Made by a program: the position numbers and the translations under genes
Assembly: GCA_016930365.1 (NCBI GenBank)
Contig: JAFGGY010000032.1
Coordinates: forward strand, 1 to 46,437
DNA length: 46,437 bases
DNA from: Prolixibacteraceae bacterium
GTDB lineage: Bacteria; Bacteroidota; Bacteroidia; Bacteroidales; Prolixibacteraceae
Direction: 5' to 3'
Part shown: positions 1-46,437 of the stretch, in pieces
How positions within the stretch are numbered: the first letter of the stretch is position 1
How the letters are laid out: every line of letters starts with the position of its first letter
The notes under the pieces: model-generated
Database searches by the model: none
The model's input: the letters and a program-made list of their open reading frames with translations, nothing else
Told to the model about the DNA's origin: nothing

Positions 1-2
1 AA

Positions 3-76
3 GGTGCGGTAGTTCAGTTGGTTAGAATATCGGCCTGTCACGCCGAGGGTCGCGGGTTCGAGTCCCGTCCGCACCG
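3..76 (+). tRNA. tRNA-Asp (anticodon GTC)
   Basis: 74-nt cloverleaf: acceptor GGTGCGG/CCGCACC, anticodon loop CTGTCAC, T-loop GGTTCGAGTCC. CCA not encoded. Confidence 0.96.
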
Positions 77-297
77 CATTAAAGAGATTTTCTATACAGG
101 AGGTCTCTTTTTTTGTTTTATAGAGTGTTTTATGCACTTTTGATAATTATGATACATGGTTTTACTGCCTTACTTGATGTATCTATGGTGGTTTTTGATT
201 AATTGCATGTTTTTTACCAATGCTTTTTATAAATTTATATTCGTTTTTAGTCGAATGTAACGACTAAAGCATGGTATTAATCCTGAAAATGCATGTT

Positions 298-1593
298 ATG
301 AGAAAATTTATCTGGTTTGTTGTAACGTTTTTCTTAAGTGTTGGTTTGTATGCCCAACAAGTTGTTTTAAAAACTGAACTTGAGAAATTGCCCGGTGTAG
401 TATCTGTTCAATCTTTCGAAGGACATACTTTTTTCGAGAATAACTATGAAGTAATGATTGAACAGTATCTCGATCATAGAGATCCTTCTGCCGGTAAGTT
501 TCAGCAACGTGTTTTTGTGTCGGAATATAATAAATATAGTCCTGTTGTATTTGTTACTGAGGGGTATGTGGCCGATTATGCATCGCGCGAATCGTATATA
601 AATGAATTAAGCAACATTGTGCATGCTAACCAGGTGGTGGTCGAACATCGATATTTTGGGAAATCGATTCCCGAAGATGCTGGTTGGGAGTATCTTACCA
701 TCGAAAATGCAACTGCCGATTTGCATCGGATTTATACCATGCTGAAGAAAATATTTAGCTACAATAATAAGTGGATTGCAACTGGAATTAGTAAAGGTGG
801 TCAAAATACTATTGCTTATAAGGCCTTTTATCCCAACGATATGGATATTTGGGTTTCGTATGTTGGGCCGGTAAATTTTGCAGTTGAAGATAAACGGATG
901 TCTGATTTTTTGGAAAACGTAGGTTCCAAATCGTGTCGCAAAAAAATTGAAGATTTTCAATTGGCTGTTTTAAAAAAGCGCGATTCAATTGAAGTGTGGA
1001 TCGATAGCCTTTCGACGGCAAATAAATATACCTATGCTATCCCTGTTTCCGAGGTACTCGACTTTTGTGTGCTTGAGTATTCGTTTGCTTTTTGGCAGTG
1101 GGGGCGCGATTGTGCTACTATTCCATCTGATACCTTGCCTGCACGTGAGCTTTTTACTCATTTAATTGAGGTAAGTAGCCCCGATTACTTTTCGAATGAG
1201 GGTACTGAACCTATTAAAGCTTTTTTTGTGCAAGCAGTAAAAGAATTTGGCTATTACGGATACGATACCAGGCCTTTTAGCGACTATCTAAAAATTGAAA
1301 CAGCTAAGAATTATATTCCACGTGTTTTCATACCTGATGTTGAATCGATGAAATTCTCGAAAAAAACATCCAAATTCATCAATAAGACCATCAAAAAAGA
1401 TGGCGAAAATTTAATTCTTATTTATGGCGAATACGATCCATGGACAGGTGGGGCACTTGAAGAATCGTCGCGAAGCAAAGCCCGTTGGTTTGTTAAGCCC
1501 AAGGGTTCGCACCGAACGCGTATCGATAATATGTCGTATGCTCAACAAGCTAAAATTTATATATTGCTCGAAACCTTGTTGGAAGAAGAATAA
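298..1593 (+). CDS. S37 (PS-10)-like secreted serine peptidase
   Basis: ORF 271..1593; likely start MRKFIWFVVTFFLSVGLYAQ (signal peptide). GISKGGQ nucleophile motif, C-terminal GEYDPW and KGSHRTRI segments. Confidence 0.72.
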   Translation: MRKFIWFVVTFFLSVGLYAQQVVLKTELEKLPGVVSVQSFEGHTFFENNYEVMIEQYLDHRDPSAGKFQQRVFVSEYNKYSPVVFVTEGYVADYASRESYINELSNIVHANQVVVEHRYFGKSIPEDAGWEYLTIENATADLHRIYTMLKKIFSYNNKWIATGISKGGQNTIAYKAFYPNDMDIWVSYVGPVNFAVEDKRMSDFLENVGSKSCRKKIEDFQLAVLKKRDSIEVWIDSLSTANKYTYAIPVSEVLDFCVLEYSFAFWQWGRDCATIPSDTLPARELFTHLIEVSSPDYFSNEGTEPIKAFFVQAVKEFGYYGYDTRPFSDYLKIETAKNYIPRVFIPDVESMKFSKKTSKFINKTIKKDGENLILIYGEYDPWTGGALEESSRSKARWFVKPKGSHRTRIDNMSYAQQAKIYILLETLLEEE

Positions 1594-1625
1594 AAAAAAG
1601 CCCGATTTTTTCGGGCTTTTTTTTA
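1592..1625. terminator. Bidirectional intrinsic terminator between convergent genes
   Basis: AAAAAAAAGCCCGATTTTTTCGGGCTTTTTTTT between convergent stops. Confidence 0.9.
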
Positions 1626-2720
1626 TTCTTCCAGGCTGTCAATGTATTCGGTTTGTTGCCTTACCGAATCTTCGTGAATCAATTGGAAGAGTATTTTTAT
1701 AAATGTGTCGTTTAGTTGAAGTTTGCCTGCTGTTTCGAGCCGGTTGTTCATCATTTTTGTCCATCGGTCGATTTGAAGTGCCATTACGTTGTTGTTTTTC
1801 TTGTATTCGGCAATTTGATTAACAATCTCGCTGCGTGCCGATAAGAGTTCCATTAATTCAGTGTCGAGTGTGTCGATTCGGTTTCGCAATTGTTCCAGTT
1901 TGTTACCAAATTCGACATCGTCGGCGGTTTGTTTTCGTATCACCAGTTTATCAATCATTTTAAATAAATCGGCTGGAGTGAATTGCTGTGCGGCATCGCT
2001 AAGCGCACACGATGGATCGATGTGCGACTCAACCATTAGCCCGTCAAACCCCATGTCGAATGCTTTTTGAGAGATTTCTCCAACAAGTTCGCGTTTGCCG
2101 GCAATGTGGCTGGGGTCGCATATTATGGGGAGGTTGGGCATGCTGCGGCGTAGCTCAATGTAGGTTTTCCATCCCGGGTAGTTTCTGTATTTGGTTTCCT
2201 GAAACGGCGAAAAACCCCGGTGAATGCCAACCAGTTTTTTCAGTCCAACGGTGTTTAATCTTTCTATAGCACCCATCCATAACGATAAATCGGGGTTCAT
2301 GGGATTTTTAACCATTACTACTTTGTCTGAACCTTTCAGTACATCGGCAATTTCCTGAACCACGAATGGGCTGGTGGTTGAGCGAGCGCCAATCCATAAT
2401 ACATCAACATCGGCCTTGAGACATTCTTCGGCGTGTTGTGCGTTGGCTACTTCGGTGCCAACCATCAGACCGGTTTCGTCTTTAATTTTTTTCATCCATT
2501 CGAGGCCAATGCTCCCAATACCTTCGAACGATCCGGGGCGAGTTCGTGGTTTCCATACTCCACCGCGTATTACGTGTACACGTTTGTCTTTGGCCAACTC
2601 GCGGGCTGTACTTAATGCCTGTTTTTCGGTTTCGAGGCTGCAAGGGCCTGCAATAAGCAGCGGGTATGGCGTTTCGGGCATCCAGCTACTCAGCGGTTTA
2701 ATGTCTAAATCCAGTTTCAT
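1623..2720 (-). CDS. Bifunctional 3-deoxy-7-phosphoheptulonate synthase / chorismate mutase type II
   Basis: ORF 1623..2825; start at MKLDLDIKPLSSW. LIAGPCSLE, GTEVANAQHAE, CDPSHIAGKRELV motifs, then C-terminal chorismate mutase helices (LRNRIDTLDTELMELLSARSEIVNQIAEYK). Confidence 0.93.
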   Translation of the reverse strand: MKLDLDIKPLSSWMPETPYPLLIAGPCSLETEKQALSTARELAKDKRVHVIRGGVWKPRTRPGSFEGIGSIGLEWMKKIKDETGLMVGTEVANAQHAEECLKADVDVLWIGARSTTSPFVVQEIADVLKGSDKVVMVKNPMNPDLSLWMGAIERLNTVGLKKLVGIHRGFSPFQETKYRNYPGWKTYIELRRSMPNLPIICDPSHIAGKRELVGEISQKAFDMGFDGLMVESHIDPSCALSDAAQQFTPADLFKMIDKLVIRKQTADDVEFGNKLEQLRNRIDTLDTELMELLSARSEIVNQIAEYKKNNNVMALQIDRWTKMMNNRLETAGKLQLNDTFIKILFQLIHEDSVRQQTEYIDSLEE

Positions 2721-2763
2721 TGTCTGTATTTTTTTGTGATTATTTAGTTGTCTGTTTGTTATT

Positions 2764-3660
2764 TTATTTTGTGTAGAGTTTAGTGGTTGTCGATTTTTTT
2801 CGAACAAGATTTTTGGTTTCTCCATTTAGAATATCTCGAAGTCGATTTGCATTTTTCATCAGTTCGTACATGTGTTTTTCGTCTTTAGATAAAAGGCTTT
2901 CTTTAAAATCTTCGAGATGTTTAATGTAAACATTCAGCGATTCAACCACATAGTTCTGGTTTTGTTTGAAAATGGGTCCCCACATTTCGGGCGAACTTTT
3001 TGCTAAGCGTGCGGTTGACTGGAAACCACCACTGGCCAGGTCGAAAATGATTTGTCGGTCGCTTTCGGCCAATACTGCATTGGCCAGAGCAAAAGCAGTG
3101 ATGTGTGGCAGGTGCGATACTTGTGCGGTGGTGTGATCTTGTTCGTCGGAACTCATGTAAGCTATATCCATACCAATGGTGTGGAAAAGTTTTTCGATGA
3201 GCGCAAGGTGTTGTGGCCTGCTTCTTTCCTGGTCGCAAATTATACATATTTTTTCATTGAATAGTCCTTCGATGGCAGCTTCAGGTCCAGAGTTTTCGGT
3301 ACCCGACATGGGGTGAGCAGCTACATAATTACCGCGCAATGGATGGTTTTTTACACTTTCGCTGATTAGTTTTTTGGTTGAACCTACATCGGTAATTGTG
3401 GCCGATGGGCTTATTTGATCAAGCAGAGTAGGTAGAAGCTGTTGGATTTTGTCAACCGGTATGGCTAAAATAACAATATCGGCCTGTTTTAAGGCTTCGT
3501 TTAGCGGCTGTGTTTCGTCAACCAATCCAATTTCGATGGCTTTTTTGCAGTGTGCCGGGTTACTGTCAACCCCGGTAATATGGGTGGCAAAACCGGTTTT
3601 GCGAATATCTTTTGCCATCGAACCACCTATTAAACCTAAACCTATTATGGTAACTCTCAT
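2764..3660 (-). CDS. tyrA: Prephenate dehydrogenase
   Basis: Start MRVTIIGLGLIGGSMAKDIRKTGF (Rossmann GLGLIGGS); AAHPMSGTENSGPEAA; HLPHITAFALANAV. The ORF-track start (3753) runs into the leader region. Confidence 0.92.
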   Translation of the reverse strand: MRVTIIGLGLIGGSMAKDIRKTGFATHITGVDSNPAHCKKAIEIGLVDETQPLNEALKQADIVILAIPVDKIQQLLPTLLDQISPSATITDVGSTKKLISESVKNHPLRGNYVAAHPMSGTENSGPEAAIEGLFNEKICIICDQERSRPQHLALIEKLFHTIGMDIAYMSSDEQDHTTAQVSHLPHITAFALANAVLAESDRQIIFDLASGGFQSTARLAKSSPEMWGPIFKQNQNYVVESLNVYIKHLEDFKESLLSKDEKHMYELMKNANRLRDILNGETKNLVRKKSTTTKLYTK

Positions 3661-3692
3661 TGTATGATGTTTTTTATTTTTCGTAAAATGGT

Positions 3693-3723
3693 AAAAAAAA
3701 AGGGCTCCGTTTCCCGGAACCCT
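3693..3723 (-). terminator. Leader (attenuator) terminator upstream of tyrA
   Basis: Minus-strand RNA AGGGUUCCG-GGAAA-CGGAGCCCU followed by U-run: 9-bp stem with one U-G wobble, continuous only on the minus strand. Confidence 0.85.
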
Positions 3724-3757
3724 ATAAATTGTATCTTTCAGTTTAAGCAACACAAAT

Positions 3758-3826
3758 CTACACGATTCCGTAATTGGTACCGAAATAAAAATAAAAGTAG
3801 AAATATGTGCTAAAAGCTAGTTTCAT
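3758..3826 (-). CDS. Aromatic leader peptide MKLAFSTYFYFYFYFGTNYGIV
   Basis: Codon-by-codon read of minus strand: ATG AAA CTA GCT TTT AGC ACA TAT TTC TAC TTT TAT TTT TAT TTC GGT ACC AAT TAC GGA ATC GTG TAG. 10 of 22 residues are Phe/Tyr, with 8 consecutive codons. Confidence 0.87.
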   Translation of the reverse strand: MKLAFSTYFYFYFYFGTNYGIV

Positions 3827-3860
3827 CGTAAATAATTATTCATAATTGAATTTGATTTTG

Positions 3861-3890
3861 CAAATATAGGTTTTTATCCTGTTAAAACAA
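3861..3890 (-). promoter_or_regulatory. Bacteroidetes-type promoter for leader-tyrA operon
   Basis: Minus strand TTG (3890-3888), 19-nt spacer, TATATTTG (3868-3861), matching TTG-N19-21-TAnnTTTG; about 30 nt before the leader ATG. Confidence 0.7.
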
Positions 3891-4157
3891 CAAACTGTAA
3901 GATTTTTGTCGCCTAAATAATGATTTTGTTAATATTGGAGCGGTTTGGCTTATAGTTGAGAAGATATGCTTGTTCGAAAAAATGGAAAAACTGAAAATTT
4001 GTCTTATTGTTTTGATATGTAATGACATAAGTTCGTTTCTTGTGTCTGTGTTGATTGTTTTTTGTGTCATTTTTTCAGTATTGTATGGTTGGTATTTAGT
4101 TTGAAATAGCCAAAGTGAAAAAATGAATGTTTAACTAAAAAATAGGAGGATTTAGCC

Positions 4158-4607
4158 ATGACATTAGCACGTAGAACAAACAACACATTTCCATCGTTTC
4201 CTTCCATTTTCGATCGTTTTTTCAACGAAGGTTTGATGGATTGGAACAACCTCAATTTTTCGAACACCGATACCACAATCCCGGCTGTTAACGTAAAGGA
4301 AGATGATGATAAGTATAAGATTGAGGTGGCAGTACCCGGAATGAAAAAGGAAGATTTCAATGTGAAACTTGAGAACAACATGCTGACCATTTCGTCGGAG
4401 CATAAGGATGAGAAAGACGAATCGAAAGGTGGATATACTCGAAAAGAGTTTAGTTATCAATCGTTCCAGCGTAGTTTTTCATTGCCCGATGGGCATGTGT
4501 TAGCCGATAAGATATCGGCAAAATACAACGATGGAATCTTACACATTGAGCTTCCAAAGCGCGATGAGGTAAAACCTCAGCCGGCAAAAACAATTAAGAT
4601 ATCGTAA
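4158..4607 (+). CDS. Small heat shock protein (Hsp20/alpha-crystallin)
   Basis: PAVNVKEDDDKYKIEVAVPGMKKEDFNVKLENNMLTISSE ... GILHIELPK; RBS-like AGGAGG at 4145. Confidence 0.94.
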   Translation: MTLARRTNNTFPSFPSIFDRFFNEGLMDWNNLNFSNTDTTIPAVNVKEDDDKYKIEVAVPGMKKEDFNVKLENNMLTISSEHKDEKDESKGGYTRKEFSYQSFQRSFSLPDGHVLADKISAKYNDGILHIELPKRDEVKPQPAKTIKIS

Positions 4608-4617
4608 AAAGCGATAC

Positions 4618-4655
4618 AAAAAAAAAGGCTGCGATTAAGCAGCCTTTTTTTTTGT
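4618..4655. terminator. Bidirectional intrinsic terminator
   Basis: AAAAAAAAGGCTGCGATTAAGCAGCCTTTTTTTTT between convergent sHSP and rpsP. Confidence 0.9.
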
Positions 4656-4666
4656 ATTTGAAAGTA

Positions 4667-5296
4667 TTAAGCTTCAGTGTCTTTTTTATCTTCTTCCGCT
4701 TTAGGTTCTTCGGCGGTAGTTTCTTCCGCTTTGGGTTCTTCGGCGGTAGCTTCCTCTGCTTTGGATTCTTCGGCTACTTCTTCTTCAGATGTAGCTTCTT
4801 CGGCTGGTGCAGCAGCAGCTTTAGCTTCAGCAGCTAAATCTGATTTGCGTTTTGCAATTTCGGCAGCCCTGGATTCGTTAACTTTAGCTTCAGCGGCAAG
4901 GCGTTTTTCAGCATCGGTAGAAGCGTCGGAAGCAAGTTTTTCGATTTTAGACTGGATTTTAGTTTCTTTTTCTTTCATCCAGGCCTCAAATCTGCGTTCT
5001 GCTTCTGCCTCGTCGAAAGCACCTTTACGAACACCTTCGAGCAAGTGTTTTTTCATCATTACTCCACGATACGATAAAATCGCACGTGCTGTATCTGTGG
5101 GCTGAGCACCGTTGTTTAACCAACCAAGTGCTTTGTCAAAGTCCAGTTCGATGGTAGCAGGATTTGTGTTCGGGTTGTATAGCCCAATCCTTTCAATATA
5201 CTTACCATCTCGTGGCGCCCTGCTATCTGCTACTACAATGTGGTAGAAAGCAAATTTCTTTCGGCCGTGACGAGCCAAACGAATTTTAACTGGCAT
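4667..5296 (-). CDS. rpsP: 30S ribosomal protein S16 with long acidic Ala/Glu-rich C-terminal tail
   Basis: [42 protein letters not shown]; tail [38 protein letters not shown]. Confidence 0.96.
4691..4780 (-). repeat. 30-bp imperfect tandem repeat inside rpsP tail
   Basis: TTCTTCCGCTTTAGGTTCTTCGGCGGTAGT repeated about 3 times; encodes [10 protein letters not shown]-type decapeptides. Confidence 0.85.
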
Positions 5297-5380
5297 AATC
5301 TTTAATTTTTAATTAATAGAACTTTTTTGAGGTCGCAAAAATACAATATTATTTTGAAATCAAACTCTTTTTGAGTGTTT

Positions 5381-5926
5381 TTATGGCAAGTTGTTCTGGT
5401 AGTAACATTTATTGAATATATCCCAAAGAACAATTCCAGCACTAACCGAAATGTTAAACGAGTGCTTAGTGCCATATTGTGGTATTTCGATGGCTCCATT
5501 GCAAATATCAATAACTTTTTGTTGTACTCCTTTAATCTCGTTTCCAAATACGAGGGCGATTTTTTCATCGGGCGAAGGCGAAAAATCGGGAAGTAAAATG
5601 CTTTTGTCAACCTGCTCGATGGCATATACGTTGTAGCCTTTGCTTTGAAGTTCTAAAACTGCATCGGTGGTTTCTTTAACGTATTGCCAGTTAACCGATT
5701 TTTCGGCATCGAGGGCTGTTTTGTGAATGTCTTTGTGGGGTGGGGTAGCGGTATAGCCGCACAAATAAATGCTTTCGATAAGCAGGGCGTCGGAAGTGCG
5801 AAATACCGAGCCAATATTATTACAACTGCGTATGTTGTCTAAAATTACAACTACTGGAATTTTTTCGGTTTTTTTAAATGTGTTGATATCTATACGGTTT
5901 AATTCGCTGTTTTTCAATTTTCGCAT
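5381..5926 (-). CDS. TrmH/SpoU-family RNA methyltransferase
   Basis: ILDNIRSCNNIGSVFRTSDAL, KIALVFGNEIKGV, IEIPQYGTKHSFNISVSAGIVLWDIF. Confidence 0.88.
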   Translation of the reverse strand: MRKLKNSELNRIDINTFKKTEKIPVVVILDNIRSCNNIGSVFRTSDALLIESIYLCGYTATPPHKDIHKTALDAEKSVNWQYVKETTDAVLELQSKGYNVYAIEQVDKSILLPDFSPSPDEKIALVFGNEIKGVQQKVIDICNGAIEIPQYGTKHSFNISVSAGIVLWDIFNKCYYQNNLP

Positions 5927-5999
5927 AAAACGATTGTTTTTTTATTGTTTTGGTTTGTTGTAAGTGTTAGATATGTAGTGGTCTGGTGTTGGTTATTGG

Positions 6000-7244
6000 T
6001 TACCAATCGACCATTTCGCGTTGAACGGGCATGCTCATGCAGCGGGCACCGCCGCCACCACGAGCCAGTTCGGCTCCGGCAATGGTTATCAGGGTTTTCG
6101 ATTCGGGAATTTTTTGCTTGTTTTTTAATAAATCGTTGGCTTTAACAATATTGAATCCTGCATGGCTGAGTGCTTCGGCGGTGTAATTGTTGCGTTCGTA
6201 GCCAATTATCACACCGGGTTTTATGGCTAGAAAATTTGCCCCGCTGTGCCATTGCTCGCGTTCTTGGTGCCAGGTGTCGTTCCCACCACATTTTACAGCT
6301 TGCAGGTCGATGCCCGTATTTTTCAAGGCCGAAAGCAGGTTGGGAACTGTTTGGATGGATTTAACACGGCCATTGTCGATAATAATATGAATGGTTCGAT
6401 AACGGTTATGGGTCATTATCAATGGTTCGTAAACCATGCAGGTATCTTTGTCGAGCATGGTAAAAACCATATCGAGATGAATAAACGATTCGGGACTCTC
6501 GGGTAATTCCTGAACAATAATATGATGCAATCCGGCATGTTCCTTTTTGATGTTTTCAATTATGAAGTCAATGCCCTGGGTCGAAGTACGTATTCCGGTT
6601 CCAATTACAATTACATCATGACGGGCAATCAGTACATCGCCGCCTTCAATTTTAATGTTGCCCGAGTTTTGACCGGTAGCCGAAATGGTTTCAACGTTAA
6701 AGTACGGATGGTGCTGAAAAATGGCATCCATGATGATGGATTCACGATCGCGAACATTACTGGCCATTTTACCGATAAGTACTTTGTTATAGAGGCTAAT
6801 AGATGCATCGCGCGTAAAAAGAAAGTTGTGCAGGGGGCGTAGGCTGTACCGTTCGTTGCTTAAAAATTGGGTAAGGTTGTCGCGTATTAACTCAACCCCT
6901 TCGATGAGTTGTCGGGCTGTTTCGGTATTGTTAAGACCCGTAAGTTTTGTTTTAAGCGACGAAATGCCTTCGGCTTTACATACTGATTCGAGTAATTTTT
7001 CTTTCACATCATCGTTTTTGAGTATGTCGGCAAGCAGTTCCTTCACCTCGTAAACGCTACAATGTTTTTGAAGAAGCTCTTTAAATTGCCGATACTCCTC
7101 TGATGCAACCGAAAGGTTAAGAATGTCGCTGTATAGGGCTCGTTCGGCATTCTCAGGAGTCATTTTTTCAACTTCCTGACCGGGAGTGTGAAGTATTACG
7201 CCTTTTAAAGTGCCTATTTCGGAATGAATATTGATATTTTGCAT
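6000..7244 (-). CDS. Arginine deiminase family protein
   Basis: MQNINIHSEIGTLKGVILHTPGQEVEKMTPEN; FTRDASI; EGGDVL; AELARGGGGARCMSMPVQRE (Cys motif). Confidence 0.87.
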   Translation of the reverse strand: MQNINIHSEIGTLKGVILHTPGQEVEKMTPENAERALYSDILNLSVASEEYRQFKELLQKHCSVYEVKELLADILKNDDVKEKLLESVCKAEGISSLKTKLTGLNNTETARQLIEGVELIRDNLTQFLSNERYSLRPLHNFLFTRDASISLYNKVLIGKMASNVRDRESIIMDAIFQHHPYFNVETISATGQNSGNIKIEGGDVLIARHDVIVIGTGIRTSTQGIDFIIENIKKEHAGLHHIIVQELPESPESFIHLDMVFTMLDKDTCMVYEPLIMTHNRYRTIHIIIDNGRVKSIQTVPNLLSALKNTGIDLQAVKCGGNDTWHQEREQWHSGANFLAIKPGVIIGYERNNYTAEALSHAGFNIVKANDLLKNKQKIPESKTLITIAGAELARGGGGARCMSMPVQREMVDW

Positions 7245-7342
7245 AGTCGTTGAAATTGGTTCAACAAAATTAGGCATTCTTTTTGAATGTAGTGGAGACC
7301 AAAATTATTAATTAGAATAAGAACGGCTTAATGGGGACGCTG

Positions 7343-7372
7343 TTGGAATATGTAGATTATTACATAACTTTG
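7343..7372 (+). promoter_or_regulatory. Bacteroidetes-type promoter for the DUF4294 gene
   Basis: TTG (7343), 19-nt spacer, TAACTTTG (7365-7372). Confidence 0.55.
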
Positions 7373-7403
7373 ATGGTGCAAATAAATCCCCGGTAATTTA
7401 AAA

Positions 7404-8039
7404 TTGATAGAAGTGAAGATTGCATATAACTTTATAATGTTGTTGTTTTTTGTTGCAGTGCCTTTATTTGGAATTGCCCAGGATGAAACGACTAACGATA
7501 CCGTATTGTTTAATTCGAATAACGATTCGTTGTTGTTCGTAGAGCTTGAAACGGTTGATATTTATCCGGAGCGTGGAAAAAAACTGAACTACCGAAAATA
7601 TTCGAGATTAGTGCGGAAAATAAGGAAGGTGTATCCTTTTGCTCGCGAGGCAGTAGTGGAATTAGAAAAATATAATGAATTATATGAAAACACCACCGAT
7701 GAGCGAGAAAAACGAAAGTATGTACGTCAGGTCGAGAAAGAGCTCTTTCGTCGGCACGAAGATGAGTTGAAGAAATTTACCATTTCGGAAGGGCGTTATC
7801 TGGTTTTGCTAATCGATCGCGAAACCGGTAATACTTCGTATTCAATTATAAAAGAGCTTAAAGGAGGACTTCCGGCGTTGTTCTGGCAGGGAATAGCCAA
7901 AATTTTCAATAACGATTTGAAAGAAGAGTACGATCCTTTGTACAAACATTTTGTGATTGAACAAATTGTAACAATGGTAGAAAAGGAATACGAGCAGGAG
8001 CAAATTGATAAGGGTAAAGCCCTGCCTTCGAATAGGTAA
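7404..8039 (+). CDS. DUF4294-like exported protein
   Basis: Signal peptide (MLLFFVAVPLFGIAQ); LNYRKYSRLVRKIRKVYPFAREA; start may be TTG 7404, GTG 7413 or ATG 7437. Confidence 0.65.
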   Translation: MIEVKIAYNFIMLLFFVAVPLFGIAQDETTNDTVLFNSNNDSLLFVELETVDIYPERGKKLNYRKYSRLVRKIRKVYPFAREAVVELEKYNELYENTTDEREKRKYVRQVEKELFRRHEDELKKFTISEGRYLVLLIDRETGNTSYSIIKELKGGLPALFWQGIAKIFNNDLKEEYDPLYKHFVIEQIVTMVEKEYEQEQIDKGKALPSNR

Positions 8040-8042
8040 GGT

Positions 8043-9479
8043 TTACTTTCCTTTGCCCGAAAAACAATTAATAAGAGTGTAAATCAGTATTTTAAAATCG
8101 AGGTAGAGCGAAATGTTTTTCAGGTAAATAATGTCGTAAGGTGCTCTTTCGACCATTTCTTCAATATTCGAAGCATATCCGTATTTTACTTGACCCCATG
8201 AAGTTATACCCGGGCGAATACGTTGAAGCTGAATGTAGTGTGGTGCTTTTTTTCTGATTTCTTCGATGTAGTGTTCTCGTTCAGGGCGGGGACCAACCAG
8301 CGACATATCGCCTTTTATTACATTGTAAAACTGAGGAATTTCGTCGATGTGAGTGCGGCGCATAAATTGACCGAATTTTGTTATTCGCGGATCGTTGGTT
8401 GATGATAGTGCTGGTCCGTTAGGTTCGGCATTAACCACCATACTCCTGAATTTGTAAATAGTGAATTCTTTGCCGTATTTCCCAACACGTTTTTGTTTGT
8501 AAATAATTGGCCCTTTTGATGACGAGCGTATTCCTATATATACGAGTGGGGAAAAAGGTATGAAAATAAGAAGTGCCAGAGCCGAGAAGGTTACATCAAT
8601 AAGCCGTTTCATATTTTCTTGCCATGCCGGCATAATTCCATTCGAAATTTTCACCAAAGGGCTGGAGTAAACGGTGCTCATTTTTACGCTTCCCGAGAGA
8701 ATATCGTACATATCGGGAATAGCTTTAACGGTTATATTCCGATAATCGAGTGCCGACAAAATATGTTGAATTTTATGGTGTTCTGAAGTTTCAATAGCCA
8801 GAATAATTTCTTCAATATTTTCTTTATCAATAATTTGGGGAATGTCGTTTACGTTGCCCAGAAGTTGTATGTGTTTTTCGAGCAGAAGGTCGTTACGTCC
8901 GTTTACTTTTACAAAGCCAACAATCCGGTTTCCTGTTGTGCGCTGGTTCGACGACATTTCGTTGTATAGGTTTACTGCTTGTTCGTTGCTTCCAACAATT
9001 AGAGTATTAAACCCAATTTTTCGTTTCTGAATACGGTGGATGGTTTGGCTCGTTAATATTAGCCGTGGGATAAGGGTTAATACGAAATGTAAGCCAAATA
9101 GAGTAAAGTATAAATTATAATAGTGTTTGTATGTTGCAATTGAGTCGTCGAGAAGTAGGGTGAAAAAGATAATGGTTACTCCAATAATTGTGGTAAAGGC
9201 AGTTTGTCCAAAATCGATAAGCCTCGAACGGCGATATATGTTACGATAAAACCCCGAAACATAATAAAACAAAACCCAAAATGCAGGAATAACAAACAGA
9301 GCTATCCAGAAATTCGAATCGATCTTTATGATACCCGTTTGCTGAAAGATTTCATTTTCGATGTAAACTTTACGAAAAATATAAAATAAACTCCATGCAA
9401 TGGCAGCTGCCAAAACATCGAAAGTCATATATCTTGCTACCTGTTTCCGGTTATTCATGCATGTATGAGTGTTGGTCAA
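8043..9479 (-). CDS. Exopolysaccharide polyprenyl-phosphate glycosyl-1-phosphate transferase (WcaJ/WbaP-like)
   Basis: N-terminal TM helices and CoA-binding-like fold, then KRLIDVTFSALALLIFIP, YKQKRVGKYGKEFTIYKFRSM, GDMSLVGPRPERE. Confidence 0.92.
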   Translation of the reverse strand: MTNTHTCMNNRKQVARYMTFDVLAAAIAWSLFYIFRKVYIENEIFQQTGIIKIDSNFWIALFVIPAFWVLFYYVSGFYRNIYRRSRLIDFGQTAFTTIIGVTIIFFTLLLDDSIATYKHYYNLYFTLFGLHFVLTLIPRLILTSQTIHRIQKRKIGFNTLIVGSNEQAVNLYNEMSSNQRTTGNRIVGFVKVNGRNDLLLEKHIQLLGNVNDIPQIIDKENIEEIILAIETSEHHKIQHILSALDYRNITVKAIPDMYDILSGSVKMSTVYSSPLVKISNGIMPAWQENMKRLIDVTFSALALLIFIPFSPLVYIGIRSSSKGPIIYKQKRVGKYGKEFTIYKFRSMVVNAEPNGPALSSTNDPRITKFGQFMRRTHIDEIPQFYNVIKGDMSLVGPRPEREHYIEEIRKKAPHYIQLQRIRPGITSWGQVKYGYASNIEEMVERAPYDIIYLKNISLYLDFKILIYTLINCFSGKGK

Positions 9480-9572
9480 ACGAAAAGGTTGCTTATTGCA
9501 TTTTTTTTAACGCTCGATTTTAAAATAAATTGCGTGCAAAGCTATCTTTTTTTTTATCTTTTTCTAAAAATT

Positions 9573-10409
9573 TCAGGTAAGTATGTTTTCGATTTTATCA
9601 ATGATGTTTAACACCGAATTGTAATGAAAAAGGGTGTACGCAGGTGGCTTGTTTTGAATGATATTAAGTGCAAAAAGCTCTATGTTTTTTACGATCAGTT
9701 CGTTGTAAGTGAATGGTTCACAGGTGAATTTTACTCGGTTGGGGTTTTCAATATAAAATTGAGAAAAATTGAAGGTGAATTTTTCTTTTTGGGTTTGAAA
9801 CATCATGTGATGTTCTTTTCGGGTGGTTTGTTTCAGAATAATGTAAGCAATGGAATGGTCGAACATTTTAAGCCTGATTTTATAAATTGGTTTGCCCTTA
9901 AGCGTTGTGTCCATCGAATTAATGTCGATTTTCTTAACCCGAAATGTGTTTGTTAAACAAATGAACGATAGGGCGTTAATTAGAGTTTGTCTGATGTCGA
10001 TTCGTCGTACAATATTTTTTTCGTACTGTATCAGCTGTGTTTGGTTGTACGTTTGTAAAAAGTCTTCGGTAAGCGGATTTGCAAGTTCGGGTATTTCGCA
10101 AAAGAAGAGGTTATTGGCCTCACGTTGTATGGAAAGCCATTGTTGGGTAATGTTGGAACTTAGCCATTTTTGGTCGGTAAGGTAGATGTTGCATTGATGC
10201 TTGATAGCCGTTTCGATAATGGGTTTTATATTTTTAGGGCAATCGGCAAAAATAATGGCGTTGAAGTTTTTAAAATTGATATAAGGTATTGTAGGATTGT
10301 CCGTCGAAAGAATTACTGTTTCAGCTTTTGAGAAAAAACGCACCTGTTCAAGGTAAGTGGTGTATGTGCTTGCCGATTCTTTTGTTCCTAATATTAAGCC
10401 TTTTATCAT
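9573..10409 (-). CDS. Uncharacterised protein, possible divergent Gfo/Idh/MocA-like fold
   Basis: N-terminal Rossmann-like region with NAIIFADCPKNIKPIIETAIKHQCNIYLTDQ; no EKP motif or intact GxGxxG. Confidence 0.4.
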   Translation of the reverse strand: MIKGLILGTKESASTYTTYLEQVRFFSKAETVILSTDNPTIPYINFKNFNAIIFADCPKNIKPIIETAIKHQCNIYLTDQKWLSSNITQQWLSIQREANNLFFCEIPELANPLTEDFLQTYNQTQLIQYEKNIVRRIDIRQTLINALSFICLTNTFRVKKIDINSMDTTLKGKPIYKIRLKMFDHSIAYIILKQTTRKEHHMMFQTQKEKFTFNFSQFYIENPNRVKFTCEPFTYNELIVKNIELFALNIIQNKPPAYTLFHYNSVLNIIDKIENILT

Positions 10410-10550
10410 TTCTTTTTTTGTTTAAAATGCCGGCAAGTTTTGCATCGGTTGTTTGGAGTCGCTAAAATTATTCGATGTTTGCTTTTTTGCCGGGCTAAAC
10501 AGGTTAACTTTGGATTTGTTTTATTAACGAATATACGACAAAAAAGTTTC

Positions 10551-11195
10551 ATGATTCACGATTCGTTGCAGCATCAGGGAATGCGTCGCAAATTGGTTGA
10601 GGAAGTAGCCCGGAAAGGGATAAGCAGCGAGCCTGTTTTGCAGGCTTTAAGTAAAGTGCCCCGGCATTTGTTTATGGAAAGTGGTTTTGTGAAGTTTGCC
10701 TACAGAGATCAAGCTTTTCCTATTGGCGCCGGGCAAACCATTTCGCAGCCTTATACGGTTGCTTTTCAGTCGCAGCTCTTACAGGTCGAACCCAAACAAA
10801 AAATACTCGAAGTGGGTACCGGTTCGGGATACCAGGCCGCAGTTCTGCTTGAGATGGGCGCTCAGGTTTTCACCATCGAACGTCAACGCGAATTGTATAT
10901 CAAGGTGCAGCAATTGTTGCCGCCTATGGGGTATCATCCGCGTTTCTTTTTCGGCGATGGTTACAAAGGCTTACCAACTTATGGCCCTTTCGATGGTATT
11001 ATTGTAACGGCCGGTGCTCCTTTTATCCCCGAAGATCTAAAACAACAATTGAAAATTGGCGCCCGCCTTGTAATTCCAGTTAGTACGGGCGAACACCAGG
11101 TAATGACAGTGGTTGAGCGTGTAGACGAAAATGTGTACGACGAAAAACAGTATGGATTGTTTAGTTTTGTTCCCTTGTTAAAAGGAACCAATTAA
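10551..11195 (+). CDS. pcm: Protein-L-isoaspartate O-methyltransferase
   Basis: Start MIHDSLQHQGMRRKLVEEV; GAGQTISQPYTVAFQSQLL; ILEVGTGSGYQAAVLLEM; IIVTAGAPFIPEDLKQQL. Confidence 0.94.
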   Translation: MIHDSLQHQGMRRKLVEEVARKGISSEPVLQALSKVPRHLFMESGFVKFAYRDQAFPIGAGQTISQPYTVAFQSQLLQVEPKQKILEVGTGSGYQAAVLLEMGAQVFTIERQRELYIKVQQLLPPMGYHPRFFFGDGYKGLPTYGPFDGIIVTAGAPFIPEDLKQQLKIGARLVIPVSTGEHQVMTVVERVDENVYDEKQYGLFSFVPLLKGTN

Positions 11196-11205
11196 ATTGA
11201 AGAAT

Positions 11206-11841
11206 ATGGAAGTTAAGATATTTACATTTAATCCTTTACAGGAAAATACCTTTGTATTGTACGACGAAACCGGCGAGTGTGTAATCGTCGATCCCGGTTG
11301 TTTTAACGATATCGAGTTCGAAATTCTCGATTCGTTTATAAAGGAGAATAAGCTTCGCCCGGTAAAAATTATCAATACCCATTGTCATTTCGACCATATT
11401 TTTGGCGTAAACCGCTGTCGAAATACCTACGACATACCCTGGGAAGCCCATTCCGATGATGATTTCCTGATATCCTCGGCTACCTCGCAGGCAGCCATGT
11501 TTGGTATGACTATGAGCCCGACCGATAGTGCCGACAAGCATTTAACCGAAACCGACGAGCTTGTATTTGGTACTACGCAGCTTCAAATTATTCATGTTCC
11601 TGGTCATTCGCCGGGTAGCATTTGTTTTTATAACGAAAATGAAGCGACGTTATTAGCCGGCGATGTGCTTTTTAAAGGAAGCATAGGTCGTACCGATTTG
11701 CCTCGTGGCGATTACAATACGCTGCTGAGCGGAATCAAACAAAAAATACTCACCTTGCCCGAAAATACCATTGTGTATCCGGGTCATGGACCGGACACCA
11801 CTATTGCCTTCGAAAAAGCCAGAAATCCTTTTCTTCAGTAA
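11206..11841 (+). CDS. MBL-fold hydrolase (glyoxalase II-like)
   Basis: NTHCHFDHIFGVN, HVPGHSPGSICFY, AGDVLFKGSIGRTDLP, VYPGHGPDTTI. Confidence 0.9.
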   Translation: MEVKIFTFNPLQENTFVLYDETGECVIVDPGCFNDIEFEILDSFIKENKLRPVKIINTHCHFDHIFGVNRCRNTYDIPWEAHSDDDFLISSATSQAAMFGMTMSPTDSADKHLTETDELVFGTTQLQIIHVPGHSPGSICFYNENEATLLAGDVLFKGSIGRTDLPRGDYNTLLSGIKQKILTLPENTIVYPGHGPDTTIAFEKARNPFLQ

Positions 11842-13506
11842 TTAGTAATCGAAACTGCTTCCGCCCAGGAATTCGCGAATCAACGATGTGGGGGGGATTT
11901 CAGAATCATCGACATTTTTGAAGTAGCCCATAAATTTTAAAAGTCGGAGCGATTCGGCAAATTCGGGTTGATTTTCGGGAACCGATTTTAACAGCGGCTC
12001 CAGGTGTTTTTTCAATACAGCAAGCTCGTATAACAGAGCCGAGTTGAACATAACATCGGAGTTTTCCTGGTGTGGAAATATGTTTTTTTCTTCGCCGCGA
12101 CGAACACTTGGCCAACGCCTTATGGTTTCGAGTGCCGAATAGCCCCTGTATCTTGCATCGCGAATAGTACGCCGTATTAAGCGATTGTCGGTTGTTGAAA
12201 TGGGGTTTTGATCGTCGATCGAAATCGATGTTAAAGCTGAAATGAAAATTCTGAAAGTCATTGAGCGGTCAACTTTTGTGATGAGTTCCGGATTCAATGC
12301 ATGAATGCCTTCAATAATAAGAATATCGTCGTTGTTCAGTTGGAGAATCTCACCATCGAAAAAGCGTTTGCCATCGGTAAAACTGAACTTGGGTATTTCA
12401 ACTGCTTCTCCGTCGATAAGTTGTTTGAGCTGTTGATTGAAAAATTCGATATCGATGGCTTCAAGTGCTTCAAAATCGTAGTTGCCGTCATCGTCGAGAG
12501 GAGTGTGTTGACGGTCAACGAAATAGTTGTCGAGCGACAGGGTGTGTGGTCGTAGTCCACAAACCGCTAACTGAACACGCAGGCGTTTGCTAAAGGTTGT
12601 TTTGCCCGACGACGACGGGCCGGCAATAAGGGCAATGCGCGGTCGAGGTGTTTTATCGGAAATGATGGTTGCAATTTCGGCAATCTTTTTTTCGTGCAAG
12701 GCTTCCGAAATTTTTATGATTTCGCCGGCTTTCCCTTGTTTTACGAAGGTGTTTAGTTGGCCTATATCGCCCATTCCTAATATTTCGGCCCAGTCTTTAT
12801 GTTCTCTGAAAATATCGAACAGTTTTTGTTGGTGAACGTAGTCGCGTAAGCGATTAAAAACTTTTTCGCTGGGAAGACGAAGCAACATGCCACCGTTAAA
12901 TTGTTCAAGATCGAAGTTTTGCAGGTATCCGGTTGAGGGTAGCAGGTGGCCGTGGAAGTAATTAACCGCATCGCCCAGGTAATAAACATAGGCGTACAGC
13001 CAACCCGAATCGGCATAGAGGCGAAGTTTATCGTCGAGCCCGTTTTCCATATATTCTTCAAGTACACGGCTAAGTTGTTTGCCTTTGCGCATAAAAGGAA
13101 TGTTTTGCTCTACCATTTCTTTCATGCGGGTTTTAATTTCAAAAACACAGCTTTCGCAATTATCGTGATCCATTCCTTCGATTTCGCAATAGTAGCCTCG
13201 CGATATTGCGTGATCAATTTTCAATTTTACCTCGGGGTATAAATCTCTAACCGCTGCATACATTAAAAAGAAAACCGAACGGATGTACATTCGTTGTCCG
13301 TCGGGGTGGCTGTAATCGATAAACCGGATGTTTTTGGGTTTTACAATGTCGAACGACAGTTCACGTACCTTGTTGTTGACCAGTGCACCACAAATGGGCG
13401 ATTCGGTTTTAATATCAAGATCGGTCGCAATATCCATAAGCGTTGTGCCCAAAGGGTATTGCTTAAACTGGTTTATATTTTCGCAATAAATTTCGATGTT
13501 TCGCAT
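11842..13506 (-). CDS. Nucleoside (uridine) kinase with N-terminal TGS and tRNA_SAD-like domains
   Basis: Start MRNIEIYCENINQFKQYPLGTTLMDIA (TGS); SAD-like middle; IALIAGPSSSGKTTFSKRLRVQL (P-loop), ILIIEGIHALNPELI. Confidence 0.88.
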   Translation of the reverse strand: MRNIEIYCENINQFKQYPLGTTLMDIATDLDIKTESPICGALVNNKVRELSFDIVKPKNIRFIDYSHPDGQRMYIRSVFFLMYAAVRDLYPEVKLKIDHAISRGYYCEIEGMDHDNCESCVFEIKTRMKEMVEQNIPFMRKGKQLSRVLEEYMENGLDDKLRLYADSGWLYAYVYYLGDAVNYFHGHLLPSTGYLQNFDLEQFNGGMLLRLPSEKVFNRLRDYVHQQKLFDIFREHKDWAEILGMGDIGQLNTFVKQGKAGEIIKISEALHEKKIAEIATIISDKTPRPRIALIAGPSSSGKTTFSKRLRVQLAVCGLRPHTLSLDNYFVDRQHTPLDDDGNYDFEALEAIDIEFFNQQLKQLIDGEAVEIPKFSFTDGKRFFDGEILQLNNDDILIIEGIHALNPELITKVDRSMTFRIFISALTSISIDDQNPISTTDNRLIRRTIRDARYRGYSALETIRRWPSVRRGEEKNIFPHQENSDVMFNSALLYELAVLKKHLEPLLKSVPENQPEFAESLRLLKFMGYFKNVDDSEIPPTSLIREFLGGSSFDY

Positions 13507-13742
13507 AGTTGTTATTTTAAAATAGTTCTCTAAAGTAGAAAAGAAAACCGAAATGAAGAAGGAGTATTGTGTAGATTGAAAAAAAAGAATTGGTTGTGAT
13601 AATTTAGAAATAATTGGGAGGCATATTTGTAACAAATGAATAGGGAATGATACTAATCAAAAGTTATAAACGTTAATCATTCGTGATTTTAGCCAATGTT
13701 TATATTGTTATAAATCATTTCGTTCACCAAAAAATATATTTT

Positions 13743-16631
13743 ATGAGAAAAAGTATTTTTAGTTTGATTATCGTGTTGTTTGCATTTGTTCAGTTGAATG
13801 CAGAGAATGCACAAATTCATAAGTATGAGTTAAAAAATGGCTTGACGGTTTATTTGAATGAAGACCATTCTCAACCTACTGTTTTTGGAGCTGTTGTAGT
13901 TAAGGCTGGTGCCAAAGATGACCCCGAAGATGCTACCGGTTTGGCACATTACATGGAGCATGTAATGTTTAAAGGTACACAGGAGCTTGGAACCTGTGAC
14001 TGGGAGGCTGAAAAACCTCACTACGAGCGTATTGTTGAGCTTTACGAAGAGCTGAGAAATACAACCGATGAAGCAAAGAAAGCCGAGTTGAATAAAGAGA
14101 TTAATAAGGAGTCGTTAGCAGCCGGGAAATATGCTATTCCAAACGAGTTTTCGAACATGGTGCAGGCCATGGGCGGAACCAGGCTAAACGCCGGGACCGG
14201 GTATGATTACACCTATTATCACAACTCATTTCCCTCCTTTCAAATACAACGGTGGCTCGATTTATATGCCCATCGTTTTGAAAATCCCGTTTATCGTGGT
14301 TTTCAGTCGGAATTGGAAACGGTTTACGAAGAGAAAAATATGTACTCCGATAATTATATGAGTAATGTAAACAACGATTTTAGAGCGAATATCTTTGGCG
14401 AAGGTAATCCTTACGGAAGACTTATTTTAGGGGAAACTGAGCACTTAAAAAATCCATCGATTAAGCGCATTGTCGAATTTTACAACCAGTTTTATGTTCC
14501 TTCAAATATGGCTTTGATTTTATCGGGCGATATCAATATTGACGAAGTTAAGCCAATGATTGAACAAACTTTTGGAAAATGGGAAGCAACACCACAAGAA
14601 GGTGTCAATAAAGAGCCTGAAAATGTAAAAATTAGCAAAAGTGAAAAGATAAAAGTAAAGAAAACCCCCTTTCCTTTGATTCAAATTGGTTTTCCGGGTG
14701 CCGAATCAGGCAATAAAGATGAATATGTACTCGAAATATGCAACAGTATTTTGTCGAATGACAGTAAAACCGGATTGCTCGATAAATTGGTACTAGAAGG
14801 CGATTTGTATGTTGCCGTTGCCGGACATAGCCAACACAAATTTGCAGGATACTCATCAATTATTGCTGTGCCAACTTTTGATATGAGCCAGATGAAGTAT
14901 GTTTCACTATCGGTTGTTGAAAAAATGATTGATAATGAAATAGAAAAGTTGAAAAATGGAACATTCGACGACTGGTTAATCAACTCCATTAAAGACGAAA
15001 TGATTAGAGAGTATAAAAAGTTGTTCGAATCGCCAGAGAATATGGGAAGTGTTTTGGTTCAACTTTATTCTTACGAAACAAGTCTTGATGAATTTTTTAA
15101 GTACGAAGAACTGATTCGTTCAATCACGAAAGAACAAATAATTGAAGTTGCCAGAAAATATTTTACTGATGATCGCCTGACGTATTTGTCGGACATTGGT
15201 ATTCCTGATAAGGATAAGCTTGAAAAGCCCGAATACGAGATTATTGATCCGGAACCCGGACATCAGTCGGAATATGCAAAACATTTTGAGCGTATTCCTT
15301 TTGCCGAGGTAAAAGAGCATTTTGTTGACTTTGAAAACGATATTGAAGAGACAGACATTGCAGATAAGGTGCATTTATATTATACCGAAAATCCCAAAAA
15401 TGATGTATTCTCGATGACCCTGAAATTTGGAGTAGGAATCGGGGAGATTGAAACGCTTGATTTGGCTACACAACTTATGAATACAGCCGGGGTTATGGCG
15501 CAGTTTACTCCGCAAGAACTTAAACGAGAGTATAGCAAGTTGGGGTGTGCGGTTGATTTTTCGGTTTCGGAAAGCTACTTATATATTGAGCTTGAAGGAA
15601 ACGAAGCGAATTTGGGTAAAGCATGCAATTTGTTGTCGCGTACATTTTTGCTACCACAGTTGGATGAAAAACAGTTGCAAAGCGTAATTGGAGGTGAACT
15701 GGGCTCCCGTCAAAGCGAAAAGGATAATGTAAACATTCAGCAAGCGGCTATGCAATATTTTACCATATATGGCGATAATTCGCCCTACATGAAGAGGATA
15801 AATAATAGTGATTTGCAGGCGCTTACTATTTCAGATTTGACCGGTGCATTTATTTCAGCCACAAATTATGAGGCCAGTATTCATTATGTGGGTAAACTGC
15901 CGTTTGAGCAACTAATTGAAACGTTGAAGGGTAATCTGGCATTGCCGGCTAATCTTAAAGATTCAGAGTCGCCTTACGTCAGGCCTTTGGCAAAGTCCGA
16001 AGATATTATATATTTTTTAAGTAATAAAGATGCCCGTCAAAGTGCCGTTTTTTTGTATGCCGATGGTGCTGCATACAATTTAGCCGAAGAACCGGTGATA
16101 AATGCTTTTAACCAGTATTTTGGAGGTGGTTTTAATGGCTTAGTGTTGCAGGAGTTAAGAGAAAAGCGTTCGTTTGCATATAATGCTGGAGCATACTACA
16201 ATACGCCATCCAAAGTTGGAGAAAAAACATTTTGGGATGGAAGCATAACAACACAATCTGACAAAACAATTGATGCGTTAACCGAATTTATGAAACTGGT
16301 AAATGATATGCCCGATAAGCCAGAACGAATGGAGAATATTAAAAATTACCTTGTGCAGTCGGCTCAGTCATCACGACCTGGCTTTAGAGAGCTGAGCCAG
16401 ACCATTGAATATTGGCGGTTGCAAGGTTATAAGGAAGATCCGAATAAGCAATTGATTTCAAAATACCAGTCGTTAGAATATGATGATATTCGTAAATTTT
16501 ATGAAAATAGTCTTTCGGGTAAGAAAATAACAATAGGAATTGTTGGAAATAACAAAGATGTGGATCAGAAATTATTAAAAGGAATTAGCAAGGTAAAGCG
16601 TATTAGTAGCAGCGGTATATTTACCTATTAA
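13743..16631 (+). CDS. M16 family zinc metallopeptidase (double-domain, insulinase-like)
   Basis: Signal peptide MRKSIFSLIIVLFAFVQLNA; GLAHYMEHVMFKGT (HxxEH); second inactive-like M16 half. Confidence 0.93.
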   Translation: MRKSIFSLIIVLFAFVQLNAENAQIHKYELKNGLTVYLNEDHSQPTVFGAVVVKAGAKDDPEDATGLAHYMEHVMFKGTQELGTCDWEAEKPHYERIVELYEELRNTTDEAKKAELNKEINKESLAAGKYAIPNEFSNMVQAMGGTRLNAGTGYDYTYYHNSFPSFQIQRWLDLYAHRFENPVYRGFQSELETVYEEKNMYSDNYMSNVNNDFRANIFGEGNPYGRLILGETEHLKNPSIKRIVEFYNQFYVPSNMALILSGDINIDEVKPMIEQTFGKWEATPQEGVNKEPENVKISKSEKIKVKKTPFPLIQIGFPGAESGNKDEYVLEICNSILSNDSKTGLLDKLVLEGDLYVAVAGHSQHKFAGYSSIIAVPTFDMSQMKYVSLSVVEKMIDNEIEKLKNGTFDDWLINSIKDEMIREYKKLFESPENMGSVLVQLYSYETSLDEFFKYEELIRSITKEQIIEVARKYFTDDRLTYLSDIGIPDKDKLEKPEYEIIDPEPGHQSEYAKHFERIPFAEVKEHFVDFENDIEETDIADKVHLYYTENPKNDVFSMTLKFGVGIGEIETLDLATQLMNTAGVMAQFTPQELKREYSKLGCAVDFSVSESYLYIELEGNEANLGKACNLLSRTFLLPQLDEKQLQSVIGGELGSRQSEKDNVNIQQAAMQYFTIYGDNSPYMKRINNSDLQALTISDLTGAFISATNYEASIHYVGKLPFEQLIETLKGNLALPANLKDSESPYVRPLAKSEDIIYFLSNKDARQSAVFLYADGAAYNLAEEPVINAFNQYFGGGFNGLVLQELREKRSFAYNAGAYYNTPSKVGEKTFWDGSITTQSDKTIDALTEFMKLVNDMPDKPERMENIKNYLVQSAQSSRPGFRELSQTIEYWRLQGYKEDPNKQLISKYQSLEYDDIRKFYENSLSGKKITIGIVGNNKDVDQKLLKGISKVKRISSSGIFTY

Positions 16632-16657
16632 AAAAAGTTGGATTTATAAAAAGAATT

Positions 16658-16699
16658 ATATCTGGAGTAGATTTGTTAGCTACTCCAGATATTTTTTTT
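16658..16699. terminator. Intrinsic terminator between convergent M16 and C10 genes
   Basis: ATATCTGGAGTAG-N9-CTACTCCAGATAT perfect 13-bp stem plus TTTTTTT. Confidence 0.9.
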
Positions 16700-16706
16700 G
16701 AGAAAA

Positions 16707-18341
16707 TTATTTTTCCACAATCAGCTTTTCAATAGTGATTTTGCCATCAATACTTTCAAATAGAATATAGTATATTCCATTATTTAGTTTTTGAGTATTA
16801 ATAGTTTCCCCCGATATTATGTCTGATTTTTCAAGAATACTACCTGTTTGATTGATGATAGAGTATTTTACAAATTTTTCTGAATTTGCAATTGTAATCT
16901 CATTTTTGGCTGGAATAGGATATATTATCGAATTTTTGGTTGAAATATTAAAAGCATGAGTTGAGTTACGCTTAACTTGAATTTCAAATCTTTTTTTAAA
17001 TGTATTTCCTTCGCTGTCCGTAACAATAATTGTAGCAACCTCTGGATAGGAGCTATTTGTAAGTTCTTCGAGCGTTTTTAATTTCATATTTTCCTCATAA
17101 AATTTTGCAGGAGCATACTCTTCTTGTAAAAATAATTTGTCGCCTAGGACTTCTATAGTAAAGATATCATTTTCAGATTCATCAATTATTTCAATATCAC
17201 CAACAATGGTTCCACCGGGCATTTTTTCGAGAACTGTATTATTGCTAAGTATTATATCGGTAGGCCCCCAGTATGGTTTAGATATACCAATTACAACTTT
17301 TTGATTCGTAGTGAAATCGTGATTACCAGGTGCTACGTCATCAATTGAATAATAACCGTTATATTGTCCACTCCATCCCCAGTTAAAATGAAAAAAACCG
17401 TCTGTAGCGTAACCATCTATGTTAAATGCATGCCCAGCTTCCCCTGTGCCTGGCTTGCCCGAATATATTAATACATTACCATTATCTAATTCGGATTTTA
17501 ACAGTGTTGTCCATTCATTCGTATCTTCATATCTTGATATGGTTTTTACAGATGTTGTGAAGTTAAAATATCGTTGAAATGCAAAAGGAACCCGTGTAGT
17601 ATATGCACCTGAACCATCACCCCCAAAATCCATTTCAACAGCAACTGCGCAGTTATATAGCAGTTGTGCATTATAATCATCAGGTGTATGTAGCGACATT
17701 TTAGACCATTGATATGCAGGTTCTTCGTCGAAATTTGTATATATAGTACCATAAGGAGCCAGTTGGTAACTTTTTTCCCCTTGTGGGCGTTCCGGATACT
17801 GAAGATAATGTAGCACCTGAGCCATAGCTACTGCAACACATCCAACATAAGCTTTTCCGTCAGGTCCCTCATCATATTCAGGACAAAATCGGTTCCATCC
17901 GGAATCCTGATCCCATTCAACTTCTAAAATAGGTTCGACTGAACTTGCCGATTTTAACACAGGAAGTCCATGTTCTTCTAAGATATGCCATTCATTTTTC
18001 CATGTGGTGTTGGTCGAACTGGAATTTATTTGATTTTCTTGTATGTCGAGCCAGTCTTTGATGTTTGTAGTAACTTCTTTTGAGTTAAAAGAGCCCGTAT
18101 GTGAATATGCAATAACAGGACGTGCATTTTTTTTGCCAGAAACCAGTGCCCATCCCCCAGGTGTGAAGTTAACTACAAATATATTATTGTTGCTTCCGTA
18201 TTGTGTTATTGATTTGACAGGATGTTCTGTTCCAAATAAATAATTGGATGCAACTTTTGCTGCCAGTTCCTTTGTGACAGTATTTGCAAACGTATTCAAT
18301 GTAAGGCAAACAAAAAGTGCTATGGTAAAATATTGCTTCAT
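16707..18341 (-). CDS. C10 (streptopain-like) cysteine peptidase with T9SS C-terminal sorting domain
   Basis: Start MKQYFTIALFVCLTLNTFA; GCVAVAMAQVLHYLQYP; GHAFNIDGYATDGFFHFNWGWSGQYNGYYSI; C-terminus YPIPAKNEITIANSEK...LNNGIYYILFESIDGKITIEKLIVEK. Confidence 0.9.
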   Translation of the reverse strand: MKQYFTIALFVCLTLNTFANTVTKELAAKVASNYLFGTEHPVKSITQYGSNNNIFVVNFTPGGWALVSGKKNARPVIAYSHTGSFNSKEVTTNIKDWLDIQENQINSSSTNTTWKNEWHILEEHGLPVLKSASSVEPILEVEWDQDSGWNRFCPEYDEGPDGKAYVGCVAVAMAQVLHYLQYPERPQGEKSYQLAPYGTIYTNFDEEPAYQWSKMSLHTPDDYNAQLLYNCAVAVEMDFGGDGSGAYTTRVPFAFQRYFNFTTSVKTISRYEDTNEWTTLLKSELDNGNVLIYSGKPGTGEAGHAFNIDGYATDGFFHFNWGWSGQYNGYYSIDDVAPGNHDFTTNQKVVIGISKPYWGPTDIILSNNTVLEKMPGGTIVGDIEIIDESENDIFTIEVLGDKLFLQEEYAPAKFYEENMKLKTLEELTNSSYPEVATIIVTDSEGNTFKKRFEIQVKRNSTHAFNISTKNSIIYPIPAKNEITIANSEKFVKYSIINQTGSILEKSDIISGETINTQKLNNGIYYILFESIDGKITIEKLIVEK

Positions 18342-18374
18342 GCTGTTTTTGGTTACAATATAATATTCAAAATA

Positions 18375-18382
18375 CAAAGATA
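18375..18382 (-). promoter_or_regulatory. Possible promoter -7 element for the C10 peptidase
   Basis: Minus strand TATCTTTG about 35 nt upstream of the start; no clear -33 element. Confidence 0.3.
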
Positions 18383-18416
18383 AAAAAACCCAACCTGAAA
18401 AAGTTGGGTTTTTCTA
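18383..18416 (-). terminator. Intrinsic terminator of the SusC/D operon
   Basis: Minus strand AAACCCAAC-TTTTTCAG-GTTGGGTTTTTTT, directly after the stop at 18435. Confidence 0.85.
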
Positions 18417-18434
18417 TTTCGGTTAAATTTCAAT

Positions 18435-20399
18435 TTATTTTATACCATTTTTAGGTATTCTTTTTATTTCGATATTGTTGTTAATAAACAATTTCGAAGA
18501 GGAATGGACGTTAAGCGATTTCTCAGTTATTTTTGTCCAAGTTACTTCAGGCAAGTATTCAAAGAATCCGAGCCATTCCCAACTTCCATCGTAAACGCCT
18601 AAAGCGAGATCGGTGTTCATTGTACCATCTTCAAGAACAGAGGTTACAATTGTTCCATCAGCTGTAGCATTAGAAAAGACAGAATAAATTCTATCATCAC
18701 CAGTTCCAATTTGCTGTTCGGCAATTGATAATTGTGAGGTTACTGCATTGTAAATACCAACAACGGGTTCAGATTCACCAAGTAAACTTTTGAATAATCC
18801 GGTAATATGAACCTGGTCGGTTTTGCCTTCAACCAATTCAACACTAACAGTATCGGTTACTGTTGATTCGTCGAAATAAGATATGCCGCTCACAATGTAT
18901 TGGCCTAAGAGTACATCGATGCTTGATGCAAGTTTAGGTACTTCCCAATAAACAACATCCTGTAACTCAAGATTTACATTGCCTTCAGAGTCTATAACAA
19001 CACCTTCACCAATATTTAGATAAACTGTACTTCCAAATTCAACAGCTTGTGGCGTTTGTACTATTAAAATACTATCGTTTTCAGTGCTAATGCCTAAAAC
19101 TGTAACTTCGTGAGTATTGGAATTTCCATCAGGGTTAACATATTTCATTGATACACTTCCAGGGTTTTCTTCATTTAATGAAATTGAGAAATCAAAAGTG
19201 ATTTCAACATTAAACATCTGATTGGCTACAATCGAACCCGGCTCCGGAGAAATTGCAGTAGGTACCGTAAAGTCACCCAACTGCCAACCAAAAGCATAGT
19301 CAGATTCAGCATTTAAGTTTCCATAATTGTCGGATAAAACTCCTTCGGCAATATATAGTGAAATATAATCACCATGATTTGCATTATGGTTCTGTGTAAT
19401 TCTTAAAGTTGTATCATTAATGATTTCACAATTATTAGCAACTGAAACCTGATGTTCTTCAACGCCCAGCCAGTTTGAGTAATTTATCATCAGCATATCT
19501 GATGATAAATCTTCAAGGCTAATTGAGAATGGGAATGAAACATCAATAACAAAGTCATGAGCAGCTAATACAGATTCTGGTTCAGGGCTTACCTGAAGTC
19601 CTCCAATGTCGAAATTTTGGTATTCAAGGCGATAAAAATTACCTTTAAGTGCACCTCCAATTACTCCGCTTATTCTTTCTGAACATGTATTCCCTGACAA
19701 GTCGGTTAAAGCACCCGCTTCCCACGATAAGAAAAAGTAATCGCCTGGATGCGCCATTTGTGATTGAGGAACAGAAATAGTACGACCATCTACAGCTGTT
19801 GCGTCAAGGGTAAATGAAGTATCCATATTTGCATAGTAATAGCTAAGCGTGAATAATTTTTCAGGGTTAACTAATATGGGTTCATCAAATGTTAATACGA
19901 TTGGTGCATTGATAGCAACATCGGCATCCCCGGAAATGGCAGGAGATGAGCTAACAAATGTAGGTCCTACTCCATCGTCAGTTTTTACAATAAAGGTTTT
20001 GACAACAGACTCAACACCATCGGTGTTGGTTGCAGCTACATGTACCTTGTAAAAACTATTGGGCATTAAGCCACCAATTGTAATTGTCTCGCTAGTTGCT
20101 TCATCATACTCAAAAACTTCAGTAGCAACAATACCAGCTGCTCCATCTAATGATAATGATATGATACTTATTGTTTCAACACTTGAAGCCGTATCTGAAG
20201 ATATTGCATATCCCAAATGTCCTGCTTTATCAGTGTATATATCGAGTACAAAGCTTGAGTCGGCCACTTCCGAAACTGAGAGTGTTGTTGCCGGAGCTTT
20301 AAGTACATCTACCGATTTATATTCTTCGAATTGTGTACATCCAATTGTATAGATGCCAACCGAAAGTATTATTAAAATATATAATAGTGTTTTTTTCAT
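18435..20399 (-). CDS. Surface lipoprotein with SbsA/Big_5 Ig-like domains
   Basis: Lipobox VGIYTIGC; repeated VSPEPESVLAAHDF / ISPEPGSIVANQMF Ig-like segments. Confidence 0.72.
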   Translation of the reverse strand: MKKTLLYILIILSVGIYTIGCTQFEEYKSVDVLKAPATTLSVSEVADSSFVLDIYTDKAGHLGYAISSDTASSVETISIISLSLDGAAGIVATEVFEYDEATSETITIGGLMPNSFYKVHVAATNTDGVESVVKTFIVKTDDGVGPTFVSSSPAISGDADVAINAPIVLTFDEPILVNPEKLFTLSYYYANMDTSFTLDATAVDGRTISVPQSQMAHPGDYFFLSWEAGALTDLSGNTCSERISGVIGGALKGNFYRLEYQNFDIGGLQVSPEPESVLAAHDFVIDVSFPFSISLEDLSSDMLMINYSNWLGVEEHQVSVANNCEIINDTTLRITQNHNANHGDYISLYIAEGVLSDNYGNLNAESDYAFGWQLGDFTVPTAISPEPGSIVANQMFNVEITFDFSISLNEENPGSVSMKYVNPDGNSNTHEVTVLGISTENDSILIVQTPQAVEFGSTVYLNIGEGVVIDSEGNVNLELQDVVYWEVPKLASSIDVLLGQYIVSGISYFDESTVTDTVSVELVEGKTDQVHITGLFKSLLGESEPVVGIYNAVTSQLSIAEQQIGTGDDRIYSVFSNATADGTIVTSVLEDGTMNTDLALGVYDGSWEWLGFFEYLPEVTWTKITEKSLNVHSSSKLFINNNIEIKRIPKNGIK

Positions 20400-20423
20400 C
20401 TCAATATTTTTTAAGATTTAAAA

Positions 20424-21413
20424 TTATTGTCTTGTCCAAATTGCGGTTGGACTATTGGTCTCTTCATCCGAATTCCATGCCCATTGTAGGCCTAGTCCTT
20501 CGTTGCCACCATCAGTTATCATAAATGTGTATTGTTGTGAGAAGGTTATTGTTACACCACCTTCGGTGTTGATTGAGCCAACAAGTTCGTCAACTTCTTC
20601 GCCTTCACCATTGTCGTCTTCCCAAACATCTAATCGAACAGGGCCAAATCCCCAAGTTTCCCATTCCTGTCCAGCTTTAATGGTAACAGTAGAGTAATCT
20701 TCACTAACAGTTCCCAATATATAGTATGGGTCTGATAATGGAGGACCATAAGCAGCACCAGCCATACCATAAATTTTTATTTTATCGGTTTCGCCTTCAA
20801 CTGCGGAAATGGAAACAGAATGAGAAGTACTACCATTAGCCGTTTCGGTAACCGCCGATGTATAGTCTCCCAACATCCAGCCAAGAGGATGGTCATCATC
20901 AATAATAGTAATGACTGTTGTATTGGCAGAGGCTAAATCATAGTTTTGATTGTTGCCGGTAATTTTAAGTTGAAAAGATTTATTGCCATTTTCATCATAG
21001 GCATTGTTGTCGATAGCGGCAATTATAACATCAGCATATCCATAGCCTTCTTCAACTGTAATTTCTTTTGAAGATATAATCTCAAAATCAATACCCTCTA
21101 TTGCCGGATTTGCTATTTTACTACTATCTTCTGTTAAGTAATAGTCGCCATCTTTTTCTTCATACCATGAATTGTCAACATCAAATGAAACCTTACATGC
21201 AGGAGAACCAGGTGTGGCTGTAACTAAAACCTGTATGGTTAATGTATCCTTACCTTTTAGATCCTTATCAAACTCCATCATGTTGGCACTTGATTTATAA
21301 AAGCCAACATTTGACATGTCATCGGTGAAAAGTATGTCTTCTTGTTCACACGAGAACAGTGTTATTAAAGCCAATGCGGCAATAATTATATATGTTATGT
21401 TTTTCATATTCAA
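20424..21413 (-). CDS. Lipoprotein with Calx-beta-like and C-terminal beta domain
   Basis: Lipobox ALITLFSC; AIEGIDFEIISSKEITVEEGYGYADVIIAAIDN...VITIIDDD. Confidence 0.68.
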   Translation of the reverse strand: MNMKNITYIIIAALALITLFSCEQEDILFTDDMSNVGFYKSSANMMEFDKDLKGKDTLTIQVLVTATPGSPACKVSFDVDNSWYEEKDGDYYLTEDSSKIANPAIEGIDFEIISSKEITVEEGYGYADVIIAAIDNNAYDENGNKSFQLKITGNNQNYDLASANTTVITIIDDDHPLGWMLGDYTSAVTETANGSTSHSVSISAVEGETDKIKIYGMAGAAYGPPLSDPYYILGTVSEDYSTVTIKAGQEWETWGFGPVRLDVWEDDNGEGEEVDELVGSINTEGGVTITFSQQYTFMITDGGNEGLGLQWAWNSDEETNSPTAIWTRQ

Positions 21414-21432
21414 TTGAATTTACATTGTTATT

Positions 21433-22872
21433 TTATGGGTTTTGAACCATGTTTTCGTTGCCATCAAATTCTGCTTTTGGGATTGGTAGTGCCCATTTGT
21501 TATCTGGAAAATCAATATTTTGATTTGTTTCAGCAACAAAGTCATTACGAACTAAATTTTCTTTTCGACGAGCTAAGTCGAATACATTGTGTCCCTCAAA
21601 GCAAAGTTCTCTTCGTCTTTCATCTGATATATCAGACAATAAAATGGACTGAGTTCTGGCAGGTAATCCGCGATTAATTCGAACTGTATTGAAGTCGGCT
21701 AAAGCTGACGTGCCACTTATTGAAGCTCCCTTATGCAAGGCTTCGGCTCTGATAAGGTACATTTCAGATAACCTCAAAACCGGTGTGTTGTTTGTACTTC
21801 CATCACCTGTTTTGCTTGGGTATTTATTTGTCCACCAAATGCCTTCAAAAATTGCTCGTCCTTGTGGATCGGTATAGAATAAATCTCTACGCACATCACC
21901 TTCTTCGTATAAATTTAACAGGTCGTTTGAGGCAACAACATCACCGTGGTGAGCCGGGTTTGTCATATATGGGATACCTTCTTGACCGGGGTATCCAGAA
22001 TTACCGAGAGCACTATAAACTGCAAATATTACTTCGCTGCCTTCTGTATTACGACCCCAGGCTCCATCTTCATTCTCAGCTACTGTAACGTATTGATCGG
22101 CAGTCCACATATCAAATTTGCCAGATTCAATTACTTTTGTGGCATAGTCTGCTGCATTTTGCCAATCCTCCATGTATAAATATACGCGTGCAAGTAAAGC
22201 TTGTACTGCTTCTTTTGAAGCAAAACCTTTAGGATCAGCTCCGCCACTTCTTTGGTAGTCACCAAAAAGTTCTTCTGCTTCCAATAAGTCTTTAACCACT
22301 TGTTGGTATACTTCAGATACGGTATTTCTTTCTGGTTGGGCAATTTTAGTTTCAGTTACAACAGGAACGCCAAGGCTTTCTTTGCTGTGCGAATATGGTT
22401 GGGCATATAATCGAACCATATCGAAATGTGCAATAGCTCTAATAAATAAGCATTCAGCTTTAAAGTTATCTAAAGCTTTCATTTCTTCATTGCTACCATT
22501 AAAATTAGGTATAGCATTGATAACATTGTTTGCCCTTGCTATGGCAGTATATGCACTACTCCACAGCATCTCTGTGTTGCTTTCAGAGTAATTCCAAATG
22601 TAAGCATCAAATTGATATCCTGCATCCTGAGGTTTCAATTTACCGTTGCCACCTCTCATATCTGAGGATAATACGTAGTATCCGCCATACCAATCAACAC
22701 CATATAGTAGGGTGTAGGCTCCGGCAGTAGCTTTGTCTAAACCGTCAAAAGTACTTAATGTAAGTTCTGAAGTTTGTTGTAGTACGGGTTCTTTTTGCAA
22801 AAAGTCTTCACATCCTGCTAAAAGAATAATCATTCCCGATACTATTAATATATTTCTGATTATTGTTCTCAT
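21433..22872 (-). CDS. RagB/SusD family nutrient uptake outer membrane lipoprotein
   Basis: Lipobox GMIILLAGC; LQKEPV; NVINAIPNF; LLARVYLYMEDWQNA; RLSEMYLIRAEAL; DERRRELCFEGHNVFDLARR. Confidence 0.94.
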   Translation of the reverse strand: MRTIIRNILIVSGMIILLAGCEDFLQKEPVLQQTSELTLSTFDGLDKATAGAYTLLYGVDWYGGYYVLSSDMRGGNGKLKPQDAGYQFDAYIWNYSESNTEMLWSSAYTAIARANNVINAIPNFNGSNEEMKALDNFKAECLFIRAIAHFDMVRLYAQPYSHSKESLGVPVVTETKIAQPERNTVSEVYQQVVKDLLEAEELFGDYQRSGGADPKGFASKEAVQALLARVYLYMEDWQNAADYATKVIESGKFDMWTADQYVTVAENEDGAWGRNTEGSEVIFAVYSALGNSGYPGQEGIPYMTNPAHHGDVVASNDLLNLYEEGDVRRDLFYTDPQGRAIFEGIWWTNKYPSKTGDGSTNNTPVLRLSEMYLIRAEALHKGASISGTSALADFNTVRINRGLPARTQSILLSDISDERRRELCFEGHNVFDLARRKENLVRNDFVAETNQNIDFPDNKWALPIPKAEFDGNENMVQNP

Positions 22873-22902
22873 TATTATCTTTTTTTGCATTTGTAACTCG
22901 GG

Positions 22903-25884
22903 TTAAAATGATAATTCTATACCACCAATAATATTTTTCGCAGTAGGATAGATTCCATAAGCGTGTCCATCATTTCCACGTTCCGGGTCAAATGTATTCA
23001 GACTGTGGAAAGTATATAAATTGTAAGCGCTTACATAGATCCTGGCTCTTTCCATAAACTTAACTTTCTTTATTAAAGATGAAGGTAAGTTGTACGCAAC
23101 TGTAATTTCTTTTAATCTTAGATAATCGCCTTTTTCAATCCATCGAGTGTTTTGGAATGCATTTGATTCGCTTGAGTTTCCTATTAATGGTTTAGGTGTT
23201 TCGGTTATATCGCCTGGTTTTTTCCAATAATCAAGCGATGTGTTCGCATGGTTGGTGTACCAGCTATATCCATCTGAACGTAGGTAGCGACCTTCATTCA
23301 TTACTTCAATAACATGACCTACTTTATAATCGAATGTTGCATTTAATGATAAACCCTTCCAGGTTGCTGTTATATAACCACCACCAATAAGTTTTGGTTC
23401 AGGACTTCCGGCATATATTTGCCTTGACTTACTATAGTTGTTGGTGATTTTACCTTCTTCATCATACCATAATGCTTCTCCGTTAACCGGGTTTACACCT
23501 GCATAATCATGTAGTTTATAAGTATATAGTGATTTGCCAACTTTTTGCACTAACCAACTGCCAATTTCTTCTTCGCCAGCAAGATCAATGATTTCAGTTC
23601 TGTTGTGTGCAAAATTTACACCAGCTTCAATGGTGAGATCATTTTGTCGAACGATATCTCCATATATGCTTAACTCTTGCCCGACGTTTTTCATGCTTCC
23701 AATATTTCGCATAAGGCTTGAGAATCCAGAAGTCCATGATAAGCGGTCGTTAAGAAGCATATCTTCGGTAAAACGTTGATAGTAATCGAAAGTTACATTT
23801 AACCGGTCAAAGAAATTAAGATCCATACCAATGTTGTATGTTTTATTAAGCTCCCAGGTTAAATCAGGATTGCCTAATTGATCGGGAGCCATACCTGAAG
23901 CTCCGTTGTATTCTCTCGAACCATATACTCCATACTGACGGTAATTTCCAATTTGATTGTTACCGTTAACGCCGTAACTGGCTCTTATTTTAGCAAGTTT
24001 TATCCAGTCGATATTGTCCTTTATAAAATTTTCTTCGTTCATATTCCAAGAGCTACCAACCGACCAGAATGTGCCGTATTTGTGATTCTCTCCAAAGCGA
24101 GAGCTTCCATCCCATCGGATACTTGCTTGAAGAAAATATTTGGAGTCATAATTGTAATCAAGAATTCCAAAGAATGATAACATGGTATATTCAGTTTCGT
24201 CATATCCAACTTGGTCGTCAGCTTGAGTTGATGTTGTTGGATACGGAATATCCAAGTTGATATTGGGTGAGTTTCCATCAAGATAACTCATTCTGTAACT
24301 TTGTGCTTCCTGCCCAACTAATACACTATAGATATGTCTGTCATATATGTCATCGGCATATCGTGCAGTATTCGATGTGGTCAGAAGTTGAAAATTATAC
24401 CGGTTTGCATATACCGCATCTTGTGTATATCCTGCAATTTGCTGAACAAATTGTCTTGCTTCACCATTCGTTAATTCTATCGAATTATTGGTTTTTAAGG
24501 TAACTTGTTTTATTGGTTTATATTCAAGATAGGCTGTTCCTTGAAGTCTGTATTGTTTGTCCCACGCTTCATTTGTGTTAGCTGAAAAGAGTGGGTTAAC
24601 ATTGTTGTTTTCAGGAATATCAAGATTATAAGAGCCGTCTTCATTGTATATTGGTGTCCATGGCAGAATCATAAGTCCCCCAAAAAATGGGTTTGCGTAT
24701 CCCAAACCACCTGTCGAAACATCTTCATTTTTCATATGGGCAAATGATACTTTAGATCCAATTTTCACGGCATCGGTAACTTCAAAGTCGTTGTTTACTC
24801 TAAAGTTTAATTTTCTGTAATTATTGCCAATTACAATACCTTCAATATTTTCGTAGGCACCGGAGAAGTAGGTATTAACTCTGTCTGTTCCGCCACTTGC
24901 CGTTAATTCAAATTTTGAAGTTTTACCAGTTCTTAATCCTGATTTAAACCAGTTGGTTTGTTCTCCGGCAAGCAATGATTTTGGAAAATATGAATACCCA
25001 TAACCGGAAGGATCATCTGGATCAAGCCCGGTATTCTTTACCGCATCACGTAGGTAAGTCCAAAGCTCTTCTCCATTCATGGGCCAGAAATTATTGTCGT
25101 TTGCTAATTGTGAAAAACCTCCGGAAGCCCTAAAGCTGATTTTAGCTTCTCCTGCTTTTCCTGATTTTGTTGTTACCAGGATAACACCATTAGCGGCTCT
25201 TGAACCGTAAATTGAGGCTGCTGCTGCATCCTTCAAAACAGTTATTGATTCAATGTCGGCCGGGTTTAAAGCATATAAAGCATTTGATGATGTACTGGCA
25301 TATGATTGGTCGCCTGTCATAACCGGAATACCATCAATAACGTAAAGAGGCTCATTTCCAGCATTAACCGAACTGGTTCCCCTAATACGAATAGAACTAT
25401 TGCTTCCAGGTTGCCCACCTGAGGTTGTTACCATTAGCCCAGGAACTTTACCACTTAAAGCTTTATCTATACTTACGACTGGGGTTTCAGCAAGTTGTGC
25501 TGTCTGTACTTGGGTTGCAGCTCCTGTTTTGGCTTGTTTTGTCGTGCTTCCGTAAGCAACAACCATTACTTCGTCCATCGCAATTTGACTCGATGACATT
25601 TCAATTTCAATATTGTTCTCACCTTCAATATTGACTTCAATGGTTTGCATTCCAATAAATGAAAATACTAACGTGTTTTCGTCAGAAGGAATATTTATTG
25701 AAAATTCACCGTCGATGTCGCTGACTGCTCCAATAGATGTCCCTTTAACTACGATAGATACTCCCGGCAGGGTTGACCCGTCATCAGCCGATATTACAGT
25801 ACCTGTAATAGTGCGGGTTTGGGCGCTAGCTGCCTGTGATAGCACGATCATTACAATCGTGAGTAATAGCGCAATTTTTCTCAT
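22903..25884 (-). CDS. SusC/RagA family TonB-linked outer membrane protein
   Basis: ITGTVISADDGSTLPGVSIVVKGTSIG (CarboxypepD_reg-like); ALSGKVPGLMVTTSGGQPGSNSSIRIRGTSSVNAGNEPLYVIDGIP; IYGSRAANGVILVTTK; C-terminal GIELSF. Confidence 0.96.
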   Translation of the reverse strand: MRKIALLLTIVMIVLSQAASAQTRTITGTVISADDGSTLPGVSIVVKGTSIGAVSDIDGEFSINIPSDENTLVFSFIGMQTIEVNIEGENNIEIEMSSSQIAMDEVMVVAYGSTTKQAKTGAATQVQTAQLAETPVVSIDKALSGKVPGLMVTTSGGQPGSNSSIRIRGTSSVNAGNEPLYVIDGIPVMTGDQSYASTSSNALYALNPADIESITVLKDAAAASIYGSRAANGVILVTTKSGKAGEAKISFRASGGFSQLANDNNFWPMNGEELWTYLRDAVKNTGLDPDDPSGYGYSYFPKSLLAGEQTNWFKSGLRTGKTSKFELTASGGTDRVNTYFSGAYENIEGIVIGNNYRKLNFRVNNDFEVTDAVKIGSKVSFAHMKNEDVSTGGLGYANPFFGGLMILPWTPIYNEDGSYNLDIPENNNVNPLFSANTNEAWDKQYRLQGTAYLEYKPIKQVTLKTNNSIELTNGEARQFVQQIAGYTQDAVYANRYNFQLLTTSNTARYADDIYDRHIYSVLVGQEAQSYRMSYLDGNSPNINLDIPYPTTSTQADDQVGYDETEYTMLSFFGILDYNYDSKYFLQASIRWDGSSRFGENHKYGTFWSVGSSWNMNEENFIKDNIDWIKLAKIRASYGVNGNNQIGNYRQYGVYGSREYNGASGMAPDQLGNPDLTWELNKTYNIGMDLNFFDRLNVTFDYYQRFTEDMLLNDRLSWTSGFSSLMRNIGSMKNVGQELSIYGDIVRQNDLTIEAGVNFAHNRTEIIDLAGEEEIGSWLVQKVGKSLYTYKLHDYAGVNPVNGEALWYDEEGKITNNYSKSRQIYAGSPEPKLIGGGYITATWKGLSLNATFDYKVGHVIEVMNEGRYLRSDGYSWYTNHANTSLDYWKKPGDITETPKPLIGNSSESNAFQNTRWIEKGDYLRLKEITVAYNLPSSLIKKVKFMERARIYVSAYNLYTFHSLNTFDPERGNDGHAYGIYPTAKNIIGGIELSF

Positions 25885-26224
25885 AAAATTTAATTTAATG
25901 GATTAATAAAAGTCTAAATAATTGTTTCTTTTTTCTCACATTGTTAAAATTAGTTAATTTATTTTGGTTTTGTGTAATTGTTTAACCTGTTTTTTTTCAT
26001 GTTAAATACATTAACATATTTCTTTTAAATATGTTTTCGATAGGGGGAATATTATGTCCCTTTTGGTGGTTGATAAGAGGAGTGGAGAATATGGTAGCAG
26101 ATAAATGTGTTAACGATTTTGAAACTTTGTATAGTTTGCGCTTACCATATTTTAACTAAAAATAGTTAAAAAATGTTGAAATGAAACATTATGAAGCATA
26201 TTTGTGGTTCAAATTTTAATTAAA

Positions 26225-26278
26225 TGTAAAAAAAGCCCCGCGAACATGACAAATGTCAATGTTTTCGAGGCTTTTAAC
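26225..26278 (-). terminator. Intrinsic terminator downstream of the LysM transglycosylase gene
   Basis: Minus strand AAAAGCCTCGAAAACATTGACATTTGTCATGTTCGCGGGGCTTTTTTT; long imperfect stem plus T-run. Confidence 0.8.
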
Positions 26279-26296
26279 GCTTTTTGTTTTTGCTGT

Positions 26297-27952
26297 TTAG
26301 CGTTTCTGTATCTTTAACCGTTGTCCAATATCTAACGAGGTTGAACTTCCCATTTGGTTTATTTTCTGAATGTCGGAGGCTGAAATGCCTGGAAATTTTT
26401 TGGCTATTTCCCACAAATTGTCGCCCTGCCTAACGGTATAATATTCGTACGATGGGTCAATGGGTTCGGCTGGTGCACTGCTCGCAGTTGTGTTTGAGCT
26501 TTTGCCAATTGCCTTTTGTTTTTCTGCAAACGACATTTGATTGAATTGGCTGTAATGGTTTTCTTTTTGCTCAGGAACATATACCACCAGCTTTTGCCCT
26601 ACTCGTATTAAATTGCCCCTGATGTTATTCCAGTAGCGTAAATCGGATGCCCGTACATTAAACCACTCGGCAATGAAGCCTACATTATCGCCCGTTTTTA
26701 CAGTGTAATAAACAATTGCTTTGCCTTTTACATCAACCGGTACGTATTGATAAGCGGTTTGACTTGGGTTTTTTATTTGGTTGTTTGGGAAGTATTTTTC
26801 GTGTTCCCAAGCAAAAATTTGCGTTTCGAAATCGATAAATTTATTTACCATCTCGTGTGGCAGCCTTATAGGGTATGGTTTTGATGGGGTAGCTGGTATA
26901 ACATCAAGCCGGTACATGGGGTTGATTTCGCGCAGCATTTCAATGTCGGCATTTAAAATGTATGCAACCTGTTCAAGGTGCAGATAGTCGCTAACCATGA
27001 GGGTGTCGGTAATGATGTTAAACGATGGTTGTTGTGGTTGCAGGTTGTGAATTTTGTAGTAATTCATGGTGTAGGTAGCAGCAATGAATGCCGGAACATA
27101 ACCACGTGTTTCTCGCGGTAAGCGGTAGTAAATTGTCCAGTAGTCGCGTTTACCGCCCGAACGCCTGATGGCTTTGTTCACATTTCCCGGGCCACAGTTG
27201 TAGGCCGCAATTACTAAGTGCCAGTCTTTATATATATTGTATAAGTCGCTCAAATATCGGGCAGCAGCTTCGGTTGCTTTTACCGGGTCGCGGCGTTCAT
27301 CTACAAAGGTCGTTATTTCGAGACCGTACATTTTCCCGGTCCCATACATAAACTGCCAAAGGCCGCAGGCTCCGGCATGTGAATATGCCCGTGCATTGAG
27401 TGCCGATTCGATAATGGCCATGTATTTCAGCTCAAGTGGCATGTTGTATTTGTCAAGTATCTCTTCAAACATGGGAAAGTAGTAGTTGGCCAGTCCTAAC
27501 ATGATTTCTACCTGCCCACGACGTTTTTCGGTATATAATTCGATAACATTTCGAACGGTTTTGTTGTACGATAAATCGATGTACGAGTTAAGTGCTTGTA
27601 GCCTTTCGATATAAACAGAGTCGGGGATATTGGTTTTTTTCGAAGGGTTTTCGAGCTCAGAAATGGGAATCGCTCCAATACTCATTGTGTCGATAAGTAC
27701 CATGCTGTCGATGTTGTAGGCATTTCGGATGTACCAGTTGTTTATAAGGCTGTCCATTTGCTGGCTTAAAATAGTTTCCAGCATTTCGTCGGGGTAGGCC
27801 ATAAATGTATCAAGTATTCCCGAAGTATCTATACGTGCAATTTCGATTCTTTTCATGGGGCGTGCTATCACGGGCTCTTTGTCGGATGGGGTGTGCGAAA
27901 ATACTGAAAGGGTTATGGTTGAAATGAATACAATCAAAAGTGCTTTTCTCAT
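26297..27952 (-). CDS. Membrane-bound lytic murein transglycosylase D-like with two LysM domains
   Basis: ALNARAYSHAGACGLWQFMYGTGKMYGLE; VIAAYNCGPGNVNKAI; LysM YTVKTGDNVGFIAEWFNV and YTVRQGDNLWEIAKKFPG. Confidence 0.92.
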   Translation of the reverse strand: MRKALLIVFISTITLSVFSHTPSDKEPVIARPMKRIEIARIDTSGILDTFMAYPDEMLETILSQQMDSLINNWYIRNAYNIDSMVLIDTMSIGAIPISELENPSKKTNIPDSVYIERLQALNSYIDLSYNKTVRNVIELYTEKRRGQVEIMLGLANYYFPMFEEILDKYNMPLELKYMAIIESALNARAYSHAGACGLWQFMYGTGKMYGLEITTFVDERRDPVKATEAAARYLSDLYNIYKDWHLVIAAYNCGPGNVNKAIRRSGGKRDYWTIYYRLPRETRGYVPAFIAATYTMNYYKIHNLQPQQPSFNIITDTLMVSDYLHLEQVAYILNADIEMLREINPMYRLDVIPATPSKPYPIRLPHEMVNKFIDFETQIFAWEHEKYFPNNQIKNPSQTAYQYVPVDVKGKAIVYYTVKTGDNVGFIAEWFNVRASDLRYWNNIRGNLIRVGQKLVVYVPEQKENHYSQFNQMSFAEKQKAIGKSSNTTASSAPAEPIDPSYEYYTVRQGDNLWEIAKKFPGISASDIQKINQMGSSTSLDIGQRLKIQKR

Positions 27953-27968
27953 AAAATATTTTTCTCCA

Positions 27969-28643
27969 TTAAAAATTATACGCTAAACTAACTCCAAATA
28001 CAGGGGTGTTTGTTAAAGGGTCGATGGCAATTGGTTTGAAAGAATAGGCCAGGTCTTCCGAAATGTCGAAATCGATAAAATGGGCGGCTACATTGGCATC
28101 GAGTATGTTTAAGATGTAAAATGCAGCCGTTCCGATCATTACCAGCGAACGTTGACGATTGTATCGTTCAATCTGTTGCATAATGCGGTTTGGGTATGTT
28201 CCGGGATTGTTTTCATCAATTTCGACGCCATGTTGTTCTTCGATAAAACGATAGTTTTCGGTTGTGGTAAGGTCGCCATCGGTAAGATGAAAATAGGCTT
28301 TACGGTATTTGATGTAATACGACTGATTCCACTCGATACCCCACGCCCAAGCTGCAAAACCAGCATAAATAAAGGGTACTTTCCAGGTTTGCTTGTTGTA
28401 AATTTGACCCAGCCCGGGTAATACTGCCGATAACATGGTGGCTCTTCGTGGCAAATGAATGTTGATGGTGCTCGTGTCGATATCGCTTGTTTCTGTTTCT
28501 GTTTCTGTTTCAATGGTTTGTACGATGGAATCGGTTTCGAGTGAATGGTATAGCGAATCGGCATGCTGTGTGGCTTGCGCATAACCACTTAAGGCCAACA
28601 AGCCGAATGCGATAAACGGTATGAGCTTTACTAAAGTGTTCAA
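27969..28643 (-). CDS. DUF5683-like membrane/exported protein
   Basis: RRATMLSAVLPGLGQIYNKQTWKVPFIYAGFAAWAWGIEWN; adjacent to parB. Confidence 0.75.
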   Translation of the reverse strand: MNTLVKLIPFIAFGLLALSGYAQATQHADSLYHSLETDSIVQTIETETETETSDIDTSTINIHLPRRATMLSAVLPGLGQIYNKQTWKVPFIYAGFAAWAWGIEWNQSYYIKYRKAYFHLTDGDLTTTENYRFIEEQHGVEIDENNPGTYPNRIMQQIERYNRQRSLVMIGTAAFYILNILDANVAAHFIDFDISEDLAYSFKPIAIDPLTNTPVFGVSLAYNF

Positions 28644-28653
28644 TTTTTAATTG

Positions 28654-29526
28654 CTAATTGTTTAATTTATCCAGAATGCCAACGATACGTTCCAAATCGG
28701 TTGTTGAACCAAATGGGATAACGATTTTTCCTTTTCCTTTATTGTTTATTTTGAAATCGACATTGGTGTTGAAATGATTCGATAAATGATTTTTCAACGT
28801 TTCGTATGCCTGAGGAAATTTGGAGGTAGGTGTTTTCTTTTCTGTTTTTGGTTCGTCGGAATTCAGTTTGCGAACAATCTCTTCAATTTTGCGTACCGAA
28901 AAGTCGTAGTTTACAATTTGCTTGTAAAGCATAACCTGGGTTTCGGGATCTTTTACGTTGATAATAGCTCGTGCATGTCCCATCGATATTTCGTGCTCGC
29001 GAATGGCTTTTTGAATAATGGCCGGAAGTTTTAATAGTCGAAGGTAGTTCGAAATGGTTGAGCGTTTTTTCCCAACTCTTTCGCTGAGACTTTCTTGTGT
29101 GAGGTTGCATTCGTCGAGCAGGCGTTGGTAGCTTAAAGCTACTTCGATGGAATCGAGGTCTTCGCGCTGGATATTTTCTACCAGTGCCAATTCGAGCATG
29201 TTTTTATCGTCCGACTTACGAATAAAGGCCGGTACTTTGCTTAGCCCGGCAAGTTTAGACGCTCTAAACCGACGTTCGCCGGCAATAATCTGGTATTTTT
29301 TATCGCCGATTTTGCGCAGGGTAAGGGGTTGAATAATACCAACTTCCTTAATCGATTTTGAGAGTTCGTTTAGGGCTTCCTCGTCAAACGTGGTACGAGG
29401 TTGCCATGGGTTTGCTTCTATCTCGTTTACGTTAACCTCGTCGATTGCTGCCGCGGGGTTTTGTACTTCGTCGGCATCGGTCATTAATGCGCCTAAGCCT
29501 CTTCCTAATGCATTCCTTTTAGCCAT
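28654..29526 (-). CDS. parB: ParB/RepB/Spo0J family partition protein
   Basis: ALGRGLGALM; ANPWQPRTTFDEEALNELSKSIKEVGIIQPLTLR; IIAGERRFRASKLAGL; HTH. Confidence 0.96.
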   Translation of the reverse strand: MAKRNALGRGLGALMTDADEVQNPAAAIDEVNVNEIEANPWQPRTTFDEEALNELSKSIKEVGIIQPLTLRKIGDKKYQIIAGERRFRASKLAGLSKVPAFIRKSDDKNMLELALVENIQREDLDSIEVALSYQRLLDECNLTQESLSERVGKKRSTISNYLRLLKLPAIIQKAIREHEISMGHARAIINVKDPETQVMLYKQIVNYDFSVRKIEEIVRKLNSDEPKTEKKTPTSKFPQAYETLKNHLSNHFNTNVDFKINNKGKGKIVIPFGSTTDLERIVGILDKLNN

Positions 29527-29551
29527 GTGAAATGGTTTTCAACGTAAAGTG

Positions 29552-30322
29552 TTAATTGTCTTTGTTATTTTCAATAAGTTCTTTTGCCAAATTAAGGTGG
29601 TTTATTGCTCCCTTCGACGAGGCATCGTAAAGCAACGCCGGCTTACCGTAGCTGGGGGCTTCGCTTAAACGAATGTTGCGCTGAATAACGGTGTCGAAAA
29701 CCATGTCCTGAAAATGTCGTTTTACTTCTTCGTAAACCTGGTTCGAAAGGTTTAGACGTGAGTCGTACATGGTGAGCAAAAAGCCTTCGATGGCCAGTTC
29801 GGTGTTTAGCCTGTTTTGAATAATTTTGATGGTATTGAGCAGTTTACCCAGACCTTCGAGTGCAAAATATTCGCATTGCACCGGTATTATGACTGAATTG
29901 GCTGCGGTAAGCGCATTTACCGTTATTAAACCCAACGACGGTGAACAGTCGATGAGTATAAAATCGTATTTTTCCTTTAGGGCATCGGTAACTTGTTTGA
30001 GTATCTTCTCGCGTTCGGGCATGTTGAGCATTTCAATCTCGGCTCCTACCAAATCGATGTGAGATGGAATGAGGTCGAGCCCGTCGATTTCGGTTTTTAA
30101 TATGGCACTTTCGGGTTCGATATTATCAACAATACATTCGTAAATGCTGTTTTCGATGGTTTTTAAATCGAAGCCTAAACCCGAAGTAGCATTCGCCTGC
30201 GGGTCGGCATCAATGAGCAGAACCTTCTTCTCGAGAACAGCCAAACTAGCTGATAGATTGATTGCTGTGGTTGTTTTTCCTACTCCGCCTTTCTGGTTTG
30301 CCAGTGCTATTATTTTACCCAT
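29552..30322 (-). CDS. parA: ParA family ATPase (Soj)
   Basis: [60 protein letters not shown]. Confidence 0.96.
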
Positions 30323-30441
30323 TTGCAATTCATTTTTTTGTATCCCAAAATTAATATTTTAACTCACAATGCCATCATTTATTTTTTCCGAATATGAGCA
30401 TTATGCTTTGCTGTTTTCTTTTGTTCCTTTCTATTACCTGT

Positions 30442-32928
30442 TTACAAGGGGTCAACGTCGATGTTTATTTGTACCGAACGATTGTTTTCGTATTTTATAA
30501 CTTTGTTGATACCGTTTTCGATTTCAGTTTTTGCTTTATCGGGCGGAATTGTTTTTTCGAGTTTTATGCGAATAATTAGTTGATAGTATTGTTGAATGCG
30601 GCTTATCAGGTGAAAATCGGGTCCTAGCACCCTACCTTTGAATGTTTTTCGAAGTTCGCTTCCGAGCTGTTTCGATGCGTTAATGGCTCTGTCGCGGTCT
30701 TTGTGTTTTATGGTAATGTTAATAAGCCGATACCAGGGTGGATATCGGAAAATTTTTCGTTCTTCGATGTAGGTATTGAAAAAGGCTTCGTAATTGTTTT
30801 CTTTTACCATGTGAATTACCGGGTGTTCGGGTTGCGATGTTTGGATAATCACTTTTCCGCGTTTGTTTTTTCGCCCCGAACGTCCACTAACCTGTGCCAT
30901 AAGCTGAAAGGCGCGTTCGAACGACCGAAAATCGGGGTAGTTGAGTAAATTATCGGCATTTAGTATGCCTACTGTGCTAACATGGTCGAAATCGAGTCCT
31001 TTGGTTATCATTTGGGTGCCAACCAGTATCTGTGTTTTTTTGGTCGAGAAATTGTGTAATACTTTTTCGAAGCCGTATTTAGTTTTGGTGGCATCGTAAT
31101 CGAGCCTGCCAACTGTTACATCGGGGAAAATGATTTTGAGTTCGTCTTCAACTTTTTCGGTACCAAAACCTTTGGTTTGTATGTCGGTTGAGTTGCAATC
31201 GGGGCAGGCCGTGGGCAAGTTGATGCTGTATCCGCAATAATGGCATTGCAGGTTGTTGAAATATTTGTGGTAGGTGAGGCTAACATCGCAATGTTTGCAT
31301 TTGGGTATCCAACCACAGCTACGGCATTGTAGAAATGGTGAAAATCCTCGTCGATTTTGAAACAGAATAACCTGCTCGTTTTGAGACAGTGCAATTTCGA
31401 TAGCCTCGAATAACAGCGGAGCAAAATGCGATTTCATTTGCTTGCGTTTGTAGGCGGTTTTGAGGTCGGCAATGATAATTTCGGGCAATTCTATGTTGCT
31501 GTGCCGTTTGTTAAGCTGAACATAGCCGTATTTGCGGGTTTTGGCATTGAAATACGACTCGAACGATGGGGTAGCGGTTCCCATCAGTACTTTTGCATGG
31601 TGCATGGTTGCCAGTACAACGGCAGCATCGCGGGCATTGTAGCGTGGAGCAGGGTCGAATTGCTTAAACGATGTTTCGTGCTCTTCGTCAACTATAATAA
31701 GTCCCAGGTTTTTAAAGGGGAGCAGCAGTGCCGAACGAGCTCCCAATACCAATTGGTATTTATTGCTTTCCGAATTTGAAAAGCCAAGCACTTTGTTCCA
31801 GATCTCAACGCGTTCTGAGTCGTTGAATTTCGAATGGTAAATGCCGGCTTTGTCGCCAAATACGGCTGTGAGGCGTTCGATTATCTGCGAGGTGAGTGCA
31901 ATTTCGGGTAAGAGGTAAAGCACTTGTTTTCCTGCTTTCATTTGTTGCTGAATCATGCGGATGTATATCTCGGTTTTTCCGCTGGCCGTAATGCCGTGAA
32001 GCAGCACCACATCTTTATGAATGAAATTGCTGTGTATTTCGTTAAGTGCTTTTTCCTGGTAAGGGTTCAGTATGCTTATTTCTTTCGATTTTTCAATATC
32101 GGGCAAGCGTTCAATTTCAACATCAAAAACTTCGATGTAGCCTCTTTTTTGTAATTGTTTAAGGGTGCTTTCGCTGAATGTTGCGTTGCTGAGCAGCTCT
32201 TTTTTTGCCAGGGGTGCAGATTGTTGAGGGGCGTAAAAGCTGAGCTTGTTAAGCAAAAACATAAATAAGTCGAGTTGTTTTTTTGCTCTTTTTAGCTTTT
32301 CGAAAGCCGTTTTCATGGCTTCTTCGTTTTTCAACGAGGTGTTGATTCGAATATAAGGGACGGTTTTTGGTCGAACAGCTTTTTTGAGTTCTTCTTCAAT
32401 AATAACAGCTCCTTTTTGCAATAACGATTTTATAAGTGGGTATGCATTAGCCCGTTTCGTAAGTGAATTGATTTGCTGTAAATTGGTTTTTTTCTGGAAC
32501 GCGATAAACTGATATACGGTTTCTTCGGTGGGAGAGAGCTTATCGTTTTCAGTTTCGACCCATTCGTTGTTTATCGAAACTGCTGTTTGGCTGTCGAGTT
32601 TTAGCCCCGAAGGCAAAGCGGCTTTCATCACTTCGCCCTCGCTGCACATGTAATAGGTTGCTATCCATTTCCAAAACCGAAACTGAATGTCGCTTAATAC
32701 CGGCGATTCGTCCAGAACTAATTCAATGGCTTTGGTTTCGTATTCGGGTTTGTTGGTGTGAATTTTTTTTACCAGCCCGGTATGTAATTTGCGTTGCCCA
32801 AATTGAACAATAACCCTTCCTCCAACTACAATTTTATCGTTGAATTGGGGTGGAATGCGGTAGGTGAATTCCTGCTTAACCGGTACAGGCAATAACACAT
32901 CGGCAAATAAAACTGCATGTTGAGTCAT
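30442..32928 (-). CDS. priA: Primosomal protein N' (replication restart helicase PriA)
   Basis: VLLHGITASGKTEIYIRMI; IIVDEEHETSFKQ; zinc-binding CRSCGWIPKCKHCDVSLTYH...CHYCGYS; GTEKVEDEL. Confidence 0.96.
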   Translation of the reverse strand: MTQHAVLFADVLLPVPVKQEFTYRIPPQFNDKIVVGGRVIVQFGQRKLHTGLVKKIHTNKPEYETKAIELVLDESPVLSDIQFRFWKWIATYYMCSEGEVMKAALPSGLKLDSQTAVSINNEWVETENDKLSPTEETVYQFIAFQKKTNLQQINSLTKRANAYPLIKSLLQKGAVIIEEELKKAVRPKTVPYIRINTSLKNEEAMKTAFEKLKRAKKQLDLFMFLLNKLSFYAPQQSAPLAKKELLSNATFSESTLKQLQKRGYIEVFDVEIERLPDIEKSKEISILNPYQEKALNEIHSNFIHKDVVLLHGITASGKTEIYIRMIQQQMKAGKQVLYLLPEIALTSQIIERLTAVFGDKAGIYHSKFNDSERVEIWNKVLGFSNSESNKYQLVLGARSALLLPFKNLGLIIVDEEHETSFKQFDPAPRYNARDAAVVLATMHHAKVLMGTATPSFESYFNAKTRKYGYVQLNKRHSNIELPEIIIADLKTAYKRKQMKSHFAPLLFEAIEIALSQNEQVILFQNRRGFSPFLQCRSCGWIPKCKHCDVSLTYHKYFNNLQCHYCGYSINLPTACPDCNSTDIQTKGFGTEKVEDELKIIFPDVTVGRLDYDATKTKYGFEKVLHNFSTKKTQILVGTQMITKGLDFDHVSTVGILNADNLLNYPDFRSFERAFQLMAQVSGRSGRKNKRGKVIIQTSQPEHPVIHMVKENNYEAFFNTYIEERKIFRYPPWYRLINITIKHKDRDRAINASKQLGSELRKTFKGRVLGPDFHLISRIQQYYQLIIRIKLEKTIPPDKAKTEIENGINKVIKYENNRSVQINIDVDPL

Positions 32929-32980
32929 GCCTCAAAAATAACACAAAGCCTGTTGCCTTCGAAAATTTTTCGAACAATAA

Positions 32981-33724
32981 TTACCCCAGCAACTTTTCTC
33001 TTTTCTGAAGATTCATCATTCCACCCAGGAAAAACACTACCGAACCGACACCCAAAAAGATACGATTTTTACTAGTGAGCGATTGCCAAACCATTTCGCT
33101 TACATCGGAGGTTTGACCATAAGGATTGAAGAAAATATTCCAATAGCTGGTACTTAGTTCATCGGATAAAATGAGAAGAATTACCCCAAGTATAATAATT
33201 ACTGCGGCAGTTGCATTGCCCGATTTCAATACAGTCGAAAGGTAAAAGGTGAGCATGCCCAGAAAAGCAAGCGGAAAGAAAACACTTACCGACATACTGA
33301 ATACGTTGAACGAAACAAAGGCATACTTGAGCAACAGCGAAATGATTATTGTTAAAAGAAAAGTGATGCTATATATGAGTAACAAGCGCATAAGCCAAAC
33401 CCTGTAGCGGTAGTCGGGAATACCAAAAATAATCTCAAGCGTACGTCCGTCTTTGTCGCTTTGTATGCCAAATGCCGATGGGTAAAAAAGCAAAAGGGCT
33501 CCGGTAAGCAATAAAGTGCTGTACACTCCGGCTTCTTCTACTTCCTGACCATTAAACAGGTTTACCCCAATTATGAAAAAGGTAATAGCAACGGCGCTAA
33601 GCAAAAAGTAGATAAACTTATTTCCGAAAATTATTTTCAGGTTGTACTTTACCATATTTGCGTTGGTAATAAACAGGGCAGACAGGTGCTGCATTATTGA
33701 TTTATTTTTCGTTGTTGTGTTCAT
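32981..33724 (-). CDS. ABC-2 type transporter permease
   Basis: Multi-TM; GIQSDKDGRTLEIIFGIPDYRYRVWLMRLLLIYSITFLLT; adjacent to the ABC ATPase domain gene. Confidence 0.78.
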   Translation of the reverse strand: MNTTTKNKSIMQHLSALFITNANMVKYNLKIIFGNKFIYFLLSAVAITFFIIGVNLFNGQEVEEAGVYSTLLLTGALLLFYPSAFGIQSDKDGRTLEIIFGIPDYRYRVWLMRLLLIYSITFLLTIIISLLLKYAFVSFNVFSMSVSVFFPLAFLGMLTFYLSTVLKSGNATAAVIIILGVILLILSDELSTSYWNIFFNPYGQTSDVSEMVWQSLTSKNRIFLGVGSVVFFLGGMMNLQKREKLLG

Positions 33725-33739
33725 TTTCGTATTTTTTTC

Positions 33740-33815
33740 AATCTTTTGTGCTTAAAAACAAAAAGGGTGCAACGTTTTATTGGTTAAAATAGAACGTTGC
33801 TTTATCCTTTGTGTT
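33740..33815 (-). terminator. Terminator-like or processing hairpin between RND-ABC fusion and ABC permease
   Basis: Arms GCAACGTT (33768-33775) / AACGTTGC (33792-33799), flanking AAGG/CCTT, then minus-strand TTTTTGTTTTT. Confidence 0.5.
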
Positions 33816-33861
33816 TTTCTTAGTGCTCCTTTGTTTTATAAATACTTATGCAAAGTTTTTT

Positions 33862-34700
33862 CTATTTTGCCCCCGATTGCAGCCACAAATATGCGTCTTC
33901 GAGGTTTGGTGTTACGTTAACAGCATTGCTAAGAGGCTTGTCTTTAGCTACAATACGTAAACGTACTTCGTTACCCTCCTGACGATGGTGTGCCACGTTA
34001 AACTTTTGAGTGTATTTCTCAAATTCGGTTCCGGGTATTAAAACTTCCCATACGTGTCCTTCGGCTTCGTCGGTCATGTGGCGTGGCGAGCCTACATATT
34101 GAACTGCTCCTTTACGTAACACAGCCAATTGGCTACACGAGCTGGCAATATCTTCAATAATGTGTGTCGAAAATATTACAATACGCTCGCGGCTGAGTTC
34201 AACCAGAAGGTTACGGAAACGGATGCGTTCGCGTGGGTCAAGACCTGCTGTAGGTTCGTCAACTACCAGCACACGTGGCAAGTGTAACAATACCTGTGCA
34301 ATACCAACGCGTTGTTTCATACCACCCGAGAACGAACCAATTTTCTTGTCGCGGTTTTCCCACATGTGAACACTCTCGAGTACTTGTTGAACCCTTTTGT
34401 TTCGTGCTGTAGGATTGCTGATATTTTTCAGTGTGGCCTGGTATTGCAGGTAATCCCATGCCGACATGTTTTCGTACATACCAAAATCCTGAGGCAGGTA
34501 GCCAATAAGCCCTTGTAGTTCCTCTCGTTTTTCATCGGTATCAATATTATTGAACCAAACCTTTCCATAACTTTGGTTGTTGATGCCACAAATGGCTCGC
34601 ATGAGGGTTGATTTACCGGCTCCATTGGGACCTAAAAGGCCATACATGCCTTGTCCAATCTCGAGTGAAACACCTTGTAGTGCTTTAAATGGGGTATTTC
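33862..34700 (-). other. ABC nucleotide-binding domain of the fusion
   Basis: Walker A at 34606-34632, signature at 34300-34332, Walker B at 34243-34273. Confidence 0.93.
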
Positions 34701-37700
34701 TTTTACCAATTACGGGTATTGAAAGCACCATTTGATATAACATTCGCAATAAGTTACTGCCCCGGCCTTTAAGGCGGTTAATGTTGATTTTTTCTTGATG
34801 TATTTTTTGAGAAACGGAGTCAACCATTAATGCGAAATAAAACAATACCAATACGATTGCGGGTAATCCAAAATGATTGGTTTGTAAGTATAGGTATGCC
34901 GTAATAATTACCGGGAATCCCCAATGCCAGATGTTGAATAACCAACGCGCAGGTTTTACTGCTATGTTTCGGGTAATACTGATTTTTTTCAGTATGAGCA
35001 ATACATTTCGTGTTAGAAAGTAAATACCCAGCATGGCAAGTAGAATCCACCCGTTTTGCTTAAGGTAGAACATGACCATATATACAAGGTAGCCCAATAC
35101 CGGAAGTTTCCAGGTTAGTTCACTCAGGTCTCGCCAGCTATGGTATACTTTTTCTTCGTTAAAGTCTTCACGTAACTTTTGTCCTCCCGTTAATTCGCGC
35201 GAGAAGCGTCCCGGGCGATCGTATATTTTAACCAGGTTTTGAATGCGTATCGTAATTGGTTCATCCTGAGGAATGATAGTTTCGTTGGCTTTTCGTAAAC
35301 TGTTCATGATAAACCACACTGTGGCTGGTACAAGAGTGATAACCAGTATGGTACAAACTATTTGCCACAAGAAACTGTTCATTCCGAAATAAATAATAAC
35401 GCCACCAATTACAAATGCAGCATATTGCAACAGTTTAAGCCACAGAGGTAGGCTTCTGAACCAATCGAGTGCAGTATGTAGTCCGGAATAAAAAGCCGGA
35501 ATGAATACCAGTGTAAGTAAAGTACTAAAGGCTAAACCTCCAATTACGGTTAATGCAAACGGAGCACCAATAATACCTACGTATTCCGAGTTGCCCATAG
35601 CAAGAGGCAACATGGCTACAATGGTTGTAATAGCTGTAATCATTATCGGTCGAAGTCGGGCCAGGCCTGCCATAATTAGAGCACGCTCGCGACGATAGCC
35701 CCGCTTTTGTAGAATATTGTTATAATCGATAAGGATTATTCCGTTGTTTACTACAACCCCGAGCAAAATAATGAAACCCATAAGTGTGTTGGCCGATAGC
35801 AGCGAGTTGCCTGTAAGTATAAGCATTAGCAGCGAACCAATAGCGGCAAACGGAATTGAAAACATCATTACAAATGGTGTGGCAAACGATTCGAATACCG
35901 ATGCCAGAATCATAAATATGAGCAGAAAAGCCATAGCTATAAGCGGGTAGTATGCTGAAAAATCATCTTCTACGTGAACAACTTCTACCGCAACACCCGA
36001 AGGCAATGGAATACCGGCTACCAGTTGATCAACTTCGGCACGGGCACTTTCCAGTAAATCTTTGTCGTCGGTTATTTCAGATTCAAAACTGTATGTGAGT
36101 TCGATTTGCTTATCGCGGTTCAATCGATTTATACGTGAAATACCCGAACTATAATAAATGCGTGAAATATCCTGAAGTTGGTAATTGCTTCCGTCGTCGC
36201 TTTGTATTTCAAGTTTTTCGAGGTCGTACATACGCATCGGTGTCAGTTCAGTTAAGGTGTCGGTACGGATTATAATCTCGTATTCCTGATCGCCTTGTTT
36301 AAAATTAAATCCCGATTCAACTTCTTTTCTGAACGATGATAATTCGTTCATAACACTCCTCATTGCGATGTTGTTACGACCGGTCATTTCGTTATCGAAC
36401 TGTAAGTGCACTTCAGGCCTGTCAGATGCCATGTTGCTGCTCACACGTCCAATACCTTCTAATTCGCCAAGATAATATTCCATATCCTCAGCTACTCGCG
36501 TCATCATTTCGTAGTCCTGACCTTTAATAATTATCCGTTCTTGTTCCGAACCGATGCCTAACATTCGCTCCATACGAGCGGCCTGGTTCATTGCACCACC
36601 TCCGGCTCCGGATTGTTCGCTCGATGCCGATTGTTCAAAGTCAATCTCAGCATAGCGGTCGTAGTCGTCCATGATGCTGTAAATCGCATTTTTTACTGCG
36701 TTAAAATCACGATCGGCAATATCTTCATAATCATCTTTAAGCGTAACGGTTATTACAGCACTTTCTGCTTCAACCTGGCTCGAAATGTTATCCTGTTCGG
36801 CGAGATTTAGCAGCTCATCTTCCATGGAAACTACCAGTTTGTCGGTTTTTTCGAGTGTCGAACCCGAATCCATGGTAACGTAAATGCTAATTTGGTTGTT
36901 CTCTACCTCTTGCAACGATTGTGTATGGATGCTTAGGCTAATTAATACAGTAGCAAAAAACAGTACTAAACCACTAACAATAATTGCAACCGGGTTTCGA
37001 AGTGCTGTTTTTAAAAGCAATACATATACCTGAACCATACGGCTTCGAATCGATAATTTTTCGAAAGCAGCAATTTTTTTTCGTTTTTCGCTGTTTCGAA
37101 GTATCAGGTAAGTAAGCATAGGGATAAGCAGTAAGGCAACCAAAAACGAAATGAAAAGAGTACTTACAATAGATACTCCAATTTCGCGTCCAAATAATTG
37201 AACCGTAACATCACTGGTGAAAAAGAATGGTAAAAATACACAAATGGTGGTAAGTGTTGCTGCAAATACCGAACGCCATACCTCGGTTGTACCGTTAATT
37301 ACGGCATCGCGCATAGTTTGGCCTTTGCCGGCCAGTCGGTATATGTTTTCGAGCACCACCACGCTGTTGTCAATCAACATTCCTATGGCCAGAGCCATAC
37401 CTACTAACGTAAGGCTGTTTATCGATATTCCGAAACCGTAAAAGAAGTTGAAAGCAGCATATACCGATATAGGAATCGACAATGCCACAACGGTTACGAG
37501 CCTGATGTTGCGTAAAAAGTACCATAAAATAACCACGGCCAGTAAGCCACCAACTAAGGCTAATTGAATAATCTGGTCAATGTTTTTTTCCATTGTTTCG
37601 GCCGAGTCGCTTTGTATCAGTAATTGCACACCATAATCTTTCATTTGTTCGTTGAGTGTGGCAATAACTTCGCGTGTTTTGTGCGACAAGTCAATTAGGT

Positions 37701-38562
37701 TCACCGAATTGTTGTTTACAAGCGTTATTGATATTACATCTTTGCCATTCAAGCGGCTGTACGATTCTTCTTCCTTGGTTCCAAACGTAATCGATGAGAT
37801 ATCCTTTAACCGAATTCCCGAAGTCTCATCAACTACCACGTTGCCAATGTCTGAAACTGACTCAAATTCAGCCGATACGTTTACAAAGTAACGCGACGAT
37901 GCTTCATATACATCGCCCACGTATGTGCGTTCGGTTTGACCTCCCTGTAGTAGTTGCTGGATACGTGATGGCGTTAAATTGTAAGCTTCGGCTATACCAG
38001 GTATTACTTCAATTTCAATCGATTTTTCGCGCCCACCATATACTGTTACCGATGCAATACCATCGATGTTTAGCAGTGGGTCGCTTATTTTTTCGTCTGT
38101 AATGTTCCGCAGCCGGTCAACACCTCCTTCACCCAGTACCTGCAAGGTCATAAACTGGTTCTCTGTTGAGCGAACATCAACATTATCAACTTCAACAGAA
38201 AATGTTTCGGGTATTTGAGCCGCTGCTTCTTTTACCTTTTCCTGAAGTTTAAGTTCAGCATATTTCAGGTTTACCCCCTGGTTGTAGGTTATTTCTATTG
38301 TTCCGTTGCGCCTTGAGGCCATCGATGTTATCTCTTCTACACCGTCCATTTGACCAATTGCGCCTTCGAGCGGAATAATAGCCTCTCGTTCCATGTATCC
38401 CGGGTTCACCTCGCTCGATGAATTTACCATTACCACCATCGAAGGTGTTTCTGGCACCGGGTACAGTTCCATAGGCAAGCGGTTGTACGAAATGACCCCA
38501 AGCAATACCATGGCAATAAATACCATGCTAATCAGTGTTTTACGTCGGATAATAAAATCCAT
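33862..38562 (-). CDS. Fused RND efflux permease - ABC transporter ATPase (1566 aa)
   Basis: One open frame. AcrB-like RND (GMALAIGMLIDNSVVVLENIYRL, second-half IILLGVVVNNGIILIDYNN), then extra TM helices, then ABC NBD with GPNGAGKST, FSGGMKQRVG, VLVVDEPTAGLD, STHIIED. Confidence 0.93.
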   Translation of the reverse strand: MDFIIRRKTLISMVFIAMVLLGVISYNRLPMELYPVPETPSMVVMVNSSSEVNPGYMEREAIIPLEGAIGQMDGVEEITSMASRRNGTIEITYNQGVNLKYAELKLQEKVKEAAAQIPETFSVEVDNVDVRSTENQFMTLQVLGEGGVDRLRNITDEKISDPLLNIDGIASVTVYGGREKSIEIEVIPGIAEAYNLTPSRIQQLLQGGQTERTYVGDVYEASSRYFVNVSAEFESVSDIGNVVVDETSGIRLKDISSITFGTKEEESYSRLNGKDVISITLVNNNSVNLIDLSHKTREVIATLNEQMKDYGVQLLIQSDSAETMEKNIDQIIQLALVGGLLAVVILWYFLRNIRLVTVVALSIPISVYAAFNFFYGFGISINSLTLVGMALAIGMLIDNSVVVLENIYRLAGKGQTMRDAVINGTTEVWRSVFAATLTTICVFLPFFFTSDVTVQLFGREIGVSIVSTLFISFLVALLLIPMLTYLILRNSEKRKKIAAFEKLSIRSRMVQVYVLLLKTALRNPVAIIVSGLVLFFATVLISLSIHTQSLQEVENNQISIYVTMDSGSTLEKTDKLVVSMEDELLNLAEQDNISSQVEAESAVITVTLKDDYEDIADRDFNAVKNAIYSIMDDYDRYAEIDFEQSASSEQSGAGGGAMNQAARMERMLGIGSEQERIIIKGQDYEMMTRVAEDMEYYLGELEGIGRVSSNMASDRPEVHLQFDNEMTGRNNIAMRSVMNELSSFRKEVESGFNFKQGDQEYEIIIRTDTLTELTPMRMYDLEKLEIQSDDGSNYQLQDISRIYYSSGISRINRLNRDKQIELTYSFESEITDDKDLLESARAEVDQLVAGIPLPSGVAVEVVHVEDDFSAYYPLIAMAFLLIFMILASVFESFATPFVMMFSIPFAAIGSLLMLILTGNSLLSANTLMGFIILLGVVVNNGIILIDYNNILQKRGYRRERALIMAGLARLRPIMITAITTIVAMLPLAMGNSEYVGIIGAPFALTVIGGLAFSTLLTLVFIPAFYSGLHTALDWFRSLPLWLKLLQYAAFVIGGVIIYFGMNSFLWQIVCTILVITLVPATVWFIMNSLRKANETIIPQDEPITIRIQNLVKIYDRPGRFSRELTGGQKLREDFNEEKVYHSWRDLSELTWKLPVLGYLVYMVMFYLKQNGWILLAMLGIYFLTRNVLLILKKISITRNIAVKPARWLFNIWHWGFPVIITAYLYLQTNHFGLPAIVLVLFYFALMVDSVSQKIHQEKININRLKGRGSNLLRMLYQMVLSIPVIGKRNTPFKALQGVSLEIGQGMYGLLGPNGAGKSTLMRAICGINNQSYGKVWFNNIDTDEKREELQGLIGYLPQDFGMYENMSAWDYLQYQATLKNISNPTARNKRVQQVLESVHMWENRDKKIGSFSGGMKQRVGIAQVLLHLPRVLVVDEPTAGLDPRERIRFRNLLVELSRERIVIFSTHIIEDIASSCSQLAVLRKGAVQYVGSPRHMTDEAEGHVWEVLIPGTEFEKYTQKFNVAHHRQEGNEVRLRIVAKDKPLSNAVNVTPNLEDAYLWLQSGAK
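34700..35217 (-). other. Membrane-helix insertion between apparent ABC beta-1 (ITIRIQNLVKIYD) and the rest of the NBD
   Basis: Hydrophobic segments LGYLVYMVMFYL, WILLAMLGIYFLTRNVLLIL, FPVIITAYLYL, LPAIVLVLFYFALMV lie between ITIRIQNLVKIYD (35218-35256) and FKALQGVSLEIGQGMYGLLGPNGAGKST. Confidence 0.7.
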
Positions 38563-38602
38563 ATCTTTATCTTGTTACAATTATCATTAATAAAAACTAT
38601 TT

Positions 38603-38790
38603 GGGCGGCCGGGCGGTATCCGGCTCCTATTCGTATGTTTCGTTGCCGGGTTTCGCTTGTCGTGGTGGTGGCTTCCGAAGGTCGCCCCACCACTCCGGCT
38701 TAACCTCGGCATCGTACCACACTCATATCCACCTCTTACCTGCCGCGCGTACGCCAACGCTTGTCGCATTGATGCTTCGGTCGTAATCCC
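38603..38790. other. GC-rich, dyad-containing intergenic element between the two RND genes
   Basis: Visible composition jump against AT-rich flanks; dyads GCCGG/CCGGC, GTGGTGG/CCACCAC and palindrome GCGTACGC. Confidence 0.5.
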
Positions 38791-38921
38791 TCAGATTAAA
38801 TTCCAATTATTCTCAGTGAGATTATCGTACCTTTTATACAATTTTATGTACCCGGCCATGCTAATTGAAATTACTTTAAATTGCATCAATTGGTCGGTTC
38901 ATTTTATCAAACTTTTTTTAT

Positions 38922-38950
38922 CCGGGAAGTTTGTTTAAAAAACTCCCCGG
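38922..38950 (-). other. Stable hairpin in the RND-RND intergenic mRNA
   Basis: Minus-strand RNA CCGGGGAGUUU-UUUAAAC-AAACUUCCCGG: 11-bp stem including one G-U; no downstream U-run. Confidence 0.6.
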
Positions 38951-38995
38951 AACTAGTAATATTTATCCCCTGTAAAGTGGGAGAGAGGCTTTCAT

Positions 38996-41900
38996 TTAGT
39001 CTTCATCCTCAGTTCTCAGCATTTTACCCTTACCCGACAATACGTCGTACACACAAGGTATAACAACCAAACTGAGTAATGTTGAGGTTACCAATCCACC
39101 AACCACTGCCCAAGCCATAGGAGAGCGCAAATCGGCACTTTCGCCAAAGCCAAAAGTTAATGGTACCATAGCTAAAATAGTAGTTAAGCTGGTCATTACA
39201 ATTGGACGTATTCGCTGAAGCCCTCCTTCAATTATTGCATCGCGCTTGGCCATGCCACTTCGTCTCAGTTGATTTATTTTGTCAACCAGGATAATCGAGT
39301 TGTTTACAGCGATACCGGCCAGCATAATCATACCAATATATGCCATAACGTTTAATGGGCGTCCAAGTATGTAAAAAGTTACCAGTGCTCCAACCATAGC
39401 AAGTGGTATTGTAAGCAGAATGGTGAATGGGTGTACCAGCGATTCGAACTGTGAGGCCATAACCATGTAAACCAGTATCACCGACAGAATCAGGGCAAAT
39501 GTAAGCCCCTTCATCGACTCTTTACGTTGTAGTTCCTGCCCGGCCATTTCAATACGATAGCCTACTGGCAACGGCACTATATCTAGTTTTTCGCCCAGCG
39601 CTTTCACTACGTGGTCGAATGTAACATTATCGTCAACATAAGCACTTACCTTACCTACACGATTTTGATTGCTACGGTGTATTTCGCGTGGCAGTTGTTC
39701 TTCGGTAATAATTGCTACGTCCGACAAACGATAGCTAACGTCGCCGCTGGTAATCTCAAAGTTTTCGAGATCGTTAATGTTTACTTTTGGCTGCCTGATG
39801 GTGATGTCGCGCATTTCGCCCTCGGTTTCGTATTGTCCGGCTTCAACGCCTTCGAGCCGGCTTTGCAACTGGCTAACCACGGTTTCAATTGTTAAACCAA
39901 AATATCCGGCCTGTACCCGATCGATGATGATATCAATTTCGGGTGCCCCGTTTTCAACCGAGCTTTCGACATTGTAAAGCCCGGCTTGCTGCATGGTTAT
40001 TTCTTTTATTTTTTCGGTTAAATCGTTTATTTCTTCGAGCTCGTCTCCAATAATTTCAATAACCAATGGAGGTTCATCGTTACCCATCGACGATTGCAGA
40101 CTTCCTTCTTCCTGAACAAAACTAAATTGAATGTCAGGATTATTATCCATTATATCGCTAAAGTTTTGTTCAATCTGGCTGAAGCGTTCTGCCCCCTGGC
40201 TCGTTAGCGCAAGGTACATAAGTGCCATGTTTTCGCTTTTAAGGGCCGAACCACTGGCGCTTGAACTTACTTCACCAACCTGGGTGTAAATCGATTCAAT
40301 ATCGTCGGGCATGGTGTTTAGTACCATGTTGCGTACGTTTTCCAAAGCCTTGTTGGTACGTTGCAATAAAGTACCTTCGGGCATTTTTAATTCGATGGTG
40401 ATATTGTTCGACGACGATTGAGGCATGAATTCACTTCCGATAATCGGTACAAGCATCACTGTTCCTCCAATCATTAACGCCGAGATGAATATAACCAACC
40501 ATTTGTAGTTTAATGCTTTTGCCAAAAATCCTGAATACCAATTCATTTTTATGGTTTTCACTGGTTTCGAGATTTTCTTACCCATAATAGAGGTTATCAG
40601 CACAGGTATTACCAGCATGGCTACTACCAACGACGATAACAGCGAGAAAGCAACTGTCCACGACATGTCTTTAAACAGTTCGCCTGATGCACCTTGCATG
40701 TAAACAATGGGCAAGAATACCACAATGGTTGTGAGGGTTGATGCTGTAATTGCACCACCTACCTCGGCTGCACCATCAATGGCAGCTTTAAAAACATTCT
40801 TACCCCGTTCGAGATGTCTTGAAATGTTTTCCATTACGATAATGGCATTGTCAACCAACATACCGGCTCCAAGTGCTAAACCACCAAGGGTCATAACGTT
40901 GAGTGTTAGTCCTTTGAAGTACATTAACACAAAAGTGGCAATAATCGAAATGGGAATGGCAATACTAATAACCAGAGTAGTATTTAGTTTGCGAAGGAAT
41001 AAAAACAATACAGCAACGGCCAGTAAAATACCAAAAAGTGCCGATTGTTTTACTTCGTTGATGGCATCGTTGATAAAGGTTCCCTGGTTTTTCACTACGG
41101 TAAAATTGTACCCGGGTAATGCCTTCGATATGGTTATAAGAGCTTCATTCAGGTTTTCAACCACTTTTACGGTATTGTAGCGTGGTTCTTTATAAATTGA
41201 AAGGCCTATGCATTGTTTATTGTTTAAATAAACCATGGTTTCGGGCGTTTTATTCTGAACCTTAATTTCGGCTACGTCCGATAAATAAACAGGTACAGTT
41301 GAACTGCCTGAAGATGTGCTGGTTGATTGAGAACTGGTTTCAGAAGCGGTGGCTTCGCGTGTGCCGATAATAATACGTGCAAGATCGGCAGGGGTGCTAA
41401 TCATACTAACCCCTTTCACACTGTAGTTTAACCCATTTTCTTCGATGCTACCACCCGATACGTTGGTGTTGTAGCTTTCAATTTTCTGGCTTAAATCAGA
41501 GGCTGTAATACCATATGCTTCGAGTAGATAAGGATTGGTTTCGATAAGTACTTCGGCTACTTCTTCACCGGCAAGTTGTACATCGGCCACACCTTCGAGC
41601 CTGATAAGTTCATTACGGATGTAGTTTTCAGCTACTTTCCGAACTTCGTCGAGATTCAGCAGATTTTCATTTTCAAGAGCTACCACCATCACAGGCGAAG
41701 AATTAGGGTCGTATTGGCTTATGTCGATGGCATCGATATCGCTGCCTTGCGAGTAACTCGACATGGCTTTTTGCAGTTCGAGAAATGCCTCGTCCATATC
41801 TTTTCCCCATGCGTATTCAACCGTTATGGTAGCTTTGCCTACACTGGTAACCGATGTTACGTTTACAACATCACTTTGGCGAATGGCCTGCGATTCGATG

Positions 41901-42100
41901 TTGCGTACGTACATATTCTCGATTTCGTCAGGAGGGCGATTGCCGGCTTCCATTTCGATATACAGACGTGGGTTATTTAATTCCGGAAACAGGTCAACTC
42001 CCAGTTTTGTGAGCGATATGTAGCCCGTTAAAAGAATGGCCAGTACCATCATTAGTACTGTAACCGGGTAGTTAACCGAAAATTGTGTTATTTTCCTCAT
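38996..42100 (-). CDS. RND-family efflux permease (AcrB/MdtB-like)
   Basis: MRKITQFSVNYPVTVLMMVLAILLTGYISLTKLGVDLFPELNNP; LALGAGMLVDNAIIVMENISRHLERG; AGIAVNNSIILVDKINQLR. Confidence 0.96.
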   Translation of the reverse strand: MRKITQFSVNYPVTVLMMVLAILLTGYISLTKLGVDLFPELNNPRLYIEMEAGNRPPDEIENMYVRNIESQAIRQSDVVNVTSVTSVGKATITVEYAWGKDMDEAFLELQKAMSSYSQGSDIDAIDISQYDPNSSPVMVVALENENLLNLDEVRKVAENYIRNELIRLEGVADVQLAGEEVAEVLIETNPYLLEAYGITASDLSQKIESYNTNVSGGSIEENGLNYSVKGVSMISTPADLARIIIGTREATASETSSQSTSTSSGSSTVPVYLSDVAEIKVQNKTPETMVYLNNKQCIGLSIYKEPRYNTVKVVENLNEALITISKALPGYNFTVVKNQGTFINDAINEVKQSALFGILLAVAVLFLFLRKLNTTLVISIAIPISIIATFVLMYFKGLTLNVMTLGGLALGAGMLVDNAIIVMENISRHLERGKNVFKAAIDGAAEVGGAITASTLTTIVVFLPIVYMQGASGELFKDMSWTVAFSLLSSLVVAMLVIPVLITSIMGKKISKPVKTIKMNWYSGFLAKALNYKWLVIFISALMIGGTVMLVPIIGSEFMPQSSSNNITIELKMPEGTLLQRTNKALENVRNMVLNTMPDDIESIYTQVGEVSSSASGSALKSENMALMYLALTSQGAERFSQIEQNFSDIMDNNPDIQFSFVQEEGSLQSSMGNDEPPLVIEIIGDELEEINDLTEKIKEITMQQAGLYNVESSVENGAPEIDIIIDRVQAGYFGLTIETVVSQLQSRLEGVEAGQYETEGEMRDITIRQPKVNINDLENFEITSGDVSYRLSDVAIITEEQLPREIHRSNQNRVGKVSAYVDDNVTFDHVVKALGEKLDIVPLPVGYRIEMAGQELQRKESMKGLTFALILSVILVYMVMASQFESLVHPFTILLTIPLAMVGALVTFYILGRPLNVMAYIGMIMLAGIAVNNSIILVDKINQLRRSGMAKRDAIIEGGLQRIRPIVMTSLTTILAMVPLTFGFGESADLRSPMAWAVVGGLVTSTLLSLVVIPCVYDVLSGKGKMLRTEDED

Positions 42101-42105
42101 AACAA

Positions 42106-43158
42106 TTATCGTTGAACTTTAACTTTTGTGCGATTCGAAAGCATCTCATAACCTTCGATAACTAATTTTTCTCCTACTTCTAAGCCGCTTACTATTTCCA
42201 CTTCGTTGTCGGTTTCGATACCTGTGCTTATTGGTTTTTCAACAGCTGTGTTGCGATCAATTACATACACTACCTGTCCGCGGCGTTTACGTTGAATCAG
42301 TTCGCGATCGATAACAATAACACTATCGCGACGTTCAACAATAATATCGGCTTTTACAAACATACCGGGGCGCATCTTTAACTCGGGGTTATCGATTTCT
42401 AAAACGCCTTTAAAAGTACGGGTAGCTTCGTCGATAGCCGGCGAAAGCTCGGTAATTGTGGCAAGTAGTGTGTCGTTTTTCAGGTTGTAGTTTGTTACAA
42501 AAGCATCCTGTCCGGCTTCAATGGTTGAAATAAATTTTTCGGGAAAGCTGGCTTCCATAATCAACGAACTGTAGTCCATAATTTTTGCAACAACAGTACC
42601 CGATGAAACTTTTACGCCCGGAGTAAAATAAGGAAGGTCAACAATTACGCCGTTAAATGGAGCTTTTACTTCTAATTTTCCGATTTGAATCTGAGAATTC
42701 TCAAAGTCGAGTTTAGCGTTTATGTAGCTGAGTTCCGATGTTTGCAAATCGCGTTGAGTAACGCCGCCTTTATCGTAAAGCGATTGTTGTTTTTCGTATT
42801 CCTGGCGAGCATTTTCAAGATCAAGTTTCGATGATTCTATGCGTACACTCAATTCGTATTCTTTATTTTCGAGTTTTACAATTGTTTCGCCTTTTTGAAT
42901 TTGGTCGCCCATTTTATAGGGTTTTCCTGTTCTCGGATTTATTGAAAGCTTGTATTTCCCTTCTGATTCGGTTGATAGTTCAATACTTCCTTCGGGAATA
43001 ACGGTTCCATTTACGGTTAGTGTGTTGTAAATTGACTTTTTCGCTACGTCGATAACACGAACCGGAACACTAACATCGGCACTTTGTGTGCCTTGTTGGT
43101 TTTGGCAACTGCTTAGAATTGCCAGTGATACAATTAATATAACGGTGAGCTTTTTCAT
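42106..43158 (-). CDS. RND periplasmic adaptor (membrane fusion protein)
   Basis: Start MKKLTVILIVSLAILSSC; EYEKQQSLYDKGGVTQRDLQTSE; VKAPFNGVIVDLPYFTPGVKVSSGT; RPGMFVKADI. Confidence 0.93.
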   Translation of the reverse strand: MKKLTVILIVSLAILSSCQNQQGTQSADVSVPVRVIDVAKKSIYNTLTVNGTVIPEGSIELSTESEGKYKLSINPRTGKPYKMGDQIQKGETIVKLENKEYELSVRIESSKLDLENARQEYEKQQSLYDKGGVTQRDLQTSELSYINAKLDFENSQIQIGKLEVKAPFNGVIVDLPYFTPGVKVSSGTVVAKIMDYSSLIMEASFPEKFISTIEAGQDAFVTNYNLKNDTLLATITELSPAIDEATRTFKGVLEIDNPELKMRPGMFVKADIIVERRDSVIVIDRELIQRKRRGQVVYVIDRNTAVEKPISTGIETDNEVEIVSGLEVGEKLVIEGYEMLSNRTKVKVQR

Positions 43159-43203
43159 ATTGTTAAAATTATTTATTTTCATATTATTAAAGTTATTTAT
43201 TTC
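43156..43203 (-). repeat. Imperfect 24-bp tandem duplication spanning the adaptor start region
   Basis: CATATTGTTAAAATTATTTATTTT / CATATTATTAAAGTTATTTATTTC; reads MKINNFNN-MKK. Confidence 0.85.
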
Positions 43204-43295
43204 CAAAGGTATTGATTTGAACCTGTATGTATCTTAACATTTTATGGTTATAATAAATTCTTATATCGGATTTTTTCAAACTGAATATGATTCTC

Positions 43296-44750
43296 TTAAT
43301 CAAGAACCGGCTTATTATTTTCAAAATCCCATAAGGTTTGATTCTTTAATTGTAACAGCCCTAATTTATAATTTATACGTGCTGTTGTTAATGAATGCTT
43401 CTGTTGCGTTAGCTGATCAGAATATTGTTTCAAGTCCATACTTGTTAGGTCACCGTTTTCGTATTTTAATAGGTTCAAGTCATAGGTTTTTTGGGCATTT
43501 TCAAGGCTTTTCTCTGCAATTTCAATTTGAAAAACTAAGTTTTTCAGGCTTCGAAAGGATTGACGAATTTCAATTTCAATTGATTTTTTTTCTTCTTCAT
43601 AATTTATTTCGGAAGATTTAAGGTTGTTTTCTGCAATTTTAATTCTGGATTTTCTCGCGCCCCAATCCCAAATTGGAAGATTTAAACTAAGCCCAACGGT
43701 TTCATTATCCGTGGGGGTATCGTATAAAAGATTTATTTCTTCGTTTATCCCTTGAAGTCCAACAGAAAATTCAAGAGAACCACTAATTTTATCATTATCT
43801 TTAACTGACAATAAGTTCATTCTTGATTCTTCGAGGGTTATTTCATTTTGGCGAAGCTCCATTCGTTTTTGAAGTCCATATTCAATCGCATCTTCTAGTT
43901 CTATATCAATAGTCTTAACATCGATATTTGTAACAATTGCAATGTCTTCGTCTAAATCTAAACCAATGGTTTGCTTTAGTTGGTCTTTCGAATTCTCAAG
44001 CGATACCTCACTGTCGTTAACCGAAGATCTGGCATTTTGAAGGTTTAGTTCGGCTTGCCATAATTCTTCTTCAGCCGAAAGTCCTGCTTCTACTTTGTTT
44101 TTTATAATCTCATACGATTTTTGTTGGTTTTCAAGCTCTTCTTTTGCCGTTATTAAGCTTTGTTCGGCAGAATAAAGACTATAAAAGGACTGACTTACAT
44201 TATATTCAAGCGACAACTTGGTTATCGAATATTGAAGTTGGGTATTTTCAAGATCTAACTCAGCTTGTTTCAGCCCCATTTTATTGGCATTGTATTTTTT
44301 TAAAAGAGGTTGGCTTATACTAAGTTGTAAGTTATTACTAAAACTATTTACAAAGTTATTTTCTCTTGTCAAATTTCGCTCAAATCCAAAACGGTTGCTT
44401 AAGGTTACTGTACCATCGGTTGCCGTAATTGGCTGGCTCACATTAAAAGAACCAAATGATGATAAGCTCTCACTATCAATATACCCTCCTGCCAATTGCT
44501 GAAAACCACGACCTTTGTTATATGTTAAGGGTTCAATAGATAGGCTAAAGCGAGACTTAAGTTGTGCCTTAGTCAAGTTGACATTTTCAAGTTGATTTTC
44601 CAACGAAATTTTCTGACTTATCATATTTGGGCTACTCTCGTAAGCGATTTCAAGTGTTCGCTCGAGTGTAAGCATTAATTGAGCATTAGCTGGTTTAGCC
44701 CACACAATTGGCATTAATGCCAGTAATAATAGTAAATTTTTAGTTTTCAT
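43296..44750 (-). CDS. TolC family outer membrane efflux protein
   Basis: Signal peptide; LTLERTLEIAYESSPNMISQ; coiled-coil repeats; NLPIWDWGARKSRIKIAENNLKSSE. Confidence 0.93.
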   Translation of the reverse strand: MKTKNLLLLLALMPIVWAKPANAQLMLTLERTLEIAYESSPNMISQKISLENQLENVNLTKAQLKSRFSLSIEPLTYNKGRGFQQLAGGYIDSESLSSFGSFNVSQPITATDGTVTLSNRFGFERNLTRENNFVNSFSNNLQLSISQPLLKKYNANKMGLKQAELDLENTQLQYSITKLSLEYNVSQSFYSLYSAEQSLITAKEELENQQKSYEIIKNKVEAGLSAEEELWQAELNLQNARSSVNDSEVSLENSKDQLKQTIGLDLDEDIAIVTNIDVKTIDIELEDAIEYGLQKRMELRQNEITLEESRMNLLSVKDNDKISGSLEFSVGLQGINEEINLLYDTPTDNETVGLSLNLPIWDWGARKSRIKIAENNLKSSEINYEEEKKSIEIEIRQSFRSLKNLVFQIEIAEKSLENAQKTYDLNLLKYENGDLTSMDLKQYSDQLTQQKHSLTTARINYKLGLLQLKNQTLWDFENNKPVLD

Positions 44751-44771
44751 GGTATTCTACTTTTTATAGAT

Positions 44772-44810
44772 GAGACAAGGAGCTTGCTCGTTGTTATACG
44801 TTCTTGTCTC
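44772..44810. other. Inverted repeat between tolC and the upstream gene
   Basis: GAGACAAG (44772-44779) / CTTGTCTC (44803-44810), enclosing GAGCTTGCTC. Confidence 0.6.
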
Positions 44811-44861
44811 TTTCGGTATTTGTTTATTTTTATTTTTCGTTAATTTAAATTTATAGGCTTT

Positions 44862-46433
44862 TTAAGGTTTATTGGCCACCCATTTTACAGCATCGGCTAC
44901 AACCCTGTCGGTACCACCGCCATTGCTAAGTACCACCTTTGCTGTATCCGACGAAGATATATAGAATGAACCCAGAGAGTTCCAACCATCTACAAAATCT
45001 TCAACCAGAATATTCACTTCATCCACTCCGTCGCTGTGGTGAACCTTGTAGTTGTATTGTCCGGTTGGCCCAGCTTGCATATTTCGTGGACCGCCACCGC
45101 CACCGCCACGTGGGCCGCCGCCGCCAAAACCACCTCCGCCAAAACGGCGTTCTTCGTTCAGGTAAACAAATAACTCATAATATGAATCGTTCGGTAGTAT
45201 TGTTTGCCAGGTGGCTGTTTTTTTGCCATCGCCACCACGAATTATCATGGCCGAATGCTCGATTACTCCATAATGGTCGGCATTGGCTACCAAACTCCAG
45301 GTTGTGGGTGGCAGTCCATAACTTTCGGCAGCGAAACGGCTGTTGCTATCGTCGGTTTTACGGCTTTCAACAAATTTGCGTAAAGGATTATTGAGTGAAG
45401 GATCTTGTGTTATGAAGCCATTGTCAATATTGTCAATTACAATTCCATCTTCACCCGATGGGTCAACCGGTGTATCAACAATTTTTACATATTCTACTGC
45501 ATCAATGTTGCTATTTTCTTCTACCCTTAGGCCAAATTCCATGTAGCTTGCCGGTATGTTTTCCGATAGCATGGTGTTGAAAATAATTGACCGGGGTGAT
45601 TCGGTTAAAACCATTTGGATTTCTTGAGTTTGATTGCCTTCTATGAGGTAAATTTTTTCGATAGGTTCATCTGCCTGACCCCCTCCCATGAAACCTCCAC
45701 GACCACCAAAACCACCTCCACCACCGGTTTGGAAGGTGAATTTAACCAAGCCAGCCGCTTCGTTGTAATTCGAAACTTTGGTACGTAAAACATACACGGC
45801 CTGTGCATCATCTACAGTTTCATAAGCTTCGAAATTTCCGAGCCCAAAAGCCGGTAAACTGGTTGTATTATACCAATCAGTAATAAAGTTGCCCGGATCG
45901 ATATCAAATTCATCGGAAAGAGTCTGGCTAAGCTCTTTAAATTTAATCTCACGATAACTATTGTCGTACAAATAATCGAGCATAAACTGGTCGAAATTTG
46001 TGTTGTTAATTTGTTTCTCCATCCAGGTTAATAAGTATGAACCTTTGGCTTTTAGAACCCTGTTGATTTCTTGTTGATCGTCTTCTTCGGCAATGATTTG
46101 CTTCAAGCTTTTCTCTTTCAACATCATGCTGGCCAATTCGTTGTCGCCAAGTCCGTTCATTTGAGACATAAACATTGTACGCATGTCATCTGAGCCTTGC
46201 ATCAGGTAGCTTTCGAAAGCATAATTTAATACCGGGCATTCTTCGGAAGTTATGTAATTAACAAAATAATAGTAGTTGGCAAATATGTTGTAGGGATTCG
46301 ACTGGTTTTGTGCTTGTCCTCTGCCAAAGCTAAATCCTCCACTTTCATCAGAAAATATTCCACGTATGAAGGTTGAAAAAATCTGTACTTGTATATCTTT
46401 TTTTGTTAGTCCTTGATTGCTACGCTGGTTCAT
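44862..46433 (-). CDS. C-terminal part of an M1-like (gluzincin) protein ending in a golvesin/Xly-like domain; truncated by window edge
   Basis: KGSYLLTWMEKQINNTNFDQFMLDYLYDNSYREIKFKELSQTLSDEFDIDPGNFITDWYNTTSLPAF resembles the end of M1 peptidases; Gly-rich linkers; C-terminal YNYKVHHSDGVDEVNILVEDFVDGWNSLGSFYISSSDTAKVVLSNGGGTDRVVADAVKWV. The frame is open to the window end. Confidence 0.55.
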   Translation of the reverse strand: MNQRSNQGLTKKDIQVQIFSTFIRGIFSDESGGFSFGRGQAQNQSNPYNIFANYYYFVNYITSEECPVLNYAFESYLMQGSDDMRTMFMSQMNGLGDNELASMMLKEKSLKQIIAEEDDQQEINRVLKAKGSYLLTWMEKQINNTNFDQFMLDYLYDNSYREIKFKELSQTLSDEFDIDPGNFITDWYNTTSLPAFGLGNFEAYETVDDAQAVYVLRTKVSNYNEAAGLVKFTFQTGGGGGFGGRGGFMGGGQADEPIEKIYLIEGNQTQEIQMVLTESPRSIIFNTMLSENIPASYMEFGLRVEENSNIDAVEYVKIVDTPVDPSGEDGIVIDNIDNGFITQDPSLNNPLRKFVESRKTDDSNSRFAAESYGLPPTTWSLVANADHYGVIEHSAMIIRGGDGKKTATWQTILPNDSYYELFVYLNEERRFGGGGFGGGGPRGGGGGGPRNMQAGPTGQYNYKVHHSDGVDEVNILVEDFVDGWNSLGSFYISSSDTAKVVLSNGGGTDRVVADAVKWVANKP

Positions 46434-46437
46434 ACGT

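Follow-up and report, generated by a model that had tools for sequence, protein, structure and literature searches.

Genes and features of the tyrA locus

The window, by which we mean the whole stretch of 46,437 nucleotides analysed here (contig JAFGGY010000032.1 of a Prolixibacteraceae bacterium), carries on its minus strand the gene tyrA, followed by a gene for a DAHP synthase fused to a chorismate mutase. Their Pfam domains (Table 1) bear out the identities given to both genes in an earlier note on this DNA. Upstream of tyrA lie a promoter, a short leader ORF and an intrinsic terminator, and the neighbouring hsp20 gene beyond them is divergent; hence, the terminator can act only on transcripts heading into tyrA.

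The promoter with its 19-nt spacer, the 22-codon ORF with eight alternating Tyr and Phe codons and the 9-bp hairpin with its U-run had been described in the earlier note, and all are present as described. Its distances were each one base too long: it gave 35 nt from the leader stop to the terminator stem and 33 nt from the end of the U-run to the tyrA ATG (at 3660), and we measured 34 and 32 nt; its coordinates hold within one base. The antiterminator arm, the long-range stem and the conservation throughout the family, all reported below, go beyond that note.

Table 1. Features of the tyrA leader region and flanking genes in the window
Feature	Positions	Strand	Remarks
Promoter	3861-3890	-	TTG (3890-3888), 19-nt spacer, TATATTTG (3868-3861); Bacteroidota TAnnTTTG type
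Leader ORF MKLAFSTYFYFYFYFGTNYGIV*, unannotated, 22 codons	3758-3826	-	Sequence; homologous leaders in the family
Putative sensor codons YFYFYFYF	3782-3805	-	Eight Tyr/Phe codons, alternating
Region 1, 5' half of long-range stem	3804-3811	-	Directly before the sensor codons; covariation
Region 2, antiterminator 5' arm CGGAATC	3764-3770	-	Overlaps leader codons GIV; covariation
Region 1', 3' half of long-range stem	3746-3753	-	Directly after the leader stop; covariation
Conserved AAAGATAC element	3731-3738	-	Between leader stop and terminator; A2 consensus
Region 3, GGTTCCG	3715-3721	-	Common to antiterminator (with region 2) and terminator (with region 4)
Intrinsic terminator	3693-3723	-	9-bp hairpin (3723-3701) and U-run to 3693
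tyrA, prephenate dehydrogenase, 298 aa; predicted first regulated gene	2764-3660	-	Pfam PDH_N 4.2e-40, PDH_C 3.4e-22
DAHP synthase/chorismate mutase fusion; predicted second regulated gene	1623-2720	-	Pfam DAHP_synth_1 2e-37, CM_2 1.9e-18
hsp20, divergent upstream neighbour	4158-4607	+	Pfam scan

In 109 of 116 relatives the -7 motif of the promoter, TAnnTTTG, occurs in the 80 nt that precede the leader ATG, versus 6.4 expected from shuffling. The family to which the window belongs has tyrA in first place, with pheA located elsewhere, and a DAHP synthase motif is found downstream of tyrA in 63 of the 65 family loci with enough sequence.

An aromatic leader peptide conserved in Prolixibacteraceae

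The genome belongs to Prolixibacteraceae (Bacteroidales), its nearest named matches being Draconibacterium, Sunxiuqinia, Prolixibacter, Mangrovibacterium, Mariniphaga and others. We collected 153 tyrA upstream regions from this family, 120 of which are distinct, and counted as leaders those ORFs that start with ATG and have at least five aromatic codons in eight. Such ORFs are present in 118 of the 120 distinct loci, and the leaders of the remaining two were recovered by hand. The earlier note had held that its proposal would fail if the Y/F run were missing from close relatives; an aromatic leader is present in 120 of 120 distinct loci, and the element is thus conserved across the whole family. 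The two apparent exceptions were thus cleared up: L143 is truncated by a contig end and still has the run, and the leader of L163, MKPFFYRSSYYYVPYSGAA, is divergent.

The other two frames of the leaders are not rich in aromatic residues. The distance from the end of the run to region 2 is exactly 12 nt in 85 of 118 leaders, a gap that fits the reach of a stalled ribosome.

Conservation of a peptide of this kind could also reflect a ribosome-arrest leader, the nascent peptide stalling the ribosome on sensing free phenylalanine or tyrosine, as the TnaC arrest peptide senses tryptophan, with the switch working from that stall. The leader codes for a short, hydrophobic peptide of conserved length, and the RNA switch would look identical. 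However, arrest peptides need fixed residues, and in the aligned leaders F and Y swap at all eight run positions, with synonymous codon changes (for example, mixes of 26 F and 13 Y, 19 F and 27 Y, or 32 Y and 15 F), and the C-terminal residues vary. In addition, a biosynthetic operon should respond to a lack of the amino acid, not to its excess. The interchange of F and Y at every position of the run favours codon sensing, through tRNA charging, over an arrest peptide, which we consider highly improbable.

Two mutually exclusive RNA stems covary

The terminator hairpin of the window has a predicted free energy of -16.2 kcal/mol (z = -4.0), and a terminator lies 22 to 43 nt after the leader stop in all 118 measurable relatives. 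The earlier note had proposed aligning the leader across relatives in search of covarying stems. In our alignment of 48 diverged sequences (A2; <80% identity), both the terminator and an antiterminator covary. The standard pairs of the terminator, between regions 3 and 4, make up 95.2% of the cells, and 8 of its 10 pairs have changed on both sides. The antiterminator, between regions 2 and 3 (columns 63-69 with 122-128), is paired in 95.8%, 5 of its 7 pairs having changed on both sides. Each of the two stems exceeds all 500 shuffles, both in cells paired and in covariation score, and stands well above the slid controls. The duplex of regions 2 and 3 in the window amounts to -11.0 kcal/mol. Region 3 is common to both stems, which are therefore mutually exclusive, and their covariation across 48 diverged sequences demonstrates the antiterminator/terminator switch comparatively.

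We relied on pair-by-pair counts of changes on both sides because exchanging the partners of regions 2 and 3 among genomes is a weak test, the cores being alike (mean of -11.3 for cognate versus -9.9 for swapped partners). In L045, L185 and L193 the leader ends ahead of region 2, and downstream of its stop there is still a region-2-like stretch pairing with region 3, which indicates that region 2 is conserved for its RNA and not for the peptide.

A third, long-range stem joins regions 1 and 1' (columns 16-23 with 81-88). It is paired in 83.4% of A2, with changes on both sides at 6 of 8 pairs, and L005 provides a clear compensated version (UUGGUAAACACA / UGUGUACCAAU). In the window this stem is only partly kept, a shifted version of it appearing in the minimum-free-energy fold, and drawn together with the antiterminator it makes a pseudoknot; for both reasons we are unsure of its role.

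The conserved (A)AAGATAY element between the leader stop and the terminator has no supported pairing and is possibly a polymerase pause site or an unwound spacer. Its letters, AAAGATAC, recur in this genome's trp leader, ahead of the trp terminator. Region 1' (GUGUUGCU) and AAAGATAC were also considered as the arms of a spacer hairpin inside the antiterminator; this was rejected, as their 71.7% pairing is below the shuffled mean and covariation gives the hairpin no support.

Such strong conservation of the RNA, together with a third covarying stem and the AAAGATAC element, could suggest that the ORF is incidental and that a protein or a small molecule binds the leader RNA and sets the choice between the two alternative stems. 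This is even less probable than peptide arrest, as the leaders keep their reading frame, codon class and position while synonymous sites vary, and the codon class fits the pathway here as it does in the trp (WWW) and thr-type leaders described below. Moreover, an Rfam scan of the window at the gathering threshold returned tRNA only, with no match to a riboswitch, a T-box or Bacteroid-trp. Finally, although Phe and Tyr codons are A+T-rich, the idea of a chance aromatic ORF in A+T-rich sequence beside an ordinary terminator is hardly credible and already refuted by the conservation in every distinct locus and the covariation, given that none of 23,600 shuffled leader ORFs has an aromatic run of at least seven, versus 90 of 118 real leaders, and that the terminator cannot serve the divergent hsp20.

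A ribosome-mediated attenuator is the favoured reading

The locus has the general hallmarks of an attenuator, namely a run of codons for the amino acids of the pathway, an intrinsic terminator before the first gene and an antiterminator that shares an arm with the terminator. We conclude, with a probability of roughly 0.93, that transcription of the tyrA-DAHP synthase/chorismate mutase operon is under ribosome-mediated attenuation, with the element sensing the charging of tRNA-Phe and tRNA-Tyr. The observation itself is real, and its reading as an attenuator, a function that we infer, is strongly supported by comparison. The Phe/Tyr attenuation proposed in the earlier note thus survives the conservation test, and an antiterminator is now added to the terminator that it had named. 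The switch very likely turns both genes on only when phenylalanine or tyrosine is scarce.

In the proposed mechanism, when both tRNA-Phe and tRNA-Tyr are charged, the ribosome would reach the leader stop and cover region 2; region 3 would then pair with region 4, and the terminator so formed would end transcription before tyrA. A shortage of Phe-tRNA or Tyr-tRNA would make the ribosome stall within YFYFYFYF, where it would cover region 1 and free region 2, which lies some 12 nt beyond the run. Region 2 would pair with region 3 as soon as the latter is transcribed, no terminator would form, and RNA polymerase would enter tyrA. If the leader were not translated, both the long-range stem and the terminator would form, so that the default state would be off. 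The stalling at uncharged codons, the kinetic control and the actual read-through are steps that we infer.

Folding predictions for the leaders are in line with this scheme. With the ribosome placed at the last aromatic codon and the polymerase just past region 3, the antiterminator is predicted in 118 of 118 leaders, and with the ribosome at the stop codon or absent, the terminator in 118 of 118. When the whole hairpin is included in an equilibrium fold with the ribosome stalled, the terminator is still favoured in 113 of 118. Antitermination would therefore have to be kinetic, i.e. to depend on the order of folding. Kinetic antitermination is accepted for other attenuators.

Comparison with known systems

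Leader-peptide attenuation is a well-known type of switch, known mainly from Proteobacteria and Actinobacteria. A comparison of the leader with Rfam at E-values up to 5 gave no match to Bacteroid-trp (RF01692) or to a T-box. Phe_leader (RF01859), the proteobacterial pheA leader, gave a full-length but weak match of 26.4 bits (E = 0.019), far below its gathering threshold of 55 bits. It shares with our element a Phe-rich peptide and a terminator before an aromatic biosynthesis gene and differs from it in codon mix, sequence and genes.

The closest layout, in the same phylum, is that of the Bacteroid-trp RNA, which is listed in PMC2864571; the element of the window would work in a similar way. 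Both have an ORF with codons for the pathway amino acids, a AAAGATAC-like element and a terminator before a biosynthetic operon, and the RF01692 consensus also includes a stem whose two halves lie directly before the codons and directly after the stop. They differ in the codons, which are Phe and Tyr (plus one Trp in most relatives) here and WWW there, and in the regulated genes, tyrA and DAHP synthase here as opposed to trp genes. The window's genome has a Bacteroid-trp RNA of its own (53.0 bits; L275, near positions 8908-9037 of G000:C141), which lies before trpE and contains the leader MNTFTVNTWWWQNLNFDIGS with WWW. The idea that relatives with no Bacteroid-trp match are without a trp leader was dropped, as their trp operons have Trp-rich leaders that the Rfam model missed.

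Attenuation has been proposed for this branch in the phylum before. An attenuator was predicted in 2005 before the pheA-hisHb-aroAIbeta-aroQ-tyrA operon of B. thetaiotaomicron (PMC1173090, Table 7, Merino's predictions). Pathway and phylum are those of our element and the operon contains the same genes, whereas that table gives neither a leader peptide nor codons, and in the window's family tyrA comes first and pheA lies elsewhere. For Flavobacterium psychrophilum and relatives, PMC9723704 describes a structured 5' element ahead of pheA and notes that amino-acid operons with no Rfam hits show strong signs of leader-peptide attenuation. Pathway and phylum again agree and gene and gene order differ, and we saw no Phe/Tyr leader sequence for the pheA element in the passages considered. 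Leader-like short ORFs in long 5' UTRs of B. thetaiotaomicron have also been reported (PMC7366714). The Phe/Tyr switch of the window appears, as far as open-licence papers go, to be uncatalogued, and it is not in Rfam at threshold. Given the Bacteroid-trp layout and the earlier predicted attenuators, we regard it as a well-supported new case of a kind already known.

Related leaders in and beyond the family

We built a covariance model of the element, called R1, and ran it on the window's genome, on a sample of Bacteroidales and on the wider class. It has one good match in the window's genome; with respect to a second copy there, its other matches are weak (E of at least 0.025), and the three best of them are without an aromatic leader. 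Of 25 R1 loci read from Bacteroidales outside the family, 24 have an aromatic leader, and they come from 18 other families. The first downstream gene was scanned for 20 out-of-family loci and codes for a prephenate dehydratase in 17, an aminotransferase in two and a DAHP synthase in one. One order-level match (L224) has no aromatic leader and was discarded. Matches in the wider class mostly have aromatic leaders as well, and most adjoin prephenate dehydratase-like genes.

R1 also found, in L308 and L311 (near position 1501), a Thr/Ile-rich leader ORF, MIFNTSIITTIIITTG, upstream of an aspartokinase-like gene. These two leaders suggest that the scaffold may be common to leaders for different amino acids.

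Several loci have leaders in tandem. In three pheA operons from other Bacteroidales families (L228, L229 and L232), two Phe/Tyr leader ORFs follow one another, and in L228 and L229 each has a terminator of its own. Within Prolixibacteraceae, the trp operons of L284, L285, L286, L287, L288, L289 and L293 appear to have two Trp leader ORFs in a row, such as MKKLNTIWLPWWGLLT followed by MLKTNNWWWRFIFS. In L286 (G017, 1121-1520) a hairpin and a T-run come after each of the two, as expected of tandem trp attenuators. Separately, L252 (G019, 1348-1398), also from Prolixibacteraceae, has, unlike the window's genome, a separate pheA with an aromatic leader, MNAAYRFWFFFFTD.

A single Trp codon in most leaders of the family

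The longest run contains exactly one Trp codon in 81 of 118 leaders and two in none of the 118; in 31 of 48 aligned leaders it occupies the fourth position of the run. The window's leader has no Trp codon, nor do, as a group, the eight members of its clade in the TyrA tree. Mapped on this tree (68 proteins), the presence of Trp requires six changes, at least four of them forced by supported branches. The Phe/Tyr sensor of the earlier note may thus be refined, most runs in the family having a Trp codon and the window's clade having what may be a Phe/Tyr-only version.

The single Trp codon in most runs of the family suggests that in its ancestral form the tyrA leader may respond to each of the three aromatic amino acids. 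The aromatic pathway as a whole begins with DAHP synthase. We give about even odds to the view that the ancestral element of Prolixibacteraceae was a three-amino-acid sensor. With a single Trp codon, fixed in position, besides its Phe and Tyr codons, it would report a shortage of any aromatic aminoacyl-tRNA to the DAHP synthase operon, next to a separate WWW leader for trp. On this view, the Trp codon has undergone about six losses or regains, one of them in the window's clade.

Significance

The switch, defined well enough to be tested base by base, is, for Bacteroidota, a case of attenuation in the Phe/Tyr branch with strong comparative support, and the element covers many leader genes across Bacteroidales. 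If the three-amino-acid sensor did exist, close relatives would differ in whether a shortage of tryptophan switches on the common pathway. The coming and going of the Trp codon in the run offers a natural test of how a single leader combines the signals of several amino acids.
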